DNA from: Pelagicoccus sp.
GTDB lineage: Bacteria; Verrucomicrobiota; Verrucomicrobiia; Opitutales; Opitutaceae
Assembly: GCA_028284635.1 (NCBI GenBank)
Contig: JANQRJ010000056.1
Coordinates: forward strand, 1 to 49,741
Length of the DNA stretch: 49,741 nt
Direction: 5' to 3'
The stretch's first letter is position 1, and every line of letters begins with the position of its first letter. The notes under the pieces were generated by a model. The model was given only the letters and a program-made list of their open reading frames with translations, made no database searches and had not been told where the DNA came from. Both the position numbers and the translations under genes were made by a program. Shown here piece by piece: positions 1 through 49,741 of the stretch.

Positions 1-136
1 CCGCGACTGCGGGACCGCGGAGCCTACAGAGGGAACAACCGGTGCGGCAACGACGGAGCGTTGCCCTCCAAAGGATGCTTCTCACGTTAAGTTGACGCCT
101 ATGCGCTCCGCGGGATCCGCACTACTCTTTGCGACA
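1..136. repeat. Palindromic element family I, partial, with family A end
   Basis: Positions 15-54 are identical to the last 40 bases of the window (49702-49741). Positions 44-69 are the right arm of a palindrome whose left arm stands at 49680-49705, and 88-106 is the inverse of 49642-49660. The stretch ends at about 108-125 in a family A-type terminus (GCGGGATCCGCACTAC). No gene is seen in positions 1-226. Confidence 0.75.
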
Positions 137-226
137 TTGCACCCGTGACGCGACGTCAGTATTCTCCGTTTCATTGGTCATCAGGCACACTACCGGTAGC
201 CAAGCCAGAAGCGCCCGGTCGCAAAC

Positions 227-1072
227 TCATGGCAACAGTTTCGTCTTCTCGAATTCCAGTTCACGAATCGAACGAATGCGAAAGCCGTACTTTATCCAAA
301 CCTCGATCTCTCGATCCGAATGGACTCTAGCATGCACCGGGTGGTCTAAGCCGTTTGGCAGGATCTCAAACTCGCTTCCAAGCCCTTCCCGCAAAACCCG
401 TTGGTCGGCAAAAATGGCCGCCAGCAATTCACTTCTAAACGTATCCGGCCGTCTCAAGACCAAATTGGCCGACCCATCGAAAAGCTTCGTCACCTCCGAC
501 TCGGATACCGCCTCTCCGACAAGCTCGCGAATAGCTCTAATTTGCTCGTAAGTACTCTCACCTTCGCGAAGGTCCGCGAAAACCGCGAAGTGGGCGTGCG
601 ACGCATATTCGGATTTGCGTTTGCGCAGAGATTTCTTCCGGTTGCCCTCGGCGACCAAAAGAGCACCGGCCTCAAACCGCAGACTCTCGATCTGCGAAAC
701 AGCCTTCTCAACCTTTTCAAGGTAGTCCAACAGCCTTTCTCGTCTGACGCTCTCTATATCGTCGTAAAACGAAACCGCAAAGCGGACGCTCAATTCATCT
801 GCTGGCTTTACCAAAACCACTGGGACCTGAGGGTCGCCGCCAGGCAGGGCTCGCAAAAAACCATCGACGACTGTATCCGCGGAAAGAGTCAATTCTTGGA
901 CGAGAGGCCCATGCGATTTTGCAGAGGACGCGTACCCTGCATCGCGACCGCTGGTTAAAGCAAAGGGGCTGAGACTGAAAATTTCTTCGGAATCGATATC
1001 CTGCGCAAAAGAAGGATTTGGAAATGCTATCCAAACGATGGGCAAGGATAGAAAGATCGTTTTTGTTTTCAT
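227..1072 (-). CDS. Secreted protein of unknown function with a TonB-receptor-like N-terminal signature
   Basis: This is a 281-residue protein with a clear signal peptide (residues 1-23, cut after PSFAQ). Directly after it comes EEIFSLSPFALTSGRDAGY, which resembles the 'LSPF-x-V...GY' stretch that opens many TonB-dependent receptors of Opitutae. The protein is far too short for a beta-barrel and shows no plug domain. The middle (about 95-150) is predicted helical and charged, with many Arg, Lys and Glu. I cannot name the family. The gene stands alone on the minus strand, about 220 bp downstream of the M16 peptidase gene, and the gap holds a perfect 28-bp palindrome (1213-1240) that may be an operator. 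Periplasmic or outer-membrane location is inferred from the signal peptide. Confidence 0.75.
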   Translation of the reverse strand: MKTKTIFLSLPIVWIAFPNPSFAQDIDSEEIFSLSPFALTSGRDAGYASSAKSHGPLVQELTLSADTVVDGFLRALPGGDPQVPVVLVKPADELSVRFAVSFYDDIESVRRERLLDYLEKVEKAVSQIESLRFEAGALLVAEGNRKKSLRKRKSEYASHAHFAVFADLREGESTYEQIRAIRELVGEAVSESEVTKLFDGSANLVLRRPDTFRSELLAAIFADQRVLREGLGSEFEILPNGLDHPVHARVHSDREIEVWIKYGFRIRSIRELEFEKTKLLP

Positions 1073-1212
1073 TTTTAAAGCTAGGGAAACTCTTGGCCAG
1101 ACACCTGGAAAAAGGCTACCGCATTTTCTCCTGTCACGCTTCTCGCTCGATGTCAGTTTCCAAATGCCGGGCGACCTGGTTGCGGCTGCGATAAAAAACG
1201 TGTCGTCAGATG

Positions 1213-1240
1213 TTTAATTCTCTAACGTTAGAGAATTAAA
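1213..1240. promoter_or_regulatory. Perfect 28-bp AT-rich palindrome, possible operator
   Basis: The halves TTTAATTCTCTAAC and GTTAGAGAATTAAA are exact reverse complements with no spacer. The site lies about 140 bp upstream of the secreted protein gene that starts at 1072. It has no T-tract and so does not look like a terminator of the M16 gene ending at 1293. Its outer TTTAATT/AATTAAA matches the outer arms of the palindrome before the TonB receptor gene (21896-21921). Use as an operator is inferred. Confidence 0.45.
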
Positions 1241-1292
1241 TGCACGCAATGGAAAGCGATGGGAATCCAGAAAGCAGCCTGCCGCTTGCAGG

Positions 1293-4160
1293 CTACGGCC
1301 GGGCTCCTGCTCGCAGAGGTGCCAGCAAGACAGGCCCTTCGGCGACTTCGGGGCTCAAGGCAGGGAGAATGGCCACCGCAAGAGCGTCGTCGGATTTCAA
1401 ATACCGTTTTGCCAAGGCGAGGATCTCCTCCGCCGTGATCGTCGACAGCAAGCCGTCCTTGTAACTCAAGGCGTTTTCCACCTGCTGCGGGTATTCCTGA
1501 ACGCCGTGCAGAACGTTCTCCAGCAGGTAGCGGTTGTCGAGCCAGCCCTGCTTGAGACCCTCTTCCAGCGGAGCCACTGCGGTTCGCAGCTCCAGCTCTT
1601 CGATAGGCTCCTCCCTTAGCTGCGCCGCTATCTCCAGCACGACGCCAAGAAGCCGGTCGGCATCATTCTTCAGGCAATCCACATCGGCCCGGATATGCCG
1701 CAGAGTATCGTATGCCGGAAACGTTATATAGCTTACGCTGGGAGAATAGCTCACTCCAAGCTGGTCGCGAGCCCGAGCTCGTAGTCGGTTTTCCAATACC
1801 GAGGATAGTAAGTAAAGCGCTGCGCTTTCGCGGAAGGAAATATCGTCCTGTATGGTCCAGACAACTACGGACGCCGCATTCTCGCCCCGCCCTTTCTGGT
1901 ACTCGATTTGGCGCTTGCCGGCCTGGGCGGCGATGCGGAGCTTGCGAACGGCATCGAAGTCGCTCTTGGAGGCCTTTCGCTCGGGCAAGGCTCCGAAGGT
2001 CTCTCGAGCAAGGGCGAGAGCCTGTTCCATTTCGAAATCCCCGACTATCGCCACCTCGAGATAGCCTTCCCGAAAGGCCCTCTCCATCCATGTCCGCAAA
2101 GTCTCGAGCTCGACCCGTGAAATCTCGTCCAGCGTGGGAGCGTGAAAACGAGGCTGTCCCGGATAGAGCATGCGATAGAGGTCGCGATACGCTTCGCTCA
2201 ACCCGTCCGGCTCGAGCTCGCGGCTCTGCTTGAACTTCGACTTGGTAAGCTCGAAGGCCTTCTCGTCTATCCGTGGGCTCAAAAGGTATTCGGAGGCGAT
2301 TTTCAGGGCTTCGTCGAGACCGTCCGTGGGTGTGACGGCCCGGAAGGCAAAGGCATCGTGATCCTCCATGCTGAAGACGAAAGAACTGACGTTGCGGCGC
2401 AGCTCGGAGTAGATGTCTTCGATAGGGTGTTCTCCAAAACCGCTGCGAAAGAGAGAGGCCATAGCCAGAGCATGGGTGCCTGGGTTGCTGTCTCGGAAGT
2501 CCAGCATCCCGCCGCCTATTCTGACCAGAATCCGCACCGTGCCCTTTTCGTTCTCGGTGGGCAAGACCGTCAGACGGGCGTTGTTGGCGAAGCGGTAGGT
2601 TTCCGCCTCGATGCCGGACAGCTTGCCCTTTTCGACGATCTCTCCGACGTCGCCAAACTCCGAATACGCGAATGCTTCGCGAGACCTAGGCACATAGGCG
2701 GGCACGAAGTTGCGACGCTCGGACCTCAGGCGGCCTTTCAGCAGATCGATGTCGACCGGCCACTCGAAGTCTCCCGCTATGAAATAGGACAGTCGCTTGA
2801 GGTTCCAGACTTCGGCAAAGGCCCGGTCGACTTCCTCCAAGGTCAGACTGGAGAGATTGCGCTCAAGGTGCCGAGCGTTTGCTTCGGAGCCCGTATAGAC
2901 GCGGTCCTCGGCAACGGCTTCGACGATCTGGTCGATAAGCATGCGGGGTTCGGCAGATTCGAATCGGGCAGCAGCGTTGTTCGCTCGCTGCAGCCAGTCT
3001 CGCCGCAGTTCATCGAATTCCTGCTGGGTGAAGCCGTGATCCAAGGCCTGGCGAAGGAGCTGGTCGAGCCAGACGAAGGCTTCCCACCAGAAGGCTCCTC
3101 CGGAGCTGATGGTGACTTGGCAGAAAGGGAATCCGAGCACTCGGTCGTAGCTAGCGAAGTCGTTGCTCAAACCGTCGATCGCAAGACGGCAGCGCTTGTT
3201 GAAGAGAGCCGTGGCGATGCCGCGGGCGGTGTCCTTCCGGCGTAGGGAGAAGCTGTCCTTGCGAGGCCGTTCGTTCCAAGCCCGGGACAGTTCCAGGGTG
3301 TAGCGCTCGACGCCGTCGACTTCCAGAGCGAGATGGCGAAAGGGCTTGGAGCGGGCGAGACGGCCAAGGCGACGCTTAGGAAGTTTGCCCTTCGGGCTGA
3401 CGAGAGAGGCGAAATTCTCTTCGATGGAGCCTATCAGTGACAACTCGTCGAAGTCCCCCACGACTACCAGGGTCATGAGATCGGGCCGATACCACTTCCG
3501 GTAGAAGCGGAGCAGCTCGTCTCGGGTAACCGTCCGCACAAGCTCGAGACTGCCGATCGGATGCCGGTCGACCAAGCGACTTCCAGCGAAGGAGAAGCGA
3601 AAGGACTCTTGGGAGATTCTGGACTTCGGAGTTTCTCGGGACTGGCGTTCGCGCAGGATGACTTGGCGCTGGTTTTCGATGCGGGCCGGATCGAAGAGCA
3701 GACCGTCCGCATAATCTCGATACAGCTTGAGACTTTGTCCGACTAGCTCGGCGTCGTTTTTCGGAAGCTCCAGGTGGTAGACGGTTTTGTCGTGGTAGGT
3801 GAAGGCGTTGACATCGACCCCGTAGCCCATGCCGAGGAGCTGGAAGAAGGCGATCAGCTCTCCCGACTGGAAGTTGCGCGTGCCTTCGAAGGCCATGTGT
3901 TCGACGAAGTGAGCCATACCGCGCTCGTCATCCTTTTCGTCCAGCGAGCCGACCCGGACCATCAGACGCATGCTTACGACTCCGGGCTTCGCTCGGTGAG
4001 GCATCAAGGCATAGCGAAAACCGTTTTCCAGCTCTCCCCATACGATCTGCTCAGGCGGCTGGATCTCGCTGCCTTCGTGCGGCCATGGCTGTCGCCCAGC
4101 CTGTAGCAGCAGGACGGGGAGCAATGCCCAGAGCGAGAGGACTAGAAGTCGGCTTCCCAC
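1293..4160 (-). CDS. M16 family zinc metallopeptidase (pitrilysin/insulinase-like), exported
   Basis: This 955-residue protein has the size and two-halves plan of the large M16 peptidases. Those degrade peptides inside a clamshell formed by two homologous halves, of which only the first is catalytic. The inverted zinc motif HFVEH is at residues 84-88, with the third ligand most likely E162 (in ARIENQRQVILRE). The half-repeat structure recurs near residues 205-245 and 520-760. An N-terminal hydrophobic stretch (about 4-20) suggests export to the periplasm. The start is a GTG preceded by a G-rich ribosome site (GGGGGGAA). It lies 27 bp downstream of the beta-propeller-like gene (4188-5300) on the same strand, so the two probably share a transcript. 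The exact substrate cannot be told. Confidence 0.93.
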   Translation of the reverse strand: MGSRLLVLSLWALLPVLLLQAGRQPWPHEGSEIQPPEQIVWGELENGFRYALMPHRAKPGVVSMRLMVRVGSLDEKDDERGMAHFVEHMAFEGTRNFQSGELIAFFQLLGMGYGVDVNAFTYHDKTVYHLELPKNDAELVGQSLKLYRDYADGLLFDPARIENQRQVILRERQSRETPKSRISQESFRFSFAGSRLVDRHPIGSLELVRTVTRDELLRFYRKWYRPDLMTLVVVGDFDELSLIGSIEENFASLVSPKGKLPKRRLGRLARSKPFRHLALEVDGVERYTLELSRAWNERPRKDSFSLRRKDTARGIATALFNKRCRLAIDGLSNDFASYDRVLGFPFCQVTISSGGAFWWEAFVWLDQLLRQALDHGFTQQEFDELRRDWLQRANNAAARFESAEPRMLIDQIVEAVAEDRVYTGSEANARHLERNLSSLTLEEVDRAFAEVWNLKRLSYFIAGDFEWPVDIDLLKGRLRSERRNFVPAYVPRSREAFAYSEFGDVGEIVEKGKLSGIEAETYRFANNARLTVLPTENEKGTVRILVRIGGGMLDFRDSNPGTHALAMASLFRSGFGEHPIEDIYSELRRNVSSFVFSMEDHDAFAFRAVTPTDGLDEALKIASEYLLSPRIDEKAFELTKSKFKQSRELEPDGLSEAYRDLYRMLYPGQPRFHAPTLDEISRVELETLRTWMERAFREGYLEVAIVGDFEMEQALALARETFGALPERKASKSDFDAVRKLRIAAQAGKRQIEYQKGRGENAASVVVWTIQDDISFRESAALYLLSSVLENRLRARARDQLGVSYSPSVSYITFPAYDTLRHIRADVDCLKNDADRLLGVVLEIAAQLREEPIEELELRTAVAPLEEGLKQGWLDNRYLLENVLHGVQEYPQQVENALSYKDGLLSTITAEEILALAKRYLKSDDALAVAILPALSPEVAEGPVLLAPLRAGARP

Positions 4161-4187
4161 GATTCGTTCCCCCCGCGCCCCAAGATA

Positions 4188-5300
4188 CTAGTAGTCGGCA
4201 GGCAGTTTGACGATACTGACCCGCTGGCCCTTGCCCACTCCCGCGTCGCTGCTCTGTTCGGGCACGGCAATGAGGTTAGTTCCGTCGTCGAGCGACATCA
4301 GGCCGAACTTGCCCGGCGTGGAAAAGTCCGTGTCGGGACGAAAACGAATGGGGCGGGCGTCCTTTCTGCCTTTTGGGAAGAGAAGCTCGCCGCTGTTTCC
4401 CGTCAGCAGGACGCGTCCCTTGTAGGTCTGCTGCAAGCCGGACAGAGCCCCGAGCTCCCTCACGATGGTCTGCATGGAGGAGATGCCTTCGTAGGTGCCG
4501 GCGGCAATGCGAAAGACCGATCCGCTGGGGCGGCCTTGGTTGTGGTTGGTGATGAAGTAGAGCATGTCCTCGCTGTCGCGATAGCTCATGTCGGTAGGCA
4601 AGCTAGTGGTACGAATGAATTTGACCTTGGTTGGCTGGATGCCGGTCAGTAGATTCTGGACCGCTTCCGCCTCGAGGCGCCAGATGCCGGGACGACCAGG
4701 ACGGCGGCGGTTGAACATGTGTCCGCCAACGCCTGACTCGCCGACGTAGAGGTTGCCGGACTTGTCGAAGCAAATGGCGGTCGGGGCGAGCAGGCTTTCC
4801 TCGTCCTTGATGCGGATCTTGCTGTTAGGGCTGAGATCGATGCGCTTGATTGTGCGCCCCGTTCTCGGATCGATGACCAGGATGCCGACCAGGACGCGGG
4901 ACAGATCCTTCAGAGATCGGCCAGCCTCGTCCTGCACGAGAGGCGACCCCACGACCATAAAAATGGCGCCCACCGGAATATTGCCGAAACGCACTGGCGA
5001 AAAGTCGAGGTCGATGGGAGCGGTGAGCGAGGGGACGAATTTCATGGAATCCGCTTTGACCAATCCCTCCTTGTCTACCGAGAGCTTGCTGAGAAAGCTC
5101 TCGGAACGGATCGTGCCCGACTCGCCCTGAGCGTGGTTGATGACGAAGAGGTAGCTTCCATCCGGACTGAAGACCGCAGCGGTGGGCCGGAGAAATCCAT
5201 CCAGCTTCTGCACGATCTCCGGCTTGTTCTGGCCCTGGGCAAAGCCCAGCAAGAAGAGAGCAGCGACGACGAGGGATAGTATACGGGTACGGTATTTCAT
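4188..5300 (-). CDS. Secreted beta-propeller-like protein (NHL/SMP-30-like repeats)
   Basis: A 370-residue protein with a signal peptide (residues 1-23, ending GFAQG). It has repeated blade-like segments such as PTAAVFSPDGSYLFVINH, PTAICFDKSGNLYVGESG and GKFGLMSLDDGTNLIAVPE, typical of six-bladed NHL or SMP-30/gluconolactonase propellers. No catalytic metal-binding set is obvious, so it may be a binding or scaffold protein. It is the first gene of a likely pair with the M16 peptidase downstream. Product naming is based on repeat style only. Confidence 0.75.
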   Translation of the reverse strand: MKYRTRILSLVVAALFLLGFAQGQNKPEIVQKLDGFLRPTAAVFSPDGSYLFVINHAQGESGTIRSESFLSKLSVDKEGLVKADSMKFVPSLTAPIDLDFSPVRFGNIPVGAIFMVVGSPLVQDEAGRSLKDLSRVLVGILVIDPRTGRTIKRIDLSPNSKIRIKDEESLLAPTAICFDKSGNLYVGESGVGGHMFNRRRPGRPGIWRLEAEAVQNLLTGIQPTKVKFIRTTSLPTDMSYRDSEDMLYFITNHNQGRPSGSVFRIAAGTYEGISSMQTIVRELGALSGLQQTYKGRVLLTGNSGELLFPKGRKDARPIRFRPDTDFSTPGKFGLMSLDDGTNLIAVPEQSSDAGVGKGQRVSIVKLPADY

Positions 5301-5678
5301 AATCGATGCGGCTTGTATCTGCAGTTGAGAGGTATTTCGGGACCTAAGCTGGCAAAGCCAGAGGCCAATAGGCTTTTAGGCTGTAGGAGTTTAGGTGAAG
5401 AAACCTTTCAAATGTGATCATTTTTGAGAAGTGAGGTACTAATACGGTGGCGCGCGAAACGGCTGTGCCAAGCCCCGTTTTTCGAGGGGCGGAAAGGCTA
5501 GGTCTCCGCCGAGATCGCCAGCCCAGAGTCGACGAAATCGAAAAAGCTAGGCCCCGCAAGCAGGACGAAAGCGAACGGACTAGAGCAGTGTCGCGCGCGA
5601 TCCGTAGCGCGACATCCCATGTGCGACGCCAAACTAGCTCAATAGGCCAGCCGCCTGCGGTCCCAGGGCCGGGGAAAT
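5301..5678. other. Gene-free spacer of 378 bp
   Basis: Between the propeller gene start and the glycogen phosphorylase stop I see short hairpins (for example AAGCCCCG-TTTTTCGA-GGGGC near 5470-5490) and a partial GTAGCGCGACA repeat near 5600. I recognise no RNA family and no convincing coding frame. The open frame at 5447-5701 on the plus strand has Arg/Ser-rich composition typical of a chance frame. Confidence 0.4.
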
Positions 5679-8174
5679 CTACTTCACCTTCACGGGCTTG
5701 AGCTTCCAGATCTCTTCGGCGTATTCGCTGATGGTACGATCCGATGAAAACTTACCGACGCGAGCCGTATTCATAATCGCCATACGCGCCCAGCGCTTCT
5801 CATCCTTGAAAGCCGCGTCGACCTTCTCCTGGCAATCGATATACGAGCGATAGTCGGCCAGCACCTTAAAGGGATCGCCGCCGTCGAGCAAGCTGTGACG
5901 CAGACTGGCCAAAGCGTTTGGCTCGTCTGGAGTGAAGTAGCTGGATCCGACCCAGTCTATGACGGCTTTGAGTTCCTCGTCCGCATGGTAGTAGGGGTAT
6001 GGATCGTAGCCTTTGCTATCGAGTTGCTGCACTTCCTCGACGGTCAGGCCGAAGATGAAGATGTTGTCGTCGCCGACTTCCTCGCCGATCTCGATATTCG
6101 CCCCGTCGAGAGTGCCGATGGTGAGCGCGCCGTTGAGGGCGAGCTTCATGTTGCCGGTACCCGAGGCCTCCTTCCCGGCGGTGGAAATCTGCTCGGACAG
6201 ATCGGAGGCGGGGATGATCTTGGCAGCCAGCGAGATGCGGTAGTTGGGCAGGAAAACGACCTTGAGCTTGCCGCCGATGCGGGGGTCGTTGTTGATCTTC
6301 TCGCCCACGGCGTTGATGGCCTTGATGATGGTCTTGGCAAGGTGGTAGCCGGGCGCCGCCTTGGCCCCGAAGACGAAGACGCGCGGAGCGATATCCATGC
6401 CCGGATTGTTGAGCAGGCGACGGTATAGAGTGAGGATGTGCAACAGATTGAGGTGCTGGCGCTTGTACTCGTGCAGACGCTTGATCTGCACGTCGAACAT
6501 GGCGGCAGGATCGACCTTCACGCCGCATTCGCGTTCGATGGTCTTGGCCAAGTCTACCTTGTTCTCGTATTTGATATCCATATACGCCTTCTGGAACTTG
6601 GCGTCGTCAGCGTATTTCTCGAGGCCACGCAGAGCGTCGAGATTCTTGGGCCAGTCCTTGGCAATGCCGACGCTGTCGATGAGCTTGGAGAGTCGGGGGT
6701 TGCAAGCGAGCAGCCAGCGGCGAGGCGTAATGCCGTTGGTCTTGTTGGTGAACTTGCCTGGATACAGGGCATCGAAGCTTGGGAAGAGCACCGTCTTCAG
6801 CAACTGGGAGTGGATGGCAGCAACGCCGTTCACCATGTGGCTGCCGACCACAGCGAGATGGGCCATGCGAATCATCTTGGGATGGCCTTCCTCGATGAGA
6901 GAAATGTCGCGCTTCATCCAGTTGTCGCCGGGCCAACGTTCTTCGACGAGCTGCATGAGCCGGTCGTTGATCTCGAAAATGAGCTGCAGGTGGCGTGGCA
7001 GGACTTTCTCGAAAAGCGGTTGGCTCCATTTTTCCAAAGCCTCGGGCAGGAGCGTGTGATTGGTGTAGGCAAAGGTCTTGGTGACGGTCTCCCAAGCCGC
7101 ATCCCAGCCCAGATTTTCTTCATCGACGAGGATGCGCATGAGCTCGGCCACCGCGATAGCCGGATGCGTGTCGTTCAGCTGAATGGAGACCTGCTCGGCA
7201 AAATGGTCCCAACCGCCATTGTTCTTCTGGAAGCGACGGATAATGTCGCGCAGGGAGCAGGAAACGAAGAAGTACTGTTGGACGAGACGCAGCTCCTTGC
7301 CATTCTCCGTCTTGTCGTTTGGATACAAGACCTTGGAAATGGTTTCGCCGATCGCCTTCTCCCGCACGGCTTCGACATAGTCGCCTTTGTTGAACTCCTC
7401 CAGATCGAAGTCCTCCGAAGAACGCGAAGACCAAAGCCGCAGGAAGTTCACCGTGCGCGTGCCGTATCCAGCTATCGGTATGTCGTAAGGCACTCCCTGG
7501 ATGCTGCGCGTATCCACCCACTCAGGACGATAGTGGCCAAACTCGTCGAAAACGGTTTCCACTCGTCCGTAGATCTTGATGCTCTGAGTGTACTCGGGGC
7601 GGACGATGTCCCATGGAGTGCCGTACTTCTTCCAGCTGTCGGGATGCTCGACCTGATGACCGTTGACGAACTCCTGCTTAAAGAGGCCGAACTCGTAGTA
7701 GATGCCATAGCCGATAGCCGGCAAATCGAGCGTAGCGAGCGAGTCCAGGAAGCAAGCGGCAAGACGACCCAGGCCTCCATTGCCAAGCCCCATGTCCAGC
7801 TCCTCCTCGCAGATCGATTCCCAGTCCAGTCCCAACTCGTCCACTGCGGCCCGCACTTCCTCGTAGACGCCAGAGCTGTACATGTTGTTGGTCAGCATGC
7901 GACCCATCAGATACTCCATGGACAAGTAGTAGAGACGACGGGTGTTCGCATCGTGGTGGGCGCTCTGGGTCGCGATCATATCGTCCACAATGCGATCGCG
8001 CACCGCCAAGGAAACGCAGTTCCACCAATCGCGCTTGGTAGCGAGAGACGGCGTGTGAGCAAGCGTATGCCTGAGATGGGTGAGGATAGAGTCCTTCATC
8101 GATACGGGAGCCGGAGCTCCCTTGGTCTTGGCAGCCTTCTTGGCGGCTGACTTCTTATTAGCTACTGGGCTCAT
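5679..8174 (-). CDS. glgP: Glycogen/starch/alpha-glucan phosphorylase
   Basis: An 831-residue cytoplasmic enzyme that splits alpha-1,4-glucan with phosphate to give glucose 1-phosphate. The PLP-lysine motif [14 protein letters not shown] is present (lysine near residue 677). So are other family stretches such as [55 protein letters not shown] and the KRLHEYKRQ segment. Length matches the usual 800-850 residues. An extra Lys/Ala-rich stretch of about 25 residues opens the protein ([11 protein letters not shown]). The gene stands alone and is transcribed away from the export operon that starts near 8374-8491. No other glycogen genes are nearby. Confidence 0.98.
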
Positions 8175-8490
8175 GCGAGAGGAATCGGGAGTTCGTTAGA
8201 GATTGAAGAAGACGGATCCTATACGACGGATCGAGACGAGGACACAAAAGCAAAACGGAGCTATTTTCAACATGTCTGCAGAGTTATAGGCCTACCCCGT
8301 TTTCACGAAGCGAAGGCGAAGCACCTGACGTGCCGAAACTTCTCAGCGAATACGAGAACAATGCAAAATATCCGTGTCGATCGGGCCTTTTTCCTTTCAG
8401 CGGAGGAAACAAGCCGTAGGTACTATTGTCGATGCAGCTCCCAAGCGGACTACGAAGATAGTCCCATGCCTTCGACACCCACAGCCAAAC

Positions 8491-10035
8491 GTGTACCAGC
8501 CCTCGCTTCCCATCCGCCTATGTCTAGCGCTCTGTCTGCTCTTCCCGAGCGCCAATGCGACGGCTCAAGTTGCCGAAGTCGCTACGCTTACCCTACGAGA
8601 AGCCGTGGAAAAGGCTCTGCAACAGAATCTAGGCCTGCGTATCCAAAAACTGGATCCAGAGATCGTCGAGGAATCCGTAATCGGCCGACAAGCCGCTTTC
8701 GACCCCACCCTCTTTTCTCAAGGTTCGATCGCCCAAAGCGATTTGGACTTCAGAAACGAGGCCGGCGAGCCAAGGCAAACCCTCTCAGACAACCGGTCCT
8801 ACAGAGCCGGAGTGGCCAAGAAGATCGCCACCGGAGCCACCATAACCGCAAGCTCCAGCCTCAGTCGCACGGACGGAGCCCGATTCGATCCCGATCTCGG
8901 CCAGATCGTAGGAAGCGGCCTGAACGAGCGAGCCTCTTTCTCGCTCGAGATCACCCAACCCCTGCTGCGCGACTTCGGATCCAAAGCGAACCTAGCCCCG
9001 CTGCGCAAAGCGGAATCTCGAAAACGCGTTGCCGACCTGCAAACCCGCAACGCCATCTTCGACCTCCTGCAGACCACGGAAATCGCCTACTGGCGCCTGG
9101 CCGACCGCTACGAACGCCACGCCCTCAGCCTTTCCAATCTCGAACTCGCCGGGAAGCTGCTCGAAGAAGCGCAGGAGCGCGAACGGCTAGGCCTCGCCAC
9201 CAGCCTGGAAACCCTGCAAGCCCAAGCCAATCTCGCCGAACGAAACGAGGAAATCATACGAGCCGAGCAAGCCATTCGCGAAGCTGGCGACGAACTCCTG
9301 GCCGCCATCGGCTCGCTCGACGAATCGCTCTCCATCGACTCCCAGCCACGCGTCTCCAGCCTTCCCATAGTTGAAGATCAACTACAGGATTTCCAAAGCG
9401 TTCTACAAACGGCTTTCGAACTGAATTTCGACACCGACATCCAGGAGGAAATCCTCCAGCAGCTCGAGCAAGACCGCATCCTCGCCAAAAACGGCCAGCG
9501 CCCCGAAGTAGACCTCACCCTCTCCAGTTCCTACAACGGGCTCTCCAACATCGACGCCAGCGACGCCTTCAGCGAAGCCCTCGACCGACGCGGGGACGAT
9601 TGGGGACTCGCCCTCAGCTTCAATCTCCCCTGGGGCAACCGCTCCGCGAAATCCAATCTTCGCCAGACCCTCCACCAAATCGAACAAGCGGAGCTCCGCC
9701 TCATCGAGATCAAGCAAGACCTCCTGCGCTCCCTCCGTTCGGCCTGGCGAACCAGGCGATCCTCCCAGGAACAGCTTCGAGCCGCCGAGATCGTAGTCGA
9801 ACTCCAGGAGGCGACCTACGAGCAGGAACGCGGCGAATACGACGAAGGCCTCTCCACCCTACGCGACCTGCTCGAAAACAGACGCGACCTAGACGCCGCC
9901 AAACTGCGCCTGCTCACCGCCCGCCTCGACCTCATCGAAGCCGACATCCGGCTCGAACGCTCCAAAGGCACCCTTCTCCAACGCGCCGGCCTAGACTGGA
10001 ACGACGAACCCATACAACCGACTCAATCCAACTAA
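8491..10035 (+). CDS. TolC-family outer membrane efflux protein
   Basis: This is the outer-membrane factor of a tripartite exporter. After a signal peptide (LCLALCLLFPSANATAQ) it has the TolC-type helical hairpins in two halves (TLREAVEKALQQNLGLRIQ at the start of the first). The Gln/Glu/Arg-rich coiled coils typical of the trans-periplasmic tunnel are seen in each half. I chose the GTG at 8491 because it puts the signal peptide at the N-terminus. An in-frame ATG at 8374 would add 39 residues with no export signal and is less likely. It heads the cluster of adaptor, ATPase and two permeases, separated from the adaptor by a 121-nt family A palindrome. Confidence 0.9.
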   Translation: MYQPSLPIRLCLALCLLFPSANATAQVAEVATLTLREAVEKALQQNLGLRIQKLDPEIVEESVIGRQAAFDPTLFSQGSIAQSDLDFRNEAGEPRQTLSDNRSYRAGVAKKIATGATITASSSLSRTDGARFDPDLGQIVGSGLNERASFSLEITQPLLRDFGSKANLAPLRKAESRKRVADLQTRNAIFDLLQTTEIAYWRLADRYERHALSLSNLELAGKLLEEAQERERLGLATSLETLQAQANLAERNEEIIRAEQAIREAGDELLAAIGSLDESLSIDSQPRVSSLPIVEDQLQDFQSVLQTAFELNFDTDIQEEILQQLEQDRILAKNGQRPEVDLTLSSSYNGLSNIDASDAFSEALDRRGDDWGLALSFNLPWGNRSAKSNLRQTLHQIEQAELRLIEIKQDLLRSLRSAWRTRRSSQEQLRAAEIVVELQEATYEQERGEYDEGLSTLRDLLENRRDLDAAKLRLLTARLDLIEADIRLERSKGTLLQRAGLDWNDEPIQPTQSN

Positions 10036-10055
10036 TGTCATGTCACGCCAGCAAC

Positions 10056-10176
10056 GTAGCGCGGAGCTTTAGCCCGCGTCCACAGAGCCTTTGGTATAGC
10101 TCTCTTTTTTATACAAGGCCGAGCCATGTGAGCTATGCCTCTCGCGACGTGGACGCGGGCTGAAGCTCCGCGCTAC
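10056..10176. repeat. Palindromic element, family A (121 nt)
   Basis: Inverted arms GTAGCGCGGAGCTTTAGCCC and GGGCTGAAGCTCCGCGCTAC enclose an AT-rich middle. It lies inside the export operon, between the outer-membrane factor and adaptor genes. Confidence 0.85.
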
Positions 10177-10258
10177 GGCCATCGACATCCCACACGTGAT
10201 GCGACACTAAGCTCCTGCAAAAGAAACCATTTCCTACACGTATCCAAAAAGCTATTTC

Positions 10259-11506
10259 ATGAAAAAACGATACTGGTTCCTCATCCTCCTGCTCGTCGGC
10301 GGGGGTATCTTCTACGCGAGCAGACGCGATGGCGAACAACCGACCCAAGTCACCGTCGAAAAGGCGAGCAAAGGGGACATCACCAGCATCGTCACCGCCA
10401 CCGGCAAGGTCTTTCCCGAAGTCGAGGTCAAGATCTCCTCCGAAGTGGCCGGCGAGATCGTCGAGTTGCCCGTAGTCGACGGCCAAAAGGTCGAAAAAGG
10501 CAACGTGCTCGTTCGCGTCAACCCCGACACTCTGGAGGCCCAGGTGCTGCAAGAAGAAGCTGCCCTGCGGGCCAGCGAGGCGAATTCCCAGGAAGCCAAG
10601 GCCCGCATGCTACAAGCCGAGCTCGATCTCAAACGAACGAAAAGCCTGGCCGAAAAAGGATTCGCCACGCAGGACAAGGTCGATGCCAGCGAGACCTCCC
10701 ACGAGATCGCCAAGGCCTCCTACGCCGCCACCCTCTCCCGCATCGAACAACAGCAGATGTCGCTCAAGGAGTCGCGCGACGCCCTCGACAAGGCTGCCAC
10801 CTACGCCCCCATCTCAGGCACCGTCACCCAACTCGCCGCCGAGCTCGGCGACCGCGTCGTCGGCACCGGCCAGTTCGAAGGCACCGAAATCATGCGCGTA
10901 GCTGATCTCTCCCGCATGGAAATACGCGTCGAAGTCAGCGAGGCGGATATCGTGGCAGTGAAAATCGGACACGATGCCACCGTCGAGATCGAAGCCATCC
11001 CGGATGAGCAATTCGACGGCAAGGTGACGGAGATCGCCAACTCCGCCTCCAAATCCGAGCGAAACACCCAAGATCAGCTGACCACCTTCCAGGTCAAAGT
11101 ACGCCTCCTAGACCCCACCACCGCCATTCGACCAGGCATGACCGCCACAGCCGACATCAAGACCGAAACCGTCACCGACGTCGTGAAAGTTCCACTACAA
11201 TCCGTCACCGTACGGCCGCGCGCCGCAGTCGCCAAGCAGCTCGGCGAAAATCCGCCGGAAGAGACCGACGACAAGAGCGAAAAGGGAAATCTCCAACGCG
11301 TCGTCTTCCTCTTCGCGGACGGAAAGGCGAAGCTCGCTCGAGTCGAGACCGGCCTCGCCGACAACCGTTTCCTGGAAATCAAGTCCGGCGTCTCCGAAGG
11401 CGACCAGATCATCACCGGCGGCTACCGAGCGCTCACTCGAGAGCTGAAACACGACAAGGCCGTCGAGAACTCCACCGATAAGGCAGACGAAGAGTCAGAC
11501 AAGTGA
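10259..11506 (+). CDS. Periplasmic adaptor subunit (HlyD/MacA-like) of ABC exporter
   Basis: A 415-residue membrane-fusion protein. The N-terminal anchor (residues 5-18) is followed by a barrel-sandwich segment ([23 protein letters not shown]...[10 protein letters not shown]) and an alpha-hairpin (about 95-175). After this come the second lipoyl half ([20 protein letters not shown]) and the beta-barrel and membrane-proximal domains. It bridges inner-membrane ABC permeases and the TolC-like channel. Its stop codon overlaps the GTG start of the ATPase gene (GTGA), a sign of coupled translation. The C-terminus is charged (Asp/Glu/Lys-rich). Substrate unknown; macrolides, peptides or lipids are all possible for this family. 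Confidence 0.93.
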
Positions 11507-12213
11507 GTGAAGCGATCATCCAGATCACCGGGGTCAAGAAGATCTACGACCTCGGCAAGTCCAAGGTTCACGCCCTGGACGGCATCGACCTGCGTATCCA
11601 CCAAAACGACTACGTCGCCGTCATGGGCCCCTCTGGCAGTGGCAAGTCCACCCTCATGAACATGCTCGGATGTCTGGACACGCCCTCAGAAGGACAGTAC
11701 TTCTTCGGTGGCGAAGACGTGGCGAAGATGGTGGACGACGAGCTGGCCGACATTCGAAATCGCCGCATCGGCTTTGTCTTCCAGAGCTTCAACCTCCTGC
11801 CGCGCGCCACCATTCTGCGCAACGTCGAGCTCCCGCTCGTCTACGCCGGCATAGCCAAGGCGGAGCGGGCCGAGCGAGCTCGCACCGCCCTTGAGCAAGT
11901 CGGCCTGGCAAACCGGCTCGACCACCGGCCCAACGAGCTGTCCGGCGGCCAGCGCCAACGCGTCGCCATCGCCCGGGCCCTAGTCACTCAACCGTCGATC
12001 ATCCTCGCCGACGAACCCACTGGAAACCTCGATTCCAAGACTGGCCACGAGATTCTCGAGCTCTTCGAAAATCTCTACGAAAAAGGCAACACCATCATCC
12101 TCGTAACCCATGAGGAAGACGTAGCCCAGCACGCTCGCCGCCTCGTTCGCCTGCGCGACGGCCTCATCGAAAGCGACGAGGAAATCAAGCGGATTGAAAC
12201 CGCAAAGCAATGA
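11503..12213 (+). CDS. ABC transporter ATP-binding protein (MacB/LolD type)
   Basis: A 236-residue cytoplasmic ATPase. Walker [10 protein letters not shown] is at 42-50, the Q-loop at [11 protein letters not shown], signature LSGGQRQRV from 146, Walker [14 protein letters not shown] at about 166-178, and the H-loop in ILVTHEE. It starts with GTG overlapping the adaptor stop. The stand-alone ATPase together with two separate permeases corresponds to a split, probably heterodimeric MacB-type pump. Confidence 0.96.
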
Positions 12214-12231
12214 ACCCAGAACGCCCTCAGG

Positions 12232-12294
12232 GTAGCCGAAGTCGACAGACTTTGGTCCGCTCCCCATTCTCCAAAGTCTTTCGACTTCGGCTAC
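12232..12294. repeat. Palindromic element, family B
   Basis: Arms GTAGCCGAAGTCGACAGACT and AGTCTTTCGACTTCGGCTAC form an imperfect palindrome between the ATPase and first permease genes. Related copies stand at 15914-15988, 30715-30786 and 41816-41872. Confidence 0.85.
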
Positions 12295-12310
12295 TTTGCT
12301 TGAGATCGAA

Positions 12311-13594
12311 ATGAAACGCTTCCGCTTCAGACGACTGCTCAACGACTGCGAGGAAAGCGCCCGCATCGCCGGCGAGCAGCTGCGTCAGCACAAGATGCGC
12401 TCCCTGCTCACCGCCCTAGGCGTCATCATCGGAGTATGGGCCGTCATCCTCATCGGCGTGGCAATCAACGGCCTCGAAAACGGCTTCCAAAACAGCCTCA
12501 AGATGCTGGGAGAAGATCACTTCTATGTCGAGAGGTGGCCCTGGCGCGACGTCGGTGACGAGTGGCCCAAGTATCGCAACCGACCCAATATTCAACCCGA
12601 AGTCGCCGACGCTCTCAACACCATCATAAACGATACTCCGAATACAGGTCTGACGGTTTCCGCGCCCACGATGTGGGGTCGGCGTCCAATTTCCTATCAA
12701 GACCGCAGCGTTAGACGTGTCAGCTTGATGGGAACGACTTCGGAATATGGATATATCAGCACTGCCGACATCGCGCATGGGCGCTTCTTCACTCACGCCG
12801 AAGATGTCGGTCGACAAAGAGTGGTTATCCTTGGCTACACAATAGCCGATGCCCTCTTCCCCGGCAGCAATGACGATGCGATTGGCAAGCGGATCAAGAT
12901 CGGCGAAATCAGCTATACCGTAGTCGGCACGCTCGCTAAACAAGGCAAGTTTCTCGGCACGCAAAGCTTCGACCGTTACGCCATTATTCCACTCGCTGGT
13001 TTGCTCACCCACTTCAAAGGTTCACGCCGCTGGAGCTCCGCCTCGATCCGCGTCGTCAAAAAGCCCGAGGTCGATCTGGAAACCGCTCGCGACGAAATCA
13101 TAGGAGCCATGCGCCAAGTGCGAGGACTCCTGCCCGGCGAGGAAAACGACTTCGAAGTCAACGCCTCCGACGCCGTCGAGGAAAACCTCGGACCAGTAAA
13201 AACCAATATCGCAATCGGAGGCTTCGCCATCACCGGACTCTCCCTCTTCGTCGGAGCCATCGGCATCATGAACATCACCTTCGTCAGCGTGAAGGAGCGC
13301 ACCAAGGAGATCGGCACTCGCCGGGCGATCGGAGCGCGCCGCAGTTCGATTCTGATGCAGTTTCTCATAGAGGCCGTCTCGATCTGCCTGCTTGGCGGCG
13401 CCATAGGGCTGCTGCTCGCCTTCGCATCGAAATCCGTTCTCGCCCAATTCGCGCCCCAGTTTCCCGCTTCTCTCTCCCTAGAACTGATGCTACTCGCCCT
13501 CGTTCTCTCCGTAGCTACTGGCGTGCTTTCCGGCTTCGTGCCGGCCTGGCAAGCCTCGCGGCTGGATCCCGCCACCGCCCTGCGACATGACTAG
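12311..13594 (+). CDS. ABC transporter permease (MacB/FtsX family), first subunit
   Basis: This 427-residue protein has the MacB plan: one transmembrane helix near the N-terminus (LLTALGVIIGVWAVILIGVA), a large periplasmic domain (about 60-275), then three C-terminal helices of the FtsX domain (ITGLSLFVGAIGIMNITFV, IEAVSICLLGGAIGLLLAF, LELMLLALVLSVATGVLSG). The cytoplasmic loop VKERTKEIGTRRAIGARR is the coupling segment that contacts the ATPase. I chose the ATG at 12311, since an upstream in-frame TTG lies just behind the family B repeat. It overlaps the second permease gene by 8 bp. Confidence 0.94.
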   Translation: MKRFRFRRLLNDCEESARIAGEQLRQHKMRSLLTALGVIIGVWAVILIGVAINGLENGFQNSLKMLGEDHFYVERWPWRDVGDEWPKYRNRPNIQPEVADALNTIINDTPNTGLTVSAPTMWGRRPISYQDRSVRRVSLMGTTSEYGYISTADIAHGRFFTHAEDVGRQRVVILGYTIADALFPGSNDDAIGKRIKIGEISYTVVGTLAKQGKFLGTQSFDRYAIIPLAGLLTHFKGSRRWSSASIRVVKKPEVDLETARDEIIGAMRQVRGLLPGEENDFEVNASDAVEENLGPVKTNIAIGGFAITGLSLFVGAIGIMNITFVSVKERTKEIGTRRAIGARRSSILMQFLIEAVSICLLGGAIGLLLAFASKSVLAQFAPQFPASLSLELMLLALVLSVATGVLSGFVPAWQASRLDPATALRHD

Positions 13595-14849
13595 CCAAGC
13601 CGGCAAACGAAAAGGGCTGCGCTGGCAGGACCTGCTGGAGCTCGCCCTCGGCTCGCTCGGAGCCAACGCCCTACGCTCCTCGCTTACCATCCTCGGGGTC
13701 GCCATCGGAGTCTTTTCCGTGGTAGGCGTAATGACCGCTCTCTCTGCCGTACAGCAAAGCATCGATAGCAGCCTGAACGTATTCGGGGCCAATGTGCTGC
13801 AAATCACCCGAAACCCCTCGGTCGAGATATCCCTGGGCGGACGAAATCGCAACCGCTGGCGCCCGCGAATCAACCCGGATCAGGCCCAGGAGCTGAAGGA
13901 GAGAATGGACGAGTTCGGCATACCAACCGCCCTAAGCGCGACCGATCCCAACGAGCGCATTCGCTACGACGACAGGAAAACCTCTCCCCGTATCAGAATT
14001 GTCGGTACAAACGAAAACTACCTGCTGACGAACAACTACGAACTCGATTTCGGACGCAATCTCACCGCCACCGACATCGAGTTCAGCCGTTCCGTCACCG
14101 TCATCGGTCGAGAGGTCCTAGAAGCTCTTTTCCCGCACGAGAACCCTCTCGAGAAGGACGTCGAGATGAAAGGCGGACGTTATACCGTAATAGGCGTCCT
14201 GAAGGAACGCGGCGACATCTTCGGCGAATCCATGGACGGGATCGCCCTCATCCCGCACACCAAGTTCATCGAGCGCAACTGGCACCGCTGGCGCAGTATG
14301 GAAATCTCGATACAGGCAGACAGCGTCGAAACGCTGAAAGCCACCGAGGATCTCGCTATCGGCCAGATGCGCCAGGCGCGCGGCTTGGAGCCGGAGGACC
14401 AGAACAACTTCGAAATCACCTCCAACCAAGCCCTGCAGGCCGCCTTCGACGAAATCGCCGCCATCGCAAGCCTGGCTGGCCTGCTGGTAAGCGGCATCGC
14501 CCTGGTCTGCTCTGGGATAGGTATCATGAACGTCATGCTGGTCAGCGTCTCCGAACGAACCCGCGAGATCGGCGTGCGCAAGGCCCTCGGAGCTCGCAAA
14601 CGCAACGTCCTATCCCAATTCCTGCTCGAGGCAGTGTTCCTATCGGAGGTAGGGGCGATTCTCGGCATTGTCCTTGGAGTCGTCACTGGCAATGTCATCG
14701 CCAACTTATTCGATGCCCAGATGATCATCCCCTGGTTCTGGGCGTGGACGGCGGTCGGCGTATGTTCGCTGATTGGCATCGGCTTCGGTCTCCTACCCGC
14801 CGTGCGAGCCGCCAACCTGCATCCCGTAGATTCCCTGCGGCACGACTAG
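13587..14849 (+). CDS. ABC transporter permease (MacB/FtsX family), second subunit
   Basis: A 420-residue paralogue of the preceding permease with the same layout: an N-terminal helix (SSLTILGVAIGVFSVVGVM), a periplasmic domain, and three C-terminal helices beginning SLAGLLVSGIALVCSGIG. The coupling loop is VSERTREIGVRKALGARK. The start ATG overlaps the end of the upstream gene, so both subunits are probably made in equal amounts and form a heterodimer. It is the last gene of the export operon; a family C palindrome follows at once. Confidence 0.94.
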   Translation: MTSQAGKRKGLRWQDLLELALGSLGANALRSSLTILGVAIGVFSVVGVMTALSAVQQSIDSSLNVFGANVLQITRNPSVEISLGGRNRNRWRPRINPDQAQELKERMDEFGIPTALSATDPNERIRYDDRKTSPRIRIVGTNENYLLTNNYELDFGRNLTATDIEFSRSVTVIGREVLEALFPHENPLEKDVEMKGGRYTVIGVLKERGDIFGESMDGIALIPHTKFIERNWHRWRSMEISIQADSVETLKATEDLAIGQMRQARGLEPEDQNNFEITSNQALQAAFDEIAAIASLAGLLVSGIALVCSGIGIMNVMLVSVSERTREIGVRKALGARKRNVLSQFLLEAVFLSEVGAILGIVLGVVTGNVIANLFDAQMIIPWFWAWTAVGVCSLIGIGFGLLPAVRAANLHPVDSLRHD

Positions 14850-14862
14850 AAGCGTATCAGTT

Positions 14863-14940
14863 TCCCTGGGAACGCGGGCGGCTCGCCCGCAACTGGTACG
14901 ATCTCGATCGCTGCGGGCGAGCCGCCCGCGTTCCCAGGGA
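14863..14940. repeat. Palindromic element, family C (78 nt)
   Basis: Perfect 29-bp arms (beginning TCCCTGGGAACGCGGGCGG) with a 20-nt middle. It could also end the export operon transcript as a strong hairpin, but no T-tract follows. Copies stand at 20875-20947 and 29925-29997. Confidence 0.9.
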
Positions 14941-15034
14941 GCTCAGCGCATCCAACTGCACGCAAAACGCGTCCTTCGACTTTACCGATTTGGAGAATTC
15001 GCTACGGTGCCCTTTCCGTTTCCCAAAGACATCG

Positions 15035-15856
15035 ATGACCGATTCATCCGAACAGCTGCGTCTCATGACCTTCAACATCGCCCATGGGCGAGGCCTTTCG
15101 CTCTACCAAGGCTTTCACAGCTCGCGAGGCATCACCAAGAACCTCGACCGCATCGCCCGAATCATCCGCAGCCACCAGCCGGACATCGTAGCCTTGCAGG
15201 AAATCGACGCCTCCTCGCACTGGAACGGACACATCAATCTGCTCGACTACCTGCAAACCGAGACCGGCTATCCGCACTCCGTGCACGGCATCCACAACCG
15301 GCGAGATGGTCGCAAACCGCTCGCCTACGGAAACGCCTTCCTCTCGAAACACCCGCTCAAGAACTGGAAGGTAGTGCCCTTCGGCTCAAAGACGCTGGGC
15401 GAAAAAGGCTTCCTCGAGGCGTGCTTCGATATGAACGGCACCCAAATCGATGTCATCAACCTTCATCTCGACTTCCGCTCGCGACGCGTCCGACTGCGTC
15501 AGATCGACCAATTGCTGCATTCCGTACACATGCGCAGTCTAGCTGATCCCTACCACCTGCCGCCGATCATCTGCGGGGACTTCAACACCAGTTCGCGATC
15601 CGCCCGCGACGCCTTGCATCACCTCATCCAGCGCAGCGCCGGCTCCGAAGACTACGACTACGTGCCGCGCCGCGAGCGCACCTTTCCGGCCCACTTCCCA
15701 TCCCGCGGGCTGGACTTCATCCTCTTAGCCGAACCCTTCGAAGCCGTATCCACAAATGTGGTACGCAGCTACGCTTCCGACCATCTCCCCGTGGTGGCGA
15801 ACCTCAGCTTTCCCAAGCTGACGAGCGCAGCAATCGCCCCGACCACGGCAAGCTGA
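15035..15856 (+). CDS. Endonuclease/exonuclease/phosphatase-fold protein
   Basis: A 273-residue protein with the complete motif set of the metal-dependent EEP fold: MTFNIAHG near the N-terminus, the metal ligand E57 in ALQEID, H144 and D146 in INLHLDF, D182 and N184 in ICGDFNTS, D227 in GLDFIL, and the terminal D249-H250 pair in SDHLPV. Members cleave phosphodiesters in DNA, RNA, lipids or inositol phosphates, so the substrate is open. I chose the ATG at 15035, and the sequence upstream in the same frame runs into the repeat at 14863-14940. No signal peptide is seen, so it is probably cytoplasmic. Confidence 0.9.
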   Translation: MTDSSEQLRLMTFNIAHGRGLSLYQGFHSSRGITKNLDRIARIIRSHQPDIVALQEIDASSHWNGHINLLDYLQTETGYPHSVHGIHNRRDGRKPLAYGNAFLSKHPLKNWKVVPFGSKTLGEKGFLEACFDMNGTQIDVINLHLDFRSRRVRLRQIDQLLHSVHMRSLADPYHLPPIICGDFNTSSRSARDALHHLIQRSAGSEDYDYVPRRERTFPAHFPSRGLDFILLAEPFEAVSTNVVRSYASDHLPVVANLSFPKLTSAAIAPTTAS

Positions 15857-15913
15857 GCAGTCAAACTTCATCCCCTTCCTCATCCGGGTGTGTTTCAAAG
15901 AGTCGCTGGACCT

Positions 15914-15988
15914 GCCAAACTCTCTCGAATTCGGCTACCCTCGACCGTGCAAAGCATACTTCAGTAGCCGAACTCGAGAGAGTTTGGC
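15914..15988. repeat. Palindromic element, family B, with one outer arm at 15887
   Basis: Arms GCCAAACTCTCTCGAATTCG and the matching GTAGCCGAACTCGAGAGAGT. To the left at 15887 is GGGTGTGTTTCAAAG, the outer arm seen in full in the nested copy at 30673-30816. The right outer arm is absent here. Confidence 0.8.
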
Positions 15989-16002
15989 ACAGCCGTTCCT
16001 AC

Positions 16003-16041
16003 AAAAAAACGAAGCCCGGAGCGAAAAGCTCCGGGCTTCGT
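16003..16041 (-). terminator. Rho-independent terminator of the SWIB-domain gene
   Basis: A perfect 14-bp stem (ACGAAGCCCGGAGC, loop of 5, GCTCCGGGCTTCGT) at 16009-16041 is followed on the minus strand by a run of seven T. It lies 24 bp past the stop codon of the gene at 16065-16340. Confidence 0.93.
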
Positions 16042-16064
16042 TAGAAAAGAGTTATGGGATCAGG

Positions 16065-16340
16065 CTACTTGGAAACGTGATTGGAGACGAGCTTCGTCAT
16101 CTCGAACATGGATACCTTCGCCTTGCCGTCGAAAACCTTCTTGAGAGCCGCGTCAGCGATGATCTCGCGCTTGTTTTTCGGGTTCTGAAGATCGTTGGAC
16201 TTGATGTAGTCCCAAAGCTTCTTGGTCAATTCGGTGCGCGGCAAGGGAGCCGAGCCGACGACAGCCGCAAGGGCTGCGTCTGGGGTTACAGGTTTCATAA
16301 ATGCCGCGTTGGCCTTTTTTGGTGTAGAAGATTTTGCCAT
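16065..16340 (-). CDS. SWIB/MDM2 domain-containing protein
   Basis: A 91-residue protein almost wholly made of a SWIB domain (about 15-88: AALAAVVGSAPLPRTELTKKL, then WDYIKSNDLQNPKNKREI). SWIB domains are protein-interaction folds known from eukaryotic SWI/SNF complexes. In bacteria small stand-alone copies occur mainly in Chlamydiae, Verrucomicrobia and a few others, where they may be DNA- or protein-binding. I chose the ATG at 16340, since the conserved domain begins soon after it. A longer frame up to 16442 overlaps the neighbouring gene's end and has no domain. It has its own strong terminator. Confidence 0.92.
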   Translation of the reverse strand: MAKSSTPKKANAAFMKPVTPDAALAAVVGSAPLPRTELTKKLWDYIKSNDLQNPKNKREIIADAALKKVFDGKAKVSMFEMTKLVSNHVSK

Positions 16341-16438
16341 AAGCCACTCTTCGATACGACTGGAACGACCCGAATCAACCTTAATTCCCCGGGATAATGG
16401 GAAAAGTGCGCCAGAGAGGTTACCAAACGCCTCAGCGA

Positions 16439-17608
16439 TCAAGAGTCGCTCAGAAGTCCGCGGCTAACTGCGAAAAGACGAAAACGCTCGAATTCCTCCT
16501 CCAGACGGGCGTGGCTTTGGCGAATAGCGAGCTCACGTCCCATCTCCAAGTCGTCAAGCAAACGCTGACAGCAGGCCGACAGGCGACGAGCGTGCAGAAT
16601 GTCCGCTCCGCTCTTGAGCGAATAGACTTCGCGAGCGAATTCCAACGAACTCTCCGGCAGGACCGAGCCGGGACTCCGCCCGAAAAACGCGTGCCCCTGG
16701 TTTACCAAAGTCTGGGAAAGCCGCTTCAGCAATGGCCCTTCATCGCCCCACAGCTCGAGTTCGAGCACGTCCATCCCGTCTAGGAAGTCTGCTTCGCCCA
16801 GGGCTTGGGACCGGTTTTCCAAAGCGTCTCGCAGAGCGGCTCTCAACGGTTCGAGGCCGAGCGGCTTGGCCAGGCCGGGAAATTCCCGGCCAGACTCCTC
16901 TTCCGAGCGAGTCGCCGGACGCATCGGCAGCACGCGAGGCGCTCTGCCCCAGCAATCGACGCTGCGCTGCTCCAGCATCGCCATGAAGTCAGAGCAGGGC
17001 ATTCCCGAAGTTCGGGTGTCCACCAGGATCAGGTCGTAGGCGAGGCTCTTGGACAAGGCCAGGGCTTCGCCAACCGAACTCGCAGTCCGAGCGCGACAGC
17101 CTAGTTTTCGCAGCATCATGCGGCCGAATTCCAAGGAATTCGGATTCGAATCGACGATGAGAATCTTCAGCGAGCCAAACGGAGAAGGCTTAGCGGCGCC
17201 TCCCGCCTTTTCGGCCGCCCGAGCGGCCCAATTCCAGCATCTCCGTAGATCCTCCGAGGTCGCTGCGACGCTCCGTGGATGCACCACTACGCAGTAGAAG
17301 CGTGGATGCGATTCAAGTCTGCTCACCGCAAAAGGTTCGTCATCGCCCCGCAGGACTCCAGCCGCTAGCTTCTCGTCCTCTACCATACGTTCCAGAGCGA
17401 CGAGGATTTCCCCGGCCAAAGCCAGCTCCACGCCTGCATGGACAAGATAGTCCGCCAGATCGCTCTCCTCCGGCGAACCAGTCGCAGCCGACGCTAGCGG
17501 CGCCAAACTGTCGACCACCTGCGACCCGTCTCGCACCAGAAACAGAGCCCAGTCCGCAGGGCAAGAATCTTGTGGATCATGTGGGTCGCTCTGGGAATCC
17601 TCGTTCAT
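16439..17608 (-). CDS. Receiver-domain protein with degenerate C-terminal Hpt-like domain
   Basis: A 389-residue signalling protein. Residues 147-262 form a response-regulator receiver (LKILIVDSNPNS; phosphoacceptor D197 in ILVDTRTSGMP; conserved lysine K248 in LAKPL). The acidic pair is reduced to one Asp. The last 110 residues look like a histidine phosphotransfer domain, but where the phosphorylated histidine of the H-x-L-K motif should be there is Y329 (VYSLKSGADILHARRL). The N-terminal 140 residues are unassigned. It is probably a cytoplasmic phospho-dependent scaffold rather than a phosphorelay step. It lies next to, and divergent from, the LuxR-type response regulator. Confidence 0.78.
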   Translation of the reverse strand: MNEDSQSDPHDPQDSCPADWALFLVRDGSQVVDSLAPLASAATGSPEESDLADYLVHAGVELALAGEILVALERMVEDEKLAAGVLRGDDEPFAVSRLESHPRFYCVVVHPRSVAATSEDLRRCWNWAARAAEKAGGAAKPSPFGSLKILIVDSNPNSLEFGRMMLRKLGCRARTASSVGEALALSKSLAYDLILVDTRTSGMPCSDFMAMLEQRSVDCWGRAPRVLPMRPATRSEEESGREFPGLAKPLGLEPLRAALRDALENRSQALGEADFLDGMDVLELELWGDEGPLLKRLSQTLVNQGHAFFGRSPGSVLPESSLEFAREVYSLKSGADILHARRLSACCQRLLDDLEMGRELAIRQSHARLEEEFERFRLFAVSRGLLSDS

Positions 17609-17910
17609 CTACCCCTACTATCTCCGATTCAAAACCGGATTTTGCAAATCGAAGCTACATGAACCACTTCAACTCCCCCAAGAAACTGGGCGGCAAAGCC
17701 CTGAAAAATCGTCAAAATCGCTTGTGCCAAAGGCATATCGAGTACATCTATCTAGGGAGATTTTTCAAGACTGCTGTCTGCACCCGCAAAGGCCCGCAGA
17801 GAAAAAGCCTTAAAGTAGCAGCCGTCAGCAGTACTGAATTCCCCGTAGACGGAATTTGAACACGCCCTCGACTCAGCGCTCGCCGCCAACCACCAACCCC
17901 CCACACACCA
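17609..17910. promoter_or_regulatory. Divergent intergenic region (302 bp)
   Basis: The region lies between the divergent starts of the receiver/Hpt-like gene (minus) and the LuxR-type regulator (plus), so it must hold both promoters. I could not define -35/-10 boxes with confidence. An open frame through it (17275-17859) runs antisense to the neighbour and looks spurious. Confidence 0.4.
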
Positions 17911-18609
17911 ATGAGCCAGACAAGTAACCATACCAGCCGCCTCGTGGTGATCGAGGACCAGATTATGCTGAGAGACCTCGTATCGTCGATGGCCGTCACC
18001 ATTCCAGGCATAACAATCGCAGGAGAGGCCGCAGACGGAAGAGAAGGCCTCAAGCTTTGCGAAGCGGAAAACCCCGACATCATCATCTTCGACCTCTTCC
18101 TCCCAGGCCTCAACGGCATCGAAATCCTACGACAGCACGCTCCCAAGCATCCGCACGCCCGTTTCATCGCCATCTCCTCCAAGTTCACGCCCGACGCCAT
18201 CCGCGAGCTGCTCGAGCTCGGCTGCCACGCCATCATCGCCAAAAGCTCCTCCGCCGCCAAACTGAAGGAAGGGCTGCGCGAAGTGAAGGCAGGCAGCGGC
18301 TATCTCTGCCCCATTTCCGCCAGCCTCCTACGCGAATCCCATCTCGGCGGCAGCGCCGTGGCCAAGCGCAAAAGCCGACTCTCCAACCGCGAACGCGAAG
18401 TCCTGCAAGCAGTCGCCGAAGGCTACAGCACCAAGCAGATCGCCGAAATGCTGCAGGTCAGCGTGAAGACTATCGAAGCCCATCGGGCGAACCTAATGAA
18501 AAAGCTCGACGCCCGCAGCGCCGTAGAGCTGACCCGCTGCGCCTTCGAGCTAGGAATCATAGAACTGCCGGACCGCGTGGAATCGAGCGGAGTCAGCATC
18601 CCCGGCTAG
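17911..18609 (+). CDS. Response regulator, NarL/FixJ family with LuxR-type helix-turn-helix
   Basis: A 232-residue transcription regulator. The receiver domain (about 10-125) has the acidic ED pair in VVIEDQ, phosphoacceptor Asp in IIIFDLFLPG, and lysine in IAKSSS. The C-terminal LuxR-type DNA-binding domain (about 150-215) reads LSNREREVLQAVAEGYSTKQ followed by the recognition-helix region VSVKTIEAHRANLMKKL. No sensor kinase lies in the window. The neighbour on the other strand is another receiver protein, so the two may serve one circuit. Confidence 0.95.
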   Translation: MSQTSNHTSRLVVIEDQIMLRDLVSSMAVTIPGITIAGEAADGREGLKLCEAENPDIIIFDLFLPGLNGIEILRQHAPKHPHARFIAISSKFTPDAIRELLELGCHAIIAKSSSAAKLKEGLREVKAGSGYLCPISASLLRESHLGGSAVAKRKSRLSNREREVLQAVAEGYSTKQIAEMLQVSVKTIEAHRANLMKKLDARSAVELTRCAFELGIIELPDRVESSGVSIPG

Positions 18610-18634
18610 GGCGCCTTTCAGGGCAGGACAATCC

Positions 18635-18786
18635 GTAGCGCGGATCCCGCAGGGCGGGACCGCGACCGCAATTCGCCCTCATCATCCCCTTCCTCATCTT
18701 TATCCTCATCCCAGGATGATGAGGAGGATAAAGATGATAATAAGGATAAGAACCGTCGCGGCTCCGCCCTGCGGGATCCGCGCTAC
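18635..18786. repeat. Composite palindrome, family A with polypurine/polypyrimidine core (152 nt)
   Basis: Outer arms GTAGCGCGGATCCCGCAGGG and CCCTGCGGGATCCGCGCTAC enclose an inner hairpin. In it a pyrimidine run (CCTCATCTTTATCCTCATCC) faces a purine run (GGATGATGAGGAGGATAAAG). Same design at 26994-27146, 28391-28510 and 49525-49645. Confidence 0.88.
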
Positions 18787-18948
18787 CGGATCGCCATTTG
18801 CAGTATGTCGCAAGCTACGACCCTACAACGACTCGCAGCTTAGGGCCTTCGCTCTCGAAGCAGTAAATGCCGTAATTTTTCAAATTCGAACTTGAGATAT
18901 TGGCTCAAAGCCTTTCCTTTCGCGACTGAATCTCATTATCTCTAGTTT

Positions 18949-19905
18949 GTGAAGACACTCAATTCTCTCGTCCCCTGTCCTTTCAAAGCGCCTGTCACCC
19001 GCCGCCTTTCGCTTTCAGGACAGGAAATCGAATGCGAAACCTTCGAGCCAAAGGAAGGCTTATCGCTGTCCCGAACAAGATTCGAAGGCGATGGCAAGAC
19101 GGTGGCCTGGCCTTTCGACTCGTTCATGCAGATCTGCTTCCTTGCGAAGGGCAGGCTCGCTATCGGAGCTCCCGAGATCGGCGAGCGGTCCATTCGCCCC
19201 GGAGATTGGTTCTTGCTCTCCGCGCTAGACTGGCAAGCCCGCTGCCGCTTCGAGGATCCGGTCGAACTGCTGTGGATCGACTGCAGCCAGGAACTTTGGA
19301 CGGCCTTGACTCCAGCCCACGAGTTCGCCTCCCACACACAGAAGGCGTGCTTCGGCTGCGCCCAGAGAATGGAGGCTCTCTTCGTAGCTGGCCACGCCGA
19401 CTCGAACGTCTTCAGACTGGCTCAGGAGCTTCTGACGGCAGACGCATCGGCAGCCGCCAAGCGACTCGCCATCGAAGCAAAGACGCTGGAATTGCTCTCA
19501 CTGGTTCTCGACAACCTAAGCCTAGCCCATTCGCCTCGAGCCGAGCCTTGCCTCCGTGATGCCGACGAAGAGGCAATCGAAGCCGCGGCCGCCTATCTCG
19601 AAGCGAACCTTGCAGCCGACCACTCCCTAGGCGCCATCAGCCGAGCAGCCCACCTAAACGAGTTCAAGCTCAAGAAAGGATTCCGAGAACGCTACGATAC
19701 GACCGTATTCGGATTTCTGAGACGGAAGCGAATGGAACGCGCCAGCGAGCTTCTTCGCGAAGACGACCGCACGATAATCGATGTGGCCAACGAGGTCGGC
19801 TACGCGAATCCCAGCCATTTCACTCGCGCCTTCCGGGAACGCTTCGGAATGAACCCAAAGTCCTTCGCAAAAGGGCTCGGAACGAGAAGCGGCACTGCCC
19901 GCTAA
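18949..19905 (+). CDS. AraC-family transcription regulator, PchR-like
   Basis: A 318-residue regulator. The N-terminal half (about 30-190) is a cupin-like sensing domain (PGDWFLLSALDW). The C-terminal 100 residues hold two helix-turn-helix motifs (LGAISRAAHLNEFKLKKGFR and TIIDVANEVGYANPSHFTRA). The NEFKLKKGFRE and TTVFGFLRRKRM stretches are typical of the PchR group, which activates siderophore-receptor genes in other bacteria. Iron-related genes follow: ferritin at 20.2 kb and a TonB receptor at 21.9 kb. The start is taken as the GTG at 18949. There is no ATG near, so the first residues are uncertain. Confidence 0.88.
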   Translation: MKTLNSLVPCPFKAPVTRRLSLSGQEIECETFEPKEGLSLSRTRFEGDGKTVAWPFDSFMQICFLAKGRLAIGAPEIGERSIRPGDWFLLSALDWQARCRFEDPVELLWIDCSQELWTALTPAHEFASHTQKACFGCAQRMEALFVAGHADSNVFRLAQELLTADASAAAKRLAIEAKTLELLSLVLDNLSLAHSPRAEPCLRDADEEAIEAAAAYLEANLAADHSLGAISRAAHLNEFKLKKGFRERYDTTVFGFLRRKRMERASELLREDDRTIIDVANEVGYANPSHFTRAFRERFGMNPKSFAKGLGTRSGTAR

Positions 19906-19978
19906 AGCATTTTCCGTTTGACCCATCGTAGCGCGGATCCCGCAAAGCGGGACCGCGTCCCCGATGCAAGATTCAACG

Positions 19979-20174
19979 CCGTAGCCGCGTTCGTGAGTAC
20001 CGAGGCGGCAGCCAACAGCGGAGCGAAAAACACGCGGGAAACCATCGCGGACGCGTGCTGAAGTCTACCTTGTTCAATCTCTGGAACCATCTCGAATGTA
20101 GGGTCGTCGCTCGCGACGTACCGCGTAGGTTCCGATCTATGCTCTGCGGCACGGCGACGAGCGCCGGCCCTACA
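19979..20174. repeat. Repeat cluster: family H fragment and palindrome of family D
   Basis: A half copy of family H (CGTAGCCGCGTTCGTGAG) begins at 19979. Then 20097-20174 is a palindrome with ends TGTAGGGTCGTCGCTCG and CGACGAGCGCCGGCCCTACA. A second family D copy stands at 40546-40625. A family A-like end (GTAGCGCGGATCCCGC) starts near 19929. No gene is seen between 19906 and 20235. Confidence 0.75.
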
Positions 20175-20235
20175 GATGACAATCTAGCAAAGTAGAGTTA
20201 AGCTCCACGCTACGACGCACCAATGAGGCAGCGGG

Positions 20236-20745
20236 CTAGTCTTCCTCGCCTTCCGAGTCACGCTCGCCCGCGAGGCTGTCGAGCAGCAGCATGGCGTCTG
20301 GGTTGTCGCCAACTCGACCCAGCTTTTCGATCATGTCCGAGACGGCCTTTTCCTCTTCCACCTGCTCGTCGACAAACCACTTGAGAAAGGAGACCGTAGC
20401 GTAGTCGTCGCACTCGTGAGCGATCTTGTAGAGCCGGTTGATGCTCGCCGTGACCGCCTGCTCCTGCTCGAGGCTCGCTTCGAAGACTTCCAGCGGCGAA
20501 GAAAAGTCGCGGCGAGGAGCCTCTATGGCCGGCAGACTGACGGTAGCCCCGCGATCAAGCAGGTAGGTGTAGAATTTCATGGCGTGGACGCGTTCCTCGT
20601 CGCTTTGCAGCGACATCCAGCTGGCAAAGCCGTCCCACGAGTTGGCCTCGAAGTACGCGGCCATCGAGAGATAGGAATAGGAGGCGTGGAATTCCATGCC
20701 AATCTGAGCGTTGAGGGCTTCTTGAAGTTCTGCGGAAAGTTTCAT
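20236..20745 (-). CDS. Ferritin, bacterial non-haem type
   Basis: A 169-residue iron-storage protein of the FtnA type, which builds 24-subunit cages that oxidise and store iron. The four-helix bundle carries the ferroxidase ligands at expected spacing: E18 (IGMEFHASYSYL), E51 and H54 (SDEERVHAMKFY), E95 (SLEQEQ) and E127 with Q128 (WFVDEQVEEE). I chose the ATG at 20745, matching the usual MKLS start; an upstream in-frame ATG at 20802 would add 19 unsupported residues. The C-terminus is Glu/Asp-rich. The tiny cysteine-rich gene at 20967-21134 is just upstream on the same strand, so the two may share a transcript despite a palindrome between them. Confidence 0.97.
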   Translation of the reverse strand: MKLSAELQEALNAQIGMEFHASYSYLSMAAYFEANSWDGFASWMSLQSDEERVHAMKFYTYLLDRGATVSLPAIEAPRRDFSSPLEVFEASLEQEQAVTASINRLYKIAHECDDYATVSFLKWFVDEQVEEEKAVSDMIEKLGRVGDNPDAMLLLDSLAGERDSEGEED

Positions 20746-20874
20746 ACGGGCTACCGATACACGCTTTCGCAGCCGCGTCGAGAATTCTAGGAACGATTTC
20801 ACAGTAGACGGGTACGACTAAACAACTGTGTCCTAGCAGGAGCTTGAGACCGTTTGCTTGTTGGCTTTCTACTT

Positions 20875-20947
20875 CTGGAAACGCGGGCGGCTCGCCCGCA
20901 ATTGGCCTGATCTTGCATGGCTGCGGGCGAGCCGCCCGCGTTCCCAG
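20875..20947. repeat. Palindromic element, family C (73 nt)
   Basis: 26-bp arms with one mismatch (CTGGAAACGCGGGCGG on the left against CTGGGAACGCGGGCGG). It stands between the cysteine-rich small gene and ferritin. Confidence 0.88.
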
Positions 20948-20966
20948 CGGTGGGCCGCACCCACTG

Positions 20967-21134
20967 CTAGGAACACATCTTCTCGGGCTTGCAGAGCTTG
21001 CTTCCGTCGTTGGCTACCCGAGCGCATTTGCAGCAGATGTAGCGCGGATTGGATACGAAGCGTTGCACCTCCACAAGATTGTCTTTGAGAGCGGTCTTCT
21101 TGAGGCCGCACAGTCGCTTGATCTTGAGTTTCAT
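20967..21134 (-). CDS. Small cysteine-rich (zinc-ribbon-like) protein
   Basis: A 55-residue basic protein that begins MKLKIKRLCGLKKTALKDN and ends in a cysteine cluster: RYICCKCARVANDGSKLC, then KPEKMC. The two CxxC-like pairs about 12 residues apart suggest a small zinc or iron site. It lies directly upstream of ferritin on the same strand. I recall similar short 'RYIC-x-C-x-R-x-A...LC-KP' proteins near ferritin genes in other bacteria, but this memory needs a search. Function unknown. It is easily missed because of its length. Confidence 0.75.
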   Translation of the reverse strand: MKLKIKRLCGLKKTALKDNLVEVQRFVSNPRYICCKCARVANDGSKLCKPEKMCS

Positions 21135-21173
21135 AAACGTACCAACCAGGCCGAAAATAGCTCAGTCCTGAGC

Positions 21174-21285
21174 CTCTTTCCGCCCCGAGCGGGATAAAAA
21201 GCGCCCCGAAACGGATTTTTTCCAAGCGCAGCGAGAGGGACGGAATCCGGCTCGGAGCGCTTTTCATCCCGCTCGGGGTAGAGAG
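21174..21285. repeat. Palindromic element, family G (112 nt)
   Basis: Arms CTCTTTCCGCCCCGAGCGGG and CCCGCTCGGGGTAGAGAG, with an inner pair AAAAAGCGC / GCGCTTTT. Confidence 0.8.
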
Positions 21286-21314
21286 AAGTAACGAAACCGC
21301 GTAAGCTGCCCACC

Positions 21315-21599
21315 ATGATCGAGTCCACAACTTCGGTACGCTGCGAAATCGTCGCGAGCGATTCCAAGCTGCGAAACGAACTCAAGCAGATCGCCCAGAC
21401 CTGTGCCCGCGACCTCAAACTCGCCCTGCCACTATTCACGTTCGAGCGAAAAGCCGCCGAGTCGCGAACGGACGCGAAAATCAACATCCACATTCCCGCG
21501 CAAACCGCTCTCGCCAATAGCGCTGTTTGGAGTCTCGCCTGCCACGTGGCATGCTTCTGCCCTCAAGTCAATATAGCCACCTTTATCGAAAACCCATAG
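21315..21599 (+). CDS. Hypothetical protein, 94 residues
   Basis: A possible small cytoplasmic protein (begins MIESTTSVRCEIVASDSKL) with mixed helical composition and no recognised domain. Support is modest: codon use looks like that of neighbours, and a terminator-like hairpin in the same direction stands 170 bp downstream (21768-21794). An overlapping frame continues to 21763, just before that hairpin, so a frameshifted longer gene is possible. Confidence 0.45.
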   Translation: MIESTTSVRCEIVASDSKLRNELKQIAQTCARDLKLALPLFTFERKAAESRTDAKINIHIPAQTALANSAVWSLACHVACFCPQVNIATFIENP

Positions 21600-21767
21600 C
21601 AACAAAGCTAAAAGTCAGCTACGCCAATGCAGCAGTACCTTTTTATATCCACTTTGCTGATACGCTCACCGTCATAAGCAGGGAAAGCTTCCGGAATTCG
21701 GAACTCGCGGGAGCATTCCAAAAGAGGCGATTCAAGGTATCAGCAATCTCAAACAAGACATAGCAGG

Positions 21768-21805
21768 GGCGCCCGGGTCGGGATTCCGGGCGCCTCGCGC
21801 TTTCT
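21768..21805 (+). terminator. Terminator-like hairpin
   Basis: Stem GGCGCCCGG / CCGGGCGCC with a 9-nt loop (21768-21794), followed by a weak T-rich tail (TCGCGCTTTCTT). It would end transcripts reading from the 21.3-21.8 kb region, before the TonB-receptor promoter. Confidence 0.6.
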
Positions 21806-21895
21806 TAGGGCCAATGCAAGAAGAACGATGCCCTCTTCGGTCGTGACCGACTCTCGCATCTCGAAGACATTTTGCCTTGACCTGGGCTTTCGATT

Positions 21896-21921
21896 TTAAT
21901 TTTGACTAATCAAAATTAAAT
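21896..21921. promoter_or_regulatory. Palindromic operator candidate at the TonB-receptor start
   Basis: Perfect 11-bp arms TTTAATTTTGA and TCAAAATTAAA with a 4-nt spacer (CTAA) lie directly before the start codon at 21924. A repressor bound here would block transcription or ribosome access. The size and symmetry fit a dimeric repressor (TetR, ArsR or MarR type). It does not obviously match the Fur-box consensus. Confidence 0.6.
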
Positions 21922-21923
21922 TT

Positions 21924-24074
21924 ATGCCCATTCAAAATAGAATTCTGCTCGCGATGTTTCTCACTGTCCCCGGCTTTTTGGCACTAGGACTCGACGAGGA
22001 CAAAGAAGCCGTCGAACTCGATCCCTTCGTGGTCGTCTCGACTGGCACCCGCACAGAGCGACTAGCCGAGGAGACTCCGATTCGTACCGAGGTCATGTCG
22101 CCAGAACTATTCCTCTCCGCCGGAACGCGAGACCTGGCTGCGGCGCTCGAGTACCTGCCCGGCATTCGCTCCGAGGCCAACTGCCAGAATTGCGGCACTG
22201 CCGAGATCAAGATGCTTGGGCTCGGGGCAGGCTACAATCAACTGCTCTTCGACAGCCAACCCCTTTTCTCCGGCCTAGCATCCGTTTACGGCATCGAGCA
22301 GATTCCCACCGCCTTCGTCGGCCGCATCGAAGTCGTGAAAAGCGGGGCTTCCTCGCTTTACGGTCCAGGAGCGGTCGCCGGCGTGATCAACGTCCTGCCG
22401 AACGAGCCTGTGGTTGACAGGCAGCGCTTCGACCTGTCCTGGGAAAGCGTGAAAGGCGAAACCTTCGCCAGCTCATCCTTTCTGCGCGACTGGGCTTCGG
22501 CAGCGGGAGAAACCGCCTTTTCCCTGTATGGACAATTCAATGACAACTCGGCCGTGGACCTCAACAACGACGGCTTTTCCGAAATCACCGAAAAGCAATT
22601 CTACACCGTCGGGTCCCAAGCCTGGCTCTACCCTTCCGAAAACGGCAAGCTCAGTGTCAACTATTCCTACAGCTGGGAAGAGAGACGGGGCGGAAATGCC
22701 TTCGACTTGCTGCCGCACGCCTCTCAGATCACCGAAAAGCTTACCCACAACTGGCATCGAGGCGGCGTCTCCTGGGAAGGTTTCGCTCCGGAGAGCGAGC
22801 TGCGGTACCGGATCGGAGCATCGCTTTCCCACGTCGATCGAGACAGCTACTACGGCGGTGTGGGAGCCGTTGCTCTGCCTGGTCAGGACGGTTTCGACGC
22901 CGATCTGTACTCGGCTGCCCTGGAGGACGCCCGACTGCTGTACGGCTACTCGAAGACGAAACGACAATTCTACGACGCCTTTTTCTCCAAGCGCTTCGGC
23001 GAGCACGATCTGTCATGGGGAGCCCAATACCAGATCGACGACGTTTTCGACGAGAAGCGCAACGACCTTGGCCAGCCTCTGCGCAGCGACGGATCGGTCG
23101 CCGACTTCAGCGGCCAAGACCCGATCGCCGATGGAGACTTCACCAATCTCGGCTTCTTTCTACAGGACGAATGGATGCCCTCCACCCGCACCACGGTGAT
23201 TTTCGGATTGCGGGCCGACCAGCATTCCGAACTGGATGACTGGGCGTTCTCCCCTCGGGCCGCTCTCCGCCACACCTCAAGCGACGCATGGACCTGGCGG
23301 GCATCCATCGCTACCGGCTTCCGCGCCCCGGAGATCTTCGACGAGGACTTCCACATCGAAATCCTCGACGACCCCACCCGGACGCGAAACGCGGAGGGAC
23401 TGAAGGAAGAGCGTTCCACCTCTTATTCGGTCGGCTTCATTTGGACGCCCGCAGGTGGAGAAAATCGCCTGCAAGTGGATGGAGAAGTTTTTCGTACCCA
23501 GATTCGTGATACCTTCAACGTCTCCGATATCGTGCTCGTCGACCCCGACGGCAACCAATTCAAGCTCCGGGAAAATGCCGGTGGCTCGGTGGTGCAAGGC
23601 TTCGAGATCAACACAAGCTATCGCTTCAACCAACACTTCAGCGGCGAAATCGGCGTGTCGCATGTCGACGCCCGCTTCGACGAAGCGAACGAAGTCCTGC
23701 CTGGTATCTTCGAACGGCGTTATCTCGAAACGCCCAAGTGGACGAGCGTGGCCCAGCTAAGGTATGAAAACGACAACTTCATCGACCTCTTCCTCGGAGC
23801 CGTCTACACTGGCCCCATGATCGCCGCCCGCGAGGTCGAAGGCACCCTCAACCGCAGGACGACCTCCTTTCTAGTCTTCGACCTCACTGCAACAAAGCAT
23901 ATTCACCTGCAAGCCGGCAGCAAGGAACTGCACATCGACCTCATGGCAGGAGTTAAGAACATCTTCGACGAACGGCAGCCGGATCTTACCAGCGGCCCCG
24001 AGCGCGACACCACCTATTTCTATGGCCCGCGCTTTCCCCGCAGCTTCGTGGCAAGAGTCGGAATGGACTGGTGA
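21924..24074 (+). CDS. TonB-dependent outer membrane receptor
   Basis: A 716-residue active-uptake receptor. A signal peptide (residues 1-22) is followed by the TonB-box-like stretch ELDPFVVVSTGTRTERLAEE and the plug domain (about 40-170). The plug contains CQNCGTAEIKMLGLG and ends VKSGASSLYGPGAVAGVINV. The rest is a 22-strand barrel (about 180-716) finishing in an aromatic residue (ARVGMDW). The CxxC in the plug is shared by a receptor group often annotated as metal-complex or siderophore transporters; the substrate is not known here. The start codon sits right behind a palindromic operator. The stop codon overlaps an ATG (TGATG), the likely original start of the thioredoxin-fold gene. Confidence 0.95.
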   Translation: MPIQNRILLAMFLTVPGFLALGLDEDKEAVELDPFVVVSTGTRTERLAEETPIRTEVMSPELFLSAGTRDLAAALEYLPGIRSEANCQNCGTAEIKMLGLGAGYNQLLFDSQPLFSGLASVYGIEQIPTAFVGRIEVVKSGASSLYGPGAVAGVINVLPNEPVVDRQRFDLSWESVKGETFASSSFLRDWASAAGETAFSLYGQFNDNSAVDLNNDGFSEITEKQFYTVGSQAWLYPSENGKLSVNYSYSWEERRGGNAFDLLPHASQITEKLTHNWHRGGVSWEGFAPESELRYRIGASLSHVDRDSYYGGVGAVALPGQDGFDADLYSAALEDARLLYGYSKTKRQFYDAFFSKRFGEHDLSWGAQYQIDDVFDEKRNDLGQPLRSDGSVADFSGQDPIADGDFTNLGFFLQDEWMPSTRTTVIFGLRADQHSELDDWAFSPRAALRHTSSDAWTWRASIATGFRAPEIFDEDFHIEILDDPTRTRNAEGLKEERSTSYSVGFIWTPAGGENRLQVDGEVFRTQIRDTFNVSDIVLVDPDGNQFKLRENAGGSVVQGFEINTSYRFNQHFSGEIGVSHVDARFDEANEVLPGIFERRYLETPKWTSVAQLRYENDNFIDLFLGAVYTGPMIAAREVEGTLNRRTTSFLVFDLTATKHIHLQAGSKELHIDLMAGVKNIFDERQPDLTSGPERDTTYFYGPRFPRSFVARVGMDW

Positions 24075-24075
24075 T

Positions 24076-24723
24076 GTGGGCAGGCATTTTTCAAAGCGAC
24101 AGGAAGCGTTTCGTCTCGGGGAGCGCCTGCGTCTCGCAGGCAGTCTTGGGCGTCTCGCCCGAGACATATTCAACGCAATACGTTTGGGCGAGACGTCCAA
24201 ACGAGCACGCGAGACGCGTGCGCTCCCCGAGAATCCCATCTTTTTAGAACGCACCCCAATAAGGTCAAAGACCGCAGAAATTCTGCTGGCGATAATCACG
24301 CTCGCTCAAACCCTTCCAGCGGCGGACGAGAGCTTCTGGCGTTCCGATTTCGAGGAGGCCATGGCCGAGGCCAAATCCTCCGAAAAGCCCGTCCTCCTCT
24401 ACTTCACAGGCTCCGACTGGTGCCACTGGTGTCGCAAGCTCGACAACGAGCTCTTCGCAGCAAGCCCAGCCCGAGAGCTCCTGGCAAAGCGGGTTGTCCC
24501 CATTGCCCTGAACTTTCCCCAGAAAGGCAAGGCTCCACCTGGACAAGTAAGAAAAAACCGGATACAGCAGCAGAAATGGAAGGTGAAAACCTTCCCCACC
24601 GTCATCCTCTTCGACCCCGTCAGCAGACGCGAACTCTGGCGCCACAGCTACCTGTCCGTCACGCCAGACAACTATCTCAAAGCCATCGAAACGGCCCTCG
24701 GCGCCCTCGCGGAGCCCCTTTAA
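24076..24723 (+). CDS. Thioredoxin-fold protein (CHWC motif), N-terminus altered by a repeat insertion
   Basis: The conserved part starts after residue 80: a hydrophobic export segment (AEILLAIITLAQTLPAADES), then the thioredoxin fold with active site FTGSDWCHWCRKLD (first Cys near residue 116). The cis-proline stretch VKTFPTVILFD follows. Such proteins reduce disulfides in the periplasm. The start is uncertain. The ATG at 24074, overlapping the receptor stop, leads into a 119-nt palindrome (24114-24232) and stops just after it. Removing those 119 nt joins this ATG to the conserved frame. As it stands, only the GTG at 24076 (listed) or an ATG at 24022 inside the receptor gene read through. 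The gene may therefore be damaged or made with an odd N-terminus. Confidence 0.75.
   Translation: MGRHFSKRQEAFRLGERLRLAGSLGRLARDIFNAIRLGETSKRARETRALPENPIFLERTPIRSKTAEILLAIITLAQTLPAADESFWRSDFEEAMAEAKSSEKPVLLYFTGSDWCHWCRKLDNELFAASPARELLAKRVVPIALNFPQKGKAPPGQVRKNRIQQQKWKVKTFPTVILFDPVSRRELWRHSYLSVTPDNYLKAIETALGALAEPL
24114..24232. repeat. Palindromic element, family F (119 nt), inside a coding region
   Basis: Ends TCTCGGGGAGCGC and GCGCTCCCCGAGA are perfect inverted repeats, with further internal inverted pairs such as GGGCGTCTCGCCC. It sits in the 5' part of the thioredoxin-fold gene and changes its reading frame (119 = 3x39 + 2). Confidence 0.85.
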
Positions 24724-24745
24724 GCATTCGATGCCTACCCGCTAT

Positions 24746-24785
24746 CGTCCAGTGAAAAGGTCAAGGTTGACCTTTTCACTGGACG
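24746..24785. terminator. Bidirectional hairpin between convergent genes
   Basis: A perfect 19-bp inverted repeat (CGTCCAGTGAAAAGGTCAA / TTGACCTTTTCACTGGACG) with a 2-nt loop lies between the thioredoxin-fold gene (plus) and arsM (minus). It has no T-tract on either side, so it may work as a blocking or RNA-stabilising hairpin. Confidence 0.65.
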
Positions 24786-24810
24786 GCAGGGTTGAAACAG
24801 AGCGTCTGCC

Positions 24811-25857
24811 TTAACAACAGCTGCCGGAAGTCACGGGGGTGTCGAGCTCTGCGGCGCAGGGGAAAAGACCGAAGTGTTGAGAGCGGTCGCCGACCACGTC
24901 GAAATGCGGGGCGAAACGGGTCTCCTGGATCATAGCCGCCGAGTTGCCGCAGACGCGTTCGGGACGGCCTTGCTCGAAACGATGGGCTGGGTCGAGCTCG
25001 AAGACGCGGGGCGAGGCGGGCAGCGTGCCACGATAGGTGACGAGCTGGCCGTAGTCCTCGCAACGGTCTTCCAGAGAAGCGATCTTGAAGGCCCGGATCG
25101 TAGCGGACTCGAAGTCGATGCCAGCGCTGCGGAGAGCCATGGACTCGTCCTCCACCTTGAGGGGCTCGCGACTCATGACGCGGAAGTCCGGGATGCCTAG
25201 TTCCGAGAGAATGCGGCGAAAGTCTTCCCAATACCACGCTCCGCCTAGGCATTCGCCGTGAAAGACGGGATCGTTTCGCAAGGCTTCGGGCAGTCTCCGC
25301 GAAGCGAATACATCGGAGAAATACAGTTCGCCACCAGGCTTTAGCACGCGGACGATCTCGGCGATCGCCTTGGATTTGTCTGGGCAGAGATTGAGCACGC
25401 AATTCGAAGTGACGATGTCGACCGACTCGTCTTCAAGCCCGATCGCGCCCAGGTCCTCCAGGACGCCCTTCTCGAAACGAATCGCGTCAGCCGGCAATTC
25501 GAACTCCTCGAGCAAAGCAGGAGCGTGACGCCGGGCTACTTCCAATTGGCTGTCGGTCAGGTCCACGCCAATCACCTTGCCCGTTGGACCGACAAACTGC
25601 GCCGCAGTGAACGCGTCGCGCCCCGTACCGCAACCGAGGTCGAGCACCGTCTGACCCTCGAGCGCGAGTGGAAGCGGAGAACCGCAGCCGTAGAACTTTA
25701 CTAGAATCTCGTCAGGCAGGCGGGCAATGGCGGGCTTGAGCCACGCTGGCGGCGAGCTGACAGGGCAGCAAGCAGAGGTGCGCAGATCGGAGGTCTTCTT
25801 AATAACGTCGCCGTAGTAGTTGCTGGCGTTTTTATGATAGTCGAGCGTATCGGTCAT
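24811..25857 (-). CDS. arsM: Arsenosugar-pathway arsenite methyltransferase ArsM
   Basis: A 348-residue SAM-dependent methyltransferase that adds methyl groups to trivalent arsenic. The SAM-binding motif VLDLGCGTGRDAF begins at 71, with later motifs IVTSNCVLNL and EIVRVLKPGGELYFSDVF. Arsenic-binding cysteines are likely among C30-C31, the Cys in NCVLNLC and the terminal CC (C347-C348). The C-terminal 100 residues match the extension of the arsenosugar group rather than plain ArsM. It lies 48 bp after arsS on the same strand, so the two probably form one operon making oxo-arsenosugar precursors. Confidence 0.92.
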   Translation of the reverse strand: MTDTLDYHKNASNYYGDVIKKTSDLRTSACCPVSSPPAWLKPAIARLPDEILVKFYGCGSPLPLALEGQTVLDLGCGTGRDAFTAAQFVGPTGKVIGVDLTDSQLEVARRHAPALLEEFELPADAIRFEKGVLEDLGAIGLEDESVDIVTSNCVLNLCPDKSKAIAEIVRVLKPGGELYFSDVFASRRLPEALRNDPVFHGECLGGAWYWEDFRRILSELGIPDFRVMSREPLKVEDESMALRSAGIDFESATIRAFKIASLEDRCEDYGQLVTYRGTLPASPRVFELDPAHRFEQGRPERVCGNSAAMIQETRFAPHFDVVGDRSQHFGLFPCAAELDTPVTSGSCC

Positions 25858-25905
25858 GTGGGGAAAGAGGCTGAAGGCTGTAGGGGGTTAGGCTGAAGGG
25901 CTTGT

Positions 25906-26892
25906 TTAGGCTAAGCTGCCTCCGCAACTGGAGCCGCAGCCAGCGGTACAGCCGAAGCAGTGCTCGCCAACCTGTATCGGTTTTCCTACTACAGAGGTCG
26001 GGTCAACGTCCCAAAGCACGAGCGGGCGATCGTCGGCCCGCAAGTTCATGCCCAGCATCTGGTTGAAGTCGCAATCGTAGACGAAGCCTTGCCAGTCCAC
26101 ACTCAACGTCGTGCGACACATGAGGCCTTCGACCGTAGCCGAGTTGAAGGAAGAGACCAGCAGCTCCATGTACTCTTCGAACTCGCCGTTGCGCCGCAGA
26201 TAGGAAGCGAAACGCGACACCGGGAGATTCGCCAGAGCGAAAAGCCGATCGAAGGTGATGTCGAAGTGGGTCTTGAGTTCCCGCTTGTAGTCCTCCTCCA
26301 GAGCGGCCTGGTCCGGCGGCAGCCAAGCGCCGCCAGGGTTGTAGACCAAGTGCAGTGGGCGCTTGGGATCGCCTTGCCCAAAGCCGCGGACGTTAAGTTC
26401 CTTCAGAGCCGAAATGCTGCGGTCGAACACGCCATCGCCCCGCTGAGCATTGACGTTTTCCGCGGAATAGCAGGGCATGGAAGCGACGACCTCGATCTCA
26501 CGGCGCTCAAGGTAAGGGCCAACCCACTCGTAGCCCGGCTCATTGAGAATCACCAGATTGCAGCGATCGATGATACGCGCCGCAGGATTGCGGTCTTTAA
26601 GGCCGTCAACCAAGTCGCGGAAATGAGGCATCATTTCCGGCGCCCCACCGGTAAGGTCGACGATCGGGATCGGGTGCTCCTCGTACCAGGCGAGGATCTT
26701 AGCCATCGTCTCGCCAGTCATGATCTCCTTGCGCTTCGGTCCCGCATTCACATGGCAATGCGAACAGGTCAAGTTGCACAGCTTGCCGAGATTGAGCTGA
26801 AGCGTTTCAATCTCCGCCCGGCGCAGAGAGATCCCCTCGTTTTCAAGGGTCTGGGCAAATGAACTGCGTGGCTTAGGCAAGATGGCTGGCAT
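25906..26892 (-). CDS. arsS: Arsenosugar biosynthesis radical SAM protein ArsS
   Basis: A 328-residue radical SAM enzyme that joins the adenosyl group of SAM to dimethylarsinous acid in arsenosugar synthesis. The iron-sulfur motif C39-x3-C43-x2-C46 (KLCNLTCSHCHVNAG) is intact. The C-terminus has the extra cysteine cluster HCFGCTAGCGSSCGG (C312, C315, C319, C323) expected of this family. Other conserved stretches are VDLTGGAPEMMPHFRDLV and the Asp/Cys-rich YDCDFNQMLG. It is first in the arsS-arsM pair. No ArsR gene is in the window. Confidence 0.95.
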   Translation of the reverse strand: MPAILPKPRSSFAQTLENEGISLRRAEIETLQLNLGKLCNLTCSHCHVNAGPKRKEIMTGETMAKILAWYEEHPIPIVDLTGGAPEMMPHFRDLVDGLKDRNPAARIIDRCNLVILNEPGYEWVGPYLERREIEVVASMPCYSAENVNAQRGDGVFDRSISALKELNVRGFGQGDPKRPLHLVYNPGGAWLPPDQAALEEDYKRELKTHFDITFDRLFALANLPVSRFASYLRRNGEFEEYMELLVSSFNSATVEGLMCRTTLSVDWQGFVYDCDFNQMLGMNLRADDRPLVLWDVDPTSVVGKPIQVGEHCFGCTAGCGSSCGGSLA

Positions 26893-26993
26893 GTCTAATT
26901 ACATTCAAACGGCCCGACTCTCCGAGCAATTGCGAACCAAAATTCGTGCCAAGCCTTCTGACAAGTTGGATTGCAGCAACCACGGAAACAACT

Positions 26994-27146
26994 TAACGCG
27001 GAGCTTCAGCCCGCGTGCGCATTGTTTCTTATCCTCATCCTCATCATCTTCCTCATCCTCATCTTTATCCTTGGATGAGGATGAAGATGAGGAGCGGGAT
27101 GATGAGGGCGAATCGCGGACGCGGGCTTGCTAAAGCTCCACGCTAC
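26994..27146. repeat. Composite palindrome, family A with polypurine core (153 nt)
   Basis: Outer ends TAACGCGGAGCTTCAGCCCG and GCTAAAGCTCCACGCTAC. The core has a long pyrimidine run (27028-27071) facing a purine run (27075-27108) that can fold into a hairpin. Confidence 0.85.
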
Positions 27147-27261
27147 GGGCAGCCCAAGAAAACACGGGATGCAATTCCGCGAGCGCAGCCACTTTTGCCT
27201 TTGGCAAAATGTTGCTGAAAACAGCCCGTGCTTCGTCCCGCAAAAGCGGAACTACGCAGGG

Positions 27262-27355
27262 CACGCTTCGCCCTTCGCTCGGAACGCGAAACGGAACACC
27301 CACACAACTTCTTCAATGTGGCGTCAGCCGCGCGTAGCCCGAAGGGCGAAGCGTG
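27262..27355. repeat. Inverted repeat abutting the tRNA 3' end, family J
   Basis: 16-bp perfect arms CACGCTTCGCCCTTCG (27262-27277) and CGAAGGGCGAAGCGTG (27340-27355). The right arm runs into the CCA end of the tRNA gene. It is downstream of the tRNA in its own direction. Confidence 0.7.
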
Positions 27356-27445
27356 GCGGAGAGAGCGGGATTCGAACCCGCGGTACGGGGTTAACCGTAC
27401 AACGATTTAGCAAACCGTCGCATTCGTCCACTCTGCCATCTCTCC
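27354..27445 (-). tRNA. tRNA-Ser (anticodon GCT)
   Basis: Read on the minus strand it begins GGAGAGATGGCAGAGTGG and has the anticodon stem-loop ACGGT-TTGCTAA-ATCGT (anticodon GCT). It has the long variable arm of class II serine tRNAs, the T-loop GGTTCGAATCC, the acceptor end TCTCTCC with discriminator G, and an encoded CCA. Total 92 nt including CCA. It reads AGC/AGU serine codons. Confidence 0.97.
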
Positions 27446-27574
27446 GCGAAGGACCCGAACAGTGCGAAGCGAGGATCTTAGTTCAAGCCCTAAAATCGCA
27501 TTTCGCGGAGCCGTGCCAAACCATCGACATCGCATTGCAATCTCCCATCCAGGGCCCATCACCCTTTTATCCGC

Positions 27575-28357
27575 ATGAACATAGTTTTTCTAGGCACTGG
27601 CACTTCCCAAGGCGTCCCCATGATCGGCTGCGACTGCGCCGTCTGTTCCTCGGAAGACCCGAAGAACACCCGCTACCGCAGCCACGCCCACGTCCAAATG
27701 GGCGGTCTCGACATCCAGATCGACGCCGCTCCGGAATTTCGAATTCAAGCCATCAAATACCGTATCCCAAAAGTGGATATAGCCATCCTAACCCACGGCC
27801 ATGCCGACCACATTCTCGGCTTCGACGACCTCCGGCGCTACTGCGACCAGCGTGATGGAGATGCCATTCCCGTCTACTCCACTCAGGAAGGGCTAGACCG
27901 CCTGCAAGCCATCTACCCCTACGCTATCCGCGAACGTCCTGCCATACGCGGCTATCCTGCGTTCAGTCCCAAGCTCATGCCTCGGCGGCTCGACTTGGAG
28001 CCCCATGGCGTCATCCACTCGACCCTGCAAGCCCATGGCCCCCTACAAACGCTTGGTCTCGTCTTCGAAGAGACCGGAACCGGCAAGCGGCTTGCCTACT
28101 ACACGGACTGCGCCGGCATCACACCCGAAGCAGCGAATCTGGCGAGAGGAGCCGACATTGCCGTGCTCGATGGGCTGCGCAGCCAAGAACACCCCTCCCA
28201 CATGAATACGGTCCAAGCCTGCGCAGCCGCTGCCGAAATCGGAGCCCAAAGAAGCTACCTCATTCACATGACCCACGAGATCGACCACGAGGTAGCGGAA
28301 AAACAACTACCGGAAAACGTCTACTACAGCTACGACGGCCTTCGCTTGGAAGTGTAA
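27575..28357 (+). CDS. Metallo-beta-lactamase-fold hydrolase (PhnP-like)
   Basis: A 260-residue protein with the zinc motif T-H74-G-H76-A-D78-H79 in ILTHGHADHILG. Other features are the N-terminal FLGTGTSQGVPMIGC, an early cysteine pair (CDCAVCSS) and the later ligands in YYTDCAG and LIHMTHEIDH. This pattern fits the PhnP / YcbJ-like phosphodiesterase group, which hydrolyses cyclic phosphate diesters or acts in nucleotide repair. Cytoplasmic, single gene, no operon partner. The true substrate cannot be told. Confidence 0.92.
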   Translation: MNIVFLGTGTSQGVPMIGCDCAVCSSEDPKNTRYRSHAHVQMGGLDIQIDAAPEFRIQAIKYRIPKVDIAILTHGHADHILGFDDLRRYCDQRDGDAIPVYSTQEGLDRLQAIYPYAIRERPAIRGYPAFSPKLMPRRLDLEPHGVIHSTLQAHGPLQTLGLVFEETGTGKRLAYYTDCAGITPEAANLARGADIAVLDGLRSQEHPSHMNTVQACAAAAEIGAQRSYLIHMTHEIDHEVAEKQLPENVYYSYDGLRLEV

Positions 28358-28390
28358 CGGCAAGTCGCTCCGCAGTAACTCGCTTGCAAC

Positions 28391-28510
28391 GTAGCGCGGA
28401 TCTCGCGGGGCGGGACCGCGATCGTCACGTTTCTTATCCTCATCACCTTCTTCATCTTTATCCTGGGATGAGGATGAAGATGAGGAGAAGGGATGATGAG
28501 GGAGCGCTAC
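28391..28510. repeat. Composite palindrome, family A with polypurine core (120 nt)
   Basis: Ends GTAGCGCGGATCTCGCGGGG and GGAGCGCTAC, with an inner hairpin of TTCATCTTTATCCTGGGATG followed by AGGATGAAGATGAGGAG. A further widespread motif (TTCGACAGGCTCAGGGCCAT) lies at about 28599. The gap 28358-28675 holds no gene. Confidence 0.85.
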
Positions 28511-28675
28511 GGACGGCAACAGCCCATGCACGACACTAGCAATGTAGGACCTTCGCTTATGACTCAGCGTAGTTCGAAGAACGAAGACGGTTGCCCGTTC
28601 GACAGGCTCAGGGCCATGAGCTCATTCGGATGGCGAAGCGCCGCAGCTGCCCAATCCAAGAACAACCCGCCATCG

Positions 28676-29803
28676 CTACTCCGGCAGACGCTCAACGGGA
28701 ATGCTGACCGTCTCCTGTCGACCTTCGCGGTAGTACTCGATCTCCGCAGTCTGGCCGCTTTTCATCGCATCGAAGGCATGATAAAGGTCGTCGATACTCC
28801 CAATGGACGTTCCCTCCACCTTTTGTATCACGTCTCCCAGGACAAGCCTTCCGTAGCGGTCGCGATACGTGCCCTTCAGTCCAGCCTTGTCCGCAGGAGA
28901 ATCTGGATACACCTCGCGCAGCAGGATCCCGCTCACTCCGAGGCGACGAGCGATACGGCCAAAGGACGAATCGTCGAAAACGGATACGCCAATGCCCAGT
29001 CGAATCGGATGGCCGAACTCGATGATCTGCTCGACATTGCGCCGTATGGTGTTGGACGGCACGGCAAAGCCGATCCCAGTAGAGTCGCGCAAGATGAGCG
29101 TATTCATTCCGATCAGACGGCCTTGGCTGTCGAGCAGAGGTCCGCCGGAGTTGCCGGGGTTGATCGCAGCGTCGGTCTGAATCATGTCACGGATGGTCAG
29201 ATCCTGTACGATCGAAGTCATGGTGCGGCCGAGCGCGGAGATGTTTCCCACGGTTAGCGTATGATCGAGGCCAAACGGGTTGCCTATGGCCAAGGCCTTT
29301 TGCCCGACCAGAATCTTCGAGGAGTCGAAAACGCGTTCCCCAAGGGGAGTCACGTTGGTCTCCAGCAAGTCGATTTTCAGCACTGCAAGGTCCTTGCTCG
29401 GAGCCTGGCCTACCTTCCTCGCCTCGTAGGTGTTGCCGTCGATCAGGGTGACCGCCAAGCGATCCGCCCCCTGCACCACATGGAAGTTCGTCACGATATG
29501 CCCCTCCCGATCCCAGAGAAATCCAGAGCCGGTGCCCTGGGGCACCTCCGCGACATTCCACGTCCGCACGTCAAACTGGTTCTGAAGATTGTGCACGAAA
29601 ACCACCGCCGGCGACGCCGCTTCGAAAATGCCAATCGTGTCGAGCTCGGACGGCAACAGCCCTTCGAGCGAGGAAGCGGACAGCGACGGTCGAACCGAGG
29701 GCGAATCGAAGAGGTACCTCGCCAGCAAGGTGATGCAAAAGACAGCGGCCGCAAAAAGCAGCAAGGGGAGGATGAATCTTGGGGCGTTTCGCTGAGACTG
29801 CAT
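28676..29803 (-). CDS. HtrA/DegP-like serine protease with PDZ domain, membrane-anchored
   Basis: A 375-residue envelope quality-control protease. An N-terminal membrane anchor (residues 9-28) precedes the trypsin-like domain with triad H108 (TNFHVV), D138 (SKDLAVLKID) and S219 (NPGNSGGPL). A single PDZ domain follows (about 270-370: LGVSGILLREVYPDSPADKA, then GDVIQKVEG). One PDZ and an anchor fit the DegS-like group, which senses misfolded outer-membrane proteins. I chose the ATG at 29803, since an upstream extension in frame (to 30019) is translated from a family C repeat. Confidence 0.95.
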   Translation of the reverse strand: MQSQRNAPRFILPLLLFAAAVFCITLLARYLFDSPSVRPSLSASSLEGLLPSELDTIGIFEAASPAVVFVHNLQNQFDVRTWNVAEVPQGTGSGFLWDREGHIVTNFHVVQGADRLAVTLIDGNTYEARKVGQAPSKDLAVLKIDLLETNVTPLGERVFDSSKILVGQKALAIGNPFGLDHTLTVGNISALGRTMTSIVQDLTIRDMIQTDAAINPGNSGGPLLDSQGRLIGMNTLILRDSTGIGFAVPSNTIRRNVEQIIEFGHPIRLGIGVSVFDDSSFGRIARRLGVSGILLREVYPDSPADKAGLKGTYRDRYGRLVLGDVIQKVEGTSIGSIDDLYHAFDAMKSGQTAEIEYYREGRQETVSIPVERLPE

Positions 29804-29924
29804 ATCGAAACACAAGGCTAGGAAAAGCGCCGTCCAGAGCAAGCAGTTCGCCCAAGCGGCAATCAATACTGGATCCCTACATGCACGCAGACAAATATGG
29901 GCTCGACTAAATTCGTGTCCTCCC

Positions 29925-29997
29925 CTGGGAACGCGGGCGGCTCGCCCGCAGCTATGCGAGCTCAGACCAGTTGCGGGCGAGCCGCCCGCGTTCCCAG
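29925..29997. repeat. Palindromic element, family C (73 nt)
   Basis: Perfect 26-bp arms CTGGGAACGCGGGCGG... with a 21-nt middle, lying in the divergent space between the HtrA-like gene and the Fur-family gene. Confidence 0.9.
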
Positions 29998-30118
29998 AAA
30001 GACAGGCAAACGGCCTCAAGGCTTCTACTGGGACACGGTGTCAATCGCGCCTCTCGTCGCCGTGCGGTCAGAATTGCGTTGAGGCAGACAAAGCGTTCGC
30101 TAGCTTCGCCATTCGACA

Positions 30119-30544
30119 ATGACCGAGCCGGAGAACAAGTTCGAGGAAGCGCTTTCCTCCCTCAAGCGGGAACGCTATCGGGTCACCGGGCCGCGCAAGG
30201 CCCTGCTCAAGCAACTCGTCGATAGCGACAAACCGCTCGCGGCCGAGGAGCTGCACGCAAGACTGGGACCAGACACTCACGACCTGGTAACCGTCTACCG
30301 AAATCTCGAGACTTTCGAGAGCATCGGCATCGTCATCCGCATCGCCACCGAGTCAGGCAAATCCCTCTACGAGCTCAATGCCGAGGAACACCACTACCAC
30401 CACATCATCTGTCGCAAATGCCACCGGGCCGAAAAGCTCGAGCACTGCGAGGTGGAAAAACTGGAGCAACTCGCCGCAAAGCTGGGTTTCACCGAAGTGA
30501 AACACGTGCTCGAACTCTACGGCGTCTGCGAGGCCTGCCGCTAG
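30119..30544 (+). CDS. Fur-family metal-dependent transcription regulator
   Basis: A 141-residue regulator. The winged-helix domain (about 10-85) includes RVTGPRKALLKQLV and the recognition segment HDLVTVYRNLETFESIG. The metal-sensing part has the HHYHHIICRKCHRAEKLEHC cluster and a final CEACR, giving the two CxxC pairs of the structural zinc site. It could be Fur, Zur or PerR. The convergent neighbour is a MerC-domain protein, a neighbour often seen with Zur-type genes, but this is weak evidence. No Fur-box was searched quantitatively. Confidence 0.93.
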   Translation: MTEPENKFEEALSSLKRERYRVTGPRKALLKQLVDSDKPLAAEELHARLGPDTHDLVTVYRNLETFESIGIVIRIATESGKSLYELNAEEHHYHHIICRKCHRAEKLEHCEVEKLEQLAAKLGFTEVKHVLELYGVCEACR

Positions 30545-30572
30545 CGCCGTGTCAAGGGCACAGTGTCGCAAA

Positions 30573-30836
30573 ACGTAACGCGGATCCCGCTCTGCAGGAA
30601 CGCGTCCGTGGAGGACGGAGCCTGCATTACCCTTCGACAAACTCAAGATCTCCGACGGACGCGGGCTGAAGCGGGTGTGTTTCAAAGTTTCGCCTTCCAA
30701 ATCGCGACGCTGTGCCAAACTCTTTCGAGTTCGGCTACTGAAGCAAGCTCTGCACAGTCGAGGTAGCCGAACTCGAGAGAGTTTGGTAAACTCAGGCGAC
30801 ACTTCGAAACACACCCGGCTAAAGCTCCGCGCTACG
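30573..30836. repeat. Nested repeat: family B-type element inside a family A element
   Basis: The outer element has family A ends (TAACGCGGATCCCGC on the left, AAAGCTCCGCGCTAC on the right). Inside it, 30673-30816 is an element with inverted ends GGGTGTGTTTC / GAAACACACCC and an inner family B palindrome (30715-30786). The inner element is flanked by an imperfect 9-bp direct repeat, GGCTGAAGC (30664-30672) and GGCTAAAGC (30817-30825), which looks like a target duplication. Confidence 0.8.
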
Positions 30837-30881
30837 TTTCATGCATGACACCGACACCAGTGGCGCGACTAAAAACGCGTT

Positions 30882-31400
30882 CTATGCATCGCAGCAGGTT
30901 TCCCGGCAGTTTAGGCGGTGCCAATGCCAATTCTTCCAGTGGCCGAGTATGAAGATCGAGGCACCGAAAAGCGTCGAGATGGCATGCAGACCCTCCGGCA
31001 GCAATGGCCTCACCGCGCCGAAAACCAATACGCCAACCAACAGAAACCAGAAGATCTCCTTTCTGCCATGGTAGCGGTATCCCCTAATGTAGGTTATGCC
31101 GGCCACCAGAAAGATGATTCCCATCATGACCCACTCGAACTCGTGGTCTGCCACGAAGCCAATGCCAGCAAACGGCAAGACCGCCAATATCAAGGGAGTC
31201 CCCAGGCAGTGGATCGCGCAGAGGATCGAAAGACCGATCCCCACTAGATCCCATTTCTTCGTTTCACCGAAAGTAGCTGTTGGTTGCACGCCTGGATCTA
31301 TCGGACGATCATTGCAGTAACGCAAGTAATTCGCATAAGGAACGCAATTCTGACAGCCCTCTAGCTCCCACTCGCTCCCACAAGAAGCTCTGCACGACAT
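30882..31400 (-). CDS. MerC-domain membrane protein
   Basis: A membrane protein of up to 172 residues with the MerC signature LVGIGLSILCAIHCLGTPLI (a Cys and a Cys in the first helix) followed by three more helices (FEWVMMGIIFLVAGITYIRG, IFWFLLVGVLVFGAV, and ISTLFGASIFILGH). A His/Trp-rich tail follows (HWKNWHWHRLNC). MerC proteins carry mercury or other soft metals across the inner membrane. The start is uncertain: the ATG at 31400 overlaps the ParB-like gene by 40 bp, while a TTG at 31325 avoids the overlap. The first 25 residues from the ATG look like a shadow of the neighbour. It converges with the Fur-family gene. Confidence 0.85.
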   Translation of the reverse strand: MSCRASCGSEWELEGCQNCVPYANYLRYCNDRPIDPGVQPTATFGETKKWDLVGIGLSILCAIHCLGTPLILAVLPFAGIGFVADHEFEWVMMGIIFLVAGITYIRGYRYHGRKEIFWFLLVGVLVFGAVRPLLPEGLHAISTLFGASIFILGHWKNWHWHRLNCRETCCDA

Positions 31401-32203
31401 CGCTCAACCCAACGTTCGATCTGGTCGAGGGCTTCCGGAAATTTCGGGTCGTCCTTCCTAATACGGTCCAGGATGCCAATAGCCGCGATCGCATAGTCGG
31501 TCGGCACCGCAGTCGGCAAGGTATCGAGTTCGCGCGGGTCCATCTCTCCGTTGCGAATCATCTGGCGGGCCTCCACCTCGATCTCGTTGCGCGTGCCTCC
31601 CGCCGTATCCGTCGCGTTAACATGCTTCTTGGAAGGAGCGCCCCCGCCGGGACTGCCCGAGCCAGCTCCGCCGTCGTCGCGAACGCGTTCCTCTCCACCA
31701 TGCCTCGGAGAACGCTCCACCCCACTAGGATACTCTTTGCCGTCCTTTCCAATCACCCGATCCGGCATGTCTAGGCCGAGAGACTTGCGAGTTCGGCGGA
31801 TCATTTCGATGGAGACGCGGCAAATGTCAGCCAAGTAGGCGTTCGATCGATCCGGCCATTCCTCCAAAGCGATCTCGGCCGCATGCCGCTTGTCCGCATT
31901 GGTCCGATAGAGGCCATTCGTGGCGTTCGCTCCCAGCGCCGCAACCAGCGCGTCGGTACGCGAACCCTCCTGCACTTCCGCCAGAATGTCCGGCTCTTCG
32001 ATACGCTTCGCTGCCAGGTAGCGGTGAAAACCGTCTGCCAGGTAGTGCTTCGAACCGTCGAAGAACAGGAGGATCGGCGGAAACTTGGCTCCCTGCTTCA
32101 TATCCTCGGCGTAGCCGCTGACCGCCTCGTCGTTCGTCGCAACCCGAGTCTGGGTGCCTGCGTAGATGTCAATGTCCTCGAGTTTGACTCGTCTCGTATT
32201 CAT
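31361..32203 (-). CDS. ParB-like nuclease domain protein
   Basis: A 280-residue protein. The N-terminal 110 residues match the ParB/Srx-like domain (KLEDIDIYAGTQTRVATNDE, then FPPILLFFDGSKHYLADGFHRYLAA). After this comes a helical stretch that may be helix-turn-helix (AYLADICRVSIEMIRRTRKS). A Gly/Ser/Pro-rich linker (about 165-200) leads to a helical C-terminus. Unlike chromosome-segregation ParB there is no ParA partner. Such lone proteins are often plasmid- or phage-related regulators. I chose the ATG at 32203; another ATG at 32224 is possible. Confidence 0.8.
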   Translation of the reverse strand: MNTRRVKLEDIDIYAGTQTRVATNDEAVSGYAEDMKQGAKFPPILLFFDGSKHYLADGFHRYLAAKRIEEPDILAEVQEGSRTDALVAALGANATNGLYRTNADKRHAAEIALEEWPDRSNAYLADICRVSIEMIRRTRKSLGLDMPDRVIGKDGKEYPSGVERSPRHGGEERVRDDGGAGSGSPGGGAPSKKHVNATDTAGGTRNEIEVEARQMIRNGEMDPRELDTLPTAVPTDYAIAAIGILDRIRKDDPKFPEALDQIERWVERCRAELLVGASGS

Positions 32204-32399
32204 GCTGCTGATACTGGCTTCCATAGAGAAGCGGACACAATCCACGCCCCTGCTTCCAGCGCAACGAAAATCCAGGAAAACTTGCGAACCGGGAGCCCCT
32301 TCCTTACACTGTATTCGCAAGATCGTTCGCGCCAAGCCACAAAAAAATTTCCGCTTGCCCAGTGAATCCGAAACACTTCGACGCAGGAAGTGCTGTCTC

Positions 32400-32921
32400 C
32401 TAAGTTGAGACATCTAAGTTACTGTGAAAACCTTCAATGTATGACGCAACTTTTTTGTGGTGCAGCTTCCAGGATTGGAAAATATAGCAAGCCCATTCTT
32501 CAACAGACTTCGCATGTTCTTCTGGAGTTTTGCATTCGAGAACGTCCAAAACGGTTATTTTTGACATATCGGCAGGGGGAACCAGCCATTCGAATGCATG
32601 CTTGAATGCGACAACTCTCTTTTTGATTCGCACGAGATTCCCTAGGGAAATGCCAAGCTCGAAATATGCATAGAGGCTGGCAAGATGCGTATTTGCAGAA
32701 CTTATCGTTCGAACACTCTCCTTGCCAGGGTGTTGCAGGGCATAAGAATCAACCGTAAGAGCATGGACCTTCATGTATCTCGGATCTTCGTACTCTTTGG
32801 CTAGCAGTTCACCGTATAGTCGCCAGCATTCGGGAGATGACTCCAAATAGGCATGCGTAGGCCCTGGATTGGTCTCGCTTTCAAGCAAACACCAAGGACA
32901 TCTTCTAGTTTTGTTCATCAT
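32400..32921 (-). CDS. DUF5946-like protein of unknown function
   Basis: A 173-residue protein that begins MMNKTRRCPWC and carries conserved-looking stretches THAYLESSPECWRLYGELLA, YMKVHALTVDSYALQHPGKE and a Trp-rich end. I recognise this as the DUF5946 type (a Cys pair near the start, HAY...SPECW, TVDxYALQHPG), whose function is not known. The start is taken at the first of two adjacent ATGs. It lies in the AT-richer patch. Confidence 0.78.
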   Translation of the reverse strand: MMNKTRRCPWCLLESETNPGPTHAYLESSPECWRLYGELLAKEYEDPRYMKVHALTVDSYALQHPGKESVRTISSANTHLASLYAYFELGISLGNLVRIKKRVVAFKHAFEWLVPPADMSKITVLDVLECKTPEEHAKSVEEWACYIFQSWKLHHKKVASYIEGFHSNLDVST

Positions 32922-33041
32922 ATCAAGTTCAGACGGGAGTATCAGTGCAAGTAGCGTGAAGCGAATTGGTTTATAGGTCGCAACATTTGGGGACACCAGC
33001 TACAAAGAATGACGCTGTTAGCAGGTATCGACTACACTCAT

Positions 33042-33344
33042 TTACTCAAAACACTCTTTGTTGTCATAAGTGGCAATCTCGTCGGAATCCGGTTTCTGAA
33101 ACCAAGTGATCCATTCTTCTACTTCTTCTTTTCGTATCGGAAAAGCGCCTTCGGGGAGATTTTTATTCCGCAATTCTATCCGCCGCCACAGTTCTTCGTC
33201 ATCGGGATCGAGAAAGTGAAGGACAACGTTCGCCCCCAATGAACGAGCCCTATCCTTATACGCTTCTCTTTCACTCTTTCCCCAGAAGCCGTTTTCAAGA
33301 ACGACGCTAGTTCCAACCGCAAGAAGCTGCTCGTTGATAGATCG
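33042..33344 (-). pseudogene. Truncated AAA/P-loop kinase-like remnant
   Basis: Reading the minus strand from 33344 gives RSINEQLLAVGTSVVLENGF, then WGKSEREAYKDRARSLGANV and a C-terminus ending in NKECFE. This matches the C-terminal half of small P-loop kinases of the AAA_33 kind (the ARSLGANVVLHFLDP...ELWRRIELRN part). The N-terminal P-loop half is missing. The frame is cut off by the TGA at 33345-33347, which is also the stop codon of the next gene, in the same frame. So the remnant appears to have been fused onto, or recombined next to, that gene's end. Confidence 0.7.
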
Positions 33345-33881
33345 TCAGTGCTTGAGAACACACCCCACAAGTCTTGTATTACCTTTTCGATAAAGAATAA
33401 ATTCGGCTTTAAAATATTCAAAGGGCTGAGGATTTTTCTTAATCAAATACTGCAACTCCATAACAACATCCCTGGCGGTTGAGCTTTCGCCTGTGCCGTT
33501 TACAAGAAAGACGACTTCCTTATCAGAATCAGATTCGACGAAGACCGTCGCTTTGCCATCACGTCGAAACGCGCGTGCTCGATATTCCTTTTGGTTTTGA
33601 CTTACATTATCAGATGTTACTTCATCTATTACCACTTCGGGGAGAGACTCTAGCGTCCTCCTTTCCCCTTTTGTCTTTTTCTCTTCGAGCTTTTTGATCG
33701 AGTATTTCGGTATTTTCAACTCGCGAAGACCCTTTGCTCCTTCGACTTCTCCTGGCAGCTGATCTACGTCTATTTTTGCACTCACGTAGGTAACAGAGAC
33801 AGAAAACCACGTTTTGCCTGGGGAGGCCTCTGCCAAGTGCGTGAATAGAGCACCGAGAATTATAAACTGTAGAAACTTCAT
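33345..33881 (-). CDS. Small secreted protein of unknown function
   Basis: A 178-residue protein with a signal peptide (MKFLQFIILGALFTHLAEAS). The body is rich in Lys and Glu with a highly charged middle (KKLEEKKTKGERRTLESL). No domain recognised. The start is taken at the ATG that gives the signal peptide at once; an upstream frame to 33917 adds 12 residues. Base composition is clearly richer in A and T than the flanking genes, which suggests recent gain. An AT-rich near-palindrome (33896-33914) lies upstream and may hold its promoter. Confidence 0.7.
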   Translation of the reverse strand: MKFLQFIILGALFTHLAEASPGKTWFSVSVTYVSAKIDVDQLPGEVEGAKGLRELKIPKYSIKKLEEKKTKGERRTLESLPEVVIDEVTSDNVSQNQKEYRARAFRRDGKATVFVESDSDKEVVFLVNGTGESSTARDVVMELQYLIKKNPQPFEYFKAEFILYRKGNTRLVGCVLKH

Positions 33882-34152
33882 ATATCTACCTCTAATTTTC
33901 AACGTTAAAATTAACAACTTAAGCCTCGCGGCAGTCGATGCTGTGAGATTCCTTGTTTCATTCTACCTAACAAGTTTTGGTATATTTCCGGATACCACCA
34001 ATGAAGCGTTTCGCAGTCAACTAGGAAACCTGGCACGAGGCACTAGCTTCTAGTCGCATCACTTCGCTCGTTGTCAGTCTCCTAAAACGCTTTATTTTCG
34101 GAACCTTTGGGTTATATAGCCTTTCGACTTAACATCCAAATTCGATCCTGCC
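33882..34152. other. Gene-free spacer of 271 bp
   Basis: An AT-rich near-palindrome (AATTTTCAACGTTAAAATT at 33896-33914) lies close to the start of the secreted protein gene. No repeat of the A to J families and no convincing gene is seen here. Confidence 0.4.
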
Positions 34153-34689
34153 ATGTCTGAAGAATCCGCTGTCCCGCAACTTGAAACGATCACCCTAGCC
34201 GCCGGATGCTTCTGGTGTGTCGAGGCCGTCTACGAACGGATCCCGGGGGTTGTAAGCGCGGTGAGTGGCTACATGGGAGGCCATGTGGCAAACCCGAGCT
34301 ATCAAGCGGTTACGACGGGAGAGACTGGCCATGCGGAGGTTGTCCAGCTGCGTTTCGATCCACAGCATGTTGCTCTGGAGCAGATTCTCGAGGTTTTTTG
34401 GGAGGCCCACGATCCGACCACCCTGAACCGTCAAGGAGCCGACACCGGCACTCAGTACCGCTCGGCAATCTTCTACGAAGGCGAAACTCAACGTGAGATC
34501 GCAGAAGCTTCGAAACGGCGTCGTGATGAAAGCGGCAAGCATGGCAGTCCAATCGTGACCGAAATCACGCCGGCCAGCGTCTTCTACGAGGCCGAAGACT
34601 ATCACCAGACTTTCTACGACCAGAACCTAGCCCATCCCTACTGCCAAGCGATCATCAGCCCCAAGCTCCGCAAACTCGGGTTGGGTTGA
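34153..34689 (+). CDS. msrA: Peptide methionine (S)-S-oxide reductase MsrA
   Basis: A 178-residue repair enzyme that reduces the S-form of methionine sulfoxide in proteins with thioredoxin. The catalytic motif GCFWCVEAVYERIPGV is at residues 18-33 (active-site C19, with a second Cys at 22). The conserved GYMGGHVANPSY, QLRFDP, FWEAHDPTTLNRQGADTGTQ, YRSAIFY and EDYHQTFYDQN stretches are all present. Length is typical. No fusion with MsrB. Confidence 0.97.
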   Translation: MSEESAVPQLETITLAAGCFWCVEAVYERIPGVVSAVSGYMGGHVANPSYQAVTTGETGHAEVVQLRFDPQHVALEQILEVFWEAHDPTTLNRQGADTGTQYRSAIFYEGETQREIAEASKRRRDESGKHGSPIVTEITPASVFYEAEDYHQTFYDQNLAHPYCQAIISPKLRKLGLG

Positions 34690-34770
34690 TATCAAATAAT
34701 CCTACTCCTGCTCATGATCCTAATCTCAAAATCGGTTCAATGGATCATGAGTGGGAGGAAGAGCTCCTCT

Positions 34771-37464
34771 CTACTCGAGGAAGTAGTCTTCCACTTCGCC
34801 GAAGTTGTAGTAGCCGCTTCCATCCCAACCTCCGTCGGCGCTGAAAAAGGAGAAGGTCACCGGGATGTCGCTCAACAGGATGCGCGTCCAGGCGGGAAAC
34901 GGCTCGCAGGGAGACAAAAATGGGGGCAGTGGGACGACTTGTTCGGAGCCTTTGGTTAGCGTCACCTTGAAGTTCCGGACCGCCCACTCTGGAGCGCCTT
35001 CCAACGAACCGGACCACTCGCCGTCCCGATTGAAGTCCACCAGGACATTGAGATAAACCTCATCGGGCTGGATTCCCGCCCAGCTGTTGATGGCGACCGT
35101 CAACTGCGTGAGACCGCAAGGATTCGCGTTCAAGGGAAGAACAAGACCGTCGTCGAAATAGTCGCGGTTCGAGAGCGCAAGCGCGAGGTTCAGGTTCGTC
35201 TCGTCGTCGGTGTCGCCGGAAATCGCGTCGATCTCCATGGAGTAGCGGCGGCCGAGCCACAAGTAGCCCGGGTAGAGAATGTGAGCCCCGGGCAAGCCGT
35301 ATCGGGAATTCGCAGTCGCGAACACAGTTGGGAATCTACCGACAACGTTGTCATTGGGTTCTGGATACCCAGCTAGAAGGTCCAGGTCGGGGGCGTCGCC
35401 GAACTCGAATACCCAGCCCTCAGGAGGCGGATCGTCTGGGGGAATTTCGGGCACGGGCAGCGGTCCTCCCGGGGTGCCGCCCTTGGGCCCTCGTCCCGGC
35501 TTGTCGCCATCTCCCTTTCCGTCGTTGCCGCCATTGTCGCCGCCTGGCTTTCCGCCGATCCCGCCGTTGCGGTTGCCATCGCCGATCTTCGGCGGTCCGT
35601 CGCCCACCTTCTTTCCGTCGCGGGCCGCAGAGGCGCCGCCTGGCGGGGGCTTGTTTCCGTCTGGATTTTCCGCCGCAGGATCGTCGCGACCGTAGTCCAC
35701 CGGAACGCTTCCACCGGTGCTCTCCCCCTCGGGGTTGCCGTCATCCTCGTCTCCGGGCCTCGCTTCGCCTCCGGATCCGCTGCGGCCCTCGGCTGCGGCT
35801 CGGAGCAGATCCATGTCATCGAAGGTTGGGCAGCCAAAAGCGTCGTTCTCGCGCAGGAACTGGCGGCAGATGTTCCAGAGGATTATGTCGCAGATCGTCT
35901 GGGTGATCTCGTTGTCGTCGATCAGGCCGCCCGCGTAGTCGCCGATCCGGCTTTCGAGAAAAGCCCGGTCCGCCAGACTGATCCCATCCCCGATCTTGAA
36001 CGGCAGGGCGCCGAGCAGGAATTCTAGGCCAATCGAGTCGAGGTTCACGAAAACCATAATTGCCATCGAGATAGCGCTCGCCTCCGCCTTGCTGTATCCA
36101 CAGCAGCGGATGAGCTTGTCGCGCGTATCGAAGAAGCGATCGCGGTCCTCCTCGTCGAAGACTATCAGACCATGAGCGAGGATGTAATTCGTGACGATGC
36201 GAAGCGCCTCGAGCTCGTCTCCGAACAGCTCCGCGAGATTAGCCAGTATAGGATCCGTGTCCGGATCGATGAGATCCTGCTCCACGCAGCAATTGTTGAT
36301 CGTCTGAGGCGAGAGTTCCTCGAACGGAATCAAGGTCCACATCTGAAAGTTCTCGCCGTCCGACGTGCGGGTCACCACCTCCCGGCGAATCGTCACGCCT
36401 TCCTTGATCAGAAGGAAGCCCGTAGCGCAAACCGTGGTCGGCACGCGGGCGGCTCTTCGTCCGTCCTTGGTCTCGACAACGTGAGCCATATAGATGGCCC
36501 TTCCCCCATCTCCGGTGCCGATGGGCGTGTTGCCCCCCGCGCTGGGTTTGGGCCCAGGTTCGCTCGAGATGGAAAACTCGCCGCTCGAGAAAGAACTCGG
36601 CTCGACCGGCTCCTCGTAACCGAAAACCTCGAAAAACGCGTCGTACTCAACCCCCACCGCGTCGGGATCCGTGATATAGTGAAACTGCTCGGGGATGGAA
36701 AAAGGGGCATAGAACCCCGGGTCGCCCCCGTCGTCCGCATCGCGCGGATTCGTTCCTGCCGCTCGTTCCGCCGAATCCGAAACGCCGTCCCCATCCGTAT
36801 CCGTTTTTTCAGGATCTGTGCCGAGGAAAGCCTCCAGCCGATCAGTCAGTCCATCCTCGTCCCCATCCGCGCCGGGCGCTCCGGCAAGCGGACCGCTATC
36901 GAAAAAGGCCACGACTGCCAGAAAGTCGTTGAGCATGTCATCGTCCGTGTCCGAATCGAGCAAGTCCACCTCGAGTCCTTCATAGCCCGGATCGCTGCTC
37001 AGAAAGTACTCGTAGCCATCGAGCAAACCATCTCCGTCCGTATCGGCCTTGGTCGGGTCGGAACCCAGCAAGGCTTCCTGCTGGTCGCTCAATCCGTCTT
37101 CATCGCCATCCTCCAGCTCGTCGCTCGGAAGGTAGGGCGGATTGAGCAGGCTGACGATCAGACGATAGAACCGAGCCTCCTTAGCGAGCGGTTCACCGTT
37201 TCTCCACCTTGGATCCACGATTGGCCACTCTCCCGTCGCCGGCTCCCAGTCGTCCTCCTCCAGCGTAGTGTTCGTCTCAACCGTATAGCCGTAGTCTTCG
37301 CCCACCTCGCCCCAAGAAAGCTCAAGCTCCAGAGACTCGGACAGCTCCGCTTTGACGACCGGCGTTTCGGCCGCCCGGAAAAGAAGACACGAGGTCAGGC
37401 TGACCACAACAAGTGCAGCAAACCGCAGACCAAGCAGTTGGGGAGGGAACAAGGGGAGGGACAA
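34771..37464 (-). CDS. Large exported protein with thrombospondin-3-like calcium repeats and a GEVED domain
   Basis: An 897-residue surface or secreted protein. The N-terminus has a hydrophobic export stretch with a lipobox-like LTSC (Cys near residue 26), so it may be a lipoprotein. Residues about 117-250 hold Asp-rich calcium-binding repeats of the thrombospondin-3 kind (EDGDEDGLSDQQEALLGSDP, DTDGDGLLDGYEYFLSSDP, ADGDEDGLTDRLEAFLGTDP). A middle domain with several Cys follows. Then comes a long Gly/Asp/Pro-rich linker (about 565-690), and last a beta-rich domain ending YYNFGEVEDYFLE, the GEVED motif found in secreted adhesin-type proteins. The start is the ATG at 37464. A 469-residue open frame on the other strand is a shadow. 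Confidence 0.85.
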   Translation of the reverse strand: MSLPLFPPQLLGLRFAALVVVSLTSCLLFRAAETPVVKAELSESLELELSWGEVGEDYGYTVETNTTLEEDDWEPATGEWPIVDPRWRNGEPLAKEARFYRLIVSLLNPPYLPSDELEDGDEDGLSDQQEALLGSDPTKADTDGDGLLDGYEYFLSSDPGYEGLEVDLLDSDTDDDMLNDFLAVVAFFDSGPLAGAPGADGDEDGLTDRLEAFLGTDPEKTDTDGDGVSDSAERAAGTNPRDADDGGDPGFYAPFSIPEQFHYITDPDAVGVEYDAFFEVFGYEEPVEPSSFSSGEFSISSEPGPKPSAGGNTPIGTGDGGRAIYMAHVVETKDGRRAARVPTTVCATGFLLIKEGVTIRREVVTRTSDGENFQMWTLIPFEELSPQTINNCCVEQDLIDPDTDPILANLAELFGDELEALRIVTNYILAHGLIVFDEEDRDRFFDTRDKLIRCCGYSKAEASAISMAIMVFVNLDSIGLEFLLGALPFKIGDGISLADRAFLESRIGDYAGGLIDDNEITQTICDIILWNICRQFLRENDAFGCPTFDDMDLLRAAAEGRSGSGGEARPGDEDDGNPEGESTGGSVPVDYGRDDPAAENPDGNKPPPGGASAARDGKKVGDGPPKIGDGNRNGGIGGKPGGDNGGNDGKGDGDKPGRGPKGGTPGGPLPVPEIPPDDPPPEGWVFEFGDAPDLDLLAGYPEPNDNVVGRFPTVFATANSRYGLPGAHILYPGYLWLGRRYSMEIDAISGDTDDETNLNLALALSNRDYFDDGLVLPLNANPCGLTQLTVAINSWAGIQPDEVYLNVLVDFNRDGEWSGSLEGAPEWAVRNFKVTLTKGSEQVVPLPPFLSPCEPFPAWTRILLSDIPVTFSFFSADGGWDGSGYYNFGEVEDYFLE

Positions 37465-37506
37465 GGCACCGTAAAGCTACCCATCCCCGCAAGCCAAAGG
37501 CAACGC

Positions 37507-37536
37507 AAAAAATCCCCGCCGCAAAGCAGCGAGGAT
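37507..37536 (-). terminator. Rho-independent terminator of the 66-residue gene
   Basis: On the minus strand, stem ATCCTCGCTGC / GCGGCGGGGAT (all bases paired with three G-T pairs, 3-nt loop) is followed by TTTTTT. It separates the small gene from the large surface protein gene. Confidence 0.88.
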
Positions 37537-37564
37537 CGAAAATCGATGTCGGCAGCGCGACTCC

Positions 37565-37765
37565 TTAAGCTTTCTCGTTGAGAAGATTGCCGACACTGCC
37601 ACTGTCCGTGGCGGTATCCTGGCCGGCGTTTTGCTCGGCAAGGCCGGAGTCGTTCCCAACCGGCTGTGGGGCTTGGGGTGAAACGGTCTTTGTCTCCAAC
37701 CCCCCACGGTTATTCAGCTCGTCAAACGTCGCGTTAACGAGGTTCATTACGGGAGGAAATTCCAT
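37565..37765 (-). CDS. Small acidic protein, unknown function
   Basis: A 66-residue protein (begins MEFPPVMNLVNATFDELNNR), rich in Asn, Gln, Thr and Gly and without a membrane segment or signal. Support for its being real: a ribosome site AAGGA 7 nt before the ATG, and an intrinsic terminator 28 bp after the stop. It lies upstream of the large surface protein gene on the same strand but is cut off from it by the terminator. No domain recognised. Confidence 0.65.
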   Translation of the reverse strand: MEFPPVMNLVNATFDELNNRGGLETKTVSPQAPQPVGNDSGLAEQNAGQDTATDSGSVGNLLNEKA

Positions 37766-37998
37766 AGTCGTCCTTGGTTTATGGTTTATTACCCTGCACG
37801 TCGTGCGCAGGTTCTCTAGCCTGTCATTCTACCCCTTTTAGCCAAAGAATGTAAATAGACGCCATCCGCAAAACGCGCCAAGAATGCGCTCTATCGAAGC
37901 CGAATTACTATAGAGTGAAGACCCTATCGCCACGTACACAAAGCGCTTGAACCCCGCTGGCCTTTTCACGACAACAGGCCGCTATCCACACTGACAAC

Positions 37999-39204
37999 AT
38001 GAGCAAGAAAGTCCTAATCATCGGAGCCGGCGGCGTCGGCAGCGTCGTTACCCACAAATGCGCCATGACTCCCGAAGTCTTCGGCGAGATCTGCCTGGCC
38101 AGCCGCCGCAAGTCGAGTTGCGACAAGGTGGCCGCCCAGATCGAACGCGATATCCATACCGCCCAGCTGGACGCGGACGACCCGCAGGAGACCATCGCCC
38201 TCATCAAGGACTTCCAGCCAGACCTGGTCCTGAACGTCGCCCTGCCCTACCAGGATCTCGCCATCATGGACGCCTGTCTGGAAACAGGTACCGACTATCT
38301 GGATACAGCCAACTATGAACCCCGCGACGTGGCCAAGTTCGAGTACAGCTGGCAATGGGCCTACCACGACCGTTTCAAGGAAGCCGGCATCATGGCCCTC
38401 CTCGGCTCCGGTTTCGACCCAGGCGTCACCAATATCTTCACCGCCTACGCCAACAAGCATCACTTCGACCAGATCGACACGCTCGATATCATCGACTGCA
38501 ACGCCGGCGACCACGGCAAGCATTTCGCCACCAACTTCAATCCCGAGATCAATATCCGCGAAGTCACCGCAAACGGCCGCTACTACGAAGACGGCCAGTG
38601 GAAGGAAACTCCACCTCTGTCCGAACGCCGCGTATTCGACTTCCCCGAAGGCATCGGCCCTAAAGACATGTATCTTATGTATCACGAGGAGATGGAGTCT
38701 CTGGCCAAGCACCTTCCCGGTATCCGGCGCATGCGCTTCTGGATGACCTTCGGCCAGCAGTACCTCACCCACCTCAGAGTCCTGGAAAACGTGGGCATGA
38801 CGCGAATCGATCCCGTTATATACAACGGTCAGGAAATCATTCCACTGCAATTTCTCAAGGCCGTGCTGCCCGATCCCGGCTCGCTCGGCGAAACCACCAA
38901 AGGCCGCACCTGTATCGGCTGCGTCGTAGACGGCCACAAGGACGGCCAGCGAAAGCACTATTATATATACAACATCTGCGATCACGAAGCCTGCTACCGG
39001 GAAGTGAATTCGCAGGCGATCAGCTACACCACCGGCGTCCCCGCCATGATCGGAGCCATGATGATGCTCACCGGAAAGTGGCGAGGAGAAGGCGTCTTCA
39101 ACGTCGAACAATTCGACCCGGACCCCTTTATGGAACAGCTCAACCTCCGCGGACTCCCCTGGACCGAAACCTGGCTCGACGAAAAACCAGCTCCGCTGGC
39201 TTGA
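37999..39204 (+). CDS. Carboxynorspermidine/carboxyspermidine synthase (saccharopine dehydrogenase family)
   Basis: A 401-residue NADPH-dependent enzyme that joins aspartate semialdehyde with a diamine to give carboxy(nor)spermidine. The Rossmann start KKVLIIGAGGVGSVVTHKC is at residues 3-21. Conserved stretches DLVLNVALPYQDLAIMDACL, TDYLDTANYEP and GSGFDPGVTNIFTAYA distinguish it from true saccharopine dehydrogenase. The decarboxylase that follows (39333) and agmatinase (40904) confirm the pathway. The gap to the next gene is 128 bp, with a possible shared transcript. Confidence 0.94.
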   Translation: MSKKVLIIGAGGVGSVVTHKCAMTPEVFGEICLASRRKSSCDKVAAQIERDIHTAQLDADDPQETIALIKDFQPDLVLNVALPYQDLAIMDACLETGTDYLDTANYEPRDVAKFEYSWQWAYHDRFKEAGIMALLGSGFDPGVTNIFTAYANKHHFDQIDTLDIIDCNAGDHGKHFATNFNPEINIREVTANGRYYEDGQWKETPPLSERRVFDFPEGIGPKDMYLMYHEEMESLAKHLPGIRRMRFWMTFGQQYLTHLRVLENVGMTRIDPVIYNGQEIIPLQFLKAVLPDPGSLGETTKGRTCIGCVVDGHKDGQRKHYYIYNICDHEACYREVNSQAISYTTGVPAMIGAMMMLTGKWRGEGVFNVEQFDPDPFMEQLNLRGLPWTETWLDEKPAPLA

Positions 39205-39332
39205 TGAAGGCAGAAGCAAGAATGAAGAATGCAGAAGTGTTCGAATACAAGCACGCTTCCACCTCATGCAAAACGCGACAATACAACCTCTCTCAATTCT
39301 TCGTTCTTAACTCCTAATTCTTCGTTCAAAAA

Positions 39333-40496
39333 GTGGATCACGTCATACGCTACGATCCGGAGCTTCCGGCAGAAACGCCTTCGCCTTGCTACGTCGTCGA
39401 TCTCTCTCGCCTCCGGGCGAACATGGAGATCATTCGATCCGTGCAGGATCAAGCTGGCGTCAAGATTCTCGCCGCCCTCAAAGGCTTCGCCATGCACAGC
39501 GTTTTTCCCCTGATGCGGGACTACGTCGCCGGCGTCTGCGCCAGCGGACCTTGGGAAGCTCGACTCGGAGCGGAAGAGTTCGGCAAGGAAGTCCACGTTT
39601 TCGCCCCTGCCTTCACGAGAGAGGACATGGCGGAAACCCTGCGCCACGCCCATCATATATCATTCAACTCGTATAACCAGTTCTTCGAACACGAAACTAT
39701 GGTGAAAACCTGCGAGCGACAGGTATCCTGCGGCTTGCGCGTCAATCCAGAGTACAGCGAAGTCGAGTTCGAAATATACAATCCCTGCGCGGCTGGATCC
39801 CGGCTTGGCATCCGTCGCGAAGCTCTGCAAGGCAAGGATCTCAGCGGTATCGAAGGTCTGCACTTTCACACCATGTGCGAGCAGAATTCGGACGCGCTGG
39901 AACGCACCCTCGTTCGTTTCGAAGAGAAATTCGGCGACCTGCTTCCCCAAATGAAATGGGTCAACTTCGGGGGCGGACATCATATAACCAGCCCGACCTA
40001 CGATCTCGAACGCTTAATACGCATCCTACGGGACTTCCGCAGCCGATATCCGCGCCTTCAAGTCTATCTCGAGCCAGGCGAAGCCATGGCCATCAACACC
40101 GGCGTACTCGTCGCCACTGCGCTCGATATCATAGCGGATTCCCCACCTATCGCCATTCTCGACATCTCCGCTACTTGCCATATGCCCGACGTGCTCGAGA
40201 TGCCCTACCGTCCTGAGATCGTTGGAGCCGCCGATGCGGGAGAAAAGCCATATACCTACAGTCTAGGCGGCCTTTCCTGCCTAGCTGGGGATACGATTGG
40301 CCACTATTCCTTCGACAAACCGCTCTCGCCCGGGGATCGGATCGCCTTCCTCGACATGGCCCACTACACCATGGTCAAAACCACGACCTTCAACGGAATC
40401 AAGCACCCCAGCATCGCAACTTGGAACCCGGAATCCCAAGATCTGAAAATCGTAAGAGAATTCGAATACGAGGACTATAGAAATCGGCTTTCCTGA
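39333..40496 (+). CDS. nspC: Carboxynorspermidine decarboxylase
   Basis: A 387-residue PLP enzyme of the alanine-racemase-fold group that removes CO2 from carboxy(nor)spermidine to give (nor)spermidine. PLP lysine K50 stands in KILAALKGFAMH. Other active-site stretches are FHTMCEQN, WVNFGGGHHIT, YLEPGEA, and LSCLAGDTIG with the catalytic Cys. It starts with GTG; an ATG start nearby would lose conserved residues. It is the second step after the synthase upstream. Confidence 0.95.
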   Translation: MDHVIRYDPELPAETPSPCYVVDLSRLRANMEIIRSVQDQAGVKILAALKGFAMHSVFPLMRDYVAGVCASGPWEARLGAEEFGKEVHVFAPAFTREDMAETLRHAHHISFNSYNQFFEHETMVKTCERQVSCGLRVNPEYSEVEFEIYNPCAAGSRLGIRREALQGKDLSGIEGLHFHTMCEQNSDALERTLVRFEEKFGDLLPQMKWVNFGGGHHITSPTYDLERLIRILRDFRSRYPRLQVYLEPGEAMAINTGVLVATALDIIADSPPIAILDISATCHMPDVLEMPYRPEIVGAADAGEKPYTYSLGGLSCLAGDTIGHYSFDKPLSPGDRIAFLDMAHYTMVKTTTFNGIKHPSIATWNPESQDLKIVREFEYEDYRNRLS

Positions 40497-40545
40497 AGCT
40501 CGTAACCACGAAAGGCTCTAAGAGGATGCCCAAATAAGTCGAATT

Positions 40546-40625
40546 TGTAGGGCTGCCGCTTGCGGCACGCCGCATCTGCCAGGACTTTTCCTGCAACGCG
40601 GTGCGGCGCAAGCGCCGACCCTACA
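40546..40625. repeat. Palindromic element, family D (80 nt)
   Basis: Ends TGTAGGGCTGCCGCTTGCGG and CGCAAGCGCCGACCCTACA. Outside it a further inverted pair (CCCAAATAAGT near 40529, ACTTATTGGAC near 40638) extends the structure. Confidence 0.8.
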
Positions 40626-40807
40626 TTTGATTCAGAACTTATTGGACACTCTCCTAGCGCCCTTCGTATACAAACATAACCATCAATTTCACAAATTTGA
40701 TCACACCTAAACGCAAGAAATTGAAAATCAGATACTTGCATTGAATTTTGATGAGAACAGAAACATCACCTTAAGTTCGATCACGACAGACGAGAAACTT
40801 GAAACCG

Positions 40808-40861
40808 CGAATGAACGCGAATAGACGCAAATTTTCCTGCGACCATTAGCGTCCATTCGCG
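40808..40861. repeat. Interspersed GCGAAT-type repeat
   Basis: CGCGAATGAACGCGAATAGA and the inverse GCGTCCATTCGCG stand in the space before agmatinase. Short motifs of this kind are seen in many bacterial genomes; function unknown. Confidence 0.6.
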
Positions 40862-40903
40862 ATTCCTAAAACACTTATTTTTGAAATATTCGGGACAACT
40901 ATA

Positions 40904-41779
40904 ATGAGCACTCCCTACGCCAATCCTCCCGCTTTTCATTCCGACGATATAGAACCCAGTCCGCCGGAAAAGGCAGCTTTCCATATCATCCCGACTCCGT
41001 GGGAGAACAGCGTCTCATACGGCGGCGGCACACGGCACGGACCCGATGCCATCTTGCGTGCATCGGTCCAGCTCGAGAGTTACCTCGACGGCTCCGTTCC
41101 AGGCGATGCCGGCATCTACACAGCTCCTGCCGTCGATTGCCAAGGCCCCGCTGAGGAAGTACTGAACCGCGTCCAAGCAGCTACGCGTTCCGCGCTCGCC
41201 CTAAAGAAACTCCCGATCCTTCTCGGTGGCGAACATGCCCTGACCTTAGGACCGGTCAGAGCCTGCGCCGAGCTGGGCATTCCCTTCGGCGTCGTACAGT
41301 TCGACGCCCACGCCGACCTGCGGGAGGCGTATCAAGGAAACCCCTACAGTCACGCCAGTGTCATGAAACGCGTGACTGACCTAGGCATTCCCCTCTTCCA
41401 GATCGGCGTGCGAGCTCTCTGCCAGGAAGAGGCGCAATGCAGGACCCAAAGCGGCGTAGGCTTCATCGATGCAAACGACTTGTATCGGAACGGCTATCCC
41501 GACGAGCTGCTCCCTCCTGACTTCCCGGAAAACATCTTCATCAGCTTCGATGTGGATGGACTCGATCCCTCGATCATGCCGAGCACCGGAACACCCGTGC
41601 CTGGAGGCCTGAACTGGTACCAAGCCGTCGACGGCCTGGAACGAGTGACAAGAGGTCGCAAAGCAATTGGGTTCGATTTCGTCGAGCTCGCGCCGCAAGA
41701 GGGCAACCATGCTCCAGATTTCCTGGTGGCAAACCTGATCTACAAGTTCATGGAAATCGTCCAGCGGCACAACTCCTAG
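40904..41779 (+). CDS. speB: Agmatinase (ureohydrolase family)
   Basis: A 291-residue enzyme that splits agmatine to putrescine and urea. The binuclear manganese ligands are in the usual order: H111 (LLGGEHALT), D134, H136 and D138 (VQFDAHADLRE), and D216 and D218 (ISFDVDGLDPS). The MPSTGTPVPGGL stretch favours agmatinase over arginase. It supplies putrescine for the carboxyspermidine pair upstream; no arginine decarboxylase is in the window. Its TAG stop codon is the first part of a family A-type repeat (CTAGCGCGGAGC). Confidence 0.95.
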   Translation: MSTPYANPPAFHSDDIEPSPPEKAAFHIIPTPWENSVSYGGGTRHGPDAILRASVQLESYLDGSVPGDAGIYTAPAVDCQGPAEEVLNRVQAATRSALALKKLPILLGGEHALTLGPVRACAELGIPFGVVQFDAHADLREAYQGNPYSHASVMKRVTDLGIPLFQIGVRALCQEEAQCRTQSGVGFIDANDLYRNGYPDELLPPDFPENIFISFDVDGLDPSIMPSTGTPVPGGLNWYQAVDGLERVTRGRKAIGFDFVELAPQEGNHAPDFLVANLIYKFMEIVQRHNS

Positions 41780-41912
41780 CGCGGAGCTTAAGTCCGCGGC
41801 CGCAATGCAAGATCCGTAGCCGAAGTCGAGAGACTTTAGTCGAGGAATCCAAAGTCTTTCGAATTCGGCTACATCCTAGGACTATGGACGCAGGCTTGTT
41901 GAAGCCCGCACT
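41777..41912. repeat. Family A remnant enclosing a family B palindrome
   Basis: Starts with the agmatinase stop codon (TAGCGCGGAGCTTAAGTCCG) and ends near CAGGCTTGTTGAAGCCCGC. The inner family B copy occupies 41816-41872 (GTAGCCGAAGTCGAGAGACT / AGTCTTTCGAATTCGGCTAC). Confidence 0.75.
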
Positions 41913-42032
41913 GCAACCTCTCCTTCGGGCGAAACATAGACTTGATTCGCTGGTCATTCGGCGGTGTCCTTCTCGCTTTTTGGGGGTGTCATTCCCTACC
42001 CGCCTAATCTCTCCAAATTCACCCGTAAATCT

Positions 42033-42989
42033 ATGAGCAGTTGGTCTGAACGCGTCAGAAACGAAGTTGGAAAAGCCGTCCTTGGACAGGAGACGATCGT
42101 GGAGCGCATGCTCGTCGCCCTCCTGGCAGACGGCCATGTGCTTTTGGAAGGCATGCCCGGCTTGGCTAAGACCCTTCTGATAAAAAGCCTCGGTTCTGCT
42201 CTGGGTCTGCAGTTCGAACGCGTGCAGTTCACTCCCGATCTGCTGCCGAGCGACATAGTCGGCACCATGATCTTTCAAGCCCAATCAGGCGAGTTCGAGG
42301 CCCACAAGGGTCCGATCTTCGCCAACCTGGTACTCGCCGACGAAATCAACCGCGCTCCCGCCAAAGTCCAAAGCGCCCTGCTCGAGGCCATGCAAGAGAA
42401 GCAAGTGACCATCGGAGGCGAATCCCACAAGCTGCCCCGTCCCTTCTTCGTCATGGCCACCCAGAATCCCGTGGAGCAAGAAGGCACCTACCCCTTGCCC
42501 GAGGCCCAGCGAGACCGCTTCCTTTTCAAGCTGCTGGTCGACTACCCTAGTCAGGCAGAAGAACTCGCCATGATCCGTCGCTGGGGCCAGGTCACGCAAA
42601 GGCCCGACCTACAGCCCGTCGCTACCGGCGAGGAGCTGCTTGCCCTACGCGAGGAGGTTGACGAGATCCACGTCTCGGAGGACCTGCAGGCCTACATCCT
42701 CGATCTCGTGCGAGCCACTCGCGAGATGGCCGCCTCCAAGGATCCCAGCGACCGGCTGCTCTCCTACGGCGCATCGCCCCGAGCCTCCATCAGCCTGTAC
42801 CAAGCGAGCCGCGCTCTCGCTTGGCTGCGCGGCATGGACCACGTTTCGCCCGCCATTATCAAAGACGTTTTCTTCGACGCCATGCGCCACCGCGTCGGCC
42901 TGAGCTACGAAGCCGAAGCCGAGGAGATTTCCGCTGACGAAGTGCTGCAGCGAATTCTGGACAAGACCGTTCTGCCGCTCGGGGTGTGA
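42033..42989 (+). CDS. MoxR-family AAA ATPase
   Basis: A 318-residue AAA+ ATPase that acts as a chaperone for von Willebrand factor A proteins. Walker A GMPGLAKT at 40-47, Walker B LVLADEINRAP (D103-E104), sensor ATQNPVEQEGTYPLPEAQRDRF, arginine-rich C-terminal lid SPRASISLYQASRAL. It leads the Bat operon. I chose the ATG at 42033, since the family usually starts just before the NEVGKAVLGQE helix; the in-frame start at 41964 adds 23 unsupported residues. Confidence 0.96.
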   Translation: MSSWSERVRNEVGKAVLGQETIVERMLVALLADGHVLLEGMPGLAKTLLIKSLGSALGLQFERVQFTPDLLPSDIVGTMIFQAQSGEFEAHKGPIFANLVLADEINRAPAKVQSALLEAMQEKQVTIGGESHKLPRPFFVMATQNPVEQEGTYPLPEAQRDRFLFKLLVDYPSQAEELAMIRRWGQVTQRPDLQPVATGEELLALREEVDEIHVSEDLQAYILDLVRATREMAASKDPSDRLLSYGASPRASISLYQASRALAWLRGMDHVSPAIIKDVFFDAMRHRVGLSYEAEAEEISADEVLQRILDKTVLPLGV

Positions 42990-43003
42990 AGATAACTCAA
43001 TAC

Positions 43004-43045
43004 GTAGCCGCGTTCGTGAGAACGCGTTTTCACAAACGCGGCTAC
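43004..43045. repeat. Palindromic element, family H (42 nt)
   Basis: Arms GTAGCCGCGTTCGTGA and TCACAAACGCGGCTAC. It sits between the MoxR and DUF58 genes, inside the Bat operon. Confidence 0.8.
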
Positions 43046-43059
43046 ACCGACTAGCGAAA

Positions 43060-43980
43060 ATGCCGCCTCGTAACGAAAAAACCGATACGAAAAACAATAT
43101 CTCCGCCAAGGTCGCCGCTCTCCGGCGACTCGAATGGCGAGCCCGACACGTCGTGCAGAGCGCTCTTGGCGGCGAGTACAAGTCCAGCTTCCGCGGCAAG
43201 GGCATGGAGTTCGACCAGGTCGTCAAGTACGAGTACGGCGACGACGTGCGGGACATCGACTGGAACGTGACCGCCCGCCTGGGCGAAGCTTACCGCAAGA
43301 AATTCGTCGAGGAACGCGAGATCACCCTGCTTCTGCTGTTCGAAGATACGCCCTCCCTCCAGTTCGGCTCGGGCGGGACCAGCAAGCGCGAGGCTCTCCT
43401 CGAACTGGCCGGCCTGCTCATGCTGCTCAGCGCCGCAAACGGCGACCGCATCTCCTTGCTGCACGCCACTCCACAAGGCCACAGCCTCAGCAAGTCCGCC
43501 AACGGACGAGGACGGATCATGCATACCGCCGCCAATCTCATGGGACACCCCGCACCGCCGATGCTCGAAGCCCAGGAGGCCAAGATCCCTTGGCGCCAGC
43601 TCCTGCAGGCCGCCCCGAGACACAGCATTTTTGTCTGGTTGGGCGATTTCGCCGAGCGATCCCCTCCCGAGATCTGGTCCGTGCTCGGCAGACGCTACCA
43701 GCCAGTGGGGTTTCGCGTGGAAGACGCATGGGAACGAGCCCTACCCCCAAAAGGCAGCCATCCCGTCTACGACCCAACCACTGGCGAGCTCTTCACTCTC
43801 AACGCCAAATCGCCCGCCCAGCAAGCGGCCCACGCAAGCTGGAAGCAGCGACGGGACGAGTGCTTCACATCCCTCTTTCCCAAAGAGAGCGATCGCCTGT
43901 CCTTGGTTGCTGGAGACGATGCCATCGACGCAGTCACCGACTTCTTTCATCAAAGGATGAGACGCTTTTCCCGCGCATGA
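43060..43980 (+). CDS. DUF58 domain protein of the Bat operon
   Basis: A 306-residue protein with the DUF58 signature YEYGDDVRDIDWNVTAR in a VWA-related fold (GMEFDQVVKYEYGDDVRD). It is the usual partner between MoxR and BatA in this operon. No membrane segment is evident, so it is probably cytoplasmic. The stop overlaps the BatA start (ATGA). Exact role unknown. Confidence 0.94.
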   Translation: MPPRNEKTDTKNNISAKVAALRRLEWRARHVVQSALGGEYKSSFRGKGMEFDQVVKYEYGDDVRDIDWNVTARLGEAYRKKFVEEREITLLLLFEDTPSLQFGSGGTSKREALLELAGLLMLLSAANGDRISLLHATPQGHSLSKSANGRGRIMHTAANLMGHPAPPMLEAQEAKIPWRQLLQAAPRHSIFVWLGDFAERSPPEIWSVLGRRYQPVGFRVEDAWERALPPKGSHPVYDPTTGELFTLNAKSPAQQAAHASWKQRRDECFTSLFPKESDRLSLVAGDDAIDAVTDFFHQRMRRFSRA

Positions 43981-45005
43981 TCGAGAATTTGGATACCATT
44001 CGCTTTGCGGCGCCCTACTGGCTTTTCGCCCTGATCGCCCTACTGGTCGTCGCTTGGTTGCGCGGCCGACGCTCCGTGGCTGCGATCATCATGCCCTTCG
44101 CCGGATCCTGGCGGCGCTCCAGTATCGTGGGAGCCTCCCGATTGCCGACCGCTTTGGCCTTCCTCTCCGCTGCAGCGATAGTCGTAGCCCTCGCCCGTCC
44201 CCAATCTGTGGAGACGGAAAGCCAGTCCAAGAGCAAGGGCTACGACATCATGCTAGCCATCGATCTCTCAGGCTCCATGGAAGCGGAAGACTACGTCGTC
44301 AAACGCAAGCGCGTCAACAGGCTCGCCGCAGTCAAGCCAGTCCTCTCCGCTTTCGTGAACCGACGAGAAAACGACCGTATCGGACTCATCGCCTTCTCGG
44401 GCCGAGCCTACACTGTAGCTCCGCTGACTTTCGACCACAACTGGTTAGCTCGTCAGACCGAACGCCTGCAAATCGGGCTCATCGAGGACGGCACCGCCAT
44501 CGGAGACGCTATCGCGGTCGCTACCGCCCGACTCCAGCAAGGAGCCAAGGAGCGAGCCGGCGAGCGTGAAGGAGCTTTTATCGTCCTGCTCACCGACGGC
44601 GAAAACACCGCCGGCATGATGCAGCCGATGGACGGAGCGAAACTTGCCAAGGAAGCCGGGATCCGCGTCTACACCATCGCCGCGGGCCGCAACGGCTACG
44701 TGCCAGTGCCGCGACGCAACGAAGCCGGCCAGCGCATCGGCACGGCCCAGGCCCTCATGAGAGTCGACACGGAAACGCTCCAACGAATCGCGGCCGAGAC
44801 CGATGGAGCCTTCTTCCGTGCCGAAGATTCGGATACTATCGACGAAGCCTTCCGCCTCATCGACGAAACCAGCAAGGTCGAATTCGAGGTAAACGAATTC
44901 TCCATCGTCACCGAGCTCTTTCCCTACGTTCTCGTCTTTGCCGCAGCGACTGCTCTGCTCGCCGTCGCCGCCAGCGCCACCCGCCAGCAGGAGGTGCTCG
45001 CGTGA
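43977..45005 (+). CDS. batA: BatA: membrane-anchored von Willebrand factor A protein
   Basis: A 342-residue inner-membrane protein. Two N-terminal helices (PYWLFALIALLVVAWL, LAFLSAAAIVVALARP) are followed by a VWA domain with the MIDAS metal site D96-L-S98-G-S100 in AIDLSGSMEAED, and the late motif LLTDGENTAG. A final helix (FPYVLVFAAATALLAVAAS) closes the protein. I chose the ATG at 43977 overlapping the DUF58 stop; the frame is open further upstream only by chance. Confidence 0.95.
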   Translation: MIENLDTIRFAAPYWLFALIALLVVAWLRGRRSVAAIIMPFAGSWRRSSIVGASRLPTALAFLSAAAIVVALARPQSVETESQSKSKGYDIMLAIDLSGSMEAEDYVVKRKRVNRLAAVKPVLSAFVNRRENDRIGLIAFSGRAYTVAPLTFDHNWLARQTERLQIGLIEDGTAIGDAIAVATARLQQGAKERAGEREGAFIVLLTDGENTAGMMQPMDGAKLAKEAGIRVYTIAAGRNGYVPVPRRNEAGQRIGTAQALMRVDTETLQRIAAETDGAFFRAEDSDTIDEAFRLIDETSKVEFEVNEFSIVTELFPYVLVFAAATALLAVAASATRQQEVLA

Positions 45006-46030
45006 CCTGGGGAAGCGAACAATGGCTCTGGGGCCTCGCCCTGCCCGCGCTCCTCCTGCTGTGGAATCTCTTCCACCGCAGCCGCGAAGCGACCCGCAAC
45101 GGTTTGGCCAAAGCTTCCTTCGCCACGGCAGGATTCGCGGGTGTCCAGCAAACCTCCCGACGAGCCCGCCGTCCGCTGAAGCTGTTCCTCGTCCTCGCTC
45201 TCGCCCTGCTTGCCGTATCCATGGCTCAACCACGTTGGGGCTCCGAGCGACGCGTCACCTTCGAGCGAAGCCGCGAAGTCATTATCGCAATGGACCTTTC
45301 CAAGAGCATGCTCGCTACCGATCTCAAGCCCAACCGACTCGAACGGGCCAAGCTCGTGGTGGACGCCATGCTTGAGTCCCTGCAAGGCGAAAGCGTCGGA
45401 CTGATAGTCTTCGCCGGCACCGCGTTTCTGCAAAGCCCGATGAGCCCCGACTACCAGATCCTGCGCAACTTCCTGCGCGAGCTCGATCCCAGCTTCGTGC
45501 CGCAAGGGGGAACCAACTACCAGCAGATGCTCAACACCGCCCTGGACTCCTTCAAGCAAAGCGACGGCCGAGCCGATCGGTTTCTCATCGTCATAAGCGA
45601 CGGAGAGAGTCTGGACTCGGACTGGAAAAACGAGGCCGAAAAGCTTCGAACGCAAAACGTGAAAGCCATCTGCCTGGGCGTCGGCACAAGGGAAGGCTCG
45701 CTCATCCCAGACGGCCAAGGCGGCTACCACAAGGACCCGCAAGGCGCAGTGGTGTTCAGCAAGCTGGAACGCAGCACGCTTATGGAACTCGCCGACATAA
45801 CCAACGGAGTCTACCGCGATTCCGGCACCTGGATAGATCTCGCCGCGCTGGTGGAAGACACCGTGAAGAAAGGTCAAGCCGAGCTTAAGGAACGCGAGCG
45901 AGAAGAAGCCCAAATCGAACGCTATCACTACTTCCTCGCCCCTGGCCTGCTCTTCCTGCTGCTCTCCATCTACCGCGAGTTCCCCGCCATGCCCAAAGCC
46001 AGAACCATTAACCGAAAGGCCACAGCATGA
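45002..46030 (+). CDS. batB: BatB: membrane-anchored von Willebrand factor A protein
   Basis: A 342-residue paralogue of BatA. Helices WLWGLALPALLLLWNLF and FLVLALALLAVSMAQP come before a VWA domain with MIDAS D98-L-S100-K-S102 (IAMDLSKSML), GGTNYQQM and VISDGES. A C-terminal helix stands near YFLAPGLLFLLLSIYREF. It starts with GTG overlapping the BatA stop, and ends overlapping the next start (ATGA), so the set is tightly coupled. Confidence 0.95.
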   Translation: MTWGSEQWLWGLALPALLLLWNLFHRSREATRNGLAKASFATAGFAGVQQTSRRARRPLKLFLVLALALLAVSMAQPRWGSERRVTFERSREVIIAMDLSKSMLATDLKPNRLERAKLVVDAMLESLQGESVGLIVFAGTAFLQSPMSPDYQILRNFLRELDPSFVPQGGTNYQQMLNTALDSFKQSDGRADRFLIVISDGESLDSDWKNEAEKLRTQNVKAICLGVGTREGSLIPDGQGGYHKDPQGAVVFSKLERSTLMELADITNGVYRDSGTWIDLAALVEDTVKKGQAELKEREREEAQIERYHYFLAPGLLFLLLSIYREFPAMPKARTINRKATA

Positions 46031-46905
46031 AAATCTGGATACAACCAAAGGTAGGGACCGACCGCCGGGCGGTCCGCAGAGAATCGATATTGCATTGCGG
46101 ACCGACCGGCCCTTCGACTCAGCTCAGGGCGGTGAGCCTGCCGAACCGCGGTCGGTCCCTACCCCTCCTTCTAGCGCTTTGCGCTCCACTCCTAGCCGAA
46201 AACCAGCCAGAACAGCCGCTAGCCTTCGACAAATTCGTCGGCGAAATCGCCGAAAAGGAGGATCGCGCCGCAACCGACTATCGCCAAATGGCCGAAGGCA
46301 CTCTCAGCATCGCCCAGCAAGGCCAGCAAGCCGGTCAGATGCTCCCGCCTCCCGTCATCCACGACGCGCTCGATGCCGTCGAAGCCGGACGGGCGCTCAA
46401 TCCAATAGCTGCGGACTGGGATGAGCTCCAGCGACTCCTCGAAGAACTCCTCGAACAACAGGAACAGCAGCAGCAAGAACAGCAAAGCGACTCGTCTCAG
46501 GAAAATGGAGACGAATCACAAGAGAGCCAGGAAGGCCAAGACCAACAGCAAAACGACCAGCAAGGCAGCGAAGGCGAACAACAGGATTCCCAGGAGGACG
46601 GACAAGGCGAGAAAGACGACAGCCAGTCTCAGAACAACCAAGACGGCGCCCAGGTAGGCGATCTCGGCGAGCAGGAGCAGCCCGAGATAAAACTCTCGCA
46701 AGGCGAGCCCGGCGAGGAGCGGGAAATGCAATCGGTCGGAGGACAGGACAAACCCGAACAGCAGATCGCCGCTGAAAACGCCGCCATTCTACAGAAGCTG
46801 GAGCAACTCAAGCAGCAGGACGACCCCTCCAAGCTTTTCCAGATCCTGCAAGAAGCCCAAACAGGAGAGAAATCCCAGCCGCAGCCAAACGCCAAGGATT
46901 GGTAG
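46027..46905 (+). CDS. BatC-like exported acidic protein, with repeat-encoded insertion in its signal peptide
   Basis: A 292-residue protein in the BatC place of the operon. Residues 9-46 are encoded by a 114-nt palindrome (46050-46163), which separates the first residues MKIWIQP from LLLALCAPLLAENQPEQ. Without it the N-terminus would be MKIWIQPNLLLALCAPLLAE, a normal signal peptide. The mature part begins with a short helical domain (about 66-140: FDKFVGEIAEKEDRAATDY). A long Gln/Glu/Asp/Ser-rich low-complexity stretch follows (about 140-245), then a short helical end (AAENAAILQKLEQLKQQDDP). Classical TPR motifs of BatC are not obvious. Export may be hampered by the insertion, or an internal start may be used. 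Confidence 0.82.
   Translation: MKIWIQPKVGTDRRAVRRESILHCGPTGPSTQLRAVSLPNRGRSLPLLLALCAPLLAENQPEQPLAFDKFVGEIAEKEDRAATDYRQMAEGTLSIAQQGQQAGQMLPPPVIHDALDAVEAGRALNPIAADWDELQRLLEELLEQQEQQQQEQQSDSSQENGDESQESQEGQDQQQNDQQGSEGEQQDSQEDGQGEKDDSQSQNNQDGAQVGDLGEQEQPEIKLSQGEPGEEREMQSVGGQDKPEQQIAAENAAILQKLEQLKQQDDPSKLFQILQEAQTGEKSQPQPNAKDW
46050..46163. repeat. Palindromic element, family E (114 nt, in frame inside a gene)
   Basis: Ends GGTAGGGACCGACCGC and GCGGTCGGTCCCTACC are perfect inverted repeats. Inside are a second inverted pair (GGTCCGCA / TGCGGACC) and the widespread motif CCTTCGACTCAGCTCAGGGC. Length is exactly 38 codons and the passing frame has no stop. Confidence 0.92.
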
Positions 46906-46954
46906 CCATGGTCCAAACCCTTCCGAACCAAACTCTCCGGGGAGTCAACTAGTC

Positions 46955-49528
46955 ATGCCAGCGCATCGTCGAAGCCTCGTTACTATAGCAATCGCCATCC
47001 TGCTTGGCGTATCCACTTCCTGGGCACAGTCTGTCTACTGGTCCCCGCCAAGCGGGTCTCTCCAGGTCGGCAAGGTCAACACGCTCAGTCTCTTTTTCGA
47101 GGACTGCTCGCCCCAAGGAGAGCCGGAACTCCCGGAGATTCCCGGCCTGGAACTGCGCTTCCGCGGGTCCTCGAACTCCACCAGCATCGTCAACGGGCGA
47201 CGCAGCTCCAAGACGATCGTCAACTACCAGGCTATCCCCGGTCAGCTCGGCTCCTTCACTATCCCAGCCATGACCGTGAATAGCTCCGCAGGGCCTATCA
47301 ATGTGCCTGCCGCCCGCTACGAGATAGTGGAAGCCACGGTGGGAAATACCGGAATCAAGCCTGGCGACGTTTTTCTCTCGCGTATCCAGATTCAGGATGC
47401 GGAGATCTACGAGGGCGAAGTATTCGATCTCGAGTATTTCGCCGGAGCCAAACGTCAGTACCAGCTCGCTGAACTATCGGAACCAGTCTGGGATCCTGCC
47501 GACGTCGTCACGGCCGGACTGGAGGAGCGTGGCACCGGCGAGATAGAACTAGCCGGCCAGCGCTACACTGTCGCGGCCTACGATGCTCAGCTCATGGCTA
47601 CCGAAAGCCGGGCCATCGAAATCTCTGGCCCAAAGCAGACCGCGACGATCGTAGTCGGCCGCAACCGGGACTTCCTGTTCCAGCAGCCGGTGTACGATTC
47701 CTTCGCCCTGCAAGCCGAACCCCTCGTCGTACGCATAAAGCCCCTGCCTCCAAGCGCCCCAGCGAGTTTCGCCGGAGCCGTCGGCGACTTCACCCTACAG
47801 TCGCGCGTCGTACCCGAAGAGGTCCAGGTTGGCGAACCCGTCACCTGGACTCTCGAGCTCAAGGGCAAGGGAAATTGGCCGGCCGGAATCGGCGTGCCCG
47901 CCCGTTCCGTCGCCAAGAGCTTCCGAACGATCCAGCCGGATCTCAAAAACGAATTCCCAGAAAACGACCTCTTCGACGGGTCGCAGTCCGAAGACATCGT
48001 GCTCATCCCCACCGAACCTGGCGTATTTCAGTTCGGACCGATAGACTACAGCTACTTCGACCCCAGCGATGGCAGGTACAAGACGATCTCCATACCAGCC
48101 ACCAGCGTGACCGTCACGCCAAGCGCAGCCCCGCAAGGGCCAGGCGTTGAAGCGGGCAAGATCGCTCCAGAAGCTGGATACACAGCAGATCCCTCGGACT
48201 TCGATTTCAGTCCCACTGGCGACAATGCCGCAATGAAATCGCCCGAACTGCCCAAGGAACCCGCCGCTGGACAAAGCTATCGCGTGGCGCCTCAAGGCAA
48301 AGTCCACCTGCTCCAGCCCACTCTCCTGGCAATCGCGGCTCCGCTAGCCCTCTGGCTCCTCTTGGCAATTGGCCAAAGCCTGAGACTCGACCCCAAAAGG
48401 CCAAATCGTCGAGCTCTGCGAAAGCTGCGCGCCCTCGGCAAAAAGGAGGTCTCAGCCGATCCGACAGCGCGACGCGCCCACCAACGCGCTTGGCGCAAGG
48501 CCGCAGCTGCGTATTTGAATCTGAATACAAAGGAACCTACTCCCGACGAGATAGCTCGAGCTGCCGAGGCGATTGGAGACCGCGAACTCGCGGAAAAGTG
48601 GCGAGAACTCTGGCTGCGCTCCGACAGAATCCTCTTCCGAGCCCAAATGGAGGAAGACCGGAGCTGGTCGCAAGACGCCCGCGAGCTTGTGAAGAAGTCG
48701 CCCCGCCCTCGCTACTCGCCAACCCTGATCTTCACAAAAGGATCCTGGTTCGCCGCGCTGGGCATAGCGCTGGCCATTGTCAGCCTAGCGCCCGAAATGG
48801 CAGCCCAAGAGGCTGCGGAGCTCTATGCCAAAGGAGACTTCGCTCAGGCCGAAGAGCTCTGGACCAAGGCGGTCGACGCCCAACCTAACGTATTCGAAAA
48901 CCGCTACAATGCCGGACTCGCCGCGGCCCAGCAAAAGGACTGGGGCAGGGCCTGGGGCTACTGGCTCGGAGCTTTTTGCCTCGACCCGAATGACGAACGG
49001 GTCATCTGGAATCTTCGCTTGGCCCACTCGAACACAGGCGCCTTCGACCCCTTGCTACGGGACCTGCTCGATCGCGACGGCGTCTACCGGCTGATCCGCT
49101 GGCGCTCTCCAGCCGGTTGGGAAAGCTTCGCTCGCGGAGCGATCGTCTTCGCAGGTATCGGTTTCGCCCTTGCCGTGCTGTCCGTCTACGGCCGGAGGCT
49201 GCGGAGACTAGCTTGGCCCTTGCTCATAGTCGGCATCCTGGGAGTTGTCGGCGGCTATTTCGGCAAGTGGGCTGCTTCGAAGTACGAGGGTCTCGGAAGT
49301 CCAGACACGCTACTGATCGTACAAGAAACGCCGCTCCGCTCCATTCCCACCGATCTCGCCGAGGAGCAGATCGCAAGCTCGGTCCGCGAAGGAACGGTAG
49401 CTCAAGCGCGAAAGAGCTTTCTCAGCTGGATCAAGGTAGAACTCCCCAACGAGGAGGTCGGCTGGATACGACGCAACGCAACGCTGCCGCTCTACGGACC
49501 GATTCAAGGGGAGTCCGGGTCCCCGTAG
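46955..49528 (+). CDS. Fused BatD-BatE protein (oxygen-tolerance family) with SH3-like end
   Basis: An 857-residue protein. Residues 1-25 are a signal peptide (cut after SWAQ). Residues 27-440 form the BatD part (QSVYWSPPSGSLQVGKVNTLS start, immunoglobulin-like repeats), with a helix near 450-465 (LLAIAAPLALWLLLAIG). At about 597-618 is a second hydrophobic stretch ending MAAQEA that looks like a former BatE signal peptide. TPR-type repeats follow (AAELYAKGDFAQAEELWTKA, ENRYNAGLAAAQQKDWGRAW). Two helices then stand at about 726-770, and last an SH3-like domain (about 785-855: VQETPLRSIPTDLAEEQ...WIKVELPNEEVGWI). In many bacteria BatD and BatE are separate. The TAG stop codon belongs to the start of a family A repeat. 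Confidence 0.9.
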   Translation: MPAHRRSLVTIAIAILLGVSTSWAQSVYWSPPSGSLQVGKVNTLSLFFEDCSPQGEPELPEIPGLELRFRGSSNSTSIVNGRRSSKTIVNYQAIPGQLGSFTIPAMTVNSSAGPINVPAARYEIVEATVGNTGIKPGDVFLSRIQIQDAEIYEGEVFDLEYFAGAKRQYQLAELSEPVWDPADVVTAGLEERGTGEIELAGQRYTVAAYDAQLMATESRAIEISGPKQTATIVVGRNRDFLFQQPVYDSFALQAEPLVVRIKPLPPSAPASFAGAVGDFTLQSRVVPEEVQVGEPVTWTLELKGKGNWPAGIGVPARSVAKSFRTIQPDLKNEFPENDLFDGSQSEDIVLIPTEPGVFQFGPIDYSYFDPSDGRYKTISIPATSVTVTPSAAPQGPGVEAGKIAPEAGYTADPSDFDFSPTGDNAAMKSPELPKEPAAGQSYRVAPQGKVHLLQPTLLAIAAPLALWLLLAIGQSLRLDPKRPNRRALRKLRALGKKEVSADPTARRAHQRAWRKAAAAYLNLNTKEPTPDEIARAAEAIGDRELAEKWRELWLRSDRILFRAQMEEDRSWSQDARELVKKSPRPRYSPTLIFTKGSWFAALGIALAIVSLAPEMAAQEAAELYAKGDFAQAEELWTKAVDAQPNVFENRYNAGLAAAQQKDWGRAWGYWLGAFCLDPNDERVIWNLRLAHSNTGAFDPLLRDLLDRDGVYRLIRWRSPAGWESFARGAIVFAGIGFALAVLSVYGRRLRRLAWPLLIVGILGVVGGYFGKWAASKYEGLGSPDTLLIVQETPLRSIPTDLAEEQIASSVREGTVAQARKSFLSWIKVELPNEEVGWIRRNATLPLYGPIQGESGSP

Positions 49529-49645
49529 CGCGGAGGTCGCTTTGCGGGACCACGTCCGCGTTGTTTCTTATCCTCATCATCTTCTTCATCCTCATCTTTA
49601 TCCTGGGATGAGGATGAAGATGAGGAGAGGCGACCCGCAAAGCGC
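49525..49645. repeat. Composite palindrome, family A with polypurine core
   Basis: GTAGCGCGGAGGTCGCTTTG begins inside the BatD-E stop codon. The inner hairpin pairs a pyrimidine run (49563-49602) with a purine run (GGGATGAGGATGAAGATGAG from 49606). The right end GGCGACCCGCAAAGCGCATA mirrors the left. Confidence 0.85.
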
Positions 49646-49741
49646 ATAGGCGTCAACTTAAGCCGAAAGGCGGTGGGCTGGAGGGCAATGCTCCGTCATT
49701 GCCGCGGAGCCTACAGAGGGAACAACCGGTGCGGCAACGAC
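49642..49741. repeat. Palindromic element, family I (left part, cut by the window end)
   Basis: GGAGGGCAATGCTCCGTCAT begins the left arm (49680-49705). The middle 49702-49741 is identical to window positions 15-54, where the right arm GCGGCAACGACGGAGCGTTG continues. 49642-49660 is the inverse of 88-106. The element is therefore present at both ends of the window. Confidence 0.8.

Follow-up and report, generated by a model that had tools for sequence, protein, structure and literature searches.

What becomes of a gene for a putative exported protein when a mobile palindrome lands, in frame, inside its signal peptide? The question is raised by a BatC-like gene near the end of a Pelagicoccus sp. 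contig, which we analyzed as a single stretch of 49,741 nucleotides (the window). The gene (46027-46905, forward strand, 292 amino acids) was recognized from the list of open reading frames (ORFs) and from orthologues in relatives; its ORF had no Pfam or NCBIfam match. The gene order is MoxR, DUF58, two VWA genes, the BatC-like gene, and a BatD gene, and the VWA gene directly upstream of the BatC-like gene (batC hereafter) is taken as BatB-like. The ATG start codon of batC (46027-46029, forward strand), whose position is conserved in the genus, is preceded by the Shine-Dalgarno-like GAAAGG and overlaps the stop codon of the BatB-like gene (ATGA). With the batC codons that follow the palindrome as the query, hits came from 45 of the 76 genomes, including this one. 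The N-terminus is presumed from its sequence to be a Sec signal peptide, with a basic n-region (charge of +7 with the palindrome included) and a hydrophobic core and presumed cleavage region, LLLALCAPLLAE (46165-46200, forward strand; core LLLALCAPLLA, mean Kyte-Doolittle value of 2.6).

The palindrome occupies 46050-46163 (no strand assigned), starting with GGTAGGGACCGACCG at 46050 and finishing with CGGTCGGTCCCTACC at 46163. Its terminal arms of 16 nt (46050-46065 and 46148-46163) are perfectly complementary, with self-matches of 100%, and the region 46040-46175 folds at -68.9 kcal/mol, versus -47.6 ± 4.0 kcal/mol in 200 dinucleotide shuffles, none of which was as stable (z = -5.35). The batC ORF stays open across it through 38 codons without a stop. 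The insertion point lies within codon 8 (46048-46050), and joining 46049 to 46164 keeps the frame, so that the net gain is 38 codons. The original prediction had described a stop-free 114-nt palindrome, a junction from 46049 to 46164 that restores the N-terminus, and an in-frame insert placed in the n-region ahead of the core. All of this was borne out: the core begins 46 residues after the start here, versus 3 to 8 residues in the six genus mates measured.

From its sequence, fold, and genome matches, the palindrome is almost certainly a GTAG REPIN, and a composite one. Three parts can be told apart, all read on the forward strand. The left 61 nt (46050-46110) are those of a 75-nt REPIN unit, namely, a GGTAG-tagged REP, the spacer, and the start of the right REP, as defined by the consensus of 19 simple copies. 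A 39-nt nested repeat in the right arm follows (46111-46149; from genome matches), and the right 14 nt of the 75-nt unit, with the end CCCTACC, close the element (46150-46163; from the sequence and the 19-copy alignment). A search with the first 35 nt of the nested repeat, at up to 3 mismatches, gave 13 genome matches, all 13 at composite copies and all already among the BLAST matches to the element. Since all nested-repeat places are composites, the 75-nt unit with its nested repeat seems to have spread in one piece.

We searched and sampled the own genome (G000; 4.57 Mb in 104 contigs) for the family. BLAST with the 114 nt gave 63 matches, a count that includes partial matches and both strands, and a covariance model built from the 19 simple copies, with 150 candidates scored per genome, gave at least 148 strand-wise matches. 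These correspond to at least 88 distinct places with the element or part of it. The 88 examined comprise 71 from the covariance-model listing and 17 from BLAST, several of them with the right half only, and leave out a contig-edge place, C62:1-63. The consensus unit of 75 nt has 26 base pairs and consists of two inverted GTAG-tagged REPs forming one hairpin. The left GGTAGGG and the right CCCTAC are invariant in all 19 aligned copies, and the last C of the right end differs in one, that of recC. The copies are dispersed and mostly extragenic. The genome-wide check of palindromes within ORFs, which had been proposed together with the locus, called 4 of the 88 places in frame within a gene, namely, in batC, recB, recC, and a FabA-domain gene. 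The calls rest on codon scores and open frames around unannotated gene boundaries; family models back them only in recB and recC and over part of the FabA-domain gene. One further place, C88:170015-170095, where both flanks are open and the coding score is weak, was counted neither way. At three places (C4:29420-29501, C3:43980-44054, and C60:18676-18756) the terminal TAG of the element is the stop codon of an upstream open frame, in one case that of a RAYT gene.

Among 69 full copies, 46 have a length that is a multiple of three (30 of 75 nt and 11 of 81 nt), and 8 are 74 nt long. When these copies were translated on both strands, phases 0 and 1 together were open 235 times out of 276, and their peptides had mean charges of +4.4 and +2.8, respectively. 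Phase 2 was open in 0 of 138 cases; it is always closed because the terminal GGTAG gives TAG. In composition shuffles, about 40 of 69 were open in each phase. None of this proves adaptation, given that the copies are mutually related and that two in-gene copies of the four, at 121 and 88 nt, have lengths not divisible by three. None of the 69 intact copies has four or more identical flanking bases; three have 3 (shuffle mean of 0.8, maximum of 4) and two have 2 (shuffle mean of 2.1). Because the commonest units (75 and 81 nt) and the 114-nt composite are multiples of three and there is no target duplication, insertions would tend to keep the frame. A classical DDE-transposase MITE was rejected on the absence of a target-site duplication.

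The base outside the terminal CC is a T at 77% of the 138 ends, giving CT across the junction there. In the batC copy, the left end has T outside and fits CT, and the right end has C and does not. The pattern resembles, as a comparison of sequences, the substrates of TnpA-REP, for which the biochemistry in part of PMC8266576 describes recognition of GTAG-tagged hairpins and cutting at CT dinucleotides.

A candidate for the enzyme lies between two copies of the element, C4:28903-28991 and C4:29420-29501. It is an ORF of 143 amino acids that matched NF047646 (REP_Tyr_transpos) at 83.8 bits, with a cutoff of 80 bits, and its stop codon is the TAG of the element itself. This cognate RAYT was detected by NCBIfam and by direct search; PF01797 found three RAYT-like places in the own genome, with the cognate RAYT below threshold. 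Four genus mates carry orthologues at 62 to 65% identity: G001, with 34 strand-wise element matches, G004, with 76, G005, with 13, and G007, with 32. In the mates without a close RAYT, there were two matches each in G002 (best RAYT identity of 44%) and G003 (29%) and none in G006, which has no RAYT. Hence, with the own genome and its at least 148 matches included, five of the eight genus genomes have a RAYT at 62% or above, and these are the five with 13 or more matches. Of the 21 RAYT matches, 13 loci were checked for adjoining elements, which were found at 6 of the 13 and at 4 of the 5 closest; none adjoined the 62% RAYT of G007 (L307) or the second RAYT of the own genome (L310). One element family is thus tied to its RAYT, abundance and RAYT presence go together in the genus, and this RAYT probably moves the element in trans. 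Two inverted REPs forming a hairpin, dispersal, a mostly extragenic location, and the link to a RAYT gene are also features of the REPINs in the sections of Bertels and Rainey 2011 (PMC3116915) that describe them; unlike those, the present family belongs to a verrucomicrobial genome and has some copies in frame within genes.

The seven genus mates also show what batC looks like in its relatives. The stretch is carried by none of the seven N-terminal parts, which were read by eye for the comparison with relatives that the original prediction had proposed. The overlap of the ATG with batB has the identical offset in six of the seven; batC of G006 apparently starts with GTG. GAAAGG precedes the ATG here and in five of the six mates measured, with CAAAGG in G002. 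The N-termini of BatC are too diverged among species for an exact alignment of the junction, and it is at genus level that the comparison makes an insertion in this lineage very probable. The shared start position and the batB overlap indicate that 46027 is likely the ancestral start and favor reading through the element. In this genus batB and batC are separate, overlapping genes, and the bat loci of relatives (L034 to L059) are often fused. At least 20 of the 33 family loci have BatB and BatC as one ORF, and further fusions may be concealed where a contig ends. The hydrophobic segment of these fused loci comes after a cytosolic stretch, which is basic in the examples inspected. By analogy with this arrangement, it is plausible that BatC would tolerate a long basic n-region.

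The explanation that we consider likely as a whole is that a REPIN in the batC signal peptide is read from ATG 46027 and removed with the signal. A GTAG REPIN, a nonautonomous palindromic element that probably depends on a RAYT acting in trans for its movement, would have entered batC between codon 8 and the hydrophobic core, without target duplication. With a length that is a multiple of three and an open phase, it would have added 38 codons for a basic, Arg-rich peptide. Translation would still begin at the ancestral ATG 46027, the added peptide would extend the cytosolic n-region, and signal peptidase would most likely discard it along with the signal, leaving mature BatC unaltered. Judged from the sequence, translation probably runs through the element, and we hold with somewhat less assurance that the added peptide would be cleaved away with the signal peptide; export and cleavage of BatC itself we infer from its N-terminus. 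Expression of batC may be reduced by the hairpin of about -69 kcal/mol, which sets in 23 nt downstream of the A of ATG 46027.

The alternative that survives best, though we think it unlikely, is that the element is effectively untranslated, a new 5' leader of a gene whose start has moved to a GTG inside it (46132-46134, forward strand). This GTG is in frame and yields MSLPNRGRSLPLLLALCAPLLAEN, a shorter, normal signal peptide with an n-region of about 11 residues, and a cautionary section of Di Nocera et al. 2013 (PMC3733652) holds many N-terminal REPs to be perhaps untranslated, with translation starting downstream. However, its Shine-Dalgarno context is poor, with AGGG only 2 nt upstream, whereas the ancestral ATG retains GAAAGG and the batB overlap seen in six of the seven mates, and reading from there meets no stop anywhere in the element.

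Insertion could instead have crippled batC, by the long n-region and the strong mRNA hairpin, so that the gene is being lost. The fold, far stronger than in shuffles (z = -5.35), and the ordinary n-region lengths of the six measured mates fit such a loss, but the 246 codons 3' of the element are open with a coding-like score, and the copies in recB and recC likewise sit within full-length open frames; we regard this reading as improbable. That the 114 nt belong to the gene's native coding sequence, or encode a useful peptide since domesticated, rather than being a mobile copy has very little in its favor beyond an open frame and a peptide that is basic like an n-region. It was rejected, since related DNA lies at the 88 examined places, with four called in frame within genes, and the stretch was not seen in batC of the seven mates. 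Least probable of all is a repeat wrongly placed in batC during assembly: the draft has 104 contigs and assemblies fail at repeats, but the frame is exact, the terminal arms are perfect, the gene sequence resumes on both sides, and similar in-frame cases occur in other assemblies.

An in-frame REPIN is not peculiar to batC in this genome. An in-frame copy in recB (C64:78679-78799) falls where the TIGR00609 alignment stops at 623 and resumes at 640, and one in recC (C64:82873-82947) falls where the TIGR01450 alignment runs to 410 and goes on from 411. The REP-encoded stretches of both genes were not seen in any of the seven genus mates, with a loose alignment at the recB site. A third copy (C64:80609-80683) lies between recB and recC, just before recB, which puts three within about 4.3 kb (L094). 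The copy in the FabA-domain gene (C40:8922-9009) is in frame within an open frame of 1,648 amino acids; compared with 56 relatives, this gene had one partial match, at 35%, besides the own genome.

We checked 91 places in G001, G004, G005, and G007, the set being confined to these four and not including the places in G002 and G003. One copy was in frame before a hydrophobic core, in an esterase-like gene of G005 (L100, G005:C2:441604-441678), where it lies between upstream ATGs and the core. A TTG after the element makes the start uncertain, and the copy is absent from the list of a stricter filter; from its sequence, it is a possible second signal-peptide case, in a sister species. Beyond the genus, an exact 27-nt arm pattern was found in at least 47 public stretches (L177 to L223), the sources listed being Kiritimatiellae, other Verrucomicrobia, and one Neomarinimicrobiota MAG. 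Of the 47 listed, 27 also match the REPIN model; the Neomarinimicrobiota stretch (L213) does not. Public contigs chosen by this pattern, with one edge match excluded, contained two in-gene copies (in mfd and in an RluA-family gene) among 49 of 50 distinct places listed. In 400 kb sampled from G010 (20 pieces of 20 kb), there were only seven strict GTAG/CTAC palindromes, with one doubtful ORF, and none in 100 kb of shuffled sequence.

The O. terrae that figures in the literature on GTAG REPs is presumably Opitutus terrae, which probably shares its family, Opitutaceae, with the present genome. Sections of Di Nocera et al. (PMC3733652) report in-frame GTAG REPs within genes, and it is in O. terrae, a member of the Verrucomicrobia, that these are most numerous. 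The surprise that the original prediction expressed at finding this in a Verrucomicrobia-type genome therefore does not hold. Targets named there include recBCD and other repair genes, and REP ends supply TAG stops. The present elements share with those REPs the GTAG tag, inverted dimers, a RAYT link, in-frame genic copies that include recBCD genes, and ends that supply TAG stops; as far as those sections go, batC differs in that its insert is located in the n-region of an export signal and contains a nested repeat of 39 nt, which makes it a composite. In-frame genic GTAG REPs are thus already published, and batC is a further case of a known phenomenon. A literature search, whose scope took in parts of PMC3733652 but not its gene list (Additional file 3), found no signal-peptide REP case.

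The likeness to Rickettsia palindromic elements that had also been proposed holds for behavior and fails for type. Those elements (Ogata et al., as covered in sections of PMC3733652 and PMC10969869) are palindromes that likewise enter ORFs in frame as extra peptide, but they carry a CGTC tag and apparently have no dedicated transposase (PMC3733652, in part), unlike the GTAG tag and RAYT here. A Rickettsia-type RPE was rejected on this tag.

What batC offers is a good model locus and no new principle, the general phenomenon being already in print. It is a clear and testable example of a mobile palindrome turned protein-coding at a site where the added residues should be disposable, in a genome in which the neighboring genes recC and recB both have copies. 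One might go further and suppose that hosts tolerate this REPIN family particularly well when it lands in signal-peptide n-regions, since the Arg-rich peptide from either open phase suits an n-region and cleavage would dispose of the added residues. We find this improbable; if true, the element would be a ready-made export-signal extension, open to co-option.

The window has other repeats as well. Weak matches to the REPIN model lie at 14868-14935, 20097-20174, 20873-20949, and 40546-40625. Another palindromic family is found at 18634-18786, 27034-27124, 28390-28515, and 49524-49630; most of its copies end in CGTAGCGCGGA, and the interiors of these palindromes are rich in ATCCTC / GATGAGGA. 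A further inverted-repeat family occupies 14863-14940, 20873-20953, and 29919-29999, and yet another 12229-12294, 15913-15993, 30709-30788, and 41816-41872. The last 40 bases of the window (49702-49741) are an exact repeat of 15-54, as if a repeat had interrupted the assembly or the contig had almost formed a circle.
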